In this document: positions 1 to 42,745 of the stretch, in pieces
Position numbering within the stretch: position 1 is the stretch's first letter
Layout of the letters: each line of letters opens with the position of its first letter
The notes under the pieces: model-generated
What the model saw: the letters and a program-made list of their open reading frames with translations, nothing else
Databases searched by the model: none
What the model was told of the DNA's origin: nothing
Program-made: the position numbers and the translations under genes
Source of the DNA: a virus
Strand: one strand, 5' to 3'
DNA length: 42,745 bases
IMG/VR virus record: IMGVR_UViG_3300047557_000484
Coordinates: 1-42,745 of that record

Positions 1-19
1 ACGACCCGTCTCAATTTCC

Positions 20-229
20 ATGTCTGAACTTTCCTCCGCCGCGCAGGCGGTGATTACTGCCAGCAACTGTGCTGGGTCTCGAATCGTGCAGTTGCACATT
101 GCCGCCGCCCTGCGAGCCGCTGCGGATCAAGTTGTACCGACCACAGTTGATCCAAGACTGGGCACTGTGCGCTCTGATTTAATGCGCATTGCCAACGAGC
201 TTGAAGCCCACTACCCACTCAACCAATGA
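20..229 (+). CDS. small conserved protein, unknown function
   Basis: A 69-residue, mostly helical, soluble protein with no membrane segment or catalytic motif that I recognise. Its opening (MSELSSAAQAV) and the later AAALRAAADQV segment resemble the protein at 40314-40550 (MTELSPVASAV, KLAAALRVISDFV), so the two are probably paralogues. It begins 20 bases into the window and its stop overlaps the start of the dCTP deaminase gene by 4 bases (ATGA), which suggests translational coupling. The window edge hides what lies upstream. If the genome is circular, it follows the gene ending at 42742. Function unknown. Confidence 0.65.
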   Translation: MSELSSAAQAVITASNCAGSRIVQLHIAAALRAAADQVVPTTVDPRLGTVRSDLMRIANELEAHYPLNQ

Positions 230-756
230 CCATTCTTTGCGACTACGAAATCAAAGCGCTATGCACCGACGGCATGGTGCCAAACTACGACGAGGCATTG
301 ATCAATCCCGCCAGTCTTGACCTACGGCTTGGCGACACGATCATGATCGAGTCCGCCGAAAACCTCAACATGCGGCCGCTCAGCATTGCAGGACGCACAG
401 CAGAGAACCCTTACGAGCTGAAGCCAGGTCAGTTCATCCTTGCGCAGACGATTGAGGTGTTCAACATGCCGGAGAACATTGCTGGCTTGTTCTTCCTTAA
501 GTCAAGCCGCGCGCGGGAAGGCTACGAAAATCTGCACGCCGGTTACGCCGATCCTGGATGGCACGGCAGTGTGCTGACCTTGGAGCTGAAGAACTCGCGC
601 CAGATCTTACCGTTGCCGCTTTGGCCTGGCTTAAAGATCGGGCAGATGGTGTTCTTCCGCATGAGCCAGGAGCCAGTAACCAGCTACAGCGTCACTGGCC
701 ATTACAACTCAGATCTCACGACGACGGCCTCGAAGCAGTTCCTCAGCGGCATCTAG
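226..756 (+). CDS. dcd: dCTP deaminase / dUTPase-superfamily protein
   Basis: This is a 176-residue member of the dCTP deaminase/dUTPase fold. Family members deaminate dCTP to dUTP, and some also hydrolyse dUTP to dUMP, feeding thymidylate synthesis. Visible hallmarks are INPASLDLRLGD near residues 26-37, the phosphate-binding SSRAR at 93-97, and the active-site block AGYADPGWHG then TLEL at about 105-121. The Glu near residue 120 is in the place of the catalytic Glu of dCTP deaminases. The length fits the family (about 175-195). The start overlaps the upstream stop by 4 bases. Monofunctional and bifunctional forms cannot be separated by eye. The last 48 bases are covered by an antisense ORF. 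Confidence 0.9.
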   Translation: MTILCDYEIKALCTDGMVPNYDEALINPASLDLRLGDTIMIESAENLNMRPLSIAGRTAENPYELKPGQFILAQTIEVFNMPENIAGLFFLKSSRAREGYENLHAGYADPGWHGSVLTLELKNSRQILPLPLWPGLKIGQMVFFRMSQEPVTSYSVTGHYNSDLTTTASKQFLSGI

Positions 757-945
757 GTGCCACTGCTCTAGTCCAGTCCGCAACGCTGCCGATGCCTCCT
801 GTACAAGCCAGTGGATCTGAGACCGCTGGCTTGCCTCTTGCTCGGCTAACAACAGCGCATATTCCAGCAGTCCGCCCCAATCTGCTGCAGCATGTAACGC
901 ACGTAGCCGCGCAGCATTGGCAGCACCGTGGAATTGTGCTTCCAT
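709..945 (-). CDS. antisense small helical protein (putative)
   Basis: A 78-residue ORF lying opposite the rightward genes and filling the gap of about 210 bases between the dCTP deaminase and sigma factor genes. Its 3' end overlaps dcd by 48 bases. The protein looks naturally coded: helical, Ala-, Glu- and Gln-rich, with QFHGAANAARLRALHAAADW and ASQRSQIHWLVQEAS segments of a style I associate with small cyanobacterial phage proteins. A longer version starts at 969, but the internal ATG at 945 gives a cleaner N-terminus (MEAQFHG) and avoids the sigma start. Without it the interval would be empty. No function can be assigned. Confidence 0.55.
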   Translation of the reverse strand: MEAQFHGAANAARLRALHAAADWGGLLEYALLLAEQEASQRSQIHWLVQEASAALRTGLEQWHLDAAEELLRGRRREI

Positions 946-967
946 TGTATGTACTAACGGATTTTCC

Positions 968-1894
968 ATGTCTGACGCTATTGGCGACTACTTGAACAGT
1001 ATCGCGCGGTATCCACTTTTAACACCGCAACAAGAGATACAACTTGGTCGCCGCGTCGCAAAGTGGAGAGAATTAAAGGATCTTGAAAGACCTTTAACGA
1101 CACAAGAACGCCGCGAACTGCGCAGCGGTGAGCGTGCGCGGCAAAAGTTCATGCAATCCAACCTGCAACTAGTAGTGCATGTTGCGCGCAAATACAGCAA
1201 GCGCAACACGCAAACGCTTGACATGTTGGACCTGATCCAAGAGGGGAACATCGGCCTTGCGCGTGCTGTTGAGCTGTTTGATTACAGCCGCGGTTACAAG
1301 TTCAGCACCTATGCCTACTGGTGGATTCGCCAATCCATTGGGCGCGCATTGATTCAGTACGACCCAATCATCAGGCTGCCGCTTGGCGTGCATGAAATGC
1401 TGATCAAACTAAATAAAACAGCACAGGCATTTGCGCAGGATCACGGGCGCACCGCGACCATAGCTGAACTTGCAGCAGTGCTTGATGTGACTCCTAAGGT
1501 GATATCTGACACATTGCAACAGGCTTATCGGGTCACAAGCCTTGATAAGCCTGCGCAAGATGAATCATCCAACATCTTGGACATCATCGCCGATCAAAGG
1601 CAGTACGACGTTGAATATGATTGGCAGCTTGAAACTGTGCGTGATTATTGCGATGAGCATTTAGATGATCGCACACGTGAAATTATCTATGCCCGTAACA
1701 GTCGCAATCCGGTGCCGTGGAATGATCTAGAGAAGCGCATGGGCTTATCACGTGCACGCATGTGCGAAATACAAAGGCGTGGCATAAGCCGCCTTCGTAT
1801 GCTGATAGGCAACCCGCTGGCAGGCACCCCACTTGGCGCCAACAATACAGAAAGTCGGGAACGTTTGGAGAGTCTGTCTGGCAGGAATGTGTAA
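968..1894 (+). CDS. RNA polymerase sigma factor, sigma-70 family (cyanobacterial group-2-like)
   Basis: A 308-residue primary-type sigma factor. Region 1.2 is DAIGDYLNSIARYPLLTPQQ at about 3-22; region 2 spans about 58-135 with NLQLVVHVARKY, DLIQEGNIGL and YKFSTYAYWWIRQSIGRA; region 3 is about 140-205; region 4 about 225-280. The start at 968 is chosen over an in-frame ATG at 917 because conserved region 1.2 begins there. Region 4.2 is unusual: the normally conserved SRERVRQIE reads SRARMCEIQ, and the end of region 2.4 also departs from the usual RTIRLPIH. This implies altered promoter recognition, most plausibly at the -35 element. Its position at the end of the rightward arm suggests that it directs host polymerase to later phage promoters. 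Confidence 0.92.
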   Translation: MSDAIGDYLNSIARYPLLTPQQEIQLGRRVAKWRELKDLERPLTTQERRELRSGERARQKFMQSNLQLVVHVARKYSKRNTQTLDMLDLIQEGNIGLARAVELFDYSRGYKFSTYAYWWIRQSIGRALIQYDPIIRLPLGVHEMLIKLNKTAQAFAQDHGRTATIAELAAVLDVTPKVISDTLQQAYRVTSLDKPAQDESSNILDIIADQRQYDVEYDWQLETVRDYCDEHLDDRTREIIYARNSRNPVPWNDLEKRMGLSRARMCEIQRRGISRLRMLIGNPLAGTPLGANNTESRERLESLSGRNV

Positions 1895-1917
1895 AGACCA
1901 CCAGCAAGAATGGCAGG

Positions 1918-2271
1918 CTAAGGTGTTCTATCATCAGATGCTTGAATCCAGTGCAGCACAGCAATCTCGCGATCTAGCAAATAAGAATCCTGCTGATTGA
2001 ACCACTGCTGCCATTCTTCGCTGCCTTTATTTCGATTGCATGGCCTGCAGGCTGGCACAAGATTAGTCGTCACGGTAGCGCCGCCTTTATGGCGCGGCTT
2101 GACGTGATCTAACGTGTCAGCCAATTCTCCGCAATAAGCGCATTGATGCTGCCATGCTTCAAAGATCTGCTGCCTGAATTTATGTTTTGCACTGCGTTTT
2201 GGGACGAGGTTTGCGCCATCAATGCAGTGATCCACGCAGTGGAGCCAGCTACACCAGCTTAGTAATCCCAA
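1918..2271 (-). CDS. HNH endonuclease
   Basis: A 117-residue protein with a compact HNH nuclease core. CAYCG supplies the first zinc pair, LDHVKPRHKGG the H and metal-binding part, and NLVPACRPCNRNKG the Asn and second CxxC. This form occurs both as free-standing homing nucleases and as packaging-associated nucleases. It is the last gene of the leftward arm, converging on the sigma factor gene with a 23-base gap in which I see no obvious terminator. Its start overlaps the endolysin stop by 13 bases. It is far from terminase in linear distance, so a homing or stand-alone role is at least as likely as a packaging role. Confidence 0.85.
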   Translation of the reverse strand: MGLLSWCSWLHCVDHCIDGANLVPKRSAKHKFRQQIFEAWQHQCAYCGELADTLDHVKPRHKGGATVTTNLVPACRPCNRNKGSEEWQQWFNQQDSYLLDREIAVLHWIQASDDRTP

Positions 2272-3317
2272 CGCACGCGTGGCCTGCCGCGACGCATTCC
2301 TAAATGCACGAATCCTTTGGGTGCGCCGTAGCCAAGTGAATACGGCCAGTTAGCGTCGCACCACTCTTGCACGTGGTTGATGTTGACTTCACGGATATAG
2401 AAATCAACAGCGCCAACATCAGGTGCATCGTATAGATGCTCGCTGCCACTGGAGCCGCCTACCGCTGCATTGATGGCACGCGGGCGGTATCCACTGGTGA
2501 TGACTACAGGCTTGCCGCCAAACTTGACGCGTGCACGCTCAAGGAATGCGGCTAACTCTGCTGCTGTGTCGAGCTGATATTGATGATCAAACCGCCGTGC
2601 CTCTTGGAACAAGGCAAACTCACCAAGCTGTATGTGCGGCGTGATGCGTGCGGTGAATGCACTATTGGGCGACAGCTTGGCGGGATCTTGCTGTTGCTCA
2701 CCAGTCCACAGCCGGCCTTCTGCGCGGCGGCGGCGCAGCAATCCTGCCTCTACAGCACTACCTGGGTTGCGGTACAACTCCATCGCTGCTGGCACTGCAT
2801 TCCAATCCTTGCCGACAAGATGCTTGCTGATGGTTTCAAAGCCAGCGCTTCCATAAAAGCCAGCGCCTAGGTTGTATGCGAATGAAATCAACGCAGACTG
2901 CTTGTTAGCAGTCATCTCATTCCAAAACGGCACGCTATTGCGCAGCTTGGCTGCGATGCGCTCAACCTCAAGCGCTAACAACTGATCAGCATCAATCACA
3001 GTGATCTTGTCACCGCGTTGCACCTTGCGACCATCTGGGTAGCGCGTGGTGCCATAGCCAATGGTTGCCACCTCCCATCCACGCAGTGGATCAGGGTAAG
3101 CGCTGAGATGCACACCCTCGAACTCTTTAATGAGCTTTATGGCTGAGTCATAATTATGCAGTTTGCCACCAGCCTGCCAAGTCTTATACCACGGTTGATC
3201 CTTGCTAAAAACCTGCGGTGCAACCTTTAATAGCTCTGTCTCTAGTTCGGATATGGCAGCCATTTGATGCGGCGTGCCGTGCTTGTAATACTTAAACAGA
3301 TCGGTCAGTTTTATCAT
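2259..3317 (-). CDS. bifunctional endolysin: GH24 lysozyme + M15-type peptidase
   Basis: A 352-residue cell-wall hydrolase with two catalytic domains. Residues about 58-205 form a phage-lysozyme (GH24) domain. The triad is visible as Glu67 in EFEG, Asp76 in AYPD and Thr85 in ATIGYG, followed by the structural stretches ALISFAYNLG and LRRRRAEGRLW. Residues about 235-352 resemble M15 zinc D-Ala-D-Ala peptidases, with SGYRPRAIN, the SEHLYDAPDVGAVD metal-binding block and a C-terminal FVHLGM. It would cut both glycan and peptide bonds of murein at lysis. It has no signal peptide, so it needs a holin. It overlaps the next upstream gene by 4 bases, placing it in the lysis operon. Confidence 0.9.
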   Translation of the reverse strand: MIKLTDLFKYYKHGTPHQMAAISELETELLKVAPQVFSKDQPWYKTWQAGGKLHNYDSAIKLIKEFEGVHLSAYPDPLRGWEVATIGYGTTRYPDGRKVQRGDKITVIDADQLLALEVERIAAKLRNSVPFWNEMTANKQSALISFAYNLGAGFYGSAGFETISKHLVGKDWNAVPAAMELYRNPGSAVEAGLLRRRRAEGRLWTGEQQQDPAKLSPNSAFTARITPHIQLGEFALFQEARRFDHQYQLDTAAELAAFLERARVKFGGKPVVITSGYRPRAINAAVGGSSGSEHLYDAPDVGAVDFYIREVNINHVQEWCDANWPYSLGYGAPKGFVHLGMRRGRPRVRWDY

Positions 3318-3499
3318 CGCTTTGCAAACGGAGTGATCACACCGGCAAGAATCTCAATAGCCCTATAGATCTTGACTGCTGCTTTGGCGGTGGCACTAAG
3401 CGCTGCGTTGTCTTTAGGAGTAGGAGTCAGGTTGACCACAATCAAGGCAACACCATGAACGGCAACTGCCAAGGCAATGTAATCAGCAAGGCGATCCAT
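3314..3499 (-). CDS. small membrane protein, putative holin or lysis accessory protein
   Basis: A 61-residue protein with one hydrophobic segment at about residues 5-24 (IALAVAVHGVALIVV) followed by a short polar stretch and a second weakly hydrophobic region (AIEILAGVITPF) ending in a basic tail. The size, membrane segment and 4-base overlap with the endolysin start are what one expects of a holin or antiholin. The family is not recognised by sequence, so the assignment rests on context. The neighbour at 3502-3753 is the alternative holin candidate. Confidence 0.7.
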   Translation of the reverse strand: MDRLADYIALAVAVHGVALIVVNLTPTPKDNAALSATAKAAVKIYRAIEILAGVITPFAKR

Positions 3500-3501
3500 G
3501 G

Positions 3502-3753
3502 TTAACGGCTCCGCGGCTGTGCTTCCAGCTTAGATACCCTTTGTTCAACCGTATTCAACCGCGTAAAAGTCTCCTTGCGGTCTTCTTTGATATCAGTGTG
3601 GAGCACTTCTAGCTGAGTAGCAATGTGCTCCACGGCACTGGTCAATCGGATCACAGCATCTCGCGCTTCATCATTGCGGCGACTAAAACCCATTGCGCCC
3701 ATTGCGGCAACGGAGATCGACGCCCCGGCAACAGCAGCGATCAGCTCGATCAT
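3502..3753 (-). CDS. small membrane protein with C-terminal coiled coil, putative holin/lysis protein
   Basis: An 83-residue protein. Residues 1-22 (MIELIAAVAGASISVAAMG) form an N-terminal transmembrane helix rich in small residues, followed by a basic SRR stop-transfer and a long amphipathic helix at about 28-80 (AVEHIATQLEVLHTDIKED, RLNTVEQRVSKLE) with heptad spacing typical of a coiled coil. This architecture is common in phage lysis cassettes (holin- or spanin-like), but the family cannot be named. No Shine-Dalgarno-like sequence precedes the ATG at 3753, and a strongly structured region lies just upstream, which may delay or tune its translation. Confidence 0.7.
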   Translation of the reverse strand: MIELIAAVAGASISVAAMGAMGFSRRNDEARDAVIRLTSAVEHIATQLEVLHTDIKEDRKETFTRLNTVEQRVSKLEAQPRSR

Positions 3754-3782
3754 GCAAACAGCTTAGCTATCAGCTAGGATTG

Positions 3783-3870
3783 ACGCCTAGACCTTTCTGA
3801 GATCTAGGCGTTCCCGTAGAGGCCGGCTGCGGGCACCAGGTGGACACCGCGTGAGGACCCACCACCGGCC
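3783..3870 (-). other. structured intergenic region upstream of the lysis genes
   Basis: Two inverted repeats sit between the 28-residue membrane peptide gene and the lysis genes. The first is a perfect 9-base stem: 3783-3791 (ACGCCTAGA) pairs with 3803-3811 (TCTAGGCGT) around an 11-base loop. The second is nested: 3821-3826 (GGCCGG) pairs with 3865-3870 (CCGGCC), with an inner GGTGG/CCACC pair at 3839-3843 and 3859-3863. No long U-run follows either stem on the leftward transcript, so a classical terminator is not supported. An RNA processing site, partial terminator or translational control element is possible. Confidence 0.6.
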
Positions 3871-3877
3871 ACCCTAT

Positions 3878-3964
3878 TCAATCATCCTCCCTTGGGTTGA
3901 TTGCCAACAGGCTATAGCCCATTAGGACTAAGAAGCTGAGGCCGATGACGGCTGCGGTGGCCAT
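3878..3964 (-). CDS. 28-residue single-pass membrane peptide (putative)
   Basis: A very short ORF reads MATAAVIGLSFLVLMGYSLL followed by AINPREDD. It has one clear transmembrane helix at residues about 3-21 and a charged C-terminal tail. It starts inside the 3' end of the fibre chaperone gene and overlaps it by 37 bases in another frame, with its stop beyond that gene's stop. The hydrophobic core and charged end are hard to explain as an accidental reading, and it lies next to the lysis cassette. It could be a small lysis regulator or an envelope peptide. No family is recognised. Confidence 0.5.
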   Translation of the reverse strand: MATAAVIGLSFLVLMGYSLLAINPREDD

Positions 3965-4449
3965 TGGACGTTCCAGGGGAAACCAGGTTGATCTGGCACC
4001 ATACGCAGATTTTCGCGGTAAAACGCCCAAGCCGCTTTGGCTTCTGGATTTAGCGGTGAATCAACCAACTGCGTCCAGTCGCACTCGGACAGACGACGGT
4101 TGCGATCAGCACGAACGGCTTTGGCTTGCTCAGCATCCTTGGTAAAGCAATAGGCTTCGTACTGCTCAGCAGCGGTGTGCACCACGCCTTCATCGTCGGT
4201 GTAGTCCTGGAACACAGGACCGGCGATGTACTTGGTAAACCACTGACCGTTTATTTCTTCGATGCCATCACGCTGGCTGTACTGATACGGCGGCACAGTG
4301 GTGGCTTGCGGACCCTCAAGGATTGGGTCGTAGCCAAAGCTATCCAAGATCTCAACAGTAAGCACCTTGGGGAAGCTGGTGTTGGGGTTGTCGGCGCGAA
4401 GTTGGCTGTCGGTGATGACGGCGCCGGTGGTGCGGTTGCGGAGTTCCAT
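3928..4449 (-). CDS. tail fibre assembly / tail chaperone-like protein
   Basis: About 173 residues from the preferred ATG at 4449 (MELRNRTTG), which has a GAGG ribosome-binding site close upstream. A longer form from 4494 would overlap the next gene. The C-terminal part carries the signature of phage tail or fibre assembly proteins: the CDWTQL motif followed by AWAFYRENLRMVPDQPGFPW and a Trp/Pro-rich end. The N-terminal part (AVITDSQLRADNPNTSFP) resembles the same family. These proteins help fold or attach fibres. Its place just downstream of the two large fibre genes, separated only by a homing-type gene, fits that role. Confidence 0.75.
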   Translation of the reverse strand: MELRNRTTGAVITDSQLRADNPNTSFPKVLTVEILDSFGYDPILEGPQATTVPPYQYSQRDGIEEINGQWFTKYIAGPVFQDYTDDEGVVHTAAEQYEAYCFTKDAEQAKAVRADRNRRLSECDWTQLVDSPLNPEAKAAWAFYRENLRMVPDQPGFPWNVQWPPQPSSASAS

Positions 4450-4456
4450 GGTGGCC

Positions 4457-4963
4457 TCAGGCGATGGCGGAGGTAGGTTGTTCAAGTGGGGCATAACCCC
4501 ATCCGTTCCAGTTATTTTTGCAGCGCCACATCACAGTGGCAGCCTTGACGCCTGTTGCTATTTCACATTCTTTGGATGTGGCAAAGACGCCAGCAGGAGT
4601 GAGATAGCGCTTGCCAAGCTTTGATGCCGCCAAGCTGGTTCGATGCTGTTCGCTTTTAGGTTTGCCAGCTAGTTGCTGTTGAATTTTTTGCCTCCATTCA
4701 GTTGGACGCTGTTGCCCTGCGTGTGGCAATGCACTGTTTGCCTCAACCGTGTCGCAATACACGTTCCCCAACGCATAAGGGCCTGTGTCGTTGATGCGGC
4801 ACATTTGATGGCTGCCTTTGGTTTTTCCACGCAGCTCCCACTTACCTGCTTCGTCCCACCATTGCTTCCACTCTTCAAAAGTAAACAGGAACTCAATGCC
4901 ACGACGTTTGGCATCCGCCTTTGAGCGTGTATAGCCTTGACGGTATTTGCACTTAGTTGCCAT
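4457..4963 (-). CDS. homing-type endonuclease-like protein with NUMOD3 motif
   Basis: A 168-residue basic protein. The middle carries CRINDTGPYALGNVYCDT, a pattern common in small phage HNH-like or homing proteins. It is followed by GKPKSEQHRTSLAASK at about 108-123, which matches the NUMOD3 DNA-binding motif of homing endonucleases. The C-terminus (TPAGVFATSKECEIATGV, then MWRCKNNWNGWGYA) looks like a further helix-turn-helix NUMOD-type repeat. A complete catalytic HNH triad is not evident. It sits between the fibre gene and its chaperone with 2- and 7-base gaps, a typical tight homing insertion. Confidence 0.7.
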   Translation of the reverse strand: MATKCKYRQGYTRSKADAKRRGIEFLFTFEEWKQWWDEAGKWELRGKTKGSHQMCRINDTGPYALGNVYCDTVEANSALPHAGQQRPTEWRQKIQQQLAGKPKSEQHRTSLAASKLGKRYLTPAGVFATSKECEIATGVKAATVMWRCKNNWNGWGYAPLEQPTSAIA

Positions 4964-4965
4964 GT

Positions 4966-6894
4966 CTACGCCACCGCTAAATAAATAAAACTACCACCGT
5001 TAGCGTTTATTGCTGCTGGTGCGGTGCTGCTGATTTGGAAACCAGACGACAACGGATCAATGTAATCAGTGTTTGTCACCTCTGCGGCAGTTGAGTTCAA
5101 TAAAAGATAGCTGTCGTTACCGCTGACGATGCCGCGAGCGGTGTCCCAGATGTACCAGTCACCAGTGCTGTCGGTGCGCTTGATCATCACGAACCGTGCA
5201 CCAGCGGTGAAGCCGCAATCAATGCTGAGCGTGGTGCCGGTGCCGGTGTAAGAGCCCACCTTCGAGATGCCTGGGCAGGAGGCGAAGAGGTAGGCAATGT
5301 AGGTGCCAGTTGAGCCATTGACATAGCCATTGCCCGTAATCGTAAAAACAGAAGCGGTGGGTGCAGTGCTGTTCCAGAATCTTGTGTTATCTGCCCCCGA
5401 ATCAAAGCTACTCTTGGCGGTATTTTGATTCAGTACAACGTATTGACTAGCGCCTAATGGAGACGCATAGACAACCCATTCGTTCCCCACGCCGTTTCTT
5501 GCTTTAACAATCATTAACTCCGGCGCCACGCCAAGGTTGTGACTTACCGTGCGTGCCGAACCAGTGCCTGCATAAGCCACCACGTCGAAGAAGCCAGGGG
5601 CGCGGCGGAAGTTCCAATAGACAGAGCTGGATCCAGAGCCCCAGTTGTCATCCTCGATGCCATTGTTCTTATCAAAGGCAAAATACACGTAAGTCCCGGT
5701 TGTTGCAGCATCAGTAAGATTGGGCGCAAGCAATTCAGTGCCACCTGTCAGCCTTGCTGAAGCATATTTATTTGTAGTTGCGCTTGGACGCGCGTTTATT
5801 GTTAAATCTACTGGAAAATTGTTGGTAACAAAACTGCCCCCGTTTTGCAGATCTACATCAAACACCGTCGTAGCATCCGTAGGCGCCTTCATCGGCCCGC
5901 GACGGATGGCGATGTAGACGAGCGTAACACCGCTGCCAATAAATCCTGCGCTGTATCTAAACCCTGTCGAGGTAGGCTTTACATAAGTGGTTCCAGAGGT
6001 AGTAATTTCCGCTATGTTCTGATTAGGGTACAGGTTGTTAGTCAGTGTGTGCGCAAAGCCCCTCATATTGTCAATCAAGATCCAGTTAGAGGATGAGCTG
6101 GATGCCTTAAGGATTACAAGTTGCGGTTCCCACCCCAAATTAATGTCAGTATCACCAGAGGCAGGCTCGGTAAAACTTCCACAAGTTACTACACTCTCAT
6201 TCCCGCTATCGCCAAACCCTCCAGCATCGTGAGCGAAGAGGTAGGCAACAAAAGAACCCCCATTTGCATTCACATTTGAGTCTGCAACTAACGAAAAAGT
6301 AGATGCGCTAGCAGCTGTCACTTTGCTGCTGCTAATCGCCGCAGATGTATCATTTAGATATAAAAATTGACCGGTGCCAGTGCTTCTGTGATATACGATC
6401 CAATCTGCAGCAGAATCAGTCCTTTTTATAATAATTACACCCGGCGTAGAGCCCAGGCTGTGATTAACGCTACTGGCGGCGCCGGTGCCCGTATAAGTCA
6501 CCACATCAAAGAACTTCGCGGCCTTGCGGAAGGTCCAGGAGGCGTAGGTTTGGCTGCTTTCATTGTACTGGATATTGTTTCCTATGCTAAACCCAGTCGA
6601 TGTAAATGCCGTCAACCCAGTAGTGTAGACCTGCTGGCCATCAGTCTGATTACTTGATAATTGCTGAGTTACTCCCCGCCCTGTGTCATTCAGAACGTTG
6701 TTATAGGCAACGCTTCTGCCCTTAATCCAAACCAATCCCCCCTTACCGCTCAGATCAATCCCATTCGTGATCGTCTGCGTGCTGCCGTTGCCCGTGTAAA
6801 GGAAGGTGCCGAACACGTCCTCAACGTAGGTCTTAGCAGCAGCGCCACCTGCACCAGCAGCGCCCATCATCAGTGCTCGTGTATTCGGATCCAT
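4966..6894 (-). CDS. large modular tail fibre / tail-tip structural protein
   Basis: A 642-residue, Gly-, Ser-, Thr- and aromatic-rich beta protein built from repeated modules. Each module begins with a pattern like FFDVVTYTGTG, then a xxHxLGxxP element, then VIIIKRTDSxxDW, and closes with a tail such as GGSFVAYLFA. Copies start near residues 128, 435 and 550, with degenerate ones between. Trp-flanked blocks such as ASWTFRKAAKFFDV and VYWNFRRAPGFFDV link them. This architecture is widespread in marine and freshwater phage distal tail or fibre proteins. It probably forms the receptor-binding part of the tail. It is followed by the homing-type gene and the fibre chaperone. Confidence 0.8.
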   Translation of the reverse strand: MDPNTRALMMGAAGAGGAAAKTYVEDVFGTFLYTGNGSTQTITNGIDLSGKGGLVWIKGRSVAYNNVLNDTGRGVTQQLSSNQTDGQQVYTTGLTAFTSTGFSIGNNIQYNESSQTYASWTFRKAAKFFDVVTYTGTGAASSVNHSLGSTPGVIIIKRTDSAADWIVYHRSTGTGQFLYLNDTSAAISSSKVTAASASTFSLVADSNVNANGGSFVAYLFAHDAGGFGDSGNESVVTCGSFTEPASGDTDINLGWEPQLVILKASSSSSNWILIDNMRGFAHTLTNNLYPNQNIAEITTSGTTYVKPTSTGFRYSAGFIGSGVTLVYIAIRRGPMKAPTDATTVFDVDLQNGGSFVTNNFPVDLTINARPSATTNKYASARLTGGTELLAPNLTDAATTGTYVYFAFDKNNGIEDDNWGSGSSSVYWNFRRAPGFFDVVAYAGTGSARTVSHNLGVAPELMIVKARNGVGNEWVVYASPLGASQYVVLNQNTAKSSFDSGADNTRFWNSTAPTASVFTITGNGYVNGSTGTYIAYLFASCPGISKVGSYTGTGTTLSIDCGFTAGARFVMIKRTDSTGDWYIWDTARGIVSGNDSYLLLNSTAAEVTNTDYIDPLSSGFQISSTAPAAINANGGSFIYLAVA

Positions 6895-6901
6895 CGCGCT
6901 A

Positions 6902-9763
6902 TCAGTTGGTGTAGTTGATCAGCGACGATGCACGCCACCGAGTGCCGCCGTCGTCAGTAACGAAGAGGAATAGGTGCGTCTTGCCTGTCGTTAGCGTTGG
7001 CGCTGTTCCTCCAGGCCACTCCACACCGCTGAACCATGTAATCGTGCCGCTGGTATGCGTCAGCTCCAACGTGAACGCATAAGCACGAGAGGCGGGGACA
7101 TTGCTGACGGTGAAGGTGCTGTTGCCGTTGATCGTCTTGGTGAAGTAGTTGCCGGTACTGCAGTCGATGTTGAGCGCACCAACTGCCACTACGGTTTGGG
7201 CGTAGGTGCCGGCAATGTCCAGCTCTGTGTTGGCCGCCGCGCTCGATTGTCCCAATGCGAGGGTGCTGGTGGTTGCGATGCTGCCGCTGGTGCTGATGTT
7301 GCCGCTGGTAATCGCGGTGCCGCTGACCTTGCCTGCGGTGCTGATTGTTGCCAGCTTGGTGTCCGCAATCGCGGCGCTGGCATTGATATCAGCATTGACG
7401 ATGACGCCAGAGCCAATCGCGGCTGTACCACTACTGCTGATGGTGATATCGCCGCTGACCTTGCCGAAGGTGTAATCAGTGATCCGGGTCGCGGCGGCCT
7501 TGCGATTGGTGCCAGCGCCACCGTCATCAACGATGAACAGATCAGCGTCCGCAAGGGCCGCACCAATATCAGTGCCACCATCAATATCGAGGGCGGACAG
7601 GCTGACTTTCTCGGCGGTGCTGATCGTGCTCAGCTTGCTGTCGGCAATGCTGCCGGCAAGCATTGTGTTGGTGACCGTGCCAGTGTCGCCGGTAGTGATG
7701 ACGGTGCCGGTGACATTGGGCAGCGTGATTGTGTGATCCGAAGTTGGATCAGCAACCGTAAGCGTTGTTTCGTAGGCGTCATCTGTAGAGCCCTCAAACA
7801 CAAAGCTCCCGGTATTACCAATCGTCAGCGAGCCGGTAATCGTGCCGCCGCTGGCAGTGAGCTTTTCGTTCTCTAGTTCTTGGATTGCTGCCTGAACGTT
7901 GGTGGCAGCGATGTTGCCGTAAGGCGTGAAGCTGATGTTGCTGGCGGTCTGACCGGCAATCGCGTTAGAAACGTCGATCAGATCCCACGAGGTGCCGTTC
8001 GACAGGATCATGTCGGGCGGCGCCAGCGCCTCAGCTGGTGCGTTACCGGTGCCGGTGCCCGACTGCGAGACGACGACGTAGTAACGGTTATTGGTGGTGG
8101 ATGCAGCCGGCAGCGCTGCGCCTGCAGTCAGACCAGCAGCAGAGCCAGCCGAGGTGACAGAGCCAACCTGATTCAAGTTGGCGTTGTAGGTGCCGGCGTA
8201 AACCAGCTCGCCGGATGTGATCGTGACCGGCAGCCATGCCGAACCCGACCAGATATAAAGGTCGCCGTTCAGCTCATCCCAGAAATACTGCCCTTTGAAA
8301 TCGGCAGCTGGGAAGGTGACGATTCCGCTGGTGCTGCCGGCACCACCAAACTTGACGGTCGATGAGTTGGCGAGCTTGACGCCCGTGATGCTGTTGGTGC
8401 CGAGTAGGTCTACACTAAACGTGCCCGTGGTGACCTTGCTCGCATCAAGGCTGGGAATGTCCCCGGCAACGAGGGTGGTGCCAGTGGTGACGTGACCCTG
8501 GGCGTCGACCGTGACTTTGGTAAAGGTGCCGGTGCTGACGGTGTTGAGATGGCTGAGCTGACCGCTCTCGTTCATCTGTAGGCCGGAACCAACCTTGACG
8601 GTGCCGGTAACAGAAGTCGTGGCAGCAGGAATCGAGACGTACTTGTTTTGCCAGGCTGCACCGTCCCAGTAATAGGTAATGCCGCTGGCAGTGTCGATGT
8701 ATTCCTGCCCGGTGTAGTTACCAGAACCACTAGGTGCGCCGGTGCCTGTTTGAGCGGTGGAGTTGTCCGCCAGCTTGGCGGCGGTTACGGCGTCATCTGC
8801 GATCTTGGCTGTTGTGACCGCATTGCCGTTGATCTTGGCAGTAGTGACCGCATCGTTAGCGATGGTGGCGGCAAAACTCCCACTGCCAATACCGGTGACA
8901 TCCCCGGTCAGCTGGATCGTTTGATCGCCGGTGTTAGTGCCGCTGCTGGCGCCGCTATGGGTGCCGCTAAACGTGCCGGACTGAGTAGCAAGAGTGCCAA
9001 GGCCGAGGGCTGTGCGTTGTGCTGCAGCATCAGCCGCACCAATCACCGAGCGGCCCGCGCTCGTGCAGGTGATTTCTTCGACATTGCCGCCGCCAGCTGA
9101 GCTACGACCCAGAACAACGTCTGTGCCACTGGTGTTTTGCAGCTTGTCATAGGTGACCGCGTCAGAGGCCAGCTCACTCGAGCCGACAGCGCCGGCTGCG
9201 ATGGCATCGGCTGTGACTGAGTTGGTTGCGAGTTGATCAGCGGTGATGGCGTCGTCGGCCACCTTTGCTGTGGTGATCGCGTCGTCGGCAATGGCCGCAG
9301 TGGCAAGGCCGGCAGCGTTGATCTTGGCGGTGGTGACGGCCCCGTTGGCTAGTTGGGCCGTGTCGACAGCCCCGGTTCCAACTGAAGCGCTGATATTGGC
9401 GTAAGCGCCGGCGCTATAAACCTGCAGGACGCCAGTCGAGCTGTTGTAATAACCGCGCCCTTCAAAGTTATCGGTAACGGGTGCAGTGGTATCAACTGCG
9501 ATGCTGCTGTCGTTTGCAAGTTTGGCAGCTGTTACCGCTCCAGTGGCTAAGGCACTAGCGCCGAGTTTGGTGGCGCTGGATTGGTCCAGCTTGCCGAGAT
9601 CAATTGAACCGCTATCGGAAAGCGTGTAGCCCGCTTCAATCAGGCTTTTGACCGTGACCTTCTTGGTCTGACTGGCACTGATGTCCGAGATGGGCAAGAC
9701 ATCGTTGGCCGCAACAGCGGCTTCCGTTAGCTCCGTGAGCTGGGTAATCCGCTGGTCCGCCAA
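6902..9763 (-). CDS. large repetitive tail fibre protein
   Basis: A 953-residue fibre. The N-terminus (MADQRITQLTELTEAAVAA, then DVLPISDISA) is a virion-attachment type seen in many cyanophage fibres. The shaft is a run of degenerate repeats of the form DDAVTTAKIADDAVTA (residues about 110-220 and 290-350, again near 700-830), predicted to form a trimeric beta-structured rod. A collagen-like triplet shaft is absent. The C-terminal 90 residues (TFTVSNVPASRAYAFTLELT to the end) resemble tip domains of other phage fibres. Translation starts at TTG (9763) with a strong AGGAGGT site 6 bases upstream, which decides the start. Confidence 0.85.
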   Translation of the reverse strand: MADQRITQLTELTEAAVAANDVLPISDISASQTKKVTVKSLIEAGYTLSDSGSIDLGKLDQSSATKLGASALATGAVTAAKLANDSSIAVDTTAPVTDNFEGRGYYNSSTGVLQVYSAGAYANISASVGTGAVDTAQLANGAVTTAKINAAGLATAAIADDAITTAKVADDAITADQLATNSVTADAIAAGAVGSSELASDAVTYDKLQNTSGTDVVLGRSSAGGGNVEEITCTSAGRSVIGAADAAAQRTALGLGTLATQSGTFSGTHSGASSGTNTGDQTIQLTGDVTGIGSGSFAATIANDAVTTAKINGNAVTTAKIADDAVTAAKLADNSTAQTGTGAPSGSGNYTGQEYIDTASGITYYWDGAAWQNKYVSIPAATTSVTGTVKVGSGLQMNESGQLSHLNTVSTGTFTKVTVDAQGHVTTGTTLVAGDIPSLDASKVTTGTFSVDLLGTNSITGVKLANSSTVKFGGAGSTSGIVTFPAADFKGQYFWDELNGDLYIWSGSAWLPVTITSGELVYAGTYNANLNQVGSVTSAGSAAGLTAGAALPAASTTNNRYYVVVSQSGTGTGNAPAEALAPPDMILSNGTSWDLIDVSNAIAGQTASNISFTPYGNIAATNVQAAIQELENEKLTASGGTITGSLTIGNTGSFVFEGSTDDAYETTLTVADPTSDHTITLPNVTGTVITTGDTGTVTNTMLAGSIADSKLSTISTAEKVSLSALDIDGGTDIGAALADADLFIVDDGGAGTNRKAAATRITDYTFGKVSGDITISSSGTAAIGSGVIVNADINASAAIADTKLATISTAGKVSGTAITSGNISTSGSIATTSTLALGQSSAAANTELDIAGTYAQTVVAVGALNIDCSTGNYFTKTINGNSTFTVSNVPASRAYAFTLELTHTSGTITWFSGVEWPGGTAPTLTTGKTHLFLFVTDDGGTRWRASSLINYTN

Positions 9764-9798
9764 GGCGCTACCTCCTATCTGTGTAAAGTGTAGCTAGG

Positions 9799-10683
9799 TC
9801 AGTCTTCCACTTCCGTCAGAAGGAAGTCCAGCGACTGCTCTTGGCGAATGCGGTAATCATCTTCCTTGAGGATGTAGCCACTGGGCTTGCCGATTAGTAA
9901 TCTTACTTCGCCCGTGGTCACAAAGTCGACGGTGGCTTCAATCACACTGTCCGCGCTTACGGTAACGCCAGAACGGACGACCATTGCCTCCACGTCGTAG
10001 TAGACGTTTTGCGATGCATCCGTTTCTGACTCTGACAGGTATAGAGCTAGGTCAATGCGAGATCCTGCATCTAGGCGCTGCAAAACTTGCAGCATTAAAA
10101 CTGGGGATTCGGCAATGCCAGTGGTGTTGAAGTCAAAGTACGTTGTAATTTGACCATTGCCGCTAATGAGCCCGGCGCTGTAGCGCTGGCGGAAGTTGTC
10201 GTTGAGCGTGGTTGTATCGATGTCTTCGCGCTCGGTGTTCAGTTCAAAGCTTTTTACGTTACCGAGGACGTTGTAATCAACGTCTCGAGTCGTGCAAGTC
10301 ACTTCGACCGGTGCGCCTGCGAAAGACTGCAGGGTTATTTCAGCGGATCGGTTGTTATTAACGGCGTCGGCAAACGACCGGAAAAAGCGCAGGCCGCCAG
10401 CAGCATTGACGTTGACAAAAGCACTAATGCTTTTCTCCACGACAGTGGCAGTAGGCCATGTCGCTACCGGGAAAAAAGCTAAGCCGCGAGCATCCTCGGT
10501 GTATAGCTCGACTCGATCACCGGTGATCAGATTGTCGATCGCTGTTTCAAACCCTGCGCGGTTCAGGCTGGTGTTGATGTCTTCTGGACCAACGGCGGCA
10601 GTTAGCCCGTTACCAGGCGGCATGTTGGATTCCGCCGTACGACGCAGCCGGACGTGTCCGCCGTAGCCAAGAAATACGGTCAC
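9799..10683 (-). CDS. tail-tube-like structural protein (paralogue 3)
   Basis: A 294-residue protein whose central part (SFELNTEREDIDTTTLNDNF, then GLISGNGQITTYFD) matches the tail-tube pattern of the major tail protein at 18392-19150 and the protein at 10680-11117: an acidic strand with EDIDTTTL, a Gly-rich turn, then a GxGxxTxYxD strand. The final part (YYDVEAMVVRSGVTVSADSV, then VDFVTTGEVRLLIG) closes the fold. It starts at GTG (10683), with a GTGA overlap with the upstream stop. Its location downstream of the tail-tip gene, away from the main tube gene, suggests a distal tail or tip tube component. Confidence 0.7.
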   Translation of the reverse strand: MTVFLGYGGHVRLRRTAESNMPPGNGLTAAVGPEDINTSLNRAGFETAIDNLITGDRVELYTEDARGLAFFPVATWPTATVVEKSISAFVNVNAAGGLRFFRSFADAVNNNRSAEITLQSFAGAPVEVTCTTRDVDYNVLGNVKSFELNTEREDIDTTTLNDNFRQRYSAGLISGNGQITTYFDFNTTGIAESPVLMLQVLQRLDAGSRIDLALYLSESETDASQNVYYDVEAMVVRSGVTVSADSVIEATVDFVTTGEVRLLIGKPSGYILKEDDYRIRQEQSLDFLLTEVED

Positions 10684-11117
10684 GAGATCGTGCCACCACT
10701 TAGGAAGTCACCATCAACGGTGAACTGGATTGGTACGACGGACAGCTCACCGGTGGCGACGCTGATCTGCGCCGAGGTGATGTAGGCGTAAAACTGGATA
10801 TCGTCAGCAACACCGCCGCCGACGTTAAGCGTTAGCAGCACCCGGTCGCTCTCGGTGATCGCACCGGTCTTGTGGATCTTGCTGAGTAGTTCGGTGAACT
10901 GGGTGTACGAAGCGGACTCGCCGCTTTCCAGCCTGTAGTACACCAGCGTGGCACTGCCGGTTGCGCTTTTGACGCCTGGGGTAAAGGTGCTGCTAACACT
11001 GTCGATCGTGTTGGTGCTAAGCAGCTCGACCGTTGTATCCAGCGACCAATCGCGGATCTTGGCTACTGGCTTACTGTTGAAGACCAAGGAGCCTGTACGG
11101 CCCGTATAAAAGCCCAT
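10680..11117 (-). CDS. tail-tube-like structural protein (paralogue 2)
   Basis: A 145-residue protein with the compact tail-tube pattern: KIRDWSLDTTVELLSTNTID, a FTPGVKSATGSATLVYYR strand pair, a short helix (YTQFTELLSKIHKTG), then FYAYITSAQISVATGELS and VPIQFTVDGDF. It corresponds strand for strand with the end of the major tail protein at 18392-19150. The size is that of a minimal tube subunit. It lies between a minor tail protein and another tube-like paralogue, so it is probably a distal tail or baseplate-hub ring and not the main tube, but the genome does not settle which paralogue is the main one. Confidence 0.7.
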   Translation of the reverse strand: MGFYTGRTGSLVFNSKPVAKIRDWSLDTTVELLSTNTIDSVSSTFTPGVKSATGSATLVYYRLESGESASYTQFTELLSKIHKTGAITESDRVLLTLNVGGGVADDIQFYAYITSAQISVATGELSVVPIQFTVDGDFLSGGTIS

Positions 11118-11149
11118 GACCGGCTACCGTGTTAGCCCCATGCTAGCAA

Positions 11150-11524
11150 TCACACAACAGCGATCAATTTGACCTGAACGGTGCTGCGTCCTCGGTACAC
11201 GCTGGTGATATTGGGGGGACCCTCGTAACGCCACGCCGCACCGGATGGGTTATTGATCAACGACGAGGAGGCGGTCCATCCCTGAAACACATTGGCCGGC
11301 AAAGTAAATGTATAAAAAGTGCCTTCTGTTTCGTTGTAATGCGTCAGGAAACCTGCTGCTGCAGTATCGGGGATGTTTTCAAACGTAAGATCTAGTGTCG
11401 CTTCTGTTCGCAGGTTTCCATAGCGGATTCTGATCTCAGCACCACTTAGCGCTTTGTACTGTTTAACCGGCCAGTCGCCAGGAGCGAACGCGCGAGCGGA
11501 GGGAACGAGACTCGGGAAAGGCAT
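11150..11524 (-). CDS. minor tail protein
   Basis: A 124-residue beta-rich protein (FAPGDWPVKQYKALSGAEIR, TEATLDLTFENI, then a C-terminal VYRGRSTVQVKLIAVV). The layout resembles small phage minor tail proteins encoded next to the tail-tip protein. No catalytic motif is seen. It lies immediately downstream of the 1162-residue tail-tip gene with a 2-base gap and starts at ATG. Its role at the tail tip is inferred from context. Confidence 0.7.
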   Translation of the reverse strand: MPFPSLVPSARAFAPGDWPVKQYKALSGAEIRIRYGNLRTEATLDLTFENIPDTAAAGFLTHYNETEGTFYTFTLPANVFQGWTASSSLINNPSGAAWRYEGPPNITSVYRGRSTVQVKLIAVV

Positions 11525-11526
11525 TG

Positions 11527-14500
11527 TTACACTCCAGCGGCAGAGGCGAGGGCGTTATAGGGATATTCTGAAGCCGTCACGGATACCAGCCCTTCCTCGT
11601 CCAGTTCCACCTGTTCCACGATGTAAGTGGTTGTGGTGAGGTTTGATTGGGTGACAGAGAAGATGGCGTTGTACAAGGAGGGATCGGCGACTCGCCCTTG
11701 AGATACGTTCATCGTTGTCGTCGAGGTGGCTGGGTTGCCGCTGACGAAATAGATGATTGGGTAGCTGCCATCTTGGATGTTTTGAGCGCTGGTAATCAGG
11801 CCGGTGCTGCTGATCGAGCCGTTGGTAAAACGCGACGCTGAGACTTGGTTTAGCGCCACGCTAATCACAGAGCCGGGACCAATGGATGCGTTATCAAGTG
11901 TGGTTTTGAACTTGATGGCGTGGGTAACGTACTTGCGAAGGGCAATGAAGTAGTTACCGGCTTTTGTGGCGTGCGCTTCTGATGTACAGAATGCGGACAT
12001 ATCGAAGGATTCGAGCTTATCGTTTGCTTCTCCAAGGATGACTGTGCGCTCTCTAGGGAATTGATTGAGTAAATTTTCGCGGTAGATCATTTGAGCGCGG
12101 ATTGGACGGCGCTCGCCGATATCCAAGTAGTCGAGCGAGAAGGATCCCTCAATGATGTTGCCGGCGGTGAACATTGCCGCCACACTCGGTGGTGGTATTG
12201 CTGGTAATAGCGCCAGCTTGCCGTTGCGCATCGCAAAGTTCAACAAAAAGAAGGGCGCAGTATTGGCAATGAACGAGCGCAGATTAGTGCGGTCAGAAAT
12301 GACGCCGTCGAAAAATAGTCCACGCGAGTTACAGAATGCATCGGATTCAGCAAAGGACTGATCGTCAATCATGCTCGGTGATATGCCGCTTACGCGCGTA
12401 AGTAGGTACTTCACCAGCTGCGGGAAGCTGTTACTGGCGTTGATGCCAGATTTGATCCAGACACGCATTTGATCCACGCTGCTGGTGTTGCGGCTGGATT
12501 TCAAGGCAAGCATTGCACTTGCGAGGTTGGCGTAGTTGCCGCGCTCAACACCGCCGATCTGATTGACGTAGACGATTTCGTGCTCGGGGCCGGAGTCGCA
12601 ACTGTGCGTAACCATGCTGCCGTATTGACTGATCTCAGCAAAAGTGGCGTAGTCTTCAAAGATGCGCCAGCCGCGTTCTTCTGGTGTAAGCGTTTTTGAG
12701 GTTGTGCTTACGATTCGGAACTGCAGTACAGCATATATGTTGCCGTATTGATAACTATCTGGTACAAAGTCCGCCACAAGTGGATTCGAGACCTTTATTT
12801 TGACGTTGTAGCCGATTGTTTGGCCTGCAGCAAAGCTGGAACCTTCTTCAGGTTTCGCGTCTGTTGTTGTAATAAACTGCGGTACCCACTGCAAATTCAC
12901 TTCGAACTGTTCCGCTTTTACAACTAACTTGAATCTGACACGTCCGCGATCTGTTTCGCGCCTAAGCTCAATTGTGCGACGCTGACCAACCTTGCTTGGG
13001 GGGCCACCGAATAGTTCTTCAAGCGCCGCCCGGCGGAGACGTAATTGAGTCATCCCAAATTCACCTGGGATGATGTTCTCATCGCCATCACGCATCAACA
13101 TCTGCTCATAGATTCCATCTTTAGGAATCACGTATGATTCAGTGTTGTACGGAGACCCCCAGCCGCGTGCCATGAACTGTCGCGGCTCAAAGTATGGGTG
13201 CAGTCCGCCACCTTCAAAAATTGAGTAGAAATCAGCTTTGACAGTTAGAGCCCCTAGGTTGATTGGTGCTGCGTTTGCGTTAAGGATATAAATGGATGTA
13301 AGTGCCTGTCCAGAATTTAAACTTTGGCGGATAATCGAGCTAGAGATAGGGTTGATTTGAAACTCGTACTCCTTGCTTGTCCCGTGGTTAATTCGCAACT
13401 GGTGGTATTGGTCAACAGGGCCAGCGCCACGTATTCCCAGAACGGGGCCAACAGCTGTCCATGATTGCTCTCCCGCCCCGCGCATATAAATGCGGAACAT
13501 GGAAACACGAGGGAAATACTCGTTGTTGGTCCCGAGACTGAATTGAACTTTTTGCTCGTCGTAGTTGACTAAAACTGGAGGATCTGGGATGCCATTGAAG
13601 TGGCAAAGGCCATTAACTCGTCCCCACACTTGACTACGAATACCGATCTCGGTTGAAGCACATCGACGATTATTGCGAAAAGCACCAACGAAAGCGCGAC
13701 ACAGGGTAAAGTAAATAACTCCAAAGTTCCTTTCTGGAGGCTGGTTGTCATCTGTCGTATGCCTGTTGTTTTCAATATCGAACGATGAGCCACCTGGGAT
13801 GGCGGTACTAAGCTGAACATCGATAGTTTTGCCTGGGGACCATTGATCCTTCGGGCGTGATACAACGCGGAATAGCGTTTCGCCTACGACGAACTGCTCA
13901 CCGGTCTGCAGGATTTCATCTGCAGCTATGCATTCCGCATCGATAGCGTCGTTAATGTCGTCTAGCGTGATGCTGGTACTACGTAGAAAGTTGCTGGGTT
14001 TGCGGTCCATGCGGCGACCGCTGATTCTAAATACTGTTCCGCCAATGTCTTTGCCGTCAGACAGCACACCTTGGCGACGAGGGTAGCCACGCCCTGTGCC
14101 CGGCATCCCAGCATTTTGATCTGGATTCCCGCAGATTTTCTCGCGGTCGTTTCTGATATCTCGACGAGTACGGTCGTCTAGATCATCAGGAAAGGGGATG
14201 ACACGCCAATTTGGCTTGAACTTAGTGCAGTTAGGGACAGGATTGGCAACACCAAAACGTGTGTTATTTGAGGGAGTTAAGCAAGCAGAAAAATCGCTAA
14301 GCGGTGCGCTTTCAATGATTGCTTGAGTGGCGTCATCGTTGTAGCCCGGCAGAGCGTTCCATGCAAATTTATACGTGGTGCCGCGGTGCGCGGTTAGCGC
14401 TGTGTTGCCGACAAAAACACCTGCAATATCGGGAGATTCGATGTTGTAGTTGCTGGGGCCTTGGTCCCCAACGAGGTAGAACATCTGGGCGGCCTGCTCG

Positions 14501-15015
14501 TTGCCGAGGCTGTAGGCGCGGCTCCAGATCAATGGCGGGGCAACGACCACACCACCTGTTGTTCCCGTGTATTTCGTCCAGATGATTGGGATTGCTGCGC
14601 CGAACTCGGCTAGGTCAGCAAAGCCGTCAAAGCTGGTGGATTGCTGAAAGCGATCTTGCCCAGTGCGCCCTTTACGGTTGATGCGCCGCGGCTCGTCTGG
14701 CGCTTCCGGTGCGCGAGGTTTTGGCGTCAGCAGGTACGAGACGCCGGTAAGAAGCAAGCCAACGGCGAGGCTGACTAAAACTGAAATTGTCGCAGGGTCG
14801 CAACGAATGTCAGGTATGTGGTCGTACTCGGCCGGGCGCACGTAGCTGTTGCGCTCCAGATCCTCTAAAAACTCGCTGTACTCAGCTTCCGAACAACCGA
14901 CTAGCTCGCACAGCTGTTTTTCGTACGGAAGAAGTGGCCGCTTGATAGGTTTGCCAGCGGGCACCAGACCACTCGCTCGCTCAAAGGGCTGATAAGCAGA
15001 ATCCCCTGTTGCCAT
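11527..15015 (-). CDS. tail tip / host-specificity protein (lambda J-like)
   Basis: An 1162-residue central tail-tip protein. The N-terminus (PLLPYEKQLCELVGCSEAEY) is followed by a hydrophobic segment at about 73-93 (ISVLVSLAVGLLLTGVSYLL), as in other lambda J-like phage proteins. The long central region has the mixed beta architecture of tip proteins, with FDGFADLAEFGAAIPIIWTK early on. The C-terminal third (QVELDEEGLVSVTASEYPYN near the end) resembles the ends of tip proteins from other siphophages. It follows the tape measure, an L-like protein and the NlpC/P60-like protein, which is the lambda M-L-K-I-J order. The start overlaps the NlpC-like gene by 115 bases, unusually long, so either start could be slightly off. 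Confidence 0.85.
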   Translation of the reverse strand: MATGDSAYQPFERASGLVPAGKPIKRPLLPYEKQLCELVGCSEAEYSEFLEDLERNSYVRPAEYDHIPDIRCDPATISVLVSLAVGLLLTGVSYLLTPKPRAPEAPDEPRRINRKGRTGQDRFQQSTSFDGFADLAEFGAAIPIIWTKYTGTTGGVVVAPPLIWSRAYSLGNEQAAQMFYLVGDQGPSNYNIESPDIAGVFVGNTALTAHRGTTYKFAWNALPGYNDDATQAIIESAPLSDFSACLTPSNNTRFGVANPVPNCTKFKPNWRVIPFPDDLDDRTRRDIRNDREKICGNPDQNAGMPGTGRGYPRRQGVLSDGKDIGGTVFRISGRRMDRKPSNFLRSTSITLDDINDAIDAECIAADEILQTGEQFVVGETLFRVVSRPKDQWSPGKTIDVQLSTAIPGGSSFDIENNRHTTDDNQPPERNFGVIYFTLCRAFVGAFRNNRRCASTEIGIRSQVWGRVNGLCHFNGIPDPPVLVNYDEQKVQFSLGTNNEYFPRVSMFRIYMRGAGEQSWTAVGPVLGIRGAGPVDQYHQLRINHGTSKEYEFQINPISSSIIRQSLNSGQALTSIYILNANAAPINLGALTVKADFYSIFEGGGLHPYFEPRQFMARGWGSPYNTESYVIPKDGIYEQMLMRDGDENIIPGEFGMTQLRLRRAALEELFGGPPSKVGQRRTIELRRETDRGRVRFKLVVKAEQFEVNLQWVPQFITTTDAKPEEGSSFAAGQTIGYNVKIKVSNPLVADFVPDSYQYGNIYAVLQFRIVSTTSKTLTPEERGWRIFEDYATFAEISQYGSMVTHSCDSGPEHEIVYVNQIGGVERGNYANLASAMLALKSSRNTSSVDQMRVWIKSGINASNSFPQLVKYLLTRVSGISPSMIDDQSFAESDAFCNSRGLFFDGVISDRTNLRSFIANTAPFFLLNFAMRNGKLALLPAIPPPSVAAMFTAGNIIEGSFSLDYLDIGERRPIRAQMIYRENLLNQFPRERTVILGEANDKLESFDMSAFCTSEAHATKAGNYFIALRKYVTHAIKFKTTLDNASIGPGSVISVALNQVSASRFTNGSISSTGLITSAQNIQDGSYPIIYFVSGNPATSTTTMNVSQGRVADPSLYNAIFSVTQSNLTTTTYIVEQVELDEEGLVSVTASEYPYNALASAAGV

Positions 15016-15302
15016 GCGACGCCGAAAGCCCAGCTGTGTTGTGGCAGCAACACCACGTCACCATCGTAGCCACCATCTCTTACACGATTGCCCCATGTGT
15101 ATAGGTCCCTAAGGACAGCGCGGCGCGGCAATCTGTACCAGTCCGGGCGGAACTGTGGGGTAGGTATTCCAAGGCGTTGCTCTACTTCGTACACCAAATG
15201 GATGCAGTCGATCGCACCATCGCTGCCATCGGCCCCAAGCTTGTAGGGTAGACCGATCAGATCAAGACAATCGGAAGGCACTGCTAGTAGGGATTGCGCC
15301 AA
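14901..15302 (-). CDS. NlpC/P60-type tail assembly protein (lambda K-like)
   Basis: A 133-residue cysteine peptidase-like protein. The nucleophile region is GAIDCIHLVYEV (Cys33), preceded by GLPYKLGADG, and the general-base His is probably in LPQHSWAFGV (His89). Family members trim or bind murein and are needed in tail-tip assembly. The start is TTG at 15302 and overlaps the upstream gene by 41 bases without an obvious ribosome-binding site, so the exact start is uncertain. The end overlaps the tail-tip gene by 115 bases. It is shorter than lambda K, keeping only the peptidase domain. Confidence 0.78.
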   Translation of the reverse strand: MAQSLLAVPSDCLDLIGLPYKLGADGSDGAIDCIHLVYEVEQRLGIPTPQFRPDWYRLPRRAVLRDLYTWGNRVRDGGYDGDVVLLPQHSWAFGVAWQQGILLISPLSERVVWCPLANLSSGHFFRTKNSCAS

Positions 15303-15672
15303 CGGTGTTTTCGCCGATGAAGCGGAAGGGAATGTCGGTAGCCACAGCGTCTAAAACGCTGCTGAGCTGCAGCGTTACTTTGGTTTCATCTTGCGATGAC
15401 GCGCTCACTTGTCCTACGTAGGTGTAGATCGTCCTACCGGCTGAGACGTTGACCAGTGCCACCGTGGCGACCCAGTTGCTGGTAATAGCCTCGGCGGCCC
15501 AGGAGCGCGAGAGATCGTTGGTAGGAAATACCAGCGTGGCTTGGGTGTTGTCACCTCCGCGACTGACGGTGACGCCGCTGAACCCGAAGGGCAGGAAGTT
15601 TCCGCCTTGCAGGCTGTAGTTCTGGTAGCTGGCTCCGTTGAGGTTAAGCGTGTTGCCGATAATTAGTTCCAT
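15262..15672 (-). CDS. minor tail protein (lambda L/M-like position)
   Basis: A 136-residue beta-rich protein starting MELIIGNTLNLNGASYQNYS, with FSGVTVSRGGDNTQATLVFP, then WVATVALVNVSAGRTIYTYV and LQLSSVLDAVATDIPFRFI. The repeated strands and the sequence pattern resemble small distal tail proteins that connect tape measure, tube and tip. Its start touches the tape-measure stop (1-base overlap), and the NlpC-like gene follows. No metal-binding Cys cluster is seen, so it is not a classical lambda L protein. The role is inferred from gene order. Confidence 0.7.
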   Translation of the reverse strand: MELIIGNTLNLNGASYQNYSLQGGNFLPFGFSGVTVSRGGDNTQATLVFPTNDLSRSWAAEAITSNWVATVALVNVSAGRTIYTYVGQVSASSQDETKVTLQLSSVLDAVATDIPFRFIGENTVGAIPTSSAFRLS

Positions 15673-17819
15673 CAGACTCCTACGCGACGGCGCACTGAGG
15701 GTGAATTTTGCAGGCGGCTGAGGGCGCGGCGTTCACCTTGCTCGGCACCTTGCTTGGCGGCTTGTGCCATACCGCGCTGGAACTGATCGGCGGTGACGTA
15801 ATCCACGCTGTTGATTCGTTCCACCGTGTAACGCACATCAATACTGCCGGATCCTCCGCCGACAGTGCCGCCTCCGCCGGAGGCGCCGTTGCCTGGGATA
15901 ACGGCTGCACCGCGTGCACCGGCAGAGTAGCGGCTCATGGCACTACGCATCTTGCTAGCTGGGATGACGTATTCCGGTTCGCCGCCTTCGCCGATCAGGG
16001 CATTGGTCGGTCCGGTAACGAAACCGCCTTCTGCATAACCGCCAACCTTCAATCCGGGAATAGGTGATTTTAGTGCACCAGTGCCAGTGAGATTTTTATT
16101 GGCAGTACCCAGCGCATTGCCGCCAGCGCTACTTAAAGCATTAAAGATTGTTTGCAAGATAATTAACGTCATCTGCTTAGCAATAATCTCAAGCGCCATG
16201 CTGATGAACGCCTGACCAATGCTCTTAAATGCATCGGCCAACGCTTCTTGCGTTGATTTAGCTCCCGTGATTACCTCGCCAAATGCAGTACTAAAAGCAT
16301 CGCCAATAGCGGTTGCGCCATTCACGATCGTGTCAATTTGTAGTTTGATTGGGCTTAGGTCTTCTTTGAGCTTGGCAATTTTGTCACTTAAGCCACCGGC
16401 AACAGTGCCCTCACCTGCTACGCCGAACTCTGTCTCGCCAAGTGCTTTTTTAAATAACTTTTCCGCTTCCTCTGCTTGCTTTTTAAGGGCTTCGGTTTGC
16501 AGATCAATAATTTCTAGCCTACGGATCTCGCCGTTAAGCTGCACTAGGTTTGTGCGTTGTTCTGCATTTTTTAGCTCACTAATTTGTTTTGCTCTATCTT
16601 CAAAATCAAACTGAATTTGAAGGCGCTTGCGTTCAGTTTCAGAGGCTTCATCAAGCAATAAAACTTGACGGCTGAACTGCGTACCGAGTTGATCGCCAAC
16701 TTCCAACGAGCGCTCAAGCTCTTGTCGTAATTTTTCCGCTTCACGCGCTGCTTTTTCTGCTGTTTTTTCTGCGTCAGATTTACCACCACGACCTTTGCCT
16801 CCAGTGGCACCAAGCAGGGGCGGCAGTCCACTGCCTCGCGTCATTACAGGCGCAGCCGCGGCTCTGCCCGCGTCCATTTCTGCCGTAACCAATGATTTTC
16901 TCAGGCGTTCACGATATTGCTGTACCTCTTGGTCAAAAGGATTGACATATCTCAGCGCCCCAAAGCGGGTTCTTGTGCGACGATTTGCCTCTTCGTATGC
17001 TCTTGCTTCAGCGCCAATGCGTCCCGCAGTATTGAGCCTTTCAATAAGCGCATTTACGCCATCAATCAAAAACTTAAAGACGGGTGCAAAAAATGTCCCA
17101 ATGTTTTGTGCTAGTCGTTGAAACGAATCTTGTAGTGTGCTGAGCTTGCCATTTAGCGTATCGCTTTGGGCGATAGCGCCATTGGCGTATTTACCACCGG
17201 CGTCGGTCAGTTTGATAATCGCAGCTTCAACGGCTTGGGCGCTAATCCGCCCGCCTTCTAGTGCTTTTTGAAACTCCTCTCCACTCAAGTTGTATTCTTC
17301 GCGTAATACCTGCTGCAGTGCAACACCACGTTCTTGGAATTGCAACAGCTCCTCGCCTTGTAATCTTCCTTTAGCCTGAACTTGTCCATAGGCGGTAACT
17401 AAGCCCTGCAATTCGGCGCCTGTTGCACCGCTTACATCGGCAAGCCGGCGGGTAGTATCAACAACCTTATTTGTTTCAACGCCAAAAGCCTGTAACCGCT
17501 TAGCGGCATCAATAAGCTCACTGCTGGTAAATGGCGTGACTGCGCCAAGGTCTTGCAATTCTTTAACGATCTGACCAGCGCGTTGAGCGCTGCCAGTCAG
17601 TACCTCCAAACTGCGGCGTTGGCTTTCAACTTCTGCTGCTTGGACAAAAACAAACTTAGCGGCTTGGAACGCTGCAAATGCACCGGCTAGACGACCGACA
17701 ACCGCGCCTAATCCATCAATCGCACGCTCTGTTTGCTGCGATTGCGACTGAACCTCGCGCAGTTTGCTAACCGCGTTGCGGCTGTCGACGTTAATGGCAA
17801 CGTTGGCGACAACCGACAC
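15672..17819 (-). CDS. tail tape measure protein
   Basis: A 715-residue tape measure. The N-terminal coiled coil (AVSKLREVQSQSQQTERAI) leads to the conserved tape-measure core at about 75-230 (SLEVLTGSAQRAGQIVKELQ, GAVTPFTSSELIDAAKRLQA, YGQVQAKGRLQGEELLQFQE). The central part has a long charged helix (AEKTAEKAAREAEKLRQELE) and the C-terminal part a hydrophobic stretch at about 545-570 (FISMALEIIAKQMTLIILQT). At about 0.15 nm per residue this predicts a tail of roughly 105 nm. It starts at GTG (17819), 3 bases after the stop of the frameshifted chaperone extension, the usual siphophage order. Confidence 0.92.
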   Translation of the reverse strand: MSVVANVAINVDSRNAVSKLREVQSQSQQTERAIDGLGAVVGRLAGAFAAFQAAKFVFVQAAEVESQRRSLEVLTGSAQRAGQIVKELQDLGAVTPFTSSELIDAAKRLQAFGVETNKVVDTTRRLADVSGATGAELQGLVTAYGQVQAKGRLQGEELLQFQERGVALQQVLREEYNLSGEEFQKALEGGRISAQAVEAAIIKLTDAGGKYANGAIAQSDTLNGKLSTLQDSFQRLAQNIGTFFAPVFKFLIDGVNALIERLNTAGRIGAEARAYEEANRRTRTRFGALRYVNPFDQEVQQYRERLRKSLVTAEMDAGRAAAAPVMTRGSGLPPLLGATGGKGRGGKSDAEKTAEKAAREAEKLRQELERSLEVGDQLGTQFSRQVLLLDEASETERKRLQIQFDFEDRAKQISELKNAEQRTNLVQLNGEIRRLEIIDLQTEALKKQAEEAEKLFKKALGETEFGVAGEGTVAGGLSDKIAKLKEDLSPIKLQIDTIVNGATAIGDAFSTAFGEVITGAKSTQEALADAFKSIGQAFISMALEIIAKQMTLIILQTIFNALSSAGGNALGTANKNLTGTGALKSPIPGLKVGGYAEGGFVTGPTNALIGEGGEPEYVIPASKMRSAMSRYSAGARGAAVIPGNGASGGGGTVGGGSGSIDVRYTVERINSVDYVTADQFQRGMAQAAKQGAEQGERRALSRLQNSPSVRRRVGV

Positions 17820-17822
17820 GAC

Positions 17823-18012
17823 TTACCTACGGCTTTGCTTCATTCTACGATCCTGTTCTTCGTTCTGCAGCTCAAAATAACTAGACCATATCAGCAACTC
17901 TTCAAGCGTTACCTCTTGGTTTAATCGCGCCAAGCTATATCCAAGTTCTTTTGCAATCCCAAGCTGCAGCAGCAGCAGGTTGTCTTTCTTTAGCTCAGCC
18001 TTTACCGCTTTT
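17823..18012 (-). CDS. tail assembly chaperone frameshift extension (GpT-like)
   Basis: A frame with no start codon of its own, open from the slip site to TAA at 17823-17825. It reads AELKKDNLLLLQLGIAKELG, then SLARLNQEVTLEELLIWSSY and FELQNEEQDRRMKQSRR. The FELQNEEQDRR-type ending is typical of the T part of lambda-like G/GT tail chaperones. It lies in the +1 frame relative to the upstream G-like gene. The +1 frame is closed by TGA just before the overlap, so the shift must occur within about 18 bases before the G stop. The run AAAA at 18012-18009, just after an ATG codon, lets tRNA-Lys re-pair perfectly one base downstream. The extension adds about 60 residues. Confidence 0.8.
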
Positions 18013-18345
18013 CATGTCCAGTTCTTTGCCTTCCTCTGGGTTGGTGATGATTGCCAGCATCATGGCTTGCAGATCACTGTCAAGCACATCGTTTTTCAGC
18101 TCAGCAATTTCGCCAGCCTGAAACAACCGCTGGCCGGCATCGTCGGCTGCTTTGGTTACCAGCAGGTTCAACGCAAAGCCATTGGGATCATCGCCACCGG
18201 GCATCTTTTGTGCACGCTCGCGTTCTGCCATGGTCAGCGCCGTAGCGTAAAACTCAAACGTAGATCCATCGTTGAGTGTTACGACACGCTTAATTGGCTG
18301 AAGATTGGCTGCTTTTTTCAGCCGTGCCAGTGCAGATGATGCCAT
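17995..18345 (-). CDS. tail assembly chaperone (GpG-like)
   Basis: A 116-residue protein (MASSALARLKKAANLQPIKR, FEFYATALTMAERERAQKM, LFQAGEIAELKNDVLDSDLQ) encoded between the main tail protein and the tape measure, the standard place for the tail assembly chaperone. The pattern of a short beta N-terminus with FEFYATALTMAERE and a helical C-terminus fits the family. It coats the tape measure during tube assembly and is absent from the virion. Near its stop the message carries a candidate +1 slip site that would add the GpT-like extension. An AGGAAGG sequence lies about 15-20 bases before the slip window. Confidence 0.82.
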   Translation of the reverse strand: MASSALARLKKAANLQPIKRVVTLNDGSTFEFYATALTMAERERAQKMPGGDDPNGFALNLLVTKAADDAGQRLFQAGEIAELKNDVLDSDLQAMMLAIITNPEEGKELDMKSGKG

Positions 18346-18391
18346 GCAATAAATGTGGGTGGCCCCAGCATACGCCGGGGCCGTTCAGCTA

Positions 18392-19150
18392 TCAAGCAGA
18401 GGTGCTGAAGTCAAAAGTAGGTGCACCGGCCGGGCGGAAAGTGATCTCCACTTGCTGAGCATCATCAGGATTGATGTTCAGGCTGGCGGTCAGCAGCACA
18501 GCATCCATGGCAATGGAGCGGCTCAGTGCCTCAGTGCCTTGCTTGTCGGTGTACAGCTTGAAGCCGCAGCCAACCTGCTGGCGCTGCAGGACATCTTCCA
18601 CCATGCGGTTAGACAGCGCAGCGTCCTCGTTGGTGACGTAGATCGTTGCGGTGCCGTTGCCGTCGGCGAAGCCAGGAATGTAAGCGCGGAAGGGCGCATA
18701 CTGGCCAGCGGTTTGGCCGATGGTGGTCACGTCGATCTCAGCGCGGCTGATCTCAAACGACCATGACTGCACTTGGCCAACGGCGGCATAGTCGGCGTAG
18801 TACACCTCGAACTCGTTAGGTGCCACGGCCGTGCCGTCGTCGGTGATGGCGAGGATGGTACCGCCAGCAGCGGTGGATACGGTCAACGCGCCAGTAGCTG
18901 CGGTGTAGCTCAACACGTAGTAGGTGGTAGCTGCATCAATCGGAGACGGCAGCGTGCCGGATCCAGATCCGCCGGTTTGGCTATTGATAACTCGGAACTT
19001 GACCGGATCGCCAGCCTTGAAGTTCAGAAACGGCTGAACGGTGATGACATCAGTGCTGGCATTGACGCCGGATTCGGGGAAGTTGCCGTTAGTGCCGGCA
19101 GGCTTGTAGTAAAGAGCGCCGGACGTACCGGACAGAACAGTAACAGCCAT
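18392..19150 (-). CDS. major tail protein (tail tube), paralogue 1
   Basis: A 252-residue tail protein placed between the tail terminator and the chaperones, the position of the major tube protein. The tube pattern is WSFEISRAEIDVTTIGQTAG, then YIPGFADGNGTATIYV, and a closing SIAMDAVLLTASLNINPDDA with VEITFRPAGAP. The N-terminal half (residues about 25-115) carries an inserted beta domain with AATTYYVLSYTAATGALTVS, which may decorate the outside of the tail. Two shorter proteins at 9799-10683 and 10680-11117 share the tube pattern. Confidence 0.85.
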   Translation of the reverse strand: MAVTVLSGTSGALYYKPAGTNGNFPESGVNASTDVITVQPFLNFKAGDPVKFRVINSQTGGSGSGTLPSPIDAATTYYVLSYTAATGALTVSTAAGGTILAITDDGTAVAPNEFEVYYADYAAVGQVQSWSFEISRAEIDVTTIGQTAGQYAPFRAYIPGFADGNGTATIYVTNEDAALSNRMVEDVLQRQQVGCGFKLYTDKQGTEALSRSIAMDAVLLTASLNINPDDAQQVEITFRPAGAPTFDFSTSA

Positions 19151-19173
19151 GTTGTGAACGGTAGTGGCTACAT

Positions 19174-19596
19174 TCAGTCTAGATAAGCTTCAAACGTAGC
19201 AGTTAGCTGGGTTTGAAAGTAAGGCTCAGGCGCTGCTGGCGTTACTTGCGCTGGCCCTGAAGCTGCATCAAAAATGATGCTTGAAAACTTGGCGCGATCA
19301 AACAAATCCTTTAGCCGCTCTGCAATAGTGAAATTAGCAGCAGTGCCTTGACCCTGCGGCGTAAAGACATAAACCACCAGCGTGCCAGTCTGGCGGTTGA
19401 AGCCAACGCCACCAGTCGGCAGCAGCGTGGCGTAACTGTTATCGCCAAAACGGATGAACACTTGCACCCATGGCGTGTTGTTGGGTGGCGTAAATGGCAC
19501 GTTCTGATAACTGACCGGATACGCAGGCGACAGCGCCATTTGCGTTGCAATGCGCCCTTCAATGGCGGCACGAACGTCGTTGTAGGTACTGCTCAT
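19174..19596 (-). CDS. tail terminator protein
   Basis: A 140-residue protein with the pattern of siphophage tail terminators: an N-terminal helix (YNDVRAAIEGRIATQMA), PWVQVFIRFGDN, RQTGTLVVYVFTPQGQG and a C-terminal EPYFQTQLTATFEAYLD strand. Terminators cap the finished tube and join it to the head. The position between the HK97-gp10-like protein and the major tail protein agrees. It overlaps the upstream gene by 4 bases. Confidence 0.82.
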   Translation of the reverse strand: MSSTYNDVRAAIEGRIATQMALSPAYPVSYQNVPFTPPNNTPWVQVFIRFGDNSYATLLPTGGVGFNRQTGTLVVYVFTPQGQGTAANFTIAERLKDLFDRAKFSSIIFDAASGPAQVTPAAPEPYFQTQLTATFEAYLD

Positions 19597-19991
19597 GATT
19601 CCCTCCCGATGCGGTCAGCGTTGGTTCGCACAAAGCCTTGTATGTCTTTGGCAATGCCTTGCACCCAGCCTGCTGGCGCTTGCTTGCTGCTGCCATTGGC
19701 AAGAGGCTCTGCATACGGCAGGTTGTTGTGCACGCTGTAGACGTTGCCTAGTTTTTCTTGCTGGTACCCAATGCGCTCAATTTGCGGAGTGCCGCTGTAG
19801 GTGCCCGCAGGCTTTTCACCGCCTGGCGCTGCATTCTCCCCTACCTGCCAGCTAACGCGAAACCGGCCTGTATCAACGGGGCTTGCTTGCTTAAGCCTGC
19901 TGTCAGTTTCAAACACAGCAACCCGCAACAGCTTCTCCATCTGCTGGCTGGCGTAATCACCAATATCACCAACTCGGATGGTGCGCGCCAT
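19593..19991 (-). CDS. HK97 gp10-like neck / tail completion protein
   Basis: A 132-residue protein with the typical SPVDTGRFRVSWQVG block (residues about 37-51), a variable loop, then YSVHNNLPYAEPLANGSSKQ, the HK97-gp10 family signature, and an end helix. These proteins complete the tail end or neck during head-tail joining. It lies between the head-closure protein and the tail terminator, with 1- and 4-base overlaps, in the expected order. Confidence 0.85.
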   Translation of the reverse strand: MARTIRVGDIGDYASQQMEKLLRVAVFETDSRLKQASPVDTGRFRVSWQVGENAAPGGEKPAGTYSGTPQIERIGYQQEKLGNVYSVHNNLPYAEPLANGSSKQAPAGWVQGIAKDIQGFVRTNADRIGRES

Positions 19992-20347
19992 TATGCCCTC
20001 AGGATCAGCTCGTAGGTGATGGCAGTGTTGTCCTGTTCAATCGTGCGAACCTCGATCACTTGATGCGTCACGCTGCTAATCAGCACTTCATCGGCAGTGG
20101 TGGGTGCATTGGCAATATCAGCGGCAGCAATCAGCAGGCGCTTGTCGCCAGCTTGGATTAGGTCATTAACCTCACGCAGGTTGACATCTTCCAGCACGCC
20201 ACGCACGGTAGTGTCAGCAGTGGTCTCGCTAACGGTGCCAGTGGTGGTGTTATACGAGCCAGTTGTCACCCGGCGGATGGTGGCAACACCGCCAAACTTT
20301 GCCATCAGCTTACTGGCAACCTTGCGTAGCGGGCTAGCTAATGCCAT
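19991..20347 (-). CDS. head closure / head-tail joining protein
   Basis: A 118-residue beta-rich protein: ASKLMAKFGGVATIRRVTTG, a VRGVLEDVNLREVNDLIQAG segment, and strands ending in TIEQDNTAITYELILRA. The layout resembles phage head closure proteins (HK97 gp7 or SPP1 gp16 type) and the gene order supports it. It overlaps the genes on both sides by one base. A more specific family cannot be named. Confidence 0.75.
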   Translation of the reverse strand: MALASPLRKVASKLMAKFGGVATIRRVTTGSYNTTTGTVSETTADTTVRGVLEDVNLREVNDLIQAGDKRLLIAAADIANAPTTADEVLISSVTHQVIEVRTIEQDNTAITYELILRA

Positions 20348-20595
20348 CAGAGCTTGTAGGCGACGCAGTGGCCATTTTGCAGCTTGATACTGGTAAACAC
20401 GCCATACAGCGTGGTTGCAGCACTGAACGACTGGCCAGATATTGCGTTTCCGTCGTAGTTCTGCGCGATGATGGTGTCGACTTGGGTGTTGCTTGTGAAA
20501 TGAATAGCACCCCAGCGGCCCACGCGGGTGGTGGTATCACTGACAAAGGTTGCTCCTATCGAGTAATCAATGCCGAAAAAGTTAGGATCACTCAT
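20347..20595 (-). CDS. small structural-region protein, tandem paralogue A
   Basis: An 82-residue protein that is clearly related to the next one upstream (20598-20825). Shared elements are YSIGxxF, a SDTxxxxGRW-type segment, a central NxxGNA, and the closing GVFTSIKLQNGHCVAYKL. Small beta proteins of this kind, ending in GxFTSxxLxSGxVxAYK, are common next to phage head genes, but the function is not established. Tandem duplication implies an oligomeric structural or decoration role. Confidence 0.65.
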   Translation of the reverse strand: MSDPNFFGIDYSIGATFVSDTTTRVGRWGAIHFTSNTQVDTIIAQNYDGNAISGQSFSAATTLYGVFTSIKLQNGHCVAYKL

Positions 20596-20597
20596 GA

Positions 20598-20825
20598 CTA
20601 GATCTTGTAAGCGACGACTTTGCCGCTAGCTAGGGTCACGCTGGTGAATACACCTTCAATCTCGTCGCCTGCGCCAAGCGGTACGGAGGTGAACGCATTG
20701 CCAGTTGCATTCTGCACGGTAGCTGTGCTGATTACGGCATCCGCAACTGCATACAGCTTGTAAAACCTACCGGCGTGGGCGGCGGTATCGCTAATGTACT
20801 CAAAACCTATGCTGTACTCGTCCAT
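20598..20825 (-). CDS. small structural-region protein, tandem paralogue B
   Basis: A 75-residue protein reading MDEYSIGFEYISDTAAHAGR, ending GVFTSVTLASGKVVAYKI. It pairs with 20347-20595 as a duplicated family (same YSIG start, SDTA..GR, NATGNAF and VFTSVTLxSGKVVAYK end). It lies between two head-connector genes with 2-base gaps on each side. Virion component or spike-like decoration is possible. There is no enzymatic motif. Confidence 0.65.
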   Translation of the reverse strand: MDEYSIGFEYISDTAAHAGRFYKLYAVADAVISTATVQNATGNAFTSVPLGAGDEIEGVFTSVTLASGKVVAYKI

Positions 20826-20827
20826 GG

Positions 20828-21391
20828 TTAGCTCCTGCGGATAGAGAAGTTGCCTGGTCCGCTAATTCTAAGTCCTGTGAGGTATCGCTCCATCAGCGGC
20901 GGCACCTTGTCAACACCAACAGCGCCGTAACCGAGGTTGGGAGTCACGTCAATGCTGCCGATCTTGACGTTCTTGTAGTCTTCCAATCCGCTCAACCCAA
21001 TGCCATCAGGGTTGTTGTTGAGATAAGTGGCCAGCACAACCTGCGCATACTGCACCTGCTGCGGGATTTCAGTGTCGGTGTAGTAATCCGTCGTGATGCG
21101 AAACGGAAAGCCAACAGCGTACGTATTGATGTAGGTGTCAGGTTTGCGTACGCCAGTACGCGGCCACTGCAGCGCCTGCGTATCAGTAGCACGAGCGCCC
21201 AGGAAGCGCTCGCGGTCAATCCGTTGCGTTGCGGAAAACAACGCACGGTTTTTTTGATCCGTTGTAGCTGATGCCCAAGCTACGACGTCATCATCTTGCA
21301 CGAAGCCTTCAATGATCAGCTCCGCTGCTGCCAGCGTCAGGTAAGAGTTTGCGTTTGCCGCGCCGGGCGTGGCCACGATTGTTATTGCCAT
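20828..21391 (-). CDS. head-tail connector / adaptor protein
   Basis: A 187-residue protein with the pattern of a common phage adaptor family: ANSYLTLAAAELIIEGF near the start, ALFSATQRIDRERFLGARA, LQWPRTGV, and IPQQVQYAQVVLATYLNNN. Databases sometimes label this family DnaT-like, but in phage head operons it is the adaptor bound under the portal. It lies downstream of the capsid and decoration genes. Its 5' end overlaps a small basic ORF (21309-21506) by 83 bases. Confidence 0.78.
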   Translation of the reverse strand: MAITIVATPGAANANSYLTLAAAELIIEGFVQDDDVVAWASATTDQKNRALFSATQRIDRERFLGARATDTQALQWPRTGVRKPDTYINTYAVGFPFRITTDYYTDTEIPQQVQYAQVVLATYLNNNPDGIGLSGLEDYKNVKIGSIDVTPNLGYGAVGVDKVPPLMERYLTGLRISGPGNFSIRRS

Positions 21392-21506
21392 CAGCCGGTG
21401 GCTCCGTCATTTCAAGTTTAAGTGCAGGCTCAGCAATAGGAAAAGAGGCTGCCTCCTTGGAAGCAGCCTCACGTTCCTGGCGTCGCCTAAAGGCGAACAA
21501 TCCCAT
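21309..21506 (-). CDS. small basic protein overlapping the adaptor gene (putative)
   Basis: A 65-residue ORF starting MGLFAFRRRQEREAASKEAA and ending in a basic, low-complexity tail. The start codon overlaps the stop of the decoration-like gene (TAATG), a good coupling signal, and otherwise there would be a 114-base gap here. The last 83 bases share DNA with the adaptor gene in another frame, so only the first half is likely constrained. Function unknown. Confidence 0.5.
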   Translation of the reverse strand: MGLFAFRRRQEREAASKEAASFPIAEPALKLEMTEPPADGNNNRGHARRGKRKLLPDAGSSGADH

Positions 21507-21877
21507 TAGGCAGCAGCAGCCTTGATTACAACGAAGTTGATCACCACTGCTTGACTCAGGGAGCCACCAGACACATTGCCTAGGGTCAGGTCAAAGGAAC
21601 CTGCAGCCACAGCGGTCACGCCCAGCACATAAGCGCCAGAGGTGCCGCCAGACTTGATGCAGGCAACCACAACGTCAGTAGCGGCAACTTCGCTGTTGGT
21701 CACAGTGAATGTGACTTCAGCGGCGTCAGCCAGAGCGGCGTTATGGGTGGTGATGGCGCCGCAGGGCTTATTCAGCGTGACGCCAGTGGACTTGCTGGTG
21801 GCTTGGGTAACCGCACCGCCGAGACCGCTGGTGTAGCCAATGGCTTTACCAGCAACAGTTTCAAAAACAGAAGCCAT
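21506..21877 (-). CDS. capsid decoration-like structural protein
   Basis: A 123-residue all-beta protein (AVTQATSKSTGVTLNKPCGA, HNAALADAAEVTFTVTN, ATDVVVACIKSGGTSGAYVL, GSLSQAVVINFVVIKAAAA). This pattern recurs beside capsid genes in many tailed phages and probably represents a head decoration or minor virion protein. A strong AGGAGG ribosome-binding site lies just before the ATG at 21877, consistent with high expression. It follows the major capsid gene with a 15-base gap. Confidence 0.72.
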   Translation of the reverse strand: MASVFETVAGKAIGYTSGLGGAVTQATSKSTGVTLNKPCGAITTHNAALADAAEVTFTVTNSEVAATDVVVACIKSGGTSGAYVLGVTAVAAGSFDLTLGNVSGGSLSQAVVINFVVIKAAAA

Positions 21878-21892
21878 CGTAGGGTCCTCCTA

Positions 21893-22921
21893 TCAATCGA
21901 AGTTGGAGGTGTTGGTTGCGCGCACGATGCCAAGGTTCTTGGTTTCGTACACTTTCGACCAATTGCCAACGGTTTCCAGTTGAGCACGAGTGGGGTTGAC
22001 GGTAGTCACCGCCCACTTGGCGCCCACGGGGTGGTACACGTAGTGCAGGTCGATCGACATGGCATCGCTCTTGGCGAGGATGTCACGGTCGGTTTCAGTC
22101 TGCATTGCCATCTGCTCACCGCTGGCGATAGCGCCTTGGGTGAAGAAATAGGTGGCGTACTCAGTGGTGGAGCCACTGCCGTCGGTCTGCACATCGTCAG
22201 AGACGATCACGCGCAGGCCGCAGTAAGTAGGCACATCCACGCTGCCGCCGTAAGCAGCAACCATCGAGCCGCCGGATTGAGTGGTAGAGGTGCCGCGAGC
22301 ATCGGCAGTCGACACATAGTCGATAGCCTTGCGCTCAACCAGGTCGTAATAGACCTTGGAGTGCATAGCGATAGCGGTCAGCTTGTCGCCTTGGTCGCCC
22401 AGCAGCGACTTGGCTTCTGCCACGTGACGCGGGGACAGCACAGTCGGGGTATCGCCCGATTCGCCGTCAATGGTCAGCGGGAAGAATGCAGCCGAGCTAG
22501 AGGTGGAGCCAAGGCTGCCGAACACGCCAGCAAGGGCAGACAGTAGATCCTTTTGACGCTGGTTAGCGATGTAATCAGCGATCTTGGCGCCGATGGCAGC
22601 CATGGGGTCACTTCCCGCCGCCAACGCAGCGAGATCGCGCGCCTCAAAGGCCCGCCCACGGTGCAGGATCACGCCAACTTGCTTGTCAGCAGTGATTTTG
22701 CCAGGGGTGAGGCTGCTGCTATCAGTCAGAACCTCGAAATCACCGGAAAGGTTTGCTTTCCAGAAGGGAACGTTGATGAAATCACCGCCCTCGGTGGCAT
22801 TTAGCTCCGCCATGGGCTGCACCACACCGCTAGCCAGGAAGGCATCGCGCTGAGTGGTTTGCTCAATGACGTAAGGCGTAAATACCTCGGGGATGATGAT
22901 GTCAGAGCGAAGGGTCGCCAT
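21893..22921 (-). CDS. major capsid protein
   Basis: A 342-residue capsid protein. The start (MATLRSDIIIPEVFTPYVIE) and the segments FINVPFWKANLSGDFEVL, LHRGRAFEARDLAALAAGSD and IANQRQKDLLSALAGVF match a family of HK97-fold phage coat proteins. The C-terminal part has GLRVIVSDDVQTDGSG and HPVGAKWAVTTVNPTRAQLE. It follows the scaffold gene after an 83-base gap, and a GAGG site precedes the ATG. The decoration-like and adaptor genes follow. No separate prohead protease gene is seen nearby. Confidence 0.88.
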   Translation of the reverse strand: MATLRSDIIIPEVFTPYVIEQTTQRDAFLASGVVQPMAELNATEGGDFINVPFWKANLSGDFEVLTDSSSLTPGKITADKQVGVILHRGRAFEARDLAALAAGSDPMAAIGAKIADYIANQRQKDLLSALAGVFGSLGSTSSSAAFFPLTIDGESGDTPTVLSPRHVAEAKSLLGDQGDKLTAIAMHSKVYYDLVERKAIDYVSTADARGTSTTQSGGSMVAAYGGSVDVPTYCGLRVIVSDDVQTDGSGSTTEYATYFFTQGAIASGEQMAMQTETDRDILAKSDAMSIDLHYVYHPVGAKWAVTTVNPTRAQLETVGNWSKVYETKNLGIVRATNTSNFD

Positions 22922-23004
22922 GACTAATCCTCAAAAAGGTTTACGGATGCGGGCGCAGCCCTAGGCTCTATGTGGCGCAGCCATCACGAGCAGACACTTA
23001 AATA

Positions 23005-23676
23005 CTAACGGTTGGCTGCTGCCTTCATGCGCTCATAAAGGTCACGGTCTGTACGGAATAGCCGTGACTGCTCGGTGAGATTAAAGCTGTCGCGGCTGAA
23101 TGGATTAGCCATGCCGGCAGGGATGGCGCCATTGCTGCCGCCGGTTGGTGCGCCACTGCCTTGCGGCTTGGGTTGTTTCTGCATCCATGCAGGCAACGTC
23201 TTGGCCCATTCGCTGACGGGTGTGCGCTGGTAACCATCGACCACAACCACAGTGCCATCCGCCTCGCGTTGGATTGCGTCAGGCGACAGCTTGGTCTTAA
23301 GCACAAGATCAGGATCGTGCACAATCTCAGCCAATGCCGTAACTGCTGGCGTGACCAGCTCTAACTCACGGACGCGTGACTCAAGCTCTGTGATGCGCTT
23401 GTCCTTCTCCGCCGTCGCCTCACGGAACTGCTGCTCCAGAGCCTGCCGTGCCTCTTGGTATTTGCCTTGGGATTCAAGCTGCTGTTGTTCGTAGTTGCGC
23501 TTGAACTCCAGCAGTTCATCGACATTGACCCCATCAGGCGCCTTGGATTTCTTTGCTGCACGCAGCTCTGCAATCAGCTCTTGATTCTTGCGTTCTAATG
23601 CTTCAATACTGCGCTGCAGTACATCAGCATTCCCAGTAGTAGCCGCAGGCTCCTGGGTTTGTTGTTCATCGGACAT
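23005..23676 (-). CDS. capsid scaffolding protein
   Basis: A 223-residue protein that is largely a charged coiled coil (residues about 18-108: SIEALERKNQELIAELRAAK, YEQQQLESQGKYQEARQALE, EKDKRITELESRVRELEL), then a proline- and glycine-rich linker, and a short basic C-terminal helix (FNLTEQSRLFRTDRDLYERM) suited to capsid binding. Composition and position directly upstream of the major capsid gene identify it as the scaffold. No protease motif is visible, so it is probably released whole. Confidence 0.82.
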   Translation of the reverse strand: MSDEQQTQEPAATTGNADVLQRSIEALERKNQELIAELRAAKKSKAPDGVNVDELLEFKRNYEQQQLESQGKYQEARQALEQQFREATAEKDKRITELESRVRELELVTPAVTALAEIVHDPDLVLKTKLSPDAIQREADGTVVVVDGYQRTPVSEWAKTLPAWMQKQPKPQGSGAPTGGSNGAIPAGMANPFSRDSFNLTEQSRLFRTDRDLYERMKAAANR

Positions 23677-23708
23677 GGATAAGCCGCAGGCTTAATTGCA
23701 CTTCTACG

Positions 23709-23981
23709 TTACCACTTCTCCTTGTCAGCCCAATACGCAGCGGACATCTTGCCCTTGGCGATATTGCTGGCGTGACGCGCCTTAAAGGATGCACGGCGTG
23801 CTTTGGCCGCGGCGGATTCACCCTCGCGTGATGGGCTGCCGCTGACGCCTTGCTGCCCAAAACGGATCAGCTTTACCTTGTCGCCTTCCTTGGCGAGCAC
23901 CGCGTGCGACTTGTTCGGATGCTTCGGCGTCCGCTTCGGCTTGTTGTAGCCGTCAAACTGCTCGCCGCGGTAAGTGATCAT
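23709..23981 (-). CDS. small basic conserved phage protein
   Basis: A 90-residue Lys/Arg-rich protein with a conserved core (KVKLIRFGQQGVSGSP, then RRASFKARHASNIAKGKMSA and AYWADKEKW). This RFGxxG...SFKARH...YW pattern recurs in many aquatic phages and large viruses; function is not known. Its start overlaps the stop of the next upstream gene by 4 bases. It is the first of four small basic genes between scaffold and head morphogenesis. Confidence 0.72.
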   Translation of the reverse strand: MITYRGEQFDGYNKPKRTPKHPNKSHAVLAKEGDKVKLIRFGQQGVSGSPSREGESAAAKARRASFKARHASNIAKGKMSAAYWADKEKW

Positions 23982-24142
23982 TTCTTCGGCTTGCGGCGCT
24001 TTGCAGTCTTAGCAGCCGCCTTGAAATCAGCGGCACTAGGGCGATCAGGGTCGCCCTTGCGTGCCATGCGCTCCTTACTGCCGGCCGCAATGCGCTTGCG
24101 CTTGGCGGCGATGTTGGCGTAAAGGCCTGGTTTCTTAGGCAT
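23978..24142 (-). CDS. 54-residue basic conserved phage protein
   Basis: A short ORF reading MPKKPGLYANIAAKRKRIAA, then GSKERMARKGDPDRPSAADF and a KAAAKTAKRRKPKK tail. The KxGLYANIxAKRKRIxAGS core recurs in small proteins of many aquatic phages. It is strongly basic, and probably binds nucleic acid or an acidic partner. It overlaps the next gene downstream (23709-23981) by 4 bases (ATGA), which supports it as a real gene of the operon. Confidence 0.7.
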   Translation of the reverse strand: MPKKPGLYANIAAKRKRIAAGSKERMARKGDPDRPSAADFKAAAKTAKRRKPKK

Positions 24143-24145
24143 TGA

Positions 24146-24502
24146 TTACCTCCTTGCTCCGCGCTTAGTGGCTGATTTACCGCCAAGCCTAGCTTTGCTG
24201 GCTTCTAGTTGCTTTTTGAGATCAGCCATGCGGGCCTTACTGGCTTCAATCTTTTGTGTAGCTTCTGCTTTTTTCTGACGTGCCTGTTCAAGTCCAGCTT
24301 TGGCGGAAGAAACTTTTGATGCCGGCTTTTTAGCCTCTAGCTTAGAGATTTTTGCTTTTAGTTCTTTTTGTTCTTTATTGAGCTTTGCTGTCTTGCGTTT
24401 AGCCCATCGCTCATCAGATGAACGGTCAGACCTGTTCCCATACGACGCTCCGCCAGTACTGGCAAAGCGTCCGTTTTTGTTGCGCTTGTATGAACGTGCC
24501 AT
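24146..24502 (-). CDS. basic coiled-coil protein, unknown function
   Basis: About 118 residues from the ATG at 24502 (MARSYKRNKNGRFASTGG); a GTG three bases upstream is an alternative. Residues about 35-110 form a highly charged, Lys- and Ala-rich helix (LNKEQKELKAKISKLEAKKP, EATQKIEASKARMADLKKQL), probably a coiled coil, ending in a basic tail. The YKRNKNGRFASTGG start is frequent in small phage proteins of head operons. The start overlaps the upstream stop (TGATG). No function is known. Confidence 0.65.
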   Translation of the reverse strand: MARSYKRNKNGRFASTGGASYGNRSDRSSDERWAKRKTAKLNKEQKELKAKISKLEAKKPASKVSSAKAGLEQARQKKAEATQKIEASKARMADLKKQLEASKARLGGKSATKRGARR

Positions 24503-24669
24503 CACTTCTTACCCTTGCGTGATTTGCCAGCTTCAGATAGGGCAATTGCTATTGCCTGCTTGCGGCTTTTTACTTTTGGACCCTTGCCTGGTCCGGGCTT
24601 GCCGCTTTGGAGTGTTCCCCGCTTGTACTCGCCCATCACCTTGGCTACCTTGTCCTTCTTCTTGGCCAT
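24502..24669 (-). CDS. small basic protein, DUF6496-like
   Basis: About 55 residues from the preferred start at 24669 (MAKKKDKVAKVMGEYKRGTL); an in-frame ATG at 24684 gives five more residues. The block KVMGEYKRGTL and GPKVKSRKQAIAIALSEAGK match the small DUF6496 family, common in bacteria and phages, of unknown function. The whole gene is overlapped in another frame by the 3' half of the ORF at 24533-24838, so this region is dual-coding if both are real. Confidence 0.7.
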   Translation of the reverse strand: MAKKKDKVAKVMGEYKRGTLQSGKPGPGKGPKVKSRKQAIAIALSEAGKSRKGKK

Positions 24670-24838
24670 CCCGCCATTCCTCAATACCTGTTAACAGTGT
24701 AGAGCCGTCAGCTGTTGCCCAACCCTTATCGGTGTAGATGGCTGGCACCCATGCCTCGCCATGCAGTGCTTCTACAGGATCACTTGAGATGCAGTAGATG
24801 CCAACATTCTGAAAATGCCGCAGGCTAGGCAGGTCCAT
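24533..24838 (-). CDS. hypothetical protein overlapping the DUF6496-like gene
   Basis: A 101-residue ORF. The first 60 residues (MDLPSLRHFQNVGIYCISSD, GEAWVPAIYTDKGWATADGS, LLTGIEEWRDGQ) look well constrained and protein-like. The rest is hydrophilic and low in complexity and lies over the DUF6496-like gene in another frame. The start overlaps the stop of the head-morphogenesis gene by 14 bases. The N-terminal part is probably real. The C-terminal part may simply be read through. Confidence 0.55.
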   Translation of the reverse strand: MDLPSLRHFQNVGIYCISSDPVEALHGEAWVPAIYTDKGWATADGSTLLTGIEEWRDGQEEGQGSQGDGRVQAGNTPKRQARTRQGSKSKKPQAGNSNCPI

Positions 24839-26015
24839 ATCGTGCGCGGAGCTGATCTAAGGTTAACTCTGAACCATCATCGCGAACTAACTTAGCGACG
24901 GCATCAGTCGGGCCATACTTATCGGCAAGGCGATTGAAGTACGGCACTTTGTTTGCGCCCAATGCCTTTGCTTTGGTCTCAAGGTCTTGCTTTGCTAGCC
25001 AGTCGCCGTATGAGACATCTGCCGGCACCTGACCGCCTGCTGATGCACGCTTTGCCGGTGGTGGTGGGATGAAACCTAGCTCGTCGTAGTCGATCACCGG
25101 CACCGTCGTACTGCGGCAGTTGAAATGCTGCGGCGGAGTCGGGCCTTTGCCGTATTCAAACTCACGACCATCCAATGCACGGCAAATGCTGCTGGTGCGG
25201 GTATCCAGTGTTGCCACATAGCGATACTTTTTAGTGATGTCTTGATTCGCTTCATACACTTGCTGACTGGCTGCATTGGCAACTTGATTGATAGTCGTAC
25301 GGACAAGAGTAACGATTTGATTATCTGCGACTGCCGTTGCCTGGCCGCCTGCTGCAACCAGTTGCTTCACGGTTTTGGCTTCTTCGCCAAATTCAAGATT
25401 GCCGACCAACCGCTTAGCGATAGCTGGTGTTGGCTCACCAGTCAGCAAGCCTTGCCGCACTACCTGGCTAAATCGCTCAGCCTGATCCACAGCAATGCCG
25501 CGAAATGCCTTGGTGACTACTTCACCATTGGGCAATGTGATCGTGGCACCTTGCGCTGCAGTGAGGCTGAATGTAGCCGGTGCGCCTTGCACTGCGGCAA
25601 ACAAGTCATCGCTTAGCGCTACCACATTGATCTGCGTCGGATCAGTGGTGACCACTGACTGCGCAAATTGCGGGCTGATCTCAACAGTACGCACTGCGTC
25701 ACGTGCGCCTGCTGGTAATGCACGCCGCAGTTGATCGGTCACAAACTCAGATTGCAATTGCGCAATGCCTTGCAGCTCTAATGCGGTCAGCTCCGTTGCA
25801 TCACCTGCCCATGTTGCCAAGCTGTCCTTGAGCTGTGCAAGGATTGCACGCAACCGTGCTGCTTTGACTGGTGCCGCTAGATCATCAATGGTGCGCAGTT
25901 GATTAGCAGCATCAACGATGATGTCGTTGTAAGCATTGATGACACGCCGCGCAACGCTATTGCTGTAGCGGTTTAAGTCAATCGCATTGCGATATAGCGC
26001 TTCTGGAGTGCTCAT
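24825..26015 (-). CDS. head morphogenesis protein (SPP1 gp7 / Mu F-like)
   Basis: A 396-residue minor head protein. The N-terminal part is helical, and the C-terminal region holds the family signature near residues 220-305: LVRTTINQVANAASQQVYEA, then YVATLDTRTSSICRALDGRE and PPQHFNCRSTTVPV. This Cys/His-bearing block defines the Mu F/SPP1 gp7 minor head family, which binds the portal and is packaged with DNA. It lies between the portal and scaffold genes, as is typical. A short C-terminal extension (LVRDDGSELTLDQLRARYGP) is of unknown role. Confidence 0.85.
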   Translation of the reverse strand: MSTPEALYRNAIDLNRYSNSVARRVINAYNDIIVDAANQLRTIDDLAAPVKAARLRAILAQLKDSLATWAGDATELTALELQGIAQLQSEFVTDQLRRALPAGARDAVRTVEISPQFAQSVVTTDPTQINVVALSDDLFAAVQGAPATFSLTAAQGATITLPNGEVVTKAFRGIAVDQAERFSQVVRQGLLTGEPTPAIAKRLVGNLEFGEEAKTVKQLVAAGGQATAVADNQIVTLVRTTINQVANAASQQVYEANQDITKKYRYVATLDTRTSSICRALDGREFEYGKGPTPPQHFNCRSTTVPVIDYDELGFIPPPPAKRASAGGQVPADVSYGDWLAKQDLETKAKALGANKVPYFNRLADKYGPTDAVAKLVRDDGSELTLDQLRARYGPA

Positions 26016-26275
26016 CGTTCAATGCCAAGATCTTCCGGTTGATACCCGCTGCGGATGCTGACATTAGCGCCGCGGTTCAAGGCAGTAGTGACCAATGCTG
26101 CGAATGCGTCATAACCGTTTTGACCATCCTCGTACAGGATGGTTTCATCTACTTCATCTGGCTTGCCTTGCTTGTACCAGCTGATGCGCACGATCGCTAA
26201 AACCTCTTCCGGTAAAGCGCTGACGTGATAATCAAGCTCTTGCCTCCTGGGTTTCCTCGGTTCCATCCAAATCAT
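26012..26275 (-). CDS. small conserved protein following portal, unknown function
   Basis: About 87 residues from the ATG at 26275 (MIWMEPRKPRRQELDYHV); the ATG at 26266 is equally possible. A much longer start at 26356 would overlap the portal gene by 125 bases and is less likely. The core (LPEEVLAIVRISWYKQGKPD and GYDAFAALVTTALNRGANVS) is a compact alpha/beta protein. It begins inside the portal gene's 3' end and overlaps the head-morphogenesis gene by 4 bases. No family recognised. Confidence 0.6.
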   Translation of the reverse strand: MIWMEPRKPRRQELDYHVSALPEEVLAIVRISWYKQGKPDEVDETILYEDGQNGYDAFAALVTTALNRGANVSIRSGYQPEDLGIER

Positions 26276-27677
26276 CAAGTCCACTAAGCGATCGGTTACC
26301 CAGTCCAACAGGTTGTAGATCAAGACCCGCATTAGCCGTAGCCTCAAGCTCCTCATTTACGTTAAAGTCATCGCCTAGCACATCGCCTTCGGCAAGCTCA
26401 CGCAGTAATGTTTCTTGCGTGATTGTGCCTGCGGTGTAAAGCTGCAGTAGTGCTTGGATCTCCTGCGGCTCAAGGCGTGTGCCGAGAAAGTCGCGGTTGA
26501 CGTAGCTGCTGCCAGCAGATGTGTTGTTGCCGATGTACTGCGCATGAAGCCGCAGGCAGTTGTCGATCATGTCCTGCACATTCTGCGCAATCACCATCAT
26601 GGTGCTGTCGCCTTGGCTGCGATCAATGCGCTTTGCTTCTGCAGTTTCCGCCGATAGCTTCTGGCCAAGCACAGCCGATAGCCCTAGCTCATTGATCTGC
26701 AATGCAAGCTGTTCAAGCCTGCGGAACTGATAATCAAAGCTGCGGCCAGCAGGCTCGATATATTCTGCGCGGCCATCAGCAGGGAATGCGATTGCCTCAC
26801 CCGGTCCAGCGCTGACTTCCTCTGCTGCAGACGGGAAGCCGTAGAACGCCAGCATCGGCACAGCGCTGATATGAAGCTGATTGTCCAGGTCGCTCTGGAT
26901 CTGATATGCCTTGAGGTTTAGCTCAGCGATGTCTTCCAGTGGCGGCCGTGACTCCATAAAGCCATGGCGTTGCGCGTAAGCAACTGAAAAAGGAATCTCG
27001 CTGAGGCTGGTGCGGCCTTCGTCGACAACTTTGAAATCACCGTTGTCTTGCTTCTGATGCAGTTGGAATTCACCTGGCGTCAGTACACGGATCTGCTCGA
27101 CTGTTTTTTCGCCGAAATCAGAGTCAGGCACGGTGACCATCTCAGCCAACCGCAACTGCGTCAACACCTGCCGGCCTTCCTGCTGCTCAGCGCGCCAGCC
27201 AAGGATTTGCCGTGGCGTGTAACTCACCCAATAGGGTCGACCGCCATCAGCAGGTGCATCCACCAGTACACCAACGTGGCCATAACGGACCATCTTGCGG
27301 GTTGTTTCATAGGTCCAGACGTTGAGGTCATTGCCTTGTAGATCAACATCAAACAACTGCTCGCGGATGATGTCTGCAGTGTCATCAAGCCGTACGGGCT
27401 TGCGCGTCAACATGCCAGCGAGCATCCGCTCTAGGCGTTGATAGAACGGCGGGCATACGCTACGTGCTAGGCGGTTGTCGTAGGACTCATCTAGCTCGCG
27501 CGGCTCCTGCGGCAGGTACCTGCGATGCTTGCGGCGCATCCCATAGGTGCCTTGCAACAGATCTTCAATCAGAATCCAATGCGGCTCTTGCGCGTACCAT
27601 GCCGTGTTGGCATCTTGCACGCGAGTAACGCGGCGCTGCGCAATAGGCCGGTCGTATGCATTAAAGCCGGTGTACAT
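26232..27677 (-). CDS. portal protein (DUF4055-like)
   Basis: A 481-residue portal. Segments PHWILIEDLLQGTYGMRRKH, YDNRLARSVCPPFYQRLERM, MLTRKPV, ARSVCPPF and SAETAEAKRIDRSQGDS match the DUF4055 type of phage portal. The long helical stretch at about 330-400 corresponds to the channel and stem-crown part, and the acidic C-terminus is probably disordered. It lies downstream of terminase and upstream of head morphogenesis. Twelve copies form the DNA-entry ring. Confidence 0.85.
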   Translation of the reverse strand: MYTGFNAYDRPIAQRRVTRVQDANTAWYAQEPHWILIEDLLQGTYGMRRKHRRYLPQEPRELDESYDNRLARSVCPPFYQRLERMLAGMLTRKPVRLDDTADIIREQLFDVDLQGNDLNVWTYETTRKMVRYGHVGVLVDAPADGGRPYWVSYTPRQILGWRAEQQEGRQVLTQLRLAEMVTVPDSDFGEKTVEQIRVLTPGEFQLHQKQDNGDFKVVDEGRTSLSEIPFSVAYAQRHGFMESRPPLEDIAELNLKAYQIQSDLDNQLHISAVPMLAFYGFPSAAEEVSAGPGEAIAFPADGRAEYIEPAGRSFDYQFRRLEQLALQINELGLSAVLGQKLSAETAEAKRIDRSQGDSTMMVIAQNVQDMIDNCLRLHAQYIGNNTSAGSSYVNRDFLGTRLEPQEIQALLQLYTAGTITQETLLRELAEGDVLGDDFNVNEELEATANAGLDLQPVGLGNRSLSGLDDLDGTEETQEARA

Positions 27678-27703
27678 TACAGCGCCGCGGTCATAGGTGC
27701 AGT

Positions 27704-28024
27704 TTAAGCAGCAGTCAGCGTGATGCTGTTGCGGCCAATCTTGATGTCAAACTCAGCGCCGGGTTCGTATCCCATTTCACGCAGGTAGCCATCACCGATT
27801 TGCAGCTTGCCGTTGAATTGCACCTTGGCTTTGTAGGTCAAGCCGCGGCCACGCTTGGCAGTCTTGCCGTTGAGGTCAAGCCCTTTGGCTTCTAGCAGTG
27901 CCTCATAGAACTGCGTGAATGCCACGCGATCCTTGACGACATAGCCGCAAGCGCGCACCAGTTCGGACTTTGGCATGTCGCCCAGTTCTTTGACCTTGGC
28001 AAGTAGTTCAGCGCCCTTGAGCAT
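27704..28024 (-). CDS. cyAbrB-like transcriptional regulator
   Basis: A 106-residue protein with strong resemblance to cyanobacterial AbrB-type regulators (cyAbrB). The N-terminal block MLKGAELLAKVKELGDMPKS and ELVRACGYV, plus FYEALLEAKGLDL, is characteristic of that family. The C-terminal DNA-binding half is LTYKAKVQFNGKLQIGDGYL then EPGAEFDIKIGRNSITL. In cyanobacteria these proteins repress or activate nitrogen, carbon and hydrogenase genes and bind DNA broadly. Its position among structural genes is unusual and points to capture from a host. It may alter host gene expression or compact DNA. Confidence 0.87.
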   Translation of the reverse strand: MLKGAELLAKVKELGDMPKSELVRACGYVVKDRVAFTQFYEALLEAKGLDLNGKTAKRGRGLTYKAKVQFNGKLQIGDGYLREMGYEPGAEFDIKIGRNSITLTAA

Positions 28025-28697
28025 GGGTAGATGTAATAGTTGGCGGAATCAATATAGTCTGTGGCGTCTTGTTTTGCCACTTAGCGCCCTTACGGATGTT
28101 GTCCGCCTCCCATAGCGGCTGCAGGTTGCTGTAGTGGAAGCATTGCCGCTGTTGATCTGGGTCAGTCAGGTCAAAGCTGGCGCATGGGCGGATGTGATCT
28201 ATGTGCCAACCGTTGCGGCCGTAGTTATCCCAGCTCATGCCATTGGTGAACTGGGCTTGCAAGTGATCCATCAAGTCGGCAGCAGAACAACCGATCAAGT
28301 CTTGAATGCCGCCAGACTTGCTTGCTTCGCTGGCTTGCAACGCGCTCCAAACTCTGTGACGCAGATTCATGCGTAACTTAAAACTTGGATCAGCACCGCG
28401 CCTTGAATTAACATATTCCAAAATATATGGCGCTCTTTTTTCTGCCTCTTCTTTACGCTCTTGCTCTGTCATTTGCAGACGGCGTTGCCTTTGATATTGT
28501 TTGTTTCTTTGGTTGTAGCGCTCGCGCTGCTCAGGTGTCGGCTTGTAAGGCCTTTTATTGAAAACGCCAAGTGTGCATTCAACACAGTTTCCTGTTTTGG
28601 CATACCTTGCGCCAATATGTCCACGCTTGCAGGGTTTGCCAGTGAAATAATGCGTGAGCCCCTGCGCAAGGGCGTCTTTGCGTGCAATGATGTGCAT
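28008..28697 (-). CDS. HNH homing-type endonuclease
   Basis: About 229 residues from the ATG at 28697 (MHIIARKDALAQGLTHYFTG); an ATG at 28754 gives 19 more residues of less convincing sequence. A zinc-binding CKRGHIG and CVECTLG pair opens the protein, followed by an Arg-rich linker, and the HNH core lies in GWHIDHIRPCASFDL and NLQPLWEADNIRKGAKW. It lies between terminase and cyAbrB and overlaps cyAbrB by 17 bases, a typical free-standing insertion. HNH genes next to terminase can also take part in packaging; homing is the more likely reading. Confidence 0.83.
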   Translation of the reverse strand: MHIIARKDALAQGLTHYFTGKPCKRGHIGARYAKTGNCVECTLGVFNKRPYKPTPEQRERYNQRNKQYQRQRRLQMTEQERKEEAEKRAPYILEYVNSRRGADPSFKLRMNLRHRVWSALQASEASKSGGIQDLIGCSAADLMDHLQAQFTNGMSWDNYGRNGWHIDHIRPCASFDLTDPDQQRQCFHYSNLQPLWEADNIRKGAKWQNKTPQTILIPPTITSTHAQGR

Positions 28698-28760
28698 GTC
28701 GCCTGGTGATGCAGGTGGCCGGGTGCAGGGGTTGCCGCCCGCTGCACCGACCATTGTAAC

Positions 28761-30113
28761 TCAATAAATGCGGATGCCAGTCGTGCGGCCCGCATTCTTG
28801 TGTAACATCGAGAAGTCGCGGTGCAGCCAGTAGCCAAGACAGTCGTTCAGATGGTCAAAACCAGATTGCTTGTCTGGCATCTGGGTCTTCTCATCCCAGC
28901 ACTGCAGATCCAAGCATTCGATCAGCTTTTTGCAGCCTTGCCACACTTGCAAGCGGTTTTGACCTTTACCGTTCTCCAATAGCGCTTGAACGTTGTTGAC
29001 GCGATCCTTGATCGGCGGGTTTGCTTGTGGTGATTGGTTGCTGATGCCGTAGCTTTCTAGGATTTGAATGTCGGTTTTAGTGGCATTGGTTGATCGGTTG
29101 CCGCCACTGGCGTCGGGATAGCCGTAGATCTTGTGATCTGGGTAGCGGCGGCGGATCTCTTGGGCAAGCGCGTCAGTGTCCTGCGCGCCAACCACTTCAT
29201 CGACCACTACAGCGCGATCACCGATGCGAATGCCGACAACAGCGTTGGTATTGCCGACGTTAAAGTCAATGCCAATCCTGAGTGGTTCGCGGCTAATGTC
29301 AGGCAGCTCGCTAAAAACGTGCTTGCTGCGATCAAATCTGTCGTAAACACAACCGGTTGTAAGGTTACAGAACTCGCCTTCTAAGTAGCTCTTGAGAAGG
29401 CTTGGATCGTAGTTTGCTCTAAGTCGTTCAATAAAATCAGGCGGCAAATGCGGATTGTCATAGCTTCGCATCTTGATAAGCTTTCTGTCTTGCCTCAGCT
29501 TTGCTTCATCACTTGCGAAGGTTTGGAACATAAAGCGGAAGCCCTCCGGTGTGCTGGCAGCACCAAACTGCCGCACATTGCCAGAACGCAAGCGGCCAAG
29601 GATCTTGGGGAATGCCTTATTAGCAATGGATGGCGTCACCGTGTCGATCTCATCGGCAAGCACCCATGCAAGGTTTAGGCCGATGATGCGGCTCCAGTTC
29701 TCGAAGCTGCGACACAGGATCTTGGTGTCACCGCCTGGCAGGTGCAGCATGTACTCAGGCAGCGGCGATGCCCTGAAGGTGTAGGGGATCTCATACGCCT
29801 CGAGAAACTGCTCGAAGTCGTTCTGCCAGATGTCACGGATCAATGGGCCAGTTGGCTCCATCACGGCACCGATGAAGCCTTGATTGGCCGCGGCCAGCAT
29901 CACCGCTTTGGCGCATAGTGCACGCGTCTTGCCGGCGCCGTAACCAGCGCTGATGCCAATGATCTCTGTGGTGGCATCATCCACAAAAGCAAGCTGGCCA
30001 GGGTGCAGGTCAGCGCGGATGCGGTTGAGCAGATCACCCGTGTCCTCTTGCGTTGCGACATCCATAAACCCAAGCAAGCTGCCGGGCTGGCAGATGCCGG
30101 CGAGCAAACTCAT
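28761..30113 (-). CDS. terL: terminase large subunit
   Basis: A 450-residue packaging motor. Walker A is ISAGYGAGKT (residues about 54-63), Walker B is AWVLADEID (149-157), and the coupling motif is in GAASTPEGF (184-192). The C-terminal RNase H-like nuclease has Asp283 in GIDFNVG, Asp334 in GYPDASGG and a late Asp in FDHLNDCLGYW. It pumps DNA into the prohead through the portal and cuts it. It overlaps the small subunit by 4 bases. Confidence 0.92.
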   Translation of the reverse strand: MSLLAGICQPGSLLGFMDVATQEDTGDLLNRIRADLHPGQLAFVDDATTEIIGISAGYGAGKTRALCAKAVMLAAANQGFIGAVMEPTGPLIRDIWQNDFEQFLEAYEIPYTFRASPLPEYMLHLPGGDTKILCRSFENWSRIIGLNLAWVLADEIDTVTPSIANKAFPKILGRLRSGNVRQFGAASTPEGFRFMFQTFASDEAKLRQDRKLIKMRSYDNPHLPPDFIERLRANYDPSLLKSYLEGEFCNLTTGCVYDRFDRSKHVFSELPDISREPLRIGIDFNVGNTNAVVGIRIGDRAVVVDEVVGAQDTDALAQEIRRRYPDHKIYGYPDASGGNRSTNATKTDIQILESYGISNQSPQANPPIKDRVNNVQALLENGKGQNRLQVWQGCKKLIECLDLQCWDEKTQMPDKQSGFDHLNDCLGYWLHRDFSMLHKNAGRTTGIRIY

Positions 30114-30433
30114 GACATCTCAAACCGGAGCAGCTTGGCTTGATCTTCTAGGGCTTTGATTGCAATGCTGAGATTCCCTTTTGCGCGTGCTTCGCGTTCG
30201 TAATCCTGCAGCCTTGCTAGTGCAGCTTGCAGCCATTGTGGACGTTCAAGTTCCGAATCAAGGGCAATCAGCTTGCGCGCTTCCGCCATGTAATCGCGCA
30301 CTTGGCGCTCGCTGACGCCCCACAGCTCGGAACCGTGTTGAACGATCTGATGGTGGCTGTGAGCACGCAGGATGAGGTCATAAACCACGTTGACGCGGTT
30401 CTGAATCTCATCCTTGGTGCTCTTCTTTGCCAC
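30110..30433 (-). CDS. terS: terminase small subunit
   Basis: A 107-residue helical protein starting at GTG (30433). An N-terminal DNA-binding helix-turn-helix region reads EIQNRVNVVYDLILRAHSHH and WGVSERQVRDYMAEA, with the remainder forming the oligomerisation helices (LQDYEREARAKGNLSIAIKA). It recognises the packaging site and recruits the large subunit. The match to the family, plus its 4-base overlap with terL, makes the assignment good. Confidence 0.83.
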   Translation of the reverse strand: MAKKSTKDEIQNRVNVVYDLILRAHSHHQIVQHGSELWGVSERQVRDYMAEARKLIALDSELERPQWLQAALARLQDYEREARAKGNLSIAIKALEDQAKLLRFEMS

Positions 30434-30436
30434 GTA

Positions 30437-31477
30437 TTAGTTGCGGACTTGCACAGGCATTACTAGATAAGTTACACCGTCCACGCCACTAGGTGTCAAC
30501 ACGACGGGAGTGGTTGCCGTATTGGCGTGCAGCGTGATGGCTTCTGCGGGCTTGAACGCCTTGATGCCGTCTAGCAGGTAGTGCACGTTGAACGCCCATG
30601 CGCCAGTGGCGGTGCCTTCAACAGCTAACAGCTCGCGGCCATTGTTGGCATCGGCTTCTGCGCTGATCTCAAGGCCACCGCTACCAGCCGTGAGCTTGAC
30701 GACGGAGTTGTGCGCATCGGCAATGATGGCCACACGCTCCAGTGCGCGCGTCAGGCGGCGCCGGTCGGCGGTGATGGTGTGCTTGAAATCACCGGGTACC
30801 AGCTTGGCCACGTCTGGGTAGGTGCCATCCATGATGCGGCTGTAGATGGTGATGCCATCGCCTGCGTCAATCACGGCTTGCCCTTTGGCAACGGCAATGG
30901 TGACCACGCGGTCCTGCAGCAGGCGCATGGTGCTGGCTGGTAGCACGATGTCTAAGCCATCTGGCAGGTCAATGGCGTAACGCATGAGGCGATGGCCATC
31001 GGTGGCTTCCATGTGGCCATTGCCAAGGTGGATGCCTTGGAGCAACTGCTTGCTGGCGTCGGTGCTGGCAGCTGCCATGCAGGCGCGGATACCGGCGGAT
31101 AGGTGCAGCTCGCTCGTAGCGGCGTCTACGACCGGCAGCGCGGGGTAATCCGCCGCATCAGCCGCTGCAAGCCCGTAGGAGCCGCTAGAAGCCGTCAGAG
31201 CGCCATCTGCGAGTGTCAGAGCCTCATCGCCGTCAAAGCGGCTTACAAGGCCAGCCAGCAGCCGATACGGCAGCGCTACAGCGCCATCGGTCTCCACTGC
31301 AGCGGGGATGGTGACGGTGATGCCGAGATCAAGGTTGAAGCCGGTGATGGTCATGACGCCACCAGCGGATTGGATCAGGCAGCAATCAAGGATCGCGTGA
31401 CTGCTGCGATGACCAACAGCGGGCGCAATGGTGCGCAACGCGTGATCCAGATCGGCTTGGCAGGTGACGGCTTTCAT
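30437..31477 (-). CDS. dnaN: DNA polymerase III beta subunit (sliding clamp)
   Basis: A 346-residue clamp of nearly standard length (about 366 in E. coli). Three domains are visible: an N-terminal one with ILDCCLIQSAGGVMTITGFN and TVTIPAAVETDGAVALPYRL; a middle one with SKQLLQGIHLGNGHMEATDG and HRLMRYAIDLP; and a third with YPDVAKLVP and the end VDGVTYLVMPVQVRN. The MEATDGHRL block and the YLVMPVQ end are clamp hallmarks. It would tether a polymerase to phage DNA. It starts 4 bases into the upstream gene and ends 3 bases before terS. No DNA polymerase gene is seen in the window. Confidence 0.9.
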   Translation of the reverse strand: MKAVTCQADLDHALRTIAPAVGHRSSHAILDCCLIQSAGGVMTITGFNLDLGITVTIPAAVETDGAVALPYRLLAGLVSRFDGDEALTLADGALTASSGSYGLAAADAADYPALPVVDAATSELHLSAGIRACMAAASTDASKQLLQGIHLGNGHMEATDGHRLMRYAIDLPDGLDIVLPASTMRLLQDRVVTIAVAKGQAVIDAGDGITIYSRIMDGTYPDVAKLVPGDFKHTITADRRRLTRALERVAIIADAHNSVVKLTAGSGGLEISAEADANNGRELLAVEGTATGAWAFNVHYLLDGIKAFKPAEAITLHANTATTPVVLTPSGVDGVTYLVMPVQVRN

Positions 31478-31683
31478 TTGACGGCAGCGGCAGTGACGAG
31501 GCTGGTGATGATGCGTTCGTAATCAGCGGCGAAGCTGTCGACCAGCTCCATGGGTAGGGGCACGCCGTCGTCAGTGGCGTTGTCGGCAATGGCCGCGGCA
31601 TACGCCATTGCTTGGGTCATGGTCTCATGCAGCCGATTGATCACCGGCTGTTGTTTGGCTGGGATGTGAATGAGCGATGACAT
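31474..31683 (-). CDS. small hypothetical protein between RHH protein and clamp
   Basis: About 69 residues from the ATG at 31683 (MSSLIHIPAKQQPVINRLHE); a TTG at 31701 would add six residues. Helical, with AMAYAAAIADNATDDGVPLP and DSFAADYERIITSLVTAA. It overlaps the ribbon-helix-helix gene by 59 bases and the clamp by 4 bases. It is translationally linked to the clamp, but the function is unknown. Confidence 0.55.
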   Translation of the reverse strand: MSSLIHIPAKQQPVINRLHETMTQAMAYAAAIADNATDDGVPLPMELVDSFAADYERIITSLVTAAAVK

Positions 31684-31906
31684 AGGCGACAAGAGTTTCA
31701 ACGTGACGGCGGTTCAGATCACCACGCATGAAGGCGCAGGCGTCCGCCACCAGCGCATGGTACGCCGCCGTGCTCAATCCTGCAACACCACCGCCACCCA
31801 ATGCACGCTGCCGGATCAGGTGCGCACGTGGAATGCCATGCGCTGCAGCTTCAGCGTTGAGGCGCGCCAGGTCATCAGCGGTGACATTGATCTTGATTTC
31901 GGGCAT
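31625..31906 (-). CDS. ribbon-helix-helix (CopG/Arc-type) DNA-binding protein
   Basis: A 93-residue protein. Residues 1-35 fit a ribbon-helix-helix domain: strand EIKINVTADDLARLNAEAAA, then helices through HGIPRAHLIRQRAL. The rest is helical (YHALVADACAFMRGDL, VETLVAYVIAHSHPSQ). Such proteins bind as dimers or tetramers to short tandem or inverted sites. It is the first leftward gene after the GTTACGCC repeat region, so those repeats are natural candidate binding sites (inference). Confidence 0.72.
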   Translation of the reverse strand: MPEIKINVTADDLARLNAEAAAHGIPRAHLIRQRALGGGGVAGLSTAAYHALVADACAFMRGDLNRRHVETLVAYVIAHSHPSQTTAGDQSAA

Positions 31907-31930
31907 GGGTGGGCTCAGTGAGTGGTGCAG

Positions 31931-32417
31931 ATTACGCCTTGTGAGCTGGTGTTACGCCTGTAACAGCCTGTTACGCCTACCGTAACACCCAAGATCGACT
32001 GCGGCGCAGTGGGTTTGCCTACCTCTGTTACGTTGTTACGCCTCTTTCCAGATACATATACATACATAGGAGCAGGGTTGTTTAGGGATTATTTGCTCTC
32101 TCTCTATAGGGGGGGATGTATTCCGGAAGCGTAACAACCGGGTTTTTCCGTAACATCCCTTGCGCTGCAAGGGATCTCGGCGTTACGCCGACCGTTACAG
32201 GCGTAACGCTATGCCTCCGAAATCGGGATGGACACTGCCCTTGAGGCACCAGTGACGCCTTTAAATCTTGTTACGCCTGGCTTGGTTGCGCCTGGTAAAC
32301 GCGCCAAAACGGTCGACCAGCAGTTGCTCCATGGCGTGTCGGAGAGGATGGCAGCGATGGCCTCAGCGGTGTTGCTGATCACTACGCAACCGTCGTCAGC
32401 CCTGATGCCGTTACGCC
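31931..32417 (+). repeat. GTTACGCC repeat array, candidate replication origin or operator cluster
   Basis: The 8-mer GTTACGCC (or its complement) occurs exactly at 31951, 31970, 32035, 32182, 32200 (inverted), 32270 and 32410. One-mismatch or shorter forms (GTTACG, CGTAAC, ATTACGCC, TGTAAC) lie at 31931, 31960, 31981, 32027, 32130, 32149 and 32194. Most lie in the gap 31907-32208 between the ribbon-helix-helix gene and the primase-helicase stop; two are inside the primase gene. The gap also holds an AT-rich patch (about 32050-32110) and hairpins. Iterons next to replication genes are typical of origins; clustered operator sites are the alternative. Confidence 0.75.
32155..32208 (+). other. 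hairpins in the putative origin
   Basis: Three consecutive dyads: 32155-32163 (ATCCCTTGC) pairs with 32167-32175 (GCAAGGGAT) around a 3-base centre; CGGCG/CGCCG flanks the repeat at about 32180-32190; and CGTTAC at 32193-32198 pairs with GTAACG at 32203-32208 with a 4-base loop. The last two are built from the repeat unit itself. They lie just past the primase-helicase stop on the leftward transcript, but no U-run follows in that direction. They could be a terminator remnant, a primer-type structure or protein-binding dyads. Confidence 0.65.
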
Positions 32418-34707
32418 CAAGCGTGGCTTCTGCTAGCTCTTTGGTTACAGCTAGGTCATTGGAATAACCAAGCACACGCTCTACCAATTCACCAATAGTG
32501 CGCGTAATAACCTTATCCGCTTCAACGCGGATTTGCTGCTGCAAGATACGCTGCAGGCATCGCCTTTCATCCGGTACTTCAGTAGTTTGAGAGTAAGACT
32601 CCCATTCGTTTTGATCAATTAAGGCGAACGCTTGATCGCGTGTTGGTACCTCGCGCGACTGCAAAGACCATGCACCAGCTAATAACGTGCCGTATTGATC
32701 GCCGAGCCGCTGGCTATCAAAAGCCTCTGCAGCCGCACGAGTAAAGACCCTAACCGACTGGCGAATAACGGGAATCAGGGATATGGTTCGCGCCTGTAAA
32801 CGCTGGCCAATGTTCTCTGTGACGTAGCGGTCAAGATCGCGGTCTAGCGCTTCCCAATGATCAAGTCTTGCCTGCTTGGCAAACTCATTTGGATTGCGCA
32901 AGGTGAGCTGTGCAAAGCGTGATTTATCGGCGCCTTGTTTCAGCGCAGTAGCAATGCTGCTCATCAGAAACATAGAGCGGATGGTGTAGCGCTGTGCATC
33001 ACCTTCAGCGCTGCCCTTGATGGTTTGCGCTCGTGACTCACTGCTGGCCACACGTGCTAGTGACAGCACGGCTTGCATCCGCTGCTGGTCTGGGCGCTCA
33101 TTGGACTCCGCCTCGTCAAACACCACCGGCAGCGCATCAGCCCGCAGGGTCTGCCGTAGGCCAGCTTCACTGGTGTTGCCGGCGACATGAAGGGCAAGGT
33201 CGCCGAGCAATGGGGCGATGTAGCGATCAAGGATGGCGGATTTGCCGGAGCCGGCGCCTGCTGTGAGCCAGATATGCGGCCGCCAGTCAAGAGCACCGCA
33301 GATCGGCGCAAGTGCTGCCCAGCCGGCAATCAGCAGGCCAGATGCTGGCACTTCCCATTTAAAGCGGCCTGCTAGCTCAAGCAGCAGATATGCATCTTGA
33401 TCAGGAAGCGGCACTGCCTTGCCAGGACCGCGCAGGCTGCCGAGCCGCTGGTAGAGGTATCGACTGCCGGCAATGCCGGATGATATGGAAACCTCTCGAT
33501 CGGTCAATACAAGCCGGTCGCCTAGGTGGAGCACGGATTGCTTCTGATCCCACCATGCGCCGCGGCCACGGATGCGATCTGGTGAGTAAATGCCGGCAGC
33601 GGCTTGGCGTTCAAACAGGCTGCTAGCTGCTGCAGTCCAGTTGGGGCCACGCTGCGCTGGATATAAAGCCTCCCAATAAGCGAGCGGTGCAATGGCGCAA
33701 AGGTTGGTGCCGGTATGCGCTGAGCGCGACAGCCTGGTTACCTGCCCAGTGCTGTGCGGCTGGTAATAGAAGGCGTCATGGTCAAAGCCAAGGCACGTGA
33801 AGTAGTCATTGCCATCCGGCAGTGGATCTGGCTCAATGACTGGCTCCGGTTCAGATTCTGGTGCCAGTTCCGGCAGCTCAATCGGTGCGGAGCGGTTTGC
33901 CTTGTAATAGCTTGCAGCTTCAGCCAGCGACCAATCAGCATCGGCTAGATCCCATCCCTCTGGCACATCTGCTGGCGGGTGCACGATGCGCACTTGATCA
34001 GCGCCAGCCTTCAAAAGCCTGATCGCCAGCTTTGCCATGGCTTCACGGCCTACGGCATCAGCGTCAGGCCATAGGACACAACGCCTGCCGGCAAGCGGTG
34101 ACCAGTCGGCTTTGTCGATAGCTTTACAACCACTTGGCCATGTGACGACCACGGCAGATGGGTAGAGCTGTGCCGCTGCATCAGCGGTTTTTTCGCCTTC
34201 AACCACCAGCACTGGTGCATTGGGCTTAAGGGTTAACTGACGCTTGCCATATAAAGGGCGTGGAACCGGCGGTGCTTTCCACTTCCAAGCGGAGCCATCC
34301 CACCACAGCGGGAGGATGTCTTTGCCGCCGTCTGGCTTGTTTTTGCGAACAACGTAAAACGTGCTGCTGTATTGCCAGAATTGCTTGCCGTGTGGCAATG
34401 GTGGATCTGGTATTGGCTTGGCAATGCCGAGATGCTGCTCAATGCGCTGGCAAGCCTCGACATAGGACCAGTTCTGATGGCGCATCAATAGATCCATGCC
34501 AGTGCCGCCACCACCTGACTGATCCTTGCCGCCACATTTATTGCAATACCAAGAGCCGCTGCCGTCTTGGTCGTCAAAGCGATAGCGATCTTTGCCGCCA
34601 CATAGCGGGCATGGCTGATGCTTGTCAGATAGCTGGTCTGGCGTCAGGCCGCAAAAATGCGCCAGCAGGTCAGGCCACCTGCCGTTGGCTGCTTCGATTG
34701 CGTTCAT
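32209..34707 (-). CDS. bifunctional primase-helicase
   Basis: An 832-residue replication protein. The N-terminal primase zinc ribbon has Cys33, Cys36, Cys55 and Cys58 (CPLCGGKDRYRFDD, WYCNKCG). A TOPRIM domain follows, with Glu170 in VLVVEGEKTADAA and the acidic pair in LWPDADAVG (215-217). The C-terminal helicase part, of the DUF927/P4-alpha-like kind, has Walker A AGAGSGKS (483-490) and Walker B PVVFDEAES (527-535). It would unwind phage DNA and prime synthesis. The start overlaps the stop of the 45-residue ribbon-helix-helix gene (ATGA). Several GTTACGCC-type repeats lie at its end and beyond. Confidence 0.9.
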   Translation of the reverse strand: MNAIEAANGRWPDLLAHFCGLTPDQLSDKHQPCPLCGGKDRYRFDDQDGSGSWYCNKCGGKDQSGGGGTGMDLLMRHQNWSYVEACQRIEQHLGIAKPIPDPPLPHGKQFWQYSSTFYVVRKNKPDGGKDILPLWWDGSAWKWKAPPVPRPLYGKRQLTLKPNAPVLVVEGEKTADAAAQLYPSAVVVTWPSGCKAIDKADWSPLAGRRCVLWPDADAVGREAMAKLAIRLLKAGADQVRIVHPPADVPEGWDLADADWSLAEAASYYKANRSAPIELPELAPESEPEPVIEPDPLPDGNDYFTCLGFDHDAFYYQPHSTGQVTRLSRSAHTGTNLCAIAPLAYWEALYPAQRGPNWTAAASSLFERQAAAGIYSPDRIRGRGAWWDQKQSVLHLGDRLVLTDREVSISSGIAGSRYLYQRLGSLRGPGKAVPLPDQDAYLLLELAGRFKWEVPASGLLIAGWAALAPICGALDWRPHIWLTAGAGSGKSAILDRYIAPLLGDLALHVAGNTSEAGLRQTLRADALPVVFDEAESNERPDQQRMQAVLSLARVASSESRAQTIKGSAEGDAQRYTIRSMFLMSSIATALKQGADKSRFAQLTLRNPNEFAKQARLDHWEALDRDLDRYVTENIGQRLQARTISLIPVIRQSVRVFTRAAAEAFDSQRLGDQYGTLLAGAWSLQSREVPTRDQAFALIDQNEWESYSQTTEVPDERRCLQRILQQQIRVEADKVITRTIGELVERVLGYSNDLAVTKELAEATLGRNGIRADDGCVVISNTAEAIAAILSDTPWSNCWSTVLARLPGATKPGVTRFKGVTGASRAVSIPISEA

Positions 34708-34841
34708 TTGGACTCCCTTAGCGCCTGTTCCAGCAGCAAGCGGATGGCAGTAGCGCGGTTCATGCGGTCACCACGCCAAGAGTCCAGGCGCTGCAATAGA
34801 TCAGGCGTCAAACGTATGTGTGTCGGCTGGCTTAGGCGCAC
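34704..34841 (-). CDS. 45-residue ribbon-helix-helix regulator (putative)
   Basis: A short ORF starting at GTG (34841), reading V(M)RLSQPTHIRLTPDLLQRL, then DSWRGDRMNRATAIRLLLEQ and ALRESK. This fits an Arc/CopG-type ribbon-helix-helix: strand THIRLTP, helix DLLQRLDSWR, turn, helix RATAIRLLLEQAL. No ATG is available, so the GTG choice is tentative. The stop overlaps the primase start. It is the first gene of the leftward transcript and lies about 20 bases from a perfect operator-like dyad, which suggests autoregulation of both arms. Confidence 0.65.
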   Translation of the reverse strand: MRLSQPTHIRLTPDLLQRLDSWRGDRMNRATAIRLLLEQALRESK

Positions 34842-34858
34842 GGATTTGGGCGGGATGC

Positions 34859-34887
34859 TTGCACAGTGTAGCAGCGGGTGCTACGGT
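34859..34887 (+). promoter_or_regulatory. rightward sigma-70-type promoter
   Basis: TTGCAC (34859-34864), a 17-base spacer, and TACGGT (34882-34887) predict a start near 34894 and a leader of about 16 bases before the ATG at 34910. It overlaps the leftward promoter head-on, so the two should interfere or be switched by a bound protein. The -10 is weaker than that of the leftward promoter. Confidence 0.5.
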
Positions 34888-34889
34888 GT
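34863..34889. promoter_or_regulatory. operator-like dyad between the divergent promoters
   Basis: The halves ACAGTGTAGCA (34863-34873) and TGCTACGGTGT (34879-34889) match at 9 of 11 positions, with a perfect GTAGCA/TGCTAC core around a 5-base centre. It covers the -10 elements of both promoters. The adjacent 45-residue ribbon-helix-helix protein is the obvious candidate ligand (inference). Confidence 0.6.
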
Positions 34890-34892
34890 CAA
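34865..34892 (-). promoter_or_regulatory. leftward sigma-70-type promoter
   Basis: On the minus strand TTGACA (34892-34887) is followed after 16 bases by TACACT (34870-34865). The consensus -35 and acceptable -10 predict a start near 34857, leaving a short leader before the GTG of the ribbon-helix-helix gene. It would drive the replication and, possibly, the whole leftward arm. Confidence 0.65.
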
Positions 34893-34909
34893 GGAATTAG
34901 AGCCGCGCC

Positions 34910-35074
34910 ATGCGCTACGAACCCAAATTTGTTCAGATTTCCGCTCCCGGCGAACCGCACGGGGCGACCTGTCTATACGCGCTAGATGAGGATGGCAATG
35001 TTTGGGAACTCCACTACTACGCCGGTGCTCACGAGTGGAAATTTGTTGGCTCACCCGCTGGCATTGAGAAATGA
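34910..35074 (+). CDS. 54-residue hypothetical protein, first rightward gene
   Basis: A short ORF reading MRYEPKFVQISAPGEPHGAT, then CLYALDEDGNVWELHYYAGA and HEWKFVGSPAGIEK. The LYALDEDGNVWE pattern is a beta-propeller-like or tip-like strand motif also seen in small phage proteins; no function is assigned. It is the first gene of the rightward arm and overlaps the helicase start (ATGA), which supports it as real. Confidence 0.65.
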   Translation: MRYEPKFVQISAPGEPHGATCLYALDEDGNVWELHYYAGAHEWKFVGSPAGIEK

Positions 35075-36426
35075 TTGATCTTCGCCCTTACCAGCAACAG
35101 TTAGTTAATCAAATACGCGGCCAGTATCAGTTAGGCCACAAATCGGTTCTTGCCGTGCTTAGCACTGGTGGCGGCAAGACTTACATTTTCAGCTACATCG
35201 CTCAACAAGCAAGTGTTAAGGGTAACAGGGTTCTAATCCTTGTCCACAGGGCTGAACTGCTCGACCAAGCAAGCCGCAGCTTGCGCAGCATGGACGTTGC
35301 GCACGGGTTGATTCAAGCCGGCAAATCAATGGACCTATCCCGCACGGTGCAGGTCGCATCGGTGCAGACACTGGCACGCAGACTGCACCTGCTGCCGCGG
35401 GATTTCTTCCAACTGCTGGTGGTTGACGAGGCACACCACACCACGGCCGGTACATGGGCGCGTGTGATCGAGCACTTCCATAACGCCAAGCTGCTCGGCG
35501 TCACCGCAACACCGATCCGCTCAGACGGCCGCGGCCTAGGCGAGCACTACCAAGCGATGGTGCAAGGACCAACAGCGGAGCAACTAACCGACCAAGGATT
35601 CCTTGCCGCTGCCAAGGTGCTGGCGCCGCCGGGTTTTGACTCAACCGGCTTACGTAAGCGCATGGGTGACTTTGATCAGCGCGAGGCTGAGCAACGCGTC
35701 GGCACAATCATGGGCGACTGCTTGGGCCACTACCGCAAGCACCTGTCAGGCCAGACGGCAATTGCGTTCTGCTGCTCTGTGGCACACGCGGAGGCAGTGG
35801 CAGCACTCTTCCAGTCAGCAGGTATCGCCGCGGCCAGTATTGACGGCAGCATGGATGCAGCCAATAGAAGGCAGCTATTGGCTGATTTAGCGATAGGTCG
35901 CATCAAGGTGCTGACCAGTTGCGCATTGATCGGTGAAGGCGTGGACGTACCCAGCGTCGGCGGCTGCATCTTGCTGCGGCCAACGGCATCGGTGGCGCTG
36001 CACCTGCAGATGATCGGCCGATGCCTGCGCCCGCAGCCTGGCAAGCGCGCCGTAGTGCTGGATCACGTCGGCAACACGCTCAGGCTTGGTCACCATTTGG
36101 AGCCCCGCGAGTGGGCGCTAGACGGCCTTAAAAAGCGCGACCGCGAGGCAGCGCCATCGGTCAAGGTGTGCCCGAAGTGCTTTGCCACTAGCGCCAGCGC
36201 TGCGCAGGTATGCCGCGAATGCGGTCATGTGTTTGCGCCACAGGAACGACGTGAGTTGAAGCAGGTGGATGGTGAGTTGGTGGAGATGGCAGTGGCTAAG
36301 CGGCGCGAGCAGTCCTCAGCCCGCGACCTGGATGCACTCCGCCAGCTAGCGCAGCAACGCGGCTACAAGCGAGGATGGGCGGAACGTGTCTACCAGGCGC
36401 GACTGGCTAAGAGGCATGGCATCTGA
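35071..36426 (+). CDS. SF2 DEAD/DEAH-box helicase with C-terminal zinc ribbon
   Basis: A 451-residue ATPase. Motif I is STGGGKT (31-37), motif II is DEAH (119-122), motif III TATPIRSD, and motif VI is QMIGRCLRP near residue 315. The second RecA domain is complete. A zinc ribbon follows at about 366-390 (CPKCFATSASAAQVC, RECGHVF). This is the DEAD/ResIII type common in phages and resembles Ssl2/RadD-like helicases, with roles in recombination or replication restart. The start overlaps the upstream stop by 4 bases and the stop overlaps the VRR-NUC start. Confidence 0.9.
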   Translation: MIDLRPYQQQLVNQIRGQYQLGHKSVLAVLSTGGGKTYIFSYIAQQASVKGNRVLILVHRAELLDQASRSLRSMDVAHGLIQAGKSMDLSRTVQVASVQTLARRLHLLPRDFFQLLVVDEAHHTTAGTWARVIEHFHNAKLLGVTATPIRSDGRGLGEHYQAMVQGPTAEQLTDQGFLAAAKVLAPPGFDSTGLRKRMGDFDQREAEQRVGTIMGDCLGHYRKHLSGQTAIAFCCSVAHAEAVAALFQSAGIAAASIDGSMDAANRRQLLADLAIGRIKVLTSCALIGEGVDVPSVGGCILLRPTASVALHLQMIGRCLRPQPGKRAVVLDHVGNTLRLGHHLEPREWALDGLKKRDREAAPSVKVCPKCFATSASAAQVCRECGHVFAPQERRELKQVDGELVEMAVAKRREQSSARDLDALRQLAQQRGYKRGWAERVYQARLAKRHGI

Positions 36427-36772
36427 GCAACAGATTCAGCAAGAAATCCGCATCGCCTGCAGCAACGGTGACACGCGCCTGTTCCGCAATAACACCGGCA
36501 CGCTCAAGGACGCCAATGGCCGCCCGGTGCAGTTCGGGCTGTGCAAGGGCAGCGCTGACCTGATCGGTTGGAAGCGCGTCACGGTGACTGAGGAGATGGT
36601 CGGCACCCAGGTGGCGGTGTTCACCTCTATAGAGGTCAAGACCGCAACCGGCAGGCTGCGCCCTGAACAGCAGCAGTGGCTAGATGCAGTCCAGGCGGCT
36701 GGCGGCATTGCGGGCGTAGCGCGGTCGGTCAGCGATGCAGAGGCATTATTAAGAGATGTTGCACAAGGTTGA
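36416..36772 (+). CDS. VRR-NUC domain nuclease
   Basis: About 118 residues from the ATG at 36416 (MASEQQIQQEIRIACSNGDT), which overlaps the helicase stop by 11 bases. An upstream ATG at 36386 lies inside the helicase and gives a less typical N-terminus. The VRR-NUC core is seen in LFRNNTG, GLCKGSADLIGWKRV with the acidic Asp, FTSIEVKTATGRL (catalytic Glu/Lys), and EQQQWLDAVQAAGGIAGVAR. These are PD-(D/E)XK nucleases acting on branched or other structured DNA. Partnership with the helicase in front is likely. Confidence 0.88.
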   Translation: MASEQQIQQEIRIACSNGDTRLFRNNTGTLKDANGRPVQFGLCKGSADLIGWKRVTVTEEMVGTQVAVFTSIEVKTATGRLRPEQQQWLDAVQAAGGIAGVARSVSDAEALLRDVAQG

Positions 36773-36796
36773 TCAGGGCAGCGCATGGGCTATACT
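36769..36796 (+). promoter_or_regulatory. rightward sigma-70-type promoter
   Basis: TTGATC (36769-36774), a 16-base spacer and TATACT (36791-36796) predict transcription starting near 36803, exactly where a hairpin begins. It follows the VRR-NUC stop and precedes the small acidic protein gene, so it gives that gene its own promoter. Confidence 0.65.
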
Positions 36797-36802
36797 GAAG
36801 GA

Positions 36803-36820
36803 GTCGGGAGCGATCCCGAC
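36803..36820 (+). other. 5' leader hairpin with GCGA tetraloop
   Basis: GTCGGGA (36803-36809) and TCCCGAC (36814-36820) form a perfect 7-pair stem closed by GCGA, a stable GNRA-type loop. It sits at the predicted 5' end of the transcript from the promoter at 36769. Such a structure would protect the message from decay (inference). Confidence 0.65.
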
Positions 36821-36839
36821 ATCCACCGCACCTAGAAAA

Positions 36840-37028
36840 ATGAATACACTCTCTGCCAGCCTCGAGGTATTGGCCGACACGATCCGTTCTGCGGAGGCTG
36901 TCGTTGCCGCTCTTCAAGCTTTGCGGGACACTACCACCGAAGATCGGTGGGATGAGATCTGCAGCGATGAGCTGCTAGATGCTCTGCTGAGTGCCTGCAC
37001 TGATCTGGAGTACGACCTCGAGCGCTGA
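36840..37028 (+). CDS. small acidic protein in its own transcription unit (moron-like)
   Basis: A 62-residue acidic, helical protein (MNTLSASLEVLADTIRSAEA, VVAALQALRDTTTEDRWDEI, then DELLDALLSACTDLEYDLER). An in-frame ATG at 36756 exists but lies before the promoter; the ATG at 36840 is the sensible start. It is bounded by a good promoter with leader hairpin and by a strong intrinsic terminator 8 bases past the stop. This self-contained layout is typical of phage accessory genes (morons) and of small inhibitors. No family is recognised, and no function is claimed. Confidence 0.72.
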   Translation: MNTLSASLEVLADTIRSAEAVVAALQALRDTTTEDRWDEICSDELLDALLSACTDLEYDLER

Positions 37029-37035
37029 TGGATCG

Positions 37036-37057
37036 GCCCGCTTCGGCGGGCTTTTTT
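37036..37057 (+). terminator. strong intrinsic terminator with UUCG loop
   Basis: GCCCGC (37036-37041), the stable loop TTCG (37042-37045), GCGGGC (37046-37051), then TTTTTT (37052-37057). A perfect 6-pair GC stem plus six Ts, 8 bases past the stop of the small acidic gene, is a textbook Rho-independent terminator in the rightward direction. Confidence 0.92.
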
Positions 37058-37172
37058 ATTGCTCAGCGGTCGGCGCTATCCGTAAGGACGCGCGCGGTGC
37101 TGCAGTCGCGGTGGCTGCAGCTGCAACCGTATCGGAGGCCGCCATCACTCCACCCAAATCACCTCAAGCATC

Positions 37173-37487
37173 ATGCGTGCACTGATCACTGCAGCGATCT
37201 TGCTGCTGTCGCCTGCTCAAGCCCGGCAGGTGACAGCCACCGTCTACGACGGCTGGTATCACGGGCGCCAGACCGCGTGCGGCAACACCTACCAACACTG
37301 GGGTGTGTCCGCTGCGCATCCATGGCTGCCATGCGGCACACGCGTCACGGTGCAACACCGCGGGCGCCTGCTCACTGTGCCGGTTACGGACCGCTGCGAC
37401 TGCGGATCACTAGATCTCAGCGCCGGCGCTGCATACCGACTGGGCGTGCCGCTAGACGGCACCGCAACTGTGTCGATCCGTTACTGA
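37173..37487 (+). CDS. exported RlpA-like double-psi beta-barrel protein
   Basis: A 104-residue protein. Residues 1-17 (MRALITAAILLLSPAQA) form a clear signal peptide. The rest is an RlpA-like domain: ATVYDGWYHGRQTACGNTYQ, AAHPWLPCGTRVTVQHRGR, and VTDRCDCGSLDLSAGAAYRL with GVPLDGTATVSI. The Asp in TDRCDCG lies in the place of the RlpA catalytic Asp; the Cys-rich TDRCDCG and LPCG elements may form disulfides outside the membrane. RlpA enzymes are lytic transglycosylases acting on septal murein. In an early arm it may modify the host envelope or assist release. The 115 bases before it hold no clear promoter. Confidence 0.82.
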   Translation: MRALITAAILLLSPAQARQVTATVYDGWYHGRQTACGNTYQHWGVSAAHPWLPCGTRVTVQHRGRLLTVPVTDRCDCGSLDLSAGAAYRLGVPLDGTATVSIRY

Positions 37488-37493
37488 GCTGGG

Positions 37494-37521
37494 TTGACCA
37501 CGGCAGCACATGGTGTAGGAT
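37494..37521 (+). promoter_or_regulatory. rightward sigma-70-type promoter (candidate)
   Basis: TTGACC (37494-37499), 16 bases, then TAGGAT (37516-37521). The predicted start lies near 37528, followed by a small hairpin (GGAGGC, GAGA loop, GCTTCC). The ATG at 37564 then follows. The promoter-plus-leader-hairpin arrangement repeats that seen at 36769-36820. Confidence 0.5.
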
Positions 37522-37563
37522 ATGGGGACAGGAGGCGAGAGCTTCCACCCCAACCTGAGAGAC

Positions 37564-37902
37564 ATGACCGCAACCGTTACCTGCCCCTTCTGCAATGGCA
37601 CCGGCCACCTGCCCCATTTCAGCCATGTGCAAAACGGCGACTGCTTCGCCTGCGGAGCCACCGGCAAGCTGCGTGATCTGACTGCTTTTGTCGGCAACAA
37701 CTCAGATGTTGTCTTGACCGTCTGGACCCGCAACGGCAAATTCACCGGTGCGCACCTGCGCCAGCGCACTTGGAAGATCAACGGCCAATGCAAAGAATGG
37801 GGCCGTGATGCTTACTACCGCGAGATCAGCAACGCTGACGAAGCTCGCAACATCTGGCGCAATGCCAATCAACTCGGCATCATCACTGACCTAGTTGACT
37901 GA
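37564..37902 (+). CDS. zinc-finger protein, unknown function
   Basis: A 112-residue protein from the ATG at 37564; an upstream ATG at 37522 precedes the likely transcription start. The N-terminus has two paired Cys motifs (TCPFCNGTG, then CFACGATGKL), as in DnaJ-type or small zinc-ribbon proteins. The rest is a basic, aromatic domain (VVLTVWTRNGKFTGAHLRQR, then EWGRDAYYREISNADEARNI). It may bind nucleic acid or a host protein. No family is recognised. Confidence 0.68.
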   Translation: MTATVTCPFCNGTGHLPHFSHVQNGDCFACGATGKLRDLTAFVGNNSDVVLTVWTRNGKFTGAHLRQRTWKINGQCKEWGRDAYYREISNADEARNIWRNANQLGIITDLVD

Positions 37903-37962
37903 TCCACACGCGGCCCGCCGGAGCCGCACCCAATCCGGCAACCACACACTGCGACCCCAACC

Positions 37963-38157
37963 ATGCTCACAACCGCCTTGCTAGTCATTTGGAAACTGCT
38001 GCTACCACTGCTGGTAGTAGTCGCCGTGATCGACTGGCTAACTGCCTCTGATGACCGCCGCATTCGCGTACTGCGCCGCACTGGCCTGAGCCAGAAGCGC
38101 ATTGCCGACCGCCTCAACCTGTCCACCTATCGCGTCCGTAAGGCGCTGATGGCATGA
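37963..38157 (+). CDS. membrane-anchored helix-turn-helix protein
   Basis: A 64-residue protein with an N-terminal transmembrane helix (residues about 2-27: MLTTALLVIWKLLLPLLVVV) followed by a helix-turn-helix (RVLRRTGLSQKRIADRLNLS then TYRVRKALMA). The combination is compact and unusual: a DNA-binding head directly attached to a membrane anchor. It could be a membrane-tethered regulator or a way to bring phage DNA to the membrane. Its stop overlaps the next gene by 4 bases. Confidence 0.7.
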   Translation: MLTTALLVIWKLLLPLLVVVAVIDWLTASDDRRIRVLRRTGLSQKRIADRLNLSTYRVRKALMA

Positions 38158-38279
38158 ACAATCTCAACCGCTTTGCCGTGCTTGCAATCATCTTCGGTGT
38201 CTGGGCAATGGCCTATGACACCGGCCGTCAACAACCTGCCTACAGCCATCACGCCTGCCAAGAGCAACTCAAGCCATGA
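38154..38279 (+). CDS. 41-residue membrane-associated peptide
   Basis: A short ORF reading MNNLNRFAVLAIIFGVWAMA, then YDTGRQQPAYSHHACQEQLK P. One hydrophobic helix at residues about 7-21 is followed by a polar, His-containing tail. It is tightly packed between two genes with ATGA overlaps on both sides, supporting a real gene. Function unknown. Confidence 0.62.
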   Translation: MNNLNRFAVLAIIFGVWAMAYDTGRQQPAYSHHACQEQLKP

Positions 38280-38476
38280 GCGAATCAGACATTTACTGGA
38301 CCTTTGCCACCGCCTACCAGCACGGCGGTGGTTTTTTTCAAGCCCTAGCTGCTGCTGGCCTGAAGGCTGACCCCGGCAACAAGCGCCGTCTGCTCGATGC
38401 ATTCCCTGAGCTGGTCGCCACCTACGGCACCGCCAGCCGGATGCACCGCCAGATGCGTAGCGGGGCAGCAGCATGA
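38276..38476 (+). CDS. small conserved protein, unknown function
   Basis: A 66-residue helical protein (MSESDIYWTFATAYQHGGGF, FQALAAAGLKADPGNKRRLL, DAFPELVATYGTASRMHRQM). No catalytic motif. It overlaps both neighbours by 4 bases, and immediately precedes the exonuclease. A terminator-like hairpin with seven Ts lies inside it at 38307-38338. Confidence 0.65.
   Translation: MSESDIYWTFATAYQHGGGFFQALAAAGLKADPGNKRRLLDAFPELVATYGTASRMHRQMRSGAAA
38307..38338 (+). terminator. terminator-like hairpin inside a gene (possible attenuator)
   Basis: CCACCGCC (38307-38314), a 9-base loop, GGCGGTGG (38324-38331) and TTTTTTT (38332-38338). The stem and T-run read in the same direction as the gene. It lies in the middle of the 66-residue protein's coding region, upstream of the exonuclease and annealase genes. 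It may reduce their transcription unless translation or antitermination prevents folding. Confidence 0.55.
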
Positions 38477-39264
38477 CCAGCAACGCCGACTACCACGCCG
38501 ATCCAGCCGTCAGCGCTAGCCATCTGCACGCAGTGGCTAAGTCGCCCTATCACTACTGGAGCCGCTACCTCGATCCCAAGCGCAGCGCACCGGAGCCAAC
38601 TGCTGCAATGCGGCTGGGCTCACTGGTGCATTGCGCAGTACTCGAACCGGAGGAGCTGCTGCAGCGCTATGGCGTCTGCGCACCACGCAATACCAAGGCC
38701 GGCAAGGAGCAAGCAGAGCGCATGGCTGCTGATGGCATTGAAGCCGTCACGCAGTCCGACATGGCGCTAGCGCTCAGCATGGCTGCCAGCGTCCGCGTGC
38801 ACCCTGCTGCTGCAGCACTGCTTGCCCATGGCAAGGCTGAGCAGTCCTTCTGGTGGAATGACGCCACTACCGGCCTGCGGTGTAAATGCCGCCCCGACTG
38901 GTATGACGGCAGCACTGTGGTTGATCTCAAGACCACTACGGATGCCAGTCCTGCCGGCTTTGCCCGTAGCGTCGCCACCTTCCGCTACCATGTGCAAGCG
39001 AGCCATTACCTAGCCGGCTTGCACGGTGCCGAGCGATTTGTGTTCATTGCCGTTGAGAAAACTGCGCCGTACGCGGTTGCGGTCTACGAGCTTGACGCCG
39101 CGGCCTTGGCTGCTGGTGACGAGCTACGGCAGCATGACATGCGCGTGATTGCCGACTGCCAAGCCACCAAGGAGTGGCCGGGCTACGGCGATCACTGCCA
39201 AGCGCTCAGCCTGCCTTCATGGGCATTACGCAACGACACTGCTATTACTTCGGAGGACTTCTAA
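38473..39264 (+). CDS. PD-(D/E)XK exonuclease, YqaJ/RecE-like
   Basis: A 263-residue nuclease of the kind paired with single-strand annealing proteins. Visible elements: LGSLVHCAVLEP (His53), the acidic CRPDWYDGSTVVDLKTT block (Asp142, Asp151, Lys153 in about 138-155), and the YHVQASHYLAGL helix. It degrades one strand from DNA ends to yield single-stranded tails for Bet. It overlaps the genes on both sides by 1-4 bases. The Bet-like gene follows after an HNH-like gene. Confidence 0.86.
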   Translation: MTSNADYHADPAVSASHLHAVAKSPYHYWSRYLDPKRSAPEPTAAMRLGSLVHCAVLEPEELLQRYGVCAPRNTKAGKEQAERMAADGIEAVTQSDMALALSMAASVRVHPAAAALLAHGKAEQSFWWNDATTGLRCKCRPDWYDGSTVVDLKTTTDASPAGFARSVATFRYHVQASHYLAGLHGAERFVFIAVEKTAPYAVAVYELDAAALAAGDELRQHDMRVIADCQATKEWPGYGDHCQALSLPSWALRNDTAITSEDF

Positions 39265-39560
39265 TGAGTAACCATCGCATACACCGCACTTGTGTGTATT
39301 GCGATTGCGTCTACAGCGTTTCCCGCTCCGCCCCTGGCGATCATTTCCCTGTTCCACAGCGGCGCGGCGGCATTGATACTATCGATTGCTGCCGAGAATG
39401 TCATTCGCTAAAGGATCGCATCAAGCTAGACGATTGGAACTACACGATGATTGGCAAGGTTGCGGCTGATTTTCCAAAGCTCAGCCGAGAAACCAGAATC
39501 TTTTTGGCGAAAGCGATCACTTTGTTTCAAGACGCAAAAGCATTAACTGAAGCACAATGA
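39264..39560 (+). CDS. HNH-type endonuclease
   Basis: About 98 residues from the ATG at 39264 (MSNHRIHRTCVYCDCVYSVS). An upstream in-frame start at 39174 lies inside the exonuclease. A compact HNH core is visible: CVYCDC, then GDHFPVPQRRGG, and CCRECHSLKDRI, with two CxxC pairs around a metal-binding His. The rest is helical. It sits between exonuclease and annealase, with overlaps of 1 and 4 bases, so it may be a homing insertion that has become part of the operon. Confidence 0.75.
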   Translation: MSNHRIHRTCVYCDCVYSVSRSAPGDHFPVPQRRGGIDTIDCCRECHSLKDRIKLDDWNYTMIGKVAADFPKLSRETRIFLAKAITLFQDAKALTEAQ

Positions 39561-40321
39561 GCACATCAATCACACTCTGGACACCAGAGCAAACGCAGCT
39601 GATCTCAACCACCATTGCGCCTGGCTGCAGCAATGACGAGTTGCGGCTGTTTGCCTACGCCTGCCAGCGCACTGGACTGGATCCATTCAGTAAGCAGATC
39701 TACGCCATCAAGCGCGGCGGCAAGATGACCATCCAAGCCGGCATTGACGGCTTGCGTGCTATTGCCGAACGCACCGGCCAACTCGATGGCTCTGAAACCT
39801 ACTGGTGCGGTGACGACGGCCAGTGGACTGACGTATGGCTTGGCAGCAAGCCACCTGCTGCGGCCAAGACCATCATCCACCGCAAGGGCAGCCAGCATCC
39901 ATTTGTTGGTGTCGCACGCTTTGCTGACTACAACGCCGGCCAAGGCTTATGGGCCAAGATGGGTGCCGCAATGATCGCCAAGTGCTCTGAGGCATTGGCA
40001 TTGCGCAAGGCATTTCCTGCTGACATGTCCGGCGTCTACAGCACTGATGAGATGCAGCAAGCTGAGGTTGAGCCGGTGACAGTGACCGCTGCACCTGCAC
40101 CTGCACCTGCACTGCCTGCGGGTGATGCCAAGCTGTTCCAAGCTGGCAAGGCTGCTATTGCCAAAGCCGACACGCTGGACAAGCTGCAAGAGGTCGTTGC
40201 GCGGATGGATAAGCGCAAGCCTGATCTCAGTGATGAGCAAAATCAACAGCTCATGGAGTTAGCACTAGCCAGAGAGGCTGCTCTAGCACCCGCCACCGAG
40301 GATCCGTTTGCCGATGACTGA
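39557..40321 (+). CDS. bet: phage recombination protein Bet (single-strand annealase)
   Basis: A 254-residue annealing protein. The core reads ELRLFAYACQRTGLDPFSKQ, YAIKRGGKMTIQAGIDGLRA, AERTG, and KCSEALALRKAFPADMSGVY, all hallmarks of the Bet/RecT group. The C-terminal third is a linker with a PAPAPAPA run and an acidic, helical end. It anneals strands made by the neighbouring exonuclease. The pair gives recombination-dependent replication or repair. It overlaps both neighbours. Confidence 0.9.
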   Translation: MSTSITLWTPEQTQLISTTIAPGCSNDELRLFAYACQRTGLDPFSKQIYAIKRGGKMTIQAGIDGLRAIAERTGQLDGSETYWCGDDGQWTDVWLGSKPPAAAKTIIHRKGSQHPFVGVARFADYNAGQGLWAKMGAAMIAKCSEALALRKAFPADMSGVYSTDEMQQAEVEPVTVTAAPAPAPALPAGDAKLFQAGKAAIAKADTLDKLQEVVARMDKRKPDLSDEQNQQLMELALAREAALAPATEDPFADD

Positions 40322-40550
40322 GCTGTCTCCTGTCGCTTCCGCTGTCTGGGAAGCATTCAACCAAGACGAAGCCGGAGTCTTTGTGGACTACGGCGACAAG
40401 CTTGCCGCCGCCCTACGCGTTATCTCTGACTTTGTACGCATGGATCAGCCGCTCGGAGATACTGACGCTGATGCTGGTGTCTTTGCAGCACACCAGGCCA
40501 TCGATGGCTACATCACGGCCATAGCCGACGAACTAGAGGGCACGCAATGA
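40314..40550 (+). CDS. small acidic conserved protein, paralogue of the first gene
   Basis: About 78 residues from the ATG at 40314 (MTELSPVASAVWEAFNQDEA). A TTG at 40308 is possible but less likely. Rich in Asp, with KLAAALRVISDFVRMDQPL and AIDGYITAIADELEGTQ. It resembles the protein at 20-229 in its opening and in the AAALR-type helix. It overlaps Bet and the next gene by 8 and 4 bases. Function unknown. Confidence 0.66.
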   Translation: MTELSPVASAVWEAFNQDEAGVFVDYGDKLAAALRVISDFVRMDQPLGDTDADAGVFAAHQAIDGYITAIADELEGTQ

Positions 40551-40756
40551 CTGAACCATTCCTCACCACTGATGAGCTGGCAGCACGTTGGGGCATGAAA
40601 CCAGCAGCCATCAAAAACCAACGTGCACGCGGCATTGGCCCTGCTTACGTCACTGCACCACGCATTGGCCTACCAGCAGGTACACCGCGCGTTCGCTATC
40701 CCCTTGCACAAGTCTTGGCTTTTGAAGAAGCCAATGGCATCACCCCACTGAACTGA
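40547..40756 (+). CDS. helix-turn-helix DNA-binding protein (excisionase/MerR-like)
   Basis: A 69-residue protein with a winged helix-turn-helix pattern: FLTTDELAARWGMKPAAIKN as the helix-turn-helix and RARGIGPAYVTAPRIGLPAG, then VRYPLAQVLAFEEAN as the wing and following helix. This is the small AlpA/Xis/MerR-like group, often regulators or accessory recombination proteins. No integrase is present, so a transcription role is preferred. The SSB gene follows after 2 bases. Confidence 0.75.
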   Translation: MTEPFLTTDELAARWGMKPAAIKNQRARGIGPAYVTAPRIGLPAGTPRVRYPLAQVLAFEEANGITPLN

Positions 40757-40758
40757 AA

Positions 40759-41109
40759 ATGAGCCTCTACGCAACTGGCATCGTTCGCATCATCACCGAT
40801 CCGCAACTGCGTGCCTTTGAATCCGGCACCATGGTTGCCAACTTCGCTGGTGGTATCCAGGAAGGCAAGGATAAAGACGGCAACTGGATCAATAACGCTA
40901 TTGACTGCGAGATCTGGGGTAAATCCGCTGAGCTGATCGTTGATAAGCTCAAAAAAGGCGACAGCATCCTTGTGACCGGTGCCGTGCGCCGGCAAGAATG
41001 GAACGACAAAGAAACCGGCGCCAAACGCAGCAAGCATGTGCTTAGCATTCAGCGCTTTGAATTCATGCCACGCGGCGCAGCAGCCACCAGCGAGGAGCCT
41101 GTGTTCTGA
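40759..41109 (+). CDS. ssb: single-stranded DNA-binding protein
   Basis: A 116-residue OB-fold SSB: ATGIVRIITDPQLRAFESGT, VANFAGGIQEGKDKDGN, IDCEIWGKSAELIVDKLKKG, DSILVTGAVRRQEW and the FEFMPRG end. The C-terminus is short and ends EEPVF, a shortened form of the usual acidic tail, which binds partner proteins. It covers single-stranded DNA in replication and recombination. The stop shares one base with the next start. Confidence 0.9.
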   Translation: MSLYATGIVRIITDPQLRAFESGTMVANFAGGIQEGKDKDGNWINNAIDCEIWGKSAELIVDKLKKGDSILVTGAVRRQEWNDKETGAKRSKHVLSIQRFEFMPRGAAATSEEPVF

Positions 41110-41264
41110 TGAACGAAACCACACTTGATATTGCATTCAAGGAGTGGTGGGAGGCGTCTTACGGGCGCCCTCCCGGCACCCATGCAGTGATGACACACGT
41201 GGCATTTGCCGCGCATATTCTTGAACTCCTAGAGCTAATGCAAGATGATCAACCACAAAACTGA
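41109..41264 (+). CDS. 51-residue hypothetical protein
   Basis: A short ORF reading MNETTLDIAFKEWWEASYGR, then PPGTHAVMTHVAFAAHILEL and LELMQDDQPQN. Helical with aromatic residues near the start. Its start overlaps the SSB stop by one base and its end overlaps the next ORF by 20 bases. The tight packing suggests a real gene of the operon. No family recognised. Confidence 0.58.
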   Translation: MNETTLDIAFKEWWEASYGRPPGTHAVMTHVAFAAHILELLELMQDDQPQN

Positions 41265-41400
41265 GCAGCGCCGTGATGACTACCTGCAGTGGCTCTATGA
41301 GCAAAGCGGTCGCACCTGCAGCACGTACACCGGGTTATATCAAGAGCGCATTGCTGATCTGATCCGCCGCGATATGGCAGAGGTTTTAGGTAATGAGTGA
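41245..41400 (+). CDS. 51-residue hypothetical protein
   Basis: A short ORF reading MINHKTEQRRDDYLQWLYEQ, then SGRTCSTYTGLYQERIADLI and RRDMAEVLGNE. A charged, helical, probably soluble protein. It starts within the preceding ORF and overlaps the DUF3310 gene by 8 bases. Function unknown. Confidence 0.58.
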   Translation: MINHKTEQRRDDYLQWLYEQSGRTCSTYTGLYQERIADLIRRDMAEVLGNE

Positions 41401-41611
41401 TCTTGTCAACCATCCGCCGCATTACAAGCACGGCGACATTGAGTGCATTCAAGCCATTAAGGCAGCACTCGGTGATGATGGCTTTCGCGCTTACTGCAAA
41501 GGCAACGTCATCAAATACCTGTGGCGCGCTGAGCACAAGGGCAATGCCGATCAGGATTACGGCAAAGCTGATTGGTACATGCGCAGGTTGCTGCTGCATG
41601 TAGATGAGTGA
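41393..41611 (+). CDS. DUF3310 protein (T7 gp1.7-related)
   Basis: A 72-residue protein matching the DUF3310 family: VNHPPHYKHGDIECIQAIKA, AYCKGNVIKYLWRAEHKGN and KADWYMRRLL. Related phage proteins such as T7 gp1.7 phosphorylate nucleotides, though short family members like this one may not be active alone. It fits with the dCTP deaminase in nucleotide metabolism. The start overlaps the upstream gene. Confidence 0.85.
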   Translation: MSDLVNHPPHYKHGDIECIQAIKAALGDDGFRAYCKGNVIKYLWRAEHKGNADQDYGKADWYMRRLLLHVDE

Positions 41612-41789
41612 TCCGTTTAAGCGCGGCGAGGCAAACTACGCCGCGTTTCTTACAGAAGATCACGTGCGCGAACTGCGCCAGTTGCGTGTTGCTGGTAACA
41701 GCTACAGACAACTAGCAGAACGCTACGGCATTGACAAGAAACACGCATGGCGCATTTGCCAACGCATTGCATGGAGCTGGCTTGAATGA
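41604..41789 (+). CDS. small helix-turn-helix protein
   Basis: A 61-residue protein with a clear helix-turn-helix: VRELRQLRVAGNSYRQLAER then YGIDKKHAWRICQRIAW. The pattern is that of resolvase or homeodomain-like DNA-binding helices. Overlaps the DUF3310 gene by 8 bases and the next gene by 4. Probably a regulator; target unknown. Confidence 0.72.
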   Translation: MSDPFKRGEANYAAFLTEDHVRELRQLRVAGNSYRQLAERYGIDKKHAWRICQRIAWSWLE

Positions 41790-42151
41790 CCCAACAACAT
41801 CCCATCACCCCACCGCCGGAGCTGGTAGAGCAGTGGTGTGAGCAACTTTTTGGCTGCCCGGATAAACCAGAAATCGCTGCGTATGAACTAGTACGACTTG
41901 GTGTTCAATGGGGCGCCGACCAAGAGCTGGAGGCGTGTTGTGAGTGGCTTCACTGGCAAAACCTGGCCACACATCCCGAACTGATCCCTTCGCTCCGCGC
42001 CGCCCGCCGCTCCAAGCCGCCGAGCTTGAAGGAGCAGGCGCTTAAAGAACTGACATGGGTTGACAAACATCTCAACATGCCACTTCACAACCACTGTACC
42101 GCCATCCACACCATCCGCCGCGCCCTTGAACAACTTCCCGACAACGAGTAG
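41786..42151 (+). CDS. conserved protein, tandem paralogue A
   Basis: A 121-residue protein starting MTQQHPITPPPELVEQW, with QWGADQELEACCEWL, LRAARRSKPPSLKEQALKEL and a HTIRRALEQLPDNE end. The protein at 42368-42742 shares the start, the QWGADQELxACC block, the RPKPPSLKEQAL block and the TIRRALExLPD end. Such proteins recur in cyanobacteria and cyanophages; function is not known. The two DNA copies are nearly identical over the first 50 bases or so, so the duplication is recent or under conversion. Confidence 0.72.
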   Translation: MTQQHPITPPPELVEQWCEQLFGCPDKPEIAAYELVRLGVQWGADQELEACCEWLHWQNLATHPELIPSLRAARRSKPPSLKEQALKELTWVDKHLNMPLHNHCTAIHTIRRALEQLPDNE

Positions 42152-42165
42152 TCGCTTCCACTTCT

Positions 42166-42348
42166 ATGTCCCACTCCATCTATAAACCTTGGCTGCGAAA
42201 CCTTTACGTCAGACGCCTCTACATCCTTTTTGGAATGCCTTTTGCGCTTCTTGCAATGGTGGCACACCTCACCGTCAAAAGTATGCGAGAGGCTATCGCT
42301 GAGTCGATCAAGGCTTGGCAGCCAGAAGATCTCAGCCGACCCTCGTAG
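42166..42348 (+). CDS. small membrane protein between the two paralogues
   Basis: A 60-residue protein with a basic N-terminus (MSHSIYKPWLRNLYVRRLYI) and one transmembrane helix at about 20-38 (LFGMPFALLAMVAHLTV), then an amphipathic C-terminal helix (REAIAESIKAWQPEDLSRPS). It lies between the paralogues at 41786 and 42368 with gaps of 14 and 19 bases. No family recognised. Confidence 0.6.
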   Translation: MSHSIYKPWLRNLYVRRLYILFGMPFALLAMVAHLTVKSMREAIAESIKAWQPEDLSRPS

Positions 42349-42367
42349 TCACCTTCACTAATCACCC

Positions 42368-42742
42368 ATGACACAACAACATCCCATCACCCCACCGCCA
42401 GAGCTGGTGCAGCAGTGGGCTCTCATGATTGAGCAGCACACCGACACCGAAGTCTTCACCATTGCCGCCCAATGGGGCGCAGACCAAGAGCTGGCGGCGT
42501 GTTGCAGACAACTTACGGATCCCGAGTGGTACGACGGAATCAAGAACTTGCGTGGGCCGTTCCGCGCAGCAGAACTCCGTGCTGCCCGCCGCCCCAAGCC
42601 GCCGAGCTTGAAAGAGCAGGCGCTAGCGCTCGTTGAGCAGCACGAAGACGGCTGGCGGCCGTCACCTAAGGACTGGGACACCATCCGCCGCGCATTGGAG
42701 GCACTGCCCGACAGCATTGTCGTATTTCCTTCTCAGTGTTAA
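42368..42742 (+). CDS. conserved protein, tandem paralogue B
   Basis: A 124-residue protein starting MTQQHPITPPPELVQQW, sharing the QWGADQELAACC, RRPKPPSLKEQAL and TIRRALEALPD blocks with the gene at 41786-42151. Its middle section (TDPEWYDGIKNLRGPFRAAE) differs. It ends 3 bases from the window edge. If the genome is circular, the next gene would be that at 20-229. Function unknown. Confidence 0.72.
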   Translation: MTQQHPITPPPELVQQWALMIEQHTDTEVFTIAAQWGADQELAACCRQLTDPEWYDGIKNLRGPFRAAELRAARRPKPPSLKEQALALVEQHEDGWRPSPKDWDTIRRALEALPDSIVVFPSQC

Positions 42743-42745
42743 AAG

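Follow-up and report, generated by a model that had tools for sequence, protein, structure and literature searches.

Genes and frames in the tail region

The window, the whole stretch of DNA that was analysed, is a 42.7-kb IMG/VR record of an uncultured virus, whose family probably infects cyanobacteria. Its minus strand carries a G-like gene between the major tail protein gene and the tape measure gene, an order that matches the G/GT-type chaperone region of siphophages. The features of the region are collected in Table 1. Elsewhere in the window, positions 35071-36426 (plus strand) encode a DEAD/ResIII-type helicase with a C-terminal zinc-ribbon-like match (UPF0547, under its cut-off).

Table 1 Features of the tail gene region of the window
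Feature	Position	Strand	Evidence and remarks
Tail terminator	19174..19596	-	Pfam Phage_tail_terminator_5, E 9.3e-16; phrog_179, E 1.2e-24
Major tail protein	18392..19150	-	phrog_158, E 6.1e-9; directly 5' of the G-like gene
G-like tail assembly chaperone, 0 frame	17995..18345	-	ORF, 116 aa, stop TGA 17997-17995; phrog_20784, E 1.5e-33
AGGAAGG (18035-18029) and 16-nt spacer	18013..18035	-	SD-like purine run, role doubtful
TGA immediately 5' of the shift site, shutting the +1 frame	18012..18014	-	Read from the sequence
Shift site AAA_AGC (putative)	18007..18012	-	P-site Lys AAA, A-site AGC; the +1 frame reads AAA then GCG
T-like extension, +1 frame	17823..18011	-	Open frame, 62 codons and stop TAA 17825-17823; phrog_26456, E 9.6e-6
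Tape measure protein, GTG start	15672..17819	-	Pfam TMP_3, E 4.7e-24; directly 3' of the T-like extension

At its end the G-like gene reads ATG (18015-18013), AAA (18012-18010), AGC (18009-18007), GGT, AAA, GGC and TGA (17997-17995). In the +1 frame, TGA (18014-18012) is followed at once by AAA (18011-18009), from which the frame stays open as far as its TAA (KAVKAELKKDN...FELQNEEQDRRMKQSRR). A preliminary description of the window had proposed that an open +1 frame with a T-like extension overlaps the end of the G-like gene, that this frame is shut by a TGA just before the overlap, and that AAAA at 18012-18009 lies within it. All of this is borne out, the open frame being present at 18011-17823 and lacking any usable start. 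The overlap itself also exists, and its length is 17 nt, not the roughly 18 bases given there. The -1 frame goes straight to a TAA, as had been described, at 18004-18002; a canonical -1 heptamer X XXY YYZ with T in the -1 frame is thus not found in the window, where the sequence reads G AAA AGC.

The window's G protein itself matches only a family of unknown function, phrog_20784. Among its relatives, 41 of 47 match the tail assembly chaperone family phrog_344 and 7 of 47 match Pfam Phage_TAC_13. The HK97 tail assembly chaperone, 2ob9, is the structure closest in fold to the predicted model of G (pLDDT 84), at E 1.4e-3 and probability 1.00 in Foldseek and with a Z of 8.0 and an rmsd of 4.1 A over 99 residues at 11% identity; the next entry has a Z of 5.3. 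Of 44 T members, 42 match the tail protein family phrog_337; for the T of the window the matches are phrog_26456 and phrog_14766 instead. The T model is all-helical and confident (pLDDT 92.8). Searching the sequences of solved structures with the G-T fusion gave no hits. The PHROG families phrog_20784 and phrog_26456, both listed as of unknown function, apparently represent G and T, respectively, of this tail assembly chaperone and would thereby gain a likely function.

Frame relation and AAA_AGN site among relatives

The window's G protein was used as a query against IMG/VR, and the best 80 of 368 loci were kept. T lies in the +1 frame in all of these best 80 of 368, which carry the AAAAGC site or, among the matches listed, ATGAAAAGC at the G end. 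Six further relatives served as queries, bringing the total to 439 loci, in 432 of which both G and T were recognised by profile search. In the seven that were left out (L001, which is the window's own fragment, L095, L099, L120, L180, L181 and L190) one part had no match. In each of the 432 classed loci the frame changes between G and T at the G end, as read from the sequence, with the product predicted from it: the relation is +1 in 227 and -1 in 205. T is conserved alike, and in one register, in the +1 and -1 relatives, with its A, E and W positions kept. L105, which branches early within the window clade, was the query of a final scan that gave 80 loci, of which 70 had an unseen sequence at the G end; all 70 are +1 with ATG AAA AGC or AGT. 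Nine of the remainder had been seen before (seven +1, two -1), and one had no T match. The records of seven isolates, Cyanophage KBS-S-2A and six more, are all -1. No prophage or host-genome copy was seen, because none of the 74 pattern matches in genome contigs is a relative, the pattern being perhaps too strict.

Two things had been named in the preliminary description as speaking against a frameshift, namely a one-base sequencing error and relatives with the extension in frame or as a separate gene. The first is ruled out by the 80 metagenome contigs that share the +1 relation, and the second occurs in 0 of the 432 classed loci. More broadly, slippage of RNA polymerase along the A run, faulty sequencing or decay of the gene is extremely unlikely to explain the arrangement. 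There is a homopolymer of four A at the site, which such a reading could invoke; a run of that length is short for transcriptional slippage, the frame relation is common to 80 of 80 contigs (the best 80 of 368), and the T frame is conserved as protein.

The comparison with relatives that had been suggested as a check shows the frame relation and AAAAG kept in the overlap of all 227 +1 loci. Each of these overlaps contains an in-frame AAA AGN, with AGC in 214, AGT in nine, AGA in two and AGG in two. In 64 of the 227 the overlap, taken from the last stop of the +1 frame to the G stop, consists of this pair alone (AAA AGC in 61, AAA AGT in three), so there is no alternative place for a shift in those 64. 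By comparison, AAA AGN occurs within the last 20 G codons in 0 of 205 -1 loci, and elsewhere in G of the +1 loci in only 13 of 22,797 codon pairs. The relation between AAAA and the +1 frame is confirmed, and it is conserved beyond chance.

The Lys codon of the site is AAA in all 36 +1 representatives and is followed by AGC in 32, AGT in three and AGA in one. Elsewhere in G the share of AAA among Lys codons is 13/32 and 68/167 in two clades, and 106/130 in the marine clade. From AAA to the G stop there are between 0 and 7 codons across the +1 loci, and this variable distance indicates that the stop codon is not needed. The codon before AAA also varies, with 11 different ones found (ATG, TTG, TTA, CTG, AGC, TCC and others). 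GA two codons before AAA, within an Asp or Glu codon (18017-18018 in the window), is invariant in all 36 representatives. Three loci (L465, L493 and L508) have a second in-frame AAA AGC just 5' of the G stop (ATG AAA AGC nnn AAA AGC TGA).

As both frames are coding at AAAAGC, the constraint could in principle act purely on the proteins, on Lys-Ser in one frame and Lys-Ala in the other. We give this hardly any weight. The -1 relatives have K-N, K-S (TCC or TCT) or K-A (GCC) at the same place, and KK, KI or KS in the T frame, so that neither Ser nor Ala is required; in the +1 loci, moreover, Lys is written AAA in 227 of 227 and Ser is written AGC or AGT in 223 of 223. It is also improbable that T is a separate protein, made by re-initiation or from a non-standard start near the G stop. 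Such a reading could draw on the purine-rich SD-like run upstream and on the annotation of Synechococcus phage S-H1, where T is a separate CDS. However, the position of the earliest ATG, GTG or TTG of the T frame ranges between codon indices 2 and 56; 6 of the 227 loci have none, and in the window the first such codon is a TTG within the conserved domain. A separate start would also leave the conservation of AAAAGC unexplained, the T frame being already open at the site.

Predicted +1 shift at AAA_AGC

The locus very probably encodes a tail assembly chaperone of the lambda G/GT type, with a minority of the ribosomes predicted to enter the +1 frame close to the 3' end of G and so to add T. In the proposed mechanism, peptidyl-tRNA-Lys would sit on AAA (18012-18010) in the P site with AGC (18009-18007) waiting in the A site. 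The tRNA would then release and re-pair perfectly on the overlapping AAA one base forward, and GCG would be decoded in the new frame, giving a predicted fusion junction of ...D-M-K-A-V-K-A-E-L.... That the shift occurs, its efficiency, its +1 sense and the role of AGC are what we infer from the sequence, and G and GT would presumably act as they do in lambda.

The preliminary description had offered the shift as +1 or -2. The +1 part stands: re-pairing of tRNA-Lys on AAA_A is the best-supported reading, with AAA_A present in 227 of 227 +1 loci. The -2 part does not. A -2 move leads into the same frame and is used in the tail genes of phage Mu (Atkins 2016, PMC5009743), but with it tRNA-Lys would land on TGA in the window and, at other loci, on TAA, GCA or CCA. 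With 11 different codons found before AAA, there is no -2 re-pairing, and the linker would exceed that of KBS-S-2A by one residue. We therefore hold a -2 shift to be very improbable.

On the preferred +1 reading, re-pairing is possible with any A-initial codon after AAA; only AGN was found, in three clades. AGN is the putative A-site codon in 227 of 227 +1 loci, and a stop codon in none. AGC is nevertheless common in the window phage, ranking 9 of 61 at 28.1 per 1000 codons, and codon rarity by itself was therefore rejected as the cause. A phage-borne tRNA was looked for and none was found. AGN in the A site is probably slow to decode, by analogy with the yeast Ty1, EST3 and Ty3 sites; such slowness is described for Ty1 and Ty3 (Atkins 2016, PMC5009743).

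No RNA structure was found downstream of the +1 sites (mean z -0.24 over 29, with 1 of 29 below -2). For the -1 representatives, the folding energy of the 60 nt downstream, set against shuffles, gave a mean z of -1.48, with 6 of 20 below -2 and KBS-S-2A at -2.9, so that stable downstream RNA is a tendency of the -1 relatives. The preliminary description had also suggested AGGAAGG as a stimulator. This run lies 16 nt from AAA, whereas +1 stimulators act at about 3 nt, -1 stimulators of the SD type acting at 9-14 nt (Atkins 2016, PMC5009743). Over the +1 clades the best mean SD-like energy lies 12-21 nt upstream, away from the spacing of about 3 nt of the release-factor-2 type. Compared with synonymous resampling, the strength of the SD-like runs shows no excess in the window clade (as strong in 47/200 resamples) or in the -1 loci (121/200), and it exceeds resampling in the marine and L118 clades (1/200 and 0/200 as strong). 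AGGAAGG as a +1 stimulator was rejected on its spacing and on a window-clade strength that is as the amino acids predict. Since the distance of the SD-like runs fits -1 and not +1 stimulators, we give them no assured role.

The lambda G/GT and HK97 tail assembly chaperones, for which Xu, Hendrix and Duda (2004) reportedly is the source, resemble the system of the window in gene order, in a short protein with a frameshift extension, in the G fold (2ob9) and in a T-like second domain. They differ in that they shift -1 on a heptamer, whereas the window would shift +1 on AAA_AGC and shows no downstream RNA structure. Tailed phages as a group differ in the tail chaperone shift, which may be -1, -2 or +1 (Atkins 2016, PMC5009743). 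A +1 shift is predicted in the tail chaperone gene of Halorubrum virus HSTV-2 according to the same review and a review on archaea; HSTV-2 is an archaeal myovirus, unlike the window, and the likeness is one of gene type and direction. Atkins 2016 (PMC5009743) also lists the +1 sites of Ty1 (CUU_AGG_C), EST3 (CUU_AGU_U) and Ty3 (GCG_AGU_U), which resemble that of the window in presenting a sense codon, AGN, to the A site and in not requiring a stop codon. These are yeast sites with a Leu or Ala codon instead of Lys AAA in the P site, and there is no homology. Among phages, Listeria PSA, A118 and A500 shift +1 on CCC_UGA, and PSA also on CCC_UCC, according to the same source. Their shifts, unlike that of the window, are in capsid and tail-shaft genes and involve a proline codon and a stop codon or pseudoknot.

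Change of predicted shift direction within the family

Cyanophage KBS-S-2A (HQ634187) has the same G and T proteins and gene order as the window, its G being 63% and its T 73% identical, but its T lies in the -1 frame. The overlap is GTA AAA AAC TAA, with the heptamer A AAA AAC on which the -1 shift would take place. The linker from Asp to Glu-Leu has, by hand count, six residues in KBS-S-2A by -1 and six in the window by +1. GTA AAA AAC and ATG AAA AGC differ by three substitutions in nine bases, together with a 2-nt length change downstream. As so few base changes separate the two, and G, T and the length of the linker are kept, direction appears exchangeable while the product is conserved. 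The overlaps of the -1 loci show A AAA AAC, A AAA AAG, C CCA AAA, G GGA AAG and A AAG, which we take to be -1 slip sites. No clear slip site was seen in the overlap of S-2L (TCC AGT TCG AAC).

Trees of G and T, with the shift site excluded, were built from 52 rows and from 49 representatives. The latter were drawn from the 413 of 432 loci of adequate length; the alignment has 171 columns, and the tree is midpoint-rooted with some long branches. Both trees need three direction changes, and well-supported branches force three. The +1 loci fall into a marine clade (L083 and kin), L118 and its kin, and the window clade, which is nested inside the -1 group of KBS-S-2A. A single clade for all +1 loci is rejected (p-AU 2.4e-6), as is a single clade for the two non-marine +1 groups (p-AU 0.002, a grouping named after the tree had been seen). 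Clusters at 70% identity mix +1 and -1 loci; at 80% none is mixed. The three changes may be three +1 gains, or one gain and two losses, as the root is not fixed.

The same AAA AGN is found in each of the three +1 clades. We are inclined to regard AAA_AGN as a distinct, recurrent sense-codon +1 site of phages, within a family that would have switched between -1 and +1 three times, each +1 clade with AAA_AGC. No report of +1 shifting in cyanophage tail chaperones or of an AAA_AGN site was found in the open-licence PMC literature; to the extent of that search, the novelty lies in the switch of direction inside a single family, together with the recurrence of AAA_AGN. With nearly the same proteins made by two mechanisms, the family would provide a natural experiment on the direction and level of shifting, and AAA AGN would be a +1 motif usable by gene finders.

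The T extension, in the -1 frame, is unannotated in KBS-S-2A (L082, 4298-4473), S-2L (L271, 1884-2006) and MED4-184 (L273, 1842-2021). The annotation of Synechococcus phage S-H1 (L272) lists the extension as a hypothetical protein of its own.

Follow-up and report, generated by a model that had tools for sequence, protein, structure and literature searches.

An iteron array that covaries with the C-terminal winged helix of the adjoining phage primase-helicase is very probably a replication origin

Results

Organization of the locus

The window analysed here is a whole IMG/VR virus record of 42,745 nucleotides (IMGVR_UViG_3300047557_000484). The region of interest belongs to a replication gene cluster with the following genes and domains:

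32209–34707, minus strand: primase-helicase of 832 aa, consisting of a Zn-ribbon and TOPRIM primase half, an SF3/Cch-like helicase (aa ~290–715) and a C-terminal winged helix
32212–32490, minus strand: C-terminal ~93 codons of the same gene, winged-helix domain and proposed iteron binder; the code residue (see below) is the Arg of the wing motif GVT-R-F
31625–31906, minus strand: ribbon-helix-helix (RHH)-like gene of 93 aa, downstream of the array
30437–31477, minus strand: phage beta sliding clamp (NCBIfam dnan, 3.7e-49)

Elsewhere, the window encodes a dCTP deaminase (226–756) and a phage RNA polymerase sigma factor (917–1894; phrog_351, E 2.7e-62). A dense array of short repeats extends over the final ~210 bases of the primase gene and, on its other side, stops 25 nt short of the RHH-like gene. 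An earlier note on this DNA described the array as adjoining the primase-helicase and the clamp. The overlap bears out the former, while 'next to the clamp' is loose wording because the clamp comes two genes further on. The same note placed the array immediately ahead of an RHH protein, which is correct as to distance, but the profile match behind the RHH assignment is weak (VapB family, E 0.006).

Structure of the array

The array is made up of four iteron blocks, two outlying iterons, a hairpin and a spacer:

31950–31987: block D, with sites at 31950 (plus), 31959 (minus, TGTTACA), 31969 (plus) and 31981 (minus)
32026–32040, plus strand: block C, TGTTACG at 32026 and 32034, both in one direction
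32041–32129: AT-rich spacer, a proposed DNA-unwinding element, overlapping the least stable 80-bp region
32130–32155, minus strand: block B, with sites at 32130 and 32149
32155–32175: hairpin with a perfect 9-bp stem between blocks B and A, not built of iterons
32181–32208: block A, with sites at 32181 (plus, CGTTACG), 32193 (minus, TGTAACG) and 32202 (minus, CGTTACG)
32269–32415, plus strand: outlying iterons within the primase reading frame, TGTTACG at 32269 and CGTTACG at 32409

The exact 8-mer GTTACGCC is found at 31951, 31970, 32035, 32182, 32200 (minus strand), 32270 and 32410. These seven copies, all within 31951–32417, are most of the ten present in the whole 42.7-kb window, whereas dinucleotide shuffles of the record contain 1.05 on average and never more than 3. 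The cluster of at least seven exact copies claimed earlier is therefore real, and the genome-wide count proposed as its check agrees. The shorter GTTACG behaves similarly, with 11 of its 26 genome copies in the array and one in the densest other 500 bp, and 200 Markov genomes never place more than three copies in a 500-bp window. The core unit is better written TGTTACG, which between 31950 and 32415 has eight exact sites and five with one mismatch, in both orientations. As in iteron origins, these short repeats are clustered in one array and form no cluster elsewhere in the replicon.

All three hairpins reported earlier exist as inverted repeats, but two of them are paired inverted iterons and only the one at 32155–32175 is a separate element. 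The reported AT-rich patch is confirmed: the 85-bp stretch 32043–32127 has an AT content of 58%, and the 80 bp of lowest stability in the nearest-neighbour profile of the region, which start at 32028, are surpassed in instability by only 0.02% of genome windows. An easily melted element thus lies beside the iterons, which flank it on both sides, an arrangement characteristic of iteron-type theta origins. The GC skew of the window, suggested as a further check, does not turn at the array and has its cumulative maximum near 37 kb. There is no DnaA box in the array, the single TTWTNCACA match of the window being at 37626, which argues against a DnaA-type oriC. An Rfam search of the window gives no match. 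A promoter-type explanation of the array is rejected as far as sigma-70-like sites go, since a scan of 31800–32600 finds none of these.

The primase-helicase

The primase-helicase matches the Pfam families Zn_Ribbon_Prim (2.7e-14) and DUF6371, and Toprim_3 is matched in 10 of 13 relatives. Its C-terminus ends in the motif G-x-x-[R/Y/H/W]-F-x-G. The AlphaFold model of the last 143 residues is a winged helix (pLDDT 90.2, pTM 0.80), in which the residue preceding the motif Phe, called here the code residue, sits in the first strand of the wing. The best VIA match of this model is SaPIbov1 Rep residues 452–552 (PDB id: 8tch) with 12% identity and a Z of 5.0, which is barely above or tied with unrelated winged helices. 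The VIA matches also include SCCmec Cch and SaPI5 PriRep1, and Foldseek with the C-terminal model alone gives no PDB match at E ≤ 0.001. The model of residues 290–832 is most similar to Cch (PDB id: 5dgk) both in VIA (Z 14.6 over 422 residues, almost the full length of the model) and in Foldseek (5e-8). The predicted fold of the helicase part most resembles those of the self-loading helicases SCCmec Cch and SaPI Rep. A PDB sequence search with the primase-helicase returns no chain at a meaningful E-value, and DUF927 has no match in the primase-helicase family. For this reason, the protein is described as working like Cch and SaPI Rep and is not filed as a member of their group.

Conservation of the array in relatives

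A scan with the primase yields 80 IMG/VR loci, and the addition of scans with four further relatives and one bacterial-genome scan gives 178 unique loci of the primase family. Nearly all relatives (~160 loci) carry a dense array at the equivalent place 3' of the primase, as a search of relatives proposed in the earlier note would have it, with a word that varies by lineage (TGTTACG, TGTAACG, TCTTACG, TCTCACG, CCTAACG and others). In the examples read, the layout is kept and consists, in primase direction, of block A, the hairpin, block B, an AT- and AGAG-rich spacer, the opposed block C, an imperfect second hairpin and block D. The position directly 3' of the gene is that of SaPI/SCC-type iteron origins. 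Prophage relatives occur in Cyanobium, Vulcanococcus and Synechococcus, and Synechococcus phage S-H1 (69%) is the nearest isolate, which makes a picocyanobacterium the probable host.

The isolated Bdellovibrio phage phi1422 has 11 copies of TGTTACC right after its primase in a matching block layout, and its wing reads R-F. Most of the isolated relatives checked (Bordetella, Pseudomonas, Serratia, Aeromonas, Morganella and Enterobacter phages and Microcystis phage Mwe-JY13) have no dominant array between −400 and +500 of the primase stop. In Acinetobacter phage Acjo_20 (L412), about ten TGTAACA repeats occupy 494–844, and nine of them are upstream of the primase gene rather than downstream. Five cyanobacterial prophages or genome contigs (L327, L328, L329, L331, L333) have the primase-helicase and no recognisable array downstream; here the array has perhaps decayed, or another site is used.

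A scan of viral contigs with the DNA word only recovers primase relatives that have the expected wings and a dense array next to the gene. It also finds dense TGTTACG arrays directly 3' of DUF5906, D5_N or Prim-Pol genes in unrelated phages (L424, L439, L447, L453, L471, L478) and, in L455, 5' of a replication gene. In all seven, the neighbouring gene has no match to the primase-family profile, and several families of initiator may share a single iteron word.

Covariation of the wing with the iteron word

Iteron words were oriented by the layout of the array itself and classified without protein data, which assigned 157 loci and left 21 of the 178 unclassified, including the five array-less cyanobacterial ones. 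The residue before the conserved wing Phe follows the first two iteron bases closely: R is paired with TG in 86/86 loci, W with CC in 35/35, Y with TC in 28/28 and H with TC in 7/7 classified loci, and a single S locus has TC. Many loci are close relatives, and the distinct wings number 50 for R, 9 for W, 12 for Y and 4 for H. The word patterns had been widened after words such as TGTCCCG and CCAAACA were seen. When the narrower patterns of the initial scan are applied to the loci outside it, they give R-TG 58, Y-TC 9, W-CC 4, H-TC 5 and S-TC 1; 31 loci stay unclassified, and one, most likely L143, contradicts the rule with H-CC.

On a tree of the primase core built without the C-terminus, the first dinucleotide changes 12 times, and the phylogenetically independent pairs are in agreement in 9/9 cases for TG (p 0.004), 8/8 for TC and 4/4 for CC. 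Base 4 tracks the residue three positions before the Phe less strictly: every Y or W case with S at that position has C, and among the R and Y cases V usually goes with T. Histidine is the weak spot of the rule, as L304, L306, L307, L309 and L311 carry [CA]ATTACG and L143, also with an H wing, has a mixed CCTTACG-like word. Overall, one wing residue nearly always predicts the first two iteron bases.

A trivial origin of this correlation would be that the iterons sit inside the wing coding sequence, and the window's own GVTRF codons do hold the iteron-like GGCGTAACA. However, an iteron falls within the 45 nt coding for the wing in only 35 of the 157 classified loci and in one of 36 in the TC class, and L062 retains GVTRF with iteron-free codons. 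Overlap with the coding sequence is almost certainly not what makes the wing residues track the iterons.

Exchange of the C-terminal domain together with the array

Comparison of close relatives reveals one further feature:

31931–32491 (ends approximate, ±20 bp): exchange cassette of ~560 bp comprising the C-terminal domain and the array, swapped as one tract between close relatives

The primases of L043 and L017 share 99% identity over aa 1–715 and 60% at the C-terminus. In 20-bp bins, the DNA identity of this pair is 85–100% before the tract, mostly 25–85% inside it and 90–95% after it, and the boundaries of the exchanged tract lie about −280 and +280 from the primase stop. Against either L014 or L017, L043 shows 86–100% DNA identity along the primase, 41–76% across the final ~93 codons plus the array, and at least 90% at the RHH gene. 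The iterons differ accordingly, being TGTTACG in L043 and TCTTACG/TCTGACG in L014 and L017. Covariation and cassette exchange both point to an adjoining initiator with matched specificity, as found at origins. Exonuclease VIII-like and RecT-like recombination genes are located at 38473–40321, and these RecE/RecT-like genes of the phage could help the cassette exchange.

The array lies 25 nt ahead of the start of the RHH gene, and RHH proteins often bind short repeats upstream of their own genes, so that it might be an operator or centromere of CopG/ParG/omega style. The earlier note spoke of a regulatory hub. A downstream RHH gene is detected, however, in 51 of the 146 relatives with a classified array and enough sequence and not in the other 95 (sequence search at E 1e-3, which may miss divergent copies). 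The RHH gene lies outside the exchanged tract, its protein hardly differs between phages whose arrays read TGTTACG and those whose arrays read TCTTACG, and no sigma-70-like promoter was found in 31800–32600. The array is not inherited with the RHH gene and does not diverge with it, the RHH protein is rejected as its partner, and an operator or centromere is highly improbable. Because the C-terminal domain is swapped with the array, and the RHH protein is outside the tract, nearly constant and often undetected, the partner of the array appears to be the C-terminal winged helix of the primase-helicase.

Another candidate partner is the small terminase subunit (TerS), likely encoded at 30110–30433, ~1.8 kb away, in which case the array would be a pac or cos packaging site. 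Repeats can serve as binding sites for TerS, and TerS is ~72% identical between the window and L014, whose arrays differ. Against this, L010 shares the iteron class of the window and has no TerS homologue in the 6 kb downstream, which makes TerS an unlikely partner, and it is the primase wing residues that covary with the array across the tree. We regard a packaging site as extremely unlikely. The TerS gene of the window and that of L014 differ in part of their length (72% protein identity) between flanks of ~80–95%, and this is possibly another exchange spot.

Discussion

We consider it very probable that the array is a theta-type replication origin, that the C-terminal winged helix of the primase-helicase binds its iterons, that the wing sets the word, and that cassette swaps change the specificity. 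The origin half of the earlier 'candidate replication origin or regulatory hub' is thus strongly supported by the conserved position and layout, the co-inheritance with the primase C-terminal domain, the easily melted spacer and the SaPI/SCC-like helicase fold, while a hub for the RHH protein is not supported. The arrays 3' of replication genes in unrelated phages and the one in phi1422 add independent support. On the other side stand the GC skew, the modest fold match of the C-terminal domain taken alone, the unclassified loci and the departures among the H lineages.

The array and its layout, their conservation, the cassette exchange, the covariation and the predicted fold are computational results; from them we infer DNA contact, melting, loading and initiation at the array to proceed as follows. 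The winged helix would bind the TGTTACG iterons in opposed blocks on either side of the easily melted spacer and so place helicase rings there. The spacer would be opened and the helicase loaded without a separate loader, after which the TOPRIM half would make primers. The wing would set the iteron word: the residue before the wing Phe matches bases 1–2 of the iteron (R for TG, Y and usually H for TC, W for CC), and the residue three before the Phe would influence base 4. A change of specificity would occur by exchange of the ~560-bp cassette, binding domain and origin together, through its conserved flanks.

Iterons often serve several roles, and covariation is compatible with any binding function, so the array could partner the primase-helicase for autoregulation or incompatibility control and not for initiation. 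Most sites, however, are 3' of the primase gene and not at its promoter, one of the genome's least stable segments has an iteron set on either side, and the equivalent SaPI site is an origin (PMC7581432). A purely regulatory role appears very unlikely, and initiation at the array is the preferred reading.

On this reading, the array represents a familiar type of origin in a setting not seen before, in which specificity appears to follow a recognition code and cassettes are swapped in nature. It would provide origins and a one-residue origin prediction for a large group of mostly uncultured picocyanobacterial and other phages, and the near-identical phage pairs with swapped cassettes amount to a natural domain-swap experiment on how initiator and origin specificity change together. 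More speculatively, and in our view less likely than not, the code may be a compact one, in which one wing residue reads two bases and a second reads another, re-used by cassette swaps that are selected because they evade origin competition, whether this comes from co-infecting phages, from satellites or from origin-directed nucleases. By analogy, we suggest that a pressure like that of nuclease escape in the PLE satellites could act on the cassette.

The alpha protein of satellite phage P4 is a primase-helicase with a C-terminal origin-binding winged helix that recognises short iterons, and P4 has two binding regions, ori and crr. The window protein is alike in its primase-helicase architecture, C-terminal winged helix and short iterons, but a single array was found in its genome.

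In SaPIs, the Rep C-terminal domain recognises iterons directly downstream of the Rep gene (PMC7581432). SaPIbov1 Rep and SCCmec Cch share with the window system the predicted helicase fold and the place of the iteron origin, proposed for the window, just 3' of the gene; the modelled C-terminal winged helix of the window protein has its best, though modest, match in SaPIbov1 Rep. Unlike them, the window system belongs to tailed phages and not to satellites, its helicase is fused to a Zn-ribbon/TOPRIM primase, and its sequence has no detectable match in the PDB.

In the PLE satellites of Vibrio cholerae, the DNA-binding domain of RepA_N covaries with the origin, and the two are exchanged as one module while the remainder of the protein stays conserved, which lets the satellite escape an origin-directed nuclease (PMC8263062). 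The joint exchange of initiator binding domain and origin is the same here, but PLE RepA_N is of another protein family, with an N-terminal binding domain and ~30-bp semi-palindromic iterons, whereas the window system uses a C-terminal domain physically joined to the origin and many iteron words. Geminivirus Rep offers a parallel in its short iterons, which vary from one close relative to the next and correspond to the cognate Rep (PMC12548392). The window array is similar in this pairing of variable short iterons with a cognate initiator, while geminivirus Rep is a rolling-circle protein of ssDNA viruses with an unrelated fold and mechanism.
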